DNA from: Promethearchaeota archaeon
Lineage (GTDB): Archaea; Asgardarchaeota; Lokiarchaeia; Sigynarchaeales; SOKP01
Reading direction: 5' to 3'
DNA length: 5,163 bases
Assembly (NCBI GenBank): GCA_016839845.1
Contig: JAEOTL010000470.1
Location: 1-5,163 of the forward strand
Shown: positions 1-5,163 of the stretch, piece by piece
Position numbering within the stretch: position 1 is the first letter of the stretch
Layout of the letters: each line of letters begins with the position of its first letter
Program-made: the position numbers and the translations under genes
Notes under the pieces: generated by a model
Seen by the model: only the letters and a program-made list of their open reading frames with translations
The model's database searches: none
What the model was told of the DNA's origin: nothing

Positions 1-1
1 A

Positions 2-397
2 AAATTATGCAATCACTGTGAGAATCCTCCCTGTGTGGAATCTTGCCCGACTGATGCCCTCAAAAAACGGGATGATGGAATTGTTATTTTAGATCAGGAA
101 ACTTGTACGCTATGCAAAGCTTGCTTGGACGCATGCCCGTATGGTATAATCATCTTGAATGAAGAAGAAAATATCGCTGAAAAATGTAATCTATGTTCCC
201 ATCGGATTGATCAAGGTCTTGAACCCTTTTGTGTGATCTGTTGTGAAGGTCAAGCTTTATATTTTGGAGATTTAAATGATCCCGAAAGTAAAATATCAAA
301 AAAGATATCTGAAAGAAAAGTCTTTACACTGAAACCTGAAGAAAAGACAAACCCACAAGTCTATTATGTCCCTCCTCGCCCTAAGAGGAGACTCTAA
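2..397 (+). CDS. 4Fe-4S polyferredoxin subunit, DmsB/PsrB/NrfC type (5'-truncated)
   Basis: This is the C-terminal 131 residues of an electron-transfer subunit that normally carries four [4Fe-4S] clusters and wires a molybdo- or tungsto-enzyme, hydrogenase or similar oxidoreductase to its partner. Seen: a C-x2-C-x4-C-x3-C-P motif (Cys codons at 8, 17, 32, 44), a C-x2-C-x2-C-x3-C-P motif (104, 113, 122, 134), and a third pair of half-motifs, C-x2-C (185, 194) and C-x3-C (230, 242), followed by the family-typical FGDLNDPES. The tail LKPEEKTNPQVYYVPP matches the usual end of DmsB-like proteins. The family is usually about 180-240 residues, so the first cluster motif lies left of the window. The GTG at 35 is not the start, because conserved cysteines lie in frame before it. 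Oddities: CVICC adds an extra Cys at 239, and the residue after the last ligand is Glu rather than Pro. The partner enzyme is not visible, so the substrate cannot be named. Confidence 0.88.
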   Translation, partial: KLCNHCENPPCVESCPTDALKKRDDGIVILDQETCTLCKACLDACPYGIIILNEEENIAEKCNLCSHRIDQGLEPFCVICCEGQALYFGDLNDPESKISKKISERKVFTLKPEEKTNPQVYYVPPRPKRRL

Positions 398-404
398 TTC
401 AAAA

Positions 405-414
405 TTTTTTTTTT
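405..414 (+). terminator. T10 tract, archaeal-type terminator of the Fe-S gene
   Basis: An uninterrupted run of ten T begins eight bases after the TAA stop of the Fe-S gene, with no evident hairpin before it. Archaeal RNA polymerase commonly terminates at such T-rich tracts. The run lies in the 19-base convergent gap and would act only on rightward transcripts. The minus-strand TPR gene sees A-residues here. Confidence 0.6.
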
Positions 415-416
415 CT

Positions 417-2243
417 TTAATCAATAAAAATTTCTGTAATCAAATTTTCCAAGAAGGGAGCATCTTTTATTTCGACAACTTGATTTGTTTGAGAAAATGT
501 GTTTAATGTCTGCCAAATTTCAGTATTTTCTTTAATACTCTCAGTAAATAGATCGAGTTTCTTTAATGCAAAATATGTCTCACCCTTGTATAAATAACAA
601 ATAAGGAATTCACCAACCGACTGCATTAAGATCATATCTTCACCAAATTTAGCTCTATCAAGGCCTTTAGAGAAAAATTCATCACTAAAAGAATTAAAGG
701 CAGTTAAAAAACTACCAAATATTTCTTCCTCAAATTTCCACTTGGATTCAAAGTGATAAGAGAAGATCATAACACCACCCTCAGCTATAATTAATAGCAT
801 CATAGGTTCCTCAGAAATACCCTCAGGACCTTCTAATGAGCGTTTTATTTTTAAATATTCTATTGTTTCATCCATCGATGCTAATTTTAATCTTTCTGAG
901 ACGGGAGTAGTAGTTTTACGAAGATCTTCCCAAATATCCAGTTGACCTATCAATTTATCATGCTCTCTTGATATCGAGAGTGCCAATTTTTGGAGTCCGT
1001 GTTTATCAGCTATGCTCTGTGCTTCTTTGAGATATCTTCTTGCGTCGATAGTATTCAATTGTATTAGAGCCAACTTGCCTTGTAAAAGCTTTGCTGAAGT
1101 CAAAGTTGTATAGGAATGCTGTTTTTCAGCAATATCCAACAATTGAATAACGAGGGATTCCAATTCTCCCAGAATTTCGGAAGAGTCTGTAATTTGTAGT
1201 TCTAATAAAAGAATATGGCAAAGATCGATAAGAATAGAAGCGGCGATATTTAGATCCCAACCAGGTCCGAATCCATTCCCCATAAATTGTCTCAATATTT
1301 TCTCTGCTTCTGCTAGGTTTTGGATTCGACCAGTCGCTTTTAAAATCCGCGCTTCTGATAATTTCCATGCCCATTCAGCTCCTGGTTTGCCTTTATTATA
1401 ATCTTTAAATAGTTCTAAATATTTCTTGGCCTCATCAAGAGAATTTTTATCAATATATACCTTAATAAGAGATGTATAGACTACATTAGTATAAATTGCA
1501 ATGTCGATTTTACTACTCATTTCCAAGGCTTCTTCTAAAGTCTCAATGGCAAGATCGAATTTTCCCTGGGATAGGTAATTATCTCCCAAATCCCATAGAG
1601 CATATATTTTAGCAACTCTTGTTGAGAGATCTTCGCTTTCTAGAAGGGGAAGACTTTGTAATAGATAATCTTGAGATTTCTTTAATTCACCTTTCACATA
1701 ATAAATCTTCCCAAGTTCCATTAAAACAGTGGGCAACATGGAAGCTAAGCGTCTATCTTTTTTACAGGCATCTAGTGACGTTATACAGTATTCAAGAGCA
1801 AGATCAATATCACCAATATTCCTGTAGATACAAGCTTTTTGGAAATCTATATTCGATGACCTAAACTCAATATCCTCTTTTGGCTCTTGAGATGCATCAT
1901 TGAGTAGATTTTCACTTTCTTCGATAAGCTTCCATAACTCTGGATAGTTAAGATCCCCCAATACCCACTTTATGTAAAATTTAAGACTTAACGCATCTAT
2001 CTGTGATAGAGGTATATTGTTTGTTTTTGCTTTCTCATAAAGCTCATTTACAATTCTCATCGCATCACCAAATGATCCCATAGACAAATAAGTTCTCGCT
2101 TTAACTCCCTCACAAACGAGGTTATCTTTGATAGAAAGGTCTCGATTATTTTGAAGTTCTTCAATTTTTTGAAGAAGTTCTTCTTTCTTTTCCTTGAAGG
2201 ATTCTTCTAGATCGAGCAATTCTTCCATTATTGATAGGGGCAT
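417..2243 (-). CDS. TPR protein with N-terminal coiled coil and C-terminal longin-like domain
   Basis: A 608-residue soluble protein with no signal peptide or membrane segment seen. Residues 6-35 are a Glu/Lys/Leu-rich probable coiled coil. Helical TPR-like repeats follow at about 41-75, 134-167, 170-203, 210-243, 250-283, 291-324 and 376-415. The clearest is 210-243, with the A-L-x-x-L-G-x-x-Y-x-x-x-G-x-x-x-x-A pattern. After a charged linker (about 460-478), residues 479-608 form a different domain. It starts with two hydrophobic strands (482-488 and 491-497), then an amphipathic helix (504-524), further strands (536-552) and a helix (555-582). That order resembles the longin/profilin-like fold, but this is inferred by eye and not from a profile. 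TPRs imply a scaffold or sensor that binds proteins; the partner is unknown. Start: the ATG at 2243 has a weak AAGG 11 bases upstream. Met6 is an alternative with no Shine-Dalgarno sequence. The gene is monocistronic in this view and convergent with the Fe-S gene. Confidence 0.85.
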   Translation of the reverse strand: MPLSIMEELLDLEESFKEKKEELLQKIEELQNNRDLSIKDNLVCEGVKARTYLSMGSFGDAMRIVNELYEKAKTNNIPLSQIDALSLKFYIKWVLGDLNYPELWKLIEESENLLNDASQEPKEDIEFRSSNIDFQKACIYRNIGDIDLALEYCITSLDACKKDRRLASMLPTVLMELGKIYYVKGELKKSQDYLLQSLPLLESEDLSTRVAKIYALWDLGDNYLSQGKFDLAIETLEEALEMSSKIDIAIYTNVVYTSLIKVYIDKNSLDEAKKYLELFKDYNKGKPGAEWAWKLSEARILKATGRIQNLAEAEKILRQFMGNGFGPGWDLNIAASILIDLCHILLLELQITDSSEILGELESLVIQLLDIAEKQHSYTTLTSAKLLQGKLALIQLNTIDARRYLKEAQSIADKHGLQKLALSISREHDKLIGQLDIWEDLRKTTTPVSERLKLASMDETIEYLKIKRSLEGPEGISEEPMMLLIIAEGGVMIFSYHFESKWKFEEEIFGSFLTAFNSFSDEFFSKGLDRAKFGEDMILMQSVGEFLICYLYKGETYFALKKLDLFTESIKENTEIWQTLNTFSQTNQVVEIKDAPFLENLITEIFID

Positions 2244-2346
2244 TTTATTATAAACCTTAATAGATCAGACGAATGAAATATTGGAGTTTCAATTTTGATT
2301 TTACTTTAATCTACAACAAAGTTAATAACAAAAGAAGAAAGAGTGG

Positions 2347-2360
2347 TTTAAAAGACTTTC
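2347..2360 (-). promoter_or_regulatory. Possible BRE/TATA promoter of the TPR gene
   Basis: Read on the minus strand, GAAAG followed by TCTTTTAAACC resembles an archaeal purine-rich BRE plus TATA box. It would place transcription start near 2324 and give a leader of about 80 bases before the ATG at 2243. The region is AT-rich, so chance matches are likely. No other stronger box was seen between 2244 and 2397. Confidence 0.25.
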
Positions 2361-2397
2361 TAATATCCAAAAGAATGGTTTATTCGACTTAATAAAG

Positions 2398-2420
2398 AAA
2401 AAAAAATAGGGAAAAAAAAA
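2398..2420 (-). terminator. Double T9 tract terminator after the thiolase pair
   Basis: On the minus strand two runs of nine T (2420-2412 and 2406-2398) are separated by CCCTA and lie 18 bases past the stop of the 436-residue thiolase. There is no stable stem. Tandem T-tracts are a typical archaeal terminator layout and mark the end of the two-thiolase transcript. They separate it from the TPR gene that follows in the same direction. Confidence 0.65.
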
Positions 2421-2438
2421 TTATAAAAATTGAATAAA

Positions 2439-3749
2439 TTAAACGTCTGTATTTTCAATTATCATAGCGGTTCCTTGTCCACCGCCACAACACATCGTAG
2501 CAAGACCATATTTCTGCTTCCTTTCTTTAAGGATTCTTGCTAAGGTTCCAACTATTCTTGGACCTGTTGCTGCTATAGGGTGTCCTATTGCGATTGCTCC
2601 ACCTTTTATATTAATATCATCCATTCGATCATCTAATCCCATCTCGTGGATCCAGTTTAGGCCTACAATAGCAAATGCCTCATTTATTTCAAAGCAGGCA
2701 ATATCGTCGGTTGTTAATCCTGCATGTTTTAATGCCATCCAAGATGCGGGAACTGGGCCTCTTCCCATAACTGTAGGATCAACTGCTCCGAAACCGTTTG
2801 AAACGATACGAGCTAATGGGTCTAAATCGTATTTTTTCATGGCCTCTTCTGACATTAACATTAATGTCGCCGTTCCTGCATTTGTAGGACACGAATTTCC
2901 TGCGGTTATTAATCCCTGTTCTGTACTGAACGTTTCAACATACTCTTCTTTTGTCATAAGCGGTCTATAGTACCCACCAGCCCAACCGGGAGTGCTTAAT
3001 CCCCTTAAATCTTTGGTTCCCTCGTACGTAGCATTCTTTCTAACTGAAGTGTCATATTCGATTAACATTGGTTCATCCTCATCACCTTCCCTATGCCCCA
3101 TTATAGGGACAATCTCATCCTTAAAAAAACCATCTTCTTGAGCTTTTGCAGCTAATTTATGACTTCGAACTGAAAACCTGTCATTGTCTTCTTTTGAAAA
3201 AACATCAGCGTTCATTTCATGGAGTTTTTGAGCCGTTTGTAACATTGAGTACGAGCAACGGAAATCAACAACATCATCAACAAAAAGTTCATGTCCTGGC
3301 TTCATGGCAGGAGGGATTTCCCTTGTTGTTGGCCTTCTATTCGGGTTTCGGGAAATCGTAGCATTATTTTGCCCGGAAGCAATAATAACGTCAGAATATC
3401 CCAATGCAATATTATTATACCCTAAGGAGGCGCAGGTCATTCCTGAACCGCATTGTCTATCTAACGCAACAGACGATACCTTCGCGGGAAATTTAGATAA
3501 AAACAAGGGATATCTCCCACCAAAAGTCACATATTCAAAATTGAAATGAGTAGCTCCGATATAAAACTCATCTACATCTTCAGGTTTTACTTTGTCTTTT
3601 AATCGATTATCGAACATCTCATTTATCGTTAAGGCAGTCATCTCATCGGGGCGTAAATTTCCAAGGACATCTCTTGGGGGTTCTCTTGGTCGAGATCTTG
3701 AAAAAGGAGTTCTTATATAATCTGTAATGTATACATCTCTTATTGTCAT
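2439..3749 (-). CDS. Thiolase (acetyl-CoA C-acyltransferase family), catalytically complete
   Basis: A 436-residue thiolase that should catalyse reversible thiolytic cleavage of 3-oxoacyl-CoA, or the reverse Claisen condensation, in the cytoplasm. All catalytic elements are present: nucleophile C100 in DRQCGSGMTC, NEAFA at 356-360, H390 in GGAIAIGHPIAATG, and C420 in MCCGGGQG. The last two match the classical thiolase signatures exactly. The middle region (about 167-214) has the usual loop-domain sequence ending FFKDEIVP. It is longer than the common 390-400 residues, mainly through an insert at about 252-277 (STPGWAGGY onward). The usual SDG/NDG after TAGN reads NAG (290-292), which is unusual. 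The ATG at 3749 has AGAGGT 9 bases upstream. It follows a paralogous thiolase by 45 bases, so the two are very probably co-transcribed. Chain-length preference and direction (beta-oxidation or biosynthesis) cannot be read from this window. No DUF35 or HMG-CoA synthase gene, the usual partners of archaeal mevalonate thiolases, is present. Confidence 0.93.
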   Translation of the reverse strand: MTIRDVYITDYIRTPFSRSRPREPPRDVLGNLRPDEMTALTINEMFDNRLKDKVKPEDVDEFYIGATHFNFEYVTFGGRYPLFLSKFPAKVSSVALDRQCGSGMTCASLGYNNIALGYSDVIIASGQNNATISRNPNRRPTTREIPPAMKPGHELFVDDVVDFRCSYSMLQTAQKLHEMNADVFSKEDNDRFSVRSHKLAAKAQEDGFFKDEIVPIMGHREGDEDEPMLIEYDTSVRKNATYEGTKDLRGLSTPGWAGGYYRPLMTKEEYVETFSTEQGLITAGNSCPTNAGTATLMLMSEEAMKKYDLDPLARIVSNGFGAVDPTVMGRGPVPASWMALKHAGLTTDDIACFEINEAFAIVGLNWIHEMGLDDRMDDINIKGGAIAIGHPIAATGPRIVGTLARILKERKQKYGLATMCCGGGQGTAMIIENTDV

Positions 3750-3758
3750 ATTTTTTAT

Positions 3759-3764
3759 ACCTCT
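3759..3764 (-). promoter_or_regulatory. Strong Shine-Dalgarno site of the downstream thiolase
   Basis: Minus-strand AGAGGT lies nine bases before the ATG at 3749, in the 45-base gap between the two thiolases. It supports this start and an internal translation start on a shared mRNA. The gap contains no T-tract that would end the upstream transcript. Confidence 0.6.
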
Positions 3765-3794
3765 GTTTATTATTTTTACCTCATTTTTATTTTA

Positions 3795-5126
3795 CTAATC
3801 TAAATTTTCAATTACTACAGCAGTTCCTTGACCGCCTCCACATGACATCGCGGCGAGCCCGTATTTAGCATTTTTCTCTTTGAGAATTCTGGCTAATGTT
3901 GTCGTAATCCTCAGACCTGTCGCTGATATAGGATTCCCTATTGCTAACGCGCCTCCATGAACATTCATTTTATTTTCCCAGTCAATCCCTAATTTATTAG
4001 CAGCATTAATCGCTACAACACTAAAGGATTCGTTTATTTCCCAGAAATCGATATCTTCTGATTTCAAATTTGCATGCTTTAATGCCATTTGAGCTGCCGG
4101 TACTACTCCTCGTCCTTGTACAGTTGGATCCACTCCAGCATACCCAATCGAAATAATTTTCGACATGGGTTTTAATTTGTATTCATCAAGTGCATTTTTC
4201 GAAGCTAAAAGACAAAGAGAAGCTCCATCACTTAATGGAGAGCTATTTCCTGCTGTAATAATACCTTCTTCTGTCCCAAATTTCGTAACATAGGCATCCT
4301 TAGAAATTACTGGATTTCTATATCCACCTGCCCATCCAGGGGTACTTATGGAAGGCATTTTTGCAATATTTTCTAATGTTACCCCTTTTTTAATAGATTG
4401 ATCTGCTCCAATTTCAATTTCGTTCTCAGGATTACCCCGTTCATGACCCTTAAGAGACATAATTTCCTCTTTGAAATACCCATTTTCTAAAGACTTTTCG
4501 GCTAAGTTATAACTACGAATACTAAATTCATCCATATCATCTTTTGAAATATTATCTGCTTCTTCTTCTGCAAGTTTCTGAGCTGCTTGGTATAATAAAC
4601 GACTTGTTTTCCAATCATATAAGTCATCATTATACCACCTATTCTCTGGATCAAGCATAAATTTGTCAGGAGGTATTCCATACACAGTAACTTTTCCATC
4701 ATAGGTATGTAATGGCACTCGAGTAAATTGGTCAAACCCCACTGATGCCACGACATCAGAATAACCCATTGAAATGTTTGCAAAACCAACATGTAGAGTT
4801 GTCATGCCGGACCCATCTTGTCTGTCAAATACCGTTGCAGGCACATGGAAGGGAAATTTCGCCATAAAAATCGGAATCCTTCCCCCAAATGTCCCATGCT
4901 CATGTTGCAGTAAAGCACTGCCAACCAAAACCTCACTAACATCCTCCCGTTTGAGAGAACTTCCGCTGTTTGGTATTCGGTTATCAAACATATCTATCAA
5001 AACATGAGCAACAAATTCTAGTCCCTGTTTCTTACTAAAAACATCATCATCAGGATCTAGTGGATTTGCACGAGAAAATGGTGTCCTCACATGATCTACT
5101 AAATATACTTCTTTTGATTCTTTCAT
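3795..5126 (-). CDS. Thiolase paralogue with all three catalytic residues replaced
   Basis: A 443-residue protein of the thiolase superfamily, alignable along its whole length with the next gene (VRTPFSRA, MFDNR, FGGR, DRQxGSGMT, STPGWAGGY, TAGNS, VDPTVxGRG, KYGLAxM, CGGGQGTA). The nucleophile Cys is Asp104 (GAT, 4815-4817). The His of the GHP motif is Asn398 (AAT, 3933-3935), and the serine of that signature's usual Gly/Ala is S401. The C-terminal catalytic Cys is Ser428 (TCA, 3843-3845), with the neighbouring position being C429. NEAFA reads NESFS (365-369). It therefore cannot perform standard Cys-dependent thiolysis. The frame is open, other motifs are conserved, and TAGN is followed by the canonical SDGA, so it is not a decayed gene. 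Likely roles are a structural or substrate-shaping partner of the active thiolase, an acyl-CoA binding protein, or an enzyme with altered chemistry; none is proven. The start ATG at 5126 has no clear Shine-Dalgarno sequence. The stop is TAG. Confidence 0.9.
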   Translation of the reverse strand: MKESKEVYLVDHVRTPFSRANPLDPDDDVFSKKQGLEFVAHVLIDMFDNRIPNSGSSLKREDVSEVLVGSALLQHEHGTFGGRIPIFMAKFPFHVPATVFDRQDGSGMTTLHVGFANISMGYSDVVASVGFDQFTRVPLHTYDGKVTVYGIPPDKFMLDPENRWYNDDLYDWKTSRLLYQAAQKLAEEEADNISKDDMDEFSIRSYNLAEKSLENGYFKEEIMSLKGHERGNPENEIEIGADQSIKKGVTLENIAKMPSISTPGWAGGYRNPVISKDAYVTKFGTEEGIITAGNSSPLSDGASLCLLASKNALDEYKLKPMSKIISIGYAGVDPTVQGRGVVPAAQMALKHANLKSEDIDFWEINESFSVVAINAANKLGIDWENKMNVHGGALAIGNPISATGLRITTTLARILKEKNAKYGLAAMSCGGGQGTAVVIENLD

Positions 5127-5149
5127 AGTTCATTTTCTCTATTTTTTTG

Positions 5150-5162
5150 TTTTAAAATATAA
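5150..5162 (-). promoter_or_regulatory. TATA-like box upstream of the thiolase pair
   Basis: The minus strand reads TTATATTTTAAAA, with TTTTAAAA centred about 27 bases before the A of the ATG at 5126. At normal archaeal spacing this puts the transcription start at or next to the start codon. That fits the missing Shine-Dalgarno sequence and suggests a leaderless mRNA. The BRE and anything further upstream are outside the window. The region is AT-rich, and an upstream operon gene cannot be excluded. Confidence 0.4.
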
Positions 5163-5163
5163 G

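Follow-up and report, generated by a model that had tools for sequence, protein, structure and literature searches.

What can a thiolase do once each of the three residues that carry its chemistry has been replaced? The question is raised by one gene in a stretch of 5,163 nucleotides from a Promethearchaeota archaeon (contig JAEOTL010000470.1; hereafter "the window"), which an earlier note on this DNA had singled out from its letters. Here we follow that gene through its homologues, its neighbours and the selection acting on it, and weigh the roles that its product might play.

Residues and selection in the dead thiolase

The gene lies at 3795..5126 on the minus strand (a strand left unstated in the earlier note), and its frame runs from 5126 to 3795, encoding 443 aa with no internal stops, so that the open frame claimed there is confirmed. 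The product contains both Pfam thiolase domains above their cut-offs (Thiolase_N, 89.0 bits against 26.4; Thiolase_C, 123.1 bits against 27) and thus belongs to the Thiolase superfamily; its Pfam matches at E 0.001 are to thiolase models alone, which does not place it in the ketosynthase branch. Where a catalytic thiolase has its nucleophilic Cys, the His of GHP and the Cys of CxGGG, this protein has Asp, Asn and Ser. Specifically, the minus-strand codons read D104 (GAT, 4815..4817), N398 (AAT, 3933..3935) and S428 (TCA, 3843..3845), and in a HMMER alignment these residues face the Cys, His and Ser/Cys column of the solved thiolases 4n45 and 4n44, as the earlier note had proposed from the sequence. 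The Asn365 (AAC, 4032..4034, minus strand) and Glu366 (GAA) of a NEAF-like motif are retained, and G430 is encoded by GGA. An AlphaFold2 model of this catalytically dead protein on alignment A1 was of low confidence (pLDDT 49.1, pTM 0.57).

We aligned 163 rows, comprising the window's two thiolases (this one and an intact neighbour, below), P0001–P0120 and P0241–P0281 (the best 120 matches per search). The dead set consists of 39 rows—the window protein, P0001–P0036, P0241 and P0242, three of them partial and one C-terminally damaged—and none shows a catalytic Cys, His or Cys at any of the three sites, 37 being readable at all three. Position 104 holds D in 32 rows, W in three, S in two, A in one and a gap in one; position 398 holds N in 35, L in two, E in one and Y in one (the damaged row, P0031); position 428 holds S in 33, P in two, A in two, T in one and a gap in one. 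The full catalytic set is present in 122 of the remaining 124 rows, and one of the two exceptions, P0109, differs at its C-terminus. The other, P0058, lies outside the dead clade and retains Cys and His, its last Cys having become Gly. The best named matches of the window are lokiarchaeal (Promethearchaeota) metagenome assemblies, with locus L001 84% identical; the tabulation of homologues suggested in the earlier note found close relatives that also lack Cys/His/Cys.

A careful tree was built from 58 chosen rows with the six catalytic columns excluded. In it the dead clade (19 rows) and the clade of the adjacent live thiolases (14 rows) each received 100/100 and joined as sisters at 100/99, and no single branch separated the four outgroup rows from the rest. 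The same sister relation came out of a faster tree of 86 rows in which the catalytic columns were kept. On these trees, the simplest reading is that the catalytic set was lost once, at the root of the dead clade, and that different branches then filled the three sites differently. As the deep branches read W/N/S, A/E/T and S/L/S, the replacement chemistry is not conserved in the clade, and the conserved D/N/S site that the earlier note had offered as the marker of a functional clade does not hold up, the deep branches varying at 104 (W/A/S) and 398 (E/L). Position 365 is D in six rows, in deep branches, and position 430 varies in five. In the crown, D104 and N398 are fixed: all 31 D-bearing rows in which both sites can be read have N. 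This fixation might reflect a use. Variation at the three sites, anticipated in that note as a possible refutation, is thus seen between the deep branches and not at D and N within the crown; on the alignment, the varied vacated sites would fit a disused active site more than a new fixed chemistry, the invariant D and N of the crown notwithstanding.

Among six loci (the window and its relatives L001–L005; NG86, 15 pairs per gene), dN/dS ranged from 0.117 to 0.200 for the dead gene (dS 0.37–0.96) and from 0.076 to 0.141 for the live gene (dS 0.16–1.14). Both genes are constrained, the dead gene slightly less so, and selection is not relaxed across the gene, a check that had also been suggested beforehand. 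The pair L002:6001-8680 and L003:6001-8681 stands apart, with a dS of 0.16 between the live genes and 0.37 between the dead genes, a contrast absent from the other pairs, and one of the two genes may have undergone gene conversion or recombination. Constraint was also read from 83 reference positions conserved at ≥95% both in 24 live-clade rows and in the 99 remaining catalytic rows. Sixty-eight of them are retained in ≥80% of the 35 dead rows counted (P0025, P0026, P0031, P0036 and P0109 were dropped beforehand). The 15 lost positions comprise 6 of 19 in active-site loops, as we defined them, and 9 of 64 elsewhere, a difference that is not significant (p 0.097) and suggestive at most of a concentration in the loops.

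An intact paralogue and its surroundings

Downstream of the dead gene, on the minus strand too, lies an intact Cys-His-Cys thiolase (2439..3749; 436 aa), a sister paralogue that is 46% identical to the dead protein and that we propose as its catalytic partner; the earlier note did not mention it. Its Cys nucleophile, GHP His and CxGGG Cys are all in place (C100, H390 and C420; codons TGC, CAC and TGT), together with N356. A gap of 45 bases separates the two genes (3750..3794, minus strand), and 37 bases only of window sequence lie upstream of the dead gene. Elsewhere the window encodes a TPR protein (417-2243, minus strand) and, at 2-397 on the plus strand, the final part of a 4Fe-4S protein that resembles electron-transfer subunits of DMSO-reductase-type enzymes at scores below NCBIfam cut-offs. 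Promoter- and terminator-like sites showed no excess over shuffled sequence.

In all six sequences with continuing DNA, the live gene comes next after the dead one on the same strand, at gaps of 45 (window), 40, 40, 41, 42 and 46 bases (L001–L005, in order). A further sequence, L006, stops within its dead gene, whose product matches the window's dead protein at 81% identity over 246 residues and is outside the residue table. Because the strand is shared and the gaps are 40–46 bases, the two genes are probably co-transcribed. In a survey of 227 genomes of the phylum, with up to seven candidates scored per genome, the dead clade was present in six (E ≤ 1e-145) and the live clade in five (E ≤ 1e-150). 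All five are among the dead-clade six, all with the genes adjacent, and the contig of the sixth genome ends within the dead gene. Eight hit pairs sit on contigs of exactly equal size, including the deep branches P0035/P0037 and P0242/P0048, and one hit pair carries the tags LCGC14_1293860 and LCGC14_1293850. No live partner was seen for the W/N/S rows (P0032–P0034), neighbours being visible for a minority of hits beyond the loci. Distances among the dead proteins track those among the live ones (14 pairs, r 0.954, a value reached in 0 of 5000 permutations), though this correlation and the co-occurrence could also arise from plain linkage. In sequence, a live/dead heterodimer would be recognized by two linked, selectively constrained paralogues of which one has lost its catalytic residues, a pattern found here. 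AlphaFold2 on a dead–live read-through chain gave a low-confidence model (pLDDT 54.0, pTM 0.43) from the shallow alignment A5, which contains live-clade rows only and has a depth of 2 over the dead half.

An enoyl-CoA hydratase gene lies directly upstream of the pair in five of the six loci and is absent there in L005. The genes around the pair in relatives encode MFE-2-type hydratases, short-chain dehydrogenases, a further Cys-His-Cys thiolase, an AMP-binding enzyme, molybdopterin oxidoreductases with 4Fe-4S proteins, an esterase and a BaiCD-like flavoenzyme (below its cut-off), with a 3-hydroxyacyl-CoA dehydrogenase near the pair in L073. Judged by gene content, these surroundings look like a beta-oxidation cluster, perhaps one for branched or cyclic acids. 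The wider cluster in L070–L073 combines peroxisomal-type (MFE-2-like) hydratases, the BaiCD-like flavoenzyme and molybdopterin oxidoreductases with a sulfatase and alkyl-sulfatase-like proteins, a combination which hints that complex lipids are broken down anaerobically. Between two hydratase genes of the beta-oxidation cluster in L005 lies a leucine-rich-repeat protein (2815-4716) that weakly matches a TIR domain.

Possible roles of the dead protein

We favor, at a probability of roughly 0.7, a reading in which the dead protein would be the non-catalytic subunit of a heteromeric beta-oxidation thiolase, as PqsB is within PqsBC. Because an intact twin adjoins it wherever the DNA can be read, the dead protein probably forms the inactive half of an enzyme made of two parts. 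Tree and adjacency suggest that the two genes arose by tandem duplication from one ancestral lokiarchaeal thiolase. One copy (2439-3749) would have retained Cys-His-Cys and would perform the thiolase reaction, the family's established chemistry; the other, to go by the tree and the residue table, lost its catalytic residues before the clade diversified and stayed under purifying selection. By analogy with PqsB, the dead protein may stand in for one protomer of the two-fold thiolase dimer and may shape or stabilize the live site, perhaps through a wider acyl pocket or the docking of neighbouring beta-oxidation enzymes, and we infer that the two proteins physically associate. The earlier note had held that selection keeps the protein for a non-thiolytic role, either as a partner subunit or with different chemistry. 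Purifying selection and the pairing with an intact paralogue leave the partner-subunit half of that claim well supported; the different-chemistry half is not supported.

Different chemistry would make the dead protein an enzyme of its own, with D104 and N398 serving as base, acid or nucleophile in a new acyl-CoA reaction (e.g., retro-aldol cleavage, hydrolysis or decarboxylation). The constant company of N with D across the crown is in keeping with such a site, but the deep branches A/E/T and S/L/S (with a live twin on an equal-size contig) and W/N/S, the change of N365 to D and the variable G430 all speak for an active site that is not maintained, and we regard the proposal as unlikely. Moreover, the Tyr motif YDxF of Ltp2/Sal-type aldolases is absent from the dead protein, which reads NESF in what we take to be the same place in the fold, and motifs of the [ND]Exx type occur clade-wide. 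Cys-less thiolase-fold aldolases are indeed known, namely Ltp2, with YDHF, and Sal, with YDCY (available text of PMC12329534), yet it is on this motif that the likeness to Ltp2 drawn in the earlier note fails, and no DUF35 domain was found in the 30 neighbour proteins scanned (Pfam, E 1e-5 or 1e-8; neighbours only).

The dead protein might instead be a non-catalytic acyl-CoA-binding scaffold or regulator that works with other enzymes of the cluster, such as the upstream enoyl-CoA hydratase, and not as the live thiolase's protomer. The position of that hydratase gene in five of six loci and the retention of most conserved thiolase positions would suit such a role; however, the live thiolase is the tighter neighbour (six of six, at 40–46 bases) and the closest paralogue, and the hydratase is missing upstream in L005, all of which makes the scaffold improbable. 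A decaying gene copy or a sequencing error, for which the damaged row P0031 might be cited, we reject as very improbable: frames are open in the window and L001–L005, dN/dS is far below 1, and the catalytic residues are absent clade-wide, with the same residues recurring in many clusters from several sources. Sequencing error in particular, already judged unlikely in the earlier note, is excluded because 0 of 39 clade rows show catalytic residues and dN/dS is 0.12–0.20.

The two-subunit arrangement that we prefer may have a second occurrence. Among about 60 thiolase ORFs in the loci examined, L021 and L031 (records named Jordarchaeia) each have one with Gly, His and Ala at the three sites (L021:5064-6281 and L031:5731-6897; also L076), in both cases downstream of a Cys-His-Cys thiolase. 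A homologue search and tree set these apart as a clade of their own (10 full and 2 partial rows of 126; SH-aLRT 100), sister to a Cys-His-Cys group and not to the adjoining gene. The clade occurs in 3 of 227 genomes (82–100% identity; 35 genomes pass E 1e-110), and in all three the gene adjoins another thiolase on the same strand, at ~627, ~290 and ~198 bases by match ends; the adjoining thiolase has its Cys residues in three of three, its His not being read in the third. This second dead clade retains His and is less changed, and its gaps are wider than those of the lokiarchaeal pair. We consider it an even bet that Asgard archaea evolved heteromeric beta-oxidation thiolases of live and dead thiolase at least twice, by tandem duplication in Lokiarchaeia (D/N/S, W/N/S, A/E/T, S/L/S) and in the jordarchaeial Gly/His/Ala pair. 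A live/dead pair would also call for caution when Asgard metabolism is reconstructed, as automatic annotation (for example "acetyl-CoA C-acyltransferase") counts the dead member as an enzyme.

Comparison with known two-subunit and Cys-less systems

To our knowledge, thiolases are homomeric as a rule. In the ketosynthase branch, the chain length factor is a non-catalytic protein that sets chain length. The comparisons that follow draw on those portions of the sources that were available to us, one of which describes thiolases as dimers or tetramers (PMC3406046). Among the literature matches listed (titles and abstract starts, with most subscription literature outside), there was no printed example of a thiolase with a dead thiolase subunit. 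The live/dead subunit design is known from the ketosynthase branch, and within the literature searched what appears to be new here is its occurrence in the thiolase family.

Several systems share one part of the picture. Like the window protein, Ltp2, Sal and TbSLP have a thiolase fold and make no use of the thiolase cysteine pair, but Ltp2 and Sal are Tyr-motif aldolases with a DUF35 partner, and the window protein shows neither in the regions examined (PMC12329534). MsTLP1 also has a thiolase fold in which the catalytic residues are not conserved, and it lacks thiolase activity; however, it is a monomer with an extra C-terminal domain, for which the dead thiolase leaves no room (443 aa, with Thiolase_C extending to residue 440), and a live twin is not among its features as described in that source (PMC3406046). 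BktB/PhaA of Haloferax mediterranei is, like the putative complex here, an archaeal two-subunit thiolase, its genes cotranscribed, but its second subunit is an OB-type protein and not a thiolase, and its live residues are Ser-His-His (PMC7137286). BbsCD, as far as the available account goes, is a heterotetramer that includes inactive pseudoenzyme subunits and acts in an anaerobic beta-oxidation-like pathway, though it is a short-chain dehydrogenase of another fold.

The closest likenesses lie in the ketosynthase branch. Ketosynthase–chain length factor pairs such as ApeO-ApeC are heterodimers of two thiolase-fold proteins from one locus, but they are elongating ketosynthases, and ApeC has a single thiolase-fold domain (PMC8358021). 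PqsB lacks all three catalytic residues, and the PqsBC heterodimer mimics the FabH homodimer, with a cavity that extends into PqsB (PMC4807248). As in FabH-like PqsBC, where PqsB replaces one protomer of the homodimer, the pair described here combines one live and one dead subunit of thiolase fold; unlike PqsBC, which belongs to the ketosynthase III branch and to quinolone synthesis, it consists of Pfam thiolases in a beta-oxidation cluster, and their complex is a putative one. If this reading is true, the pair would show that the heteromeric solution of the ketosynthase branch arose among true thiolases too, and would lend itself to working out what the dead protomer adds across the two-fold interface. 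It would be a thiolase counterpart of PqsBC and of the ketosynthase–chain length factor pairs, in which the dead half sets which substrates fit.
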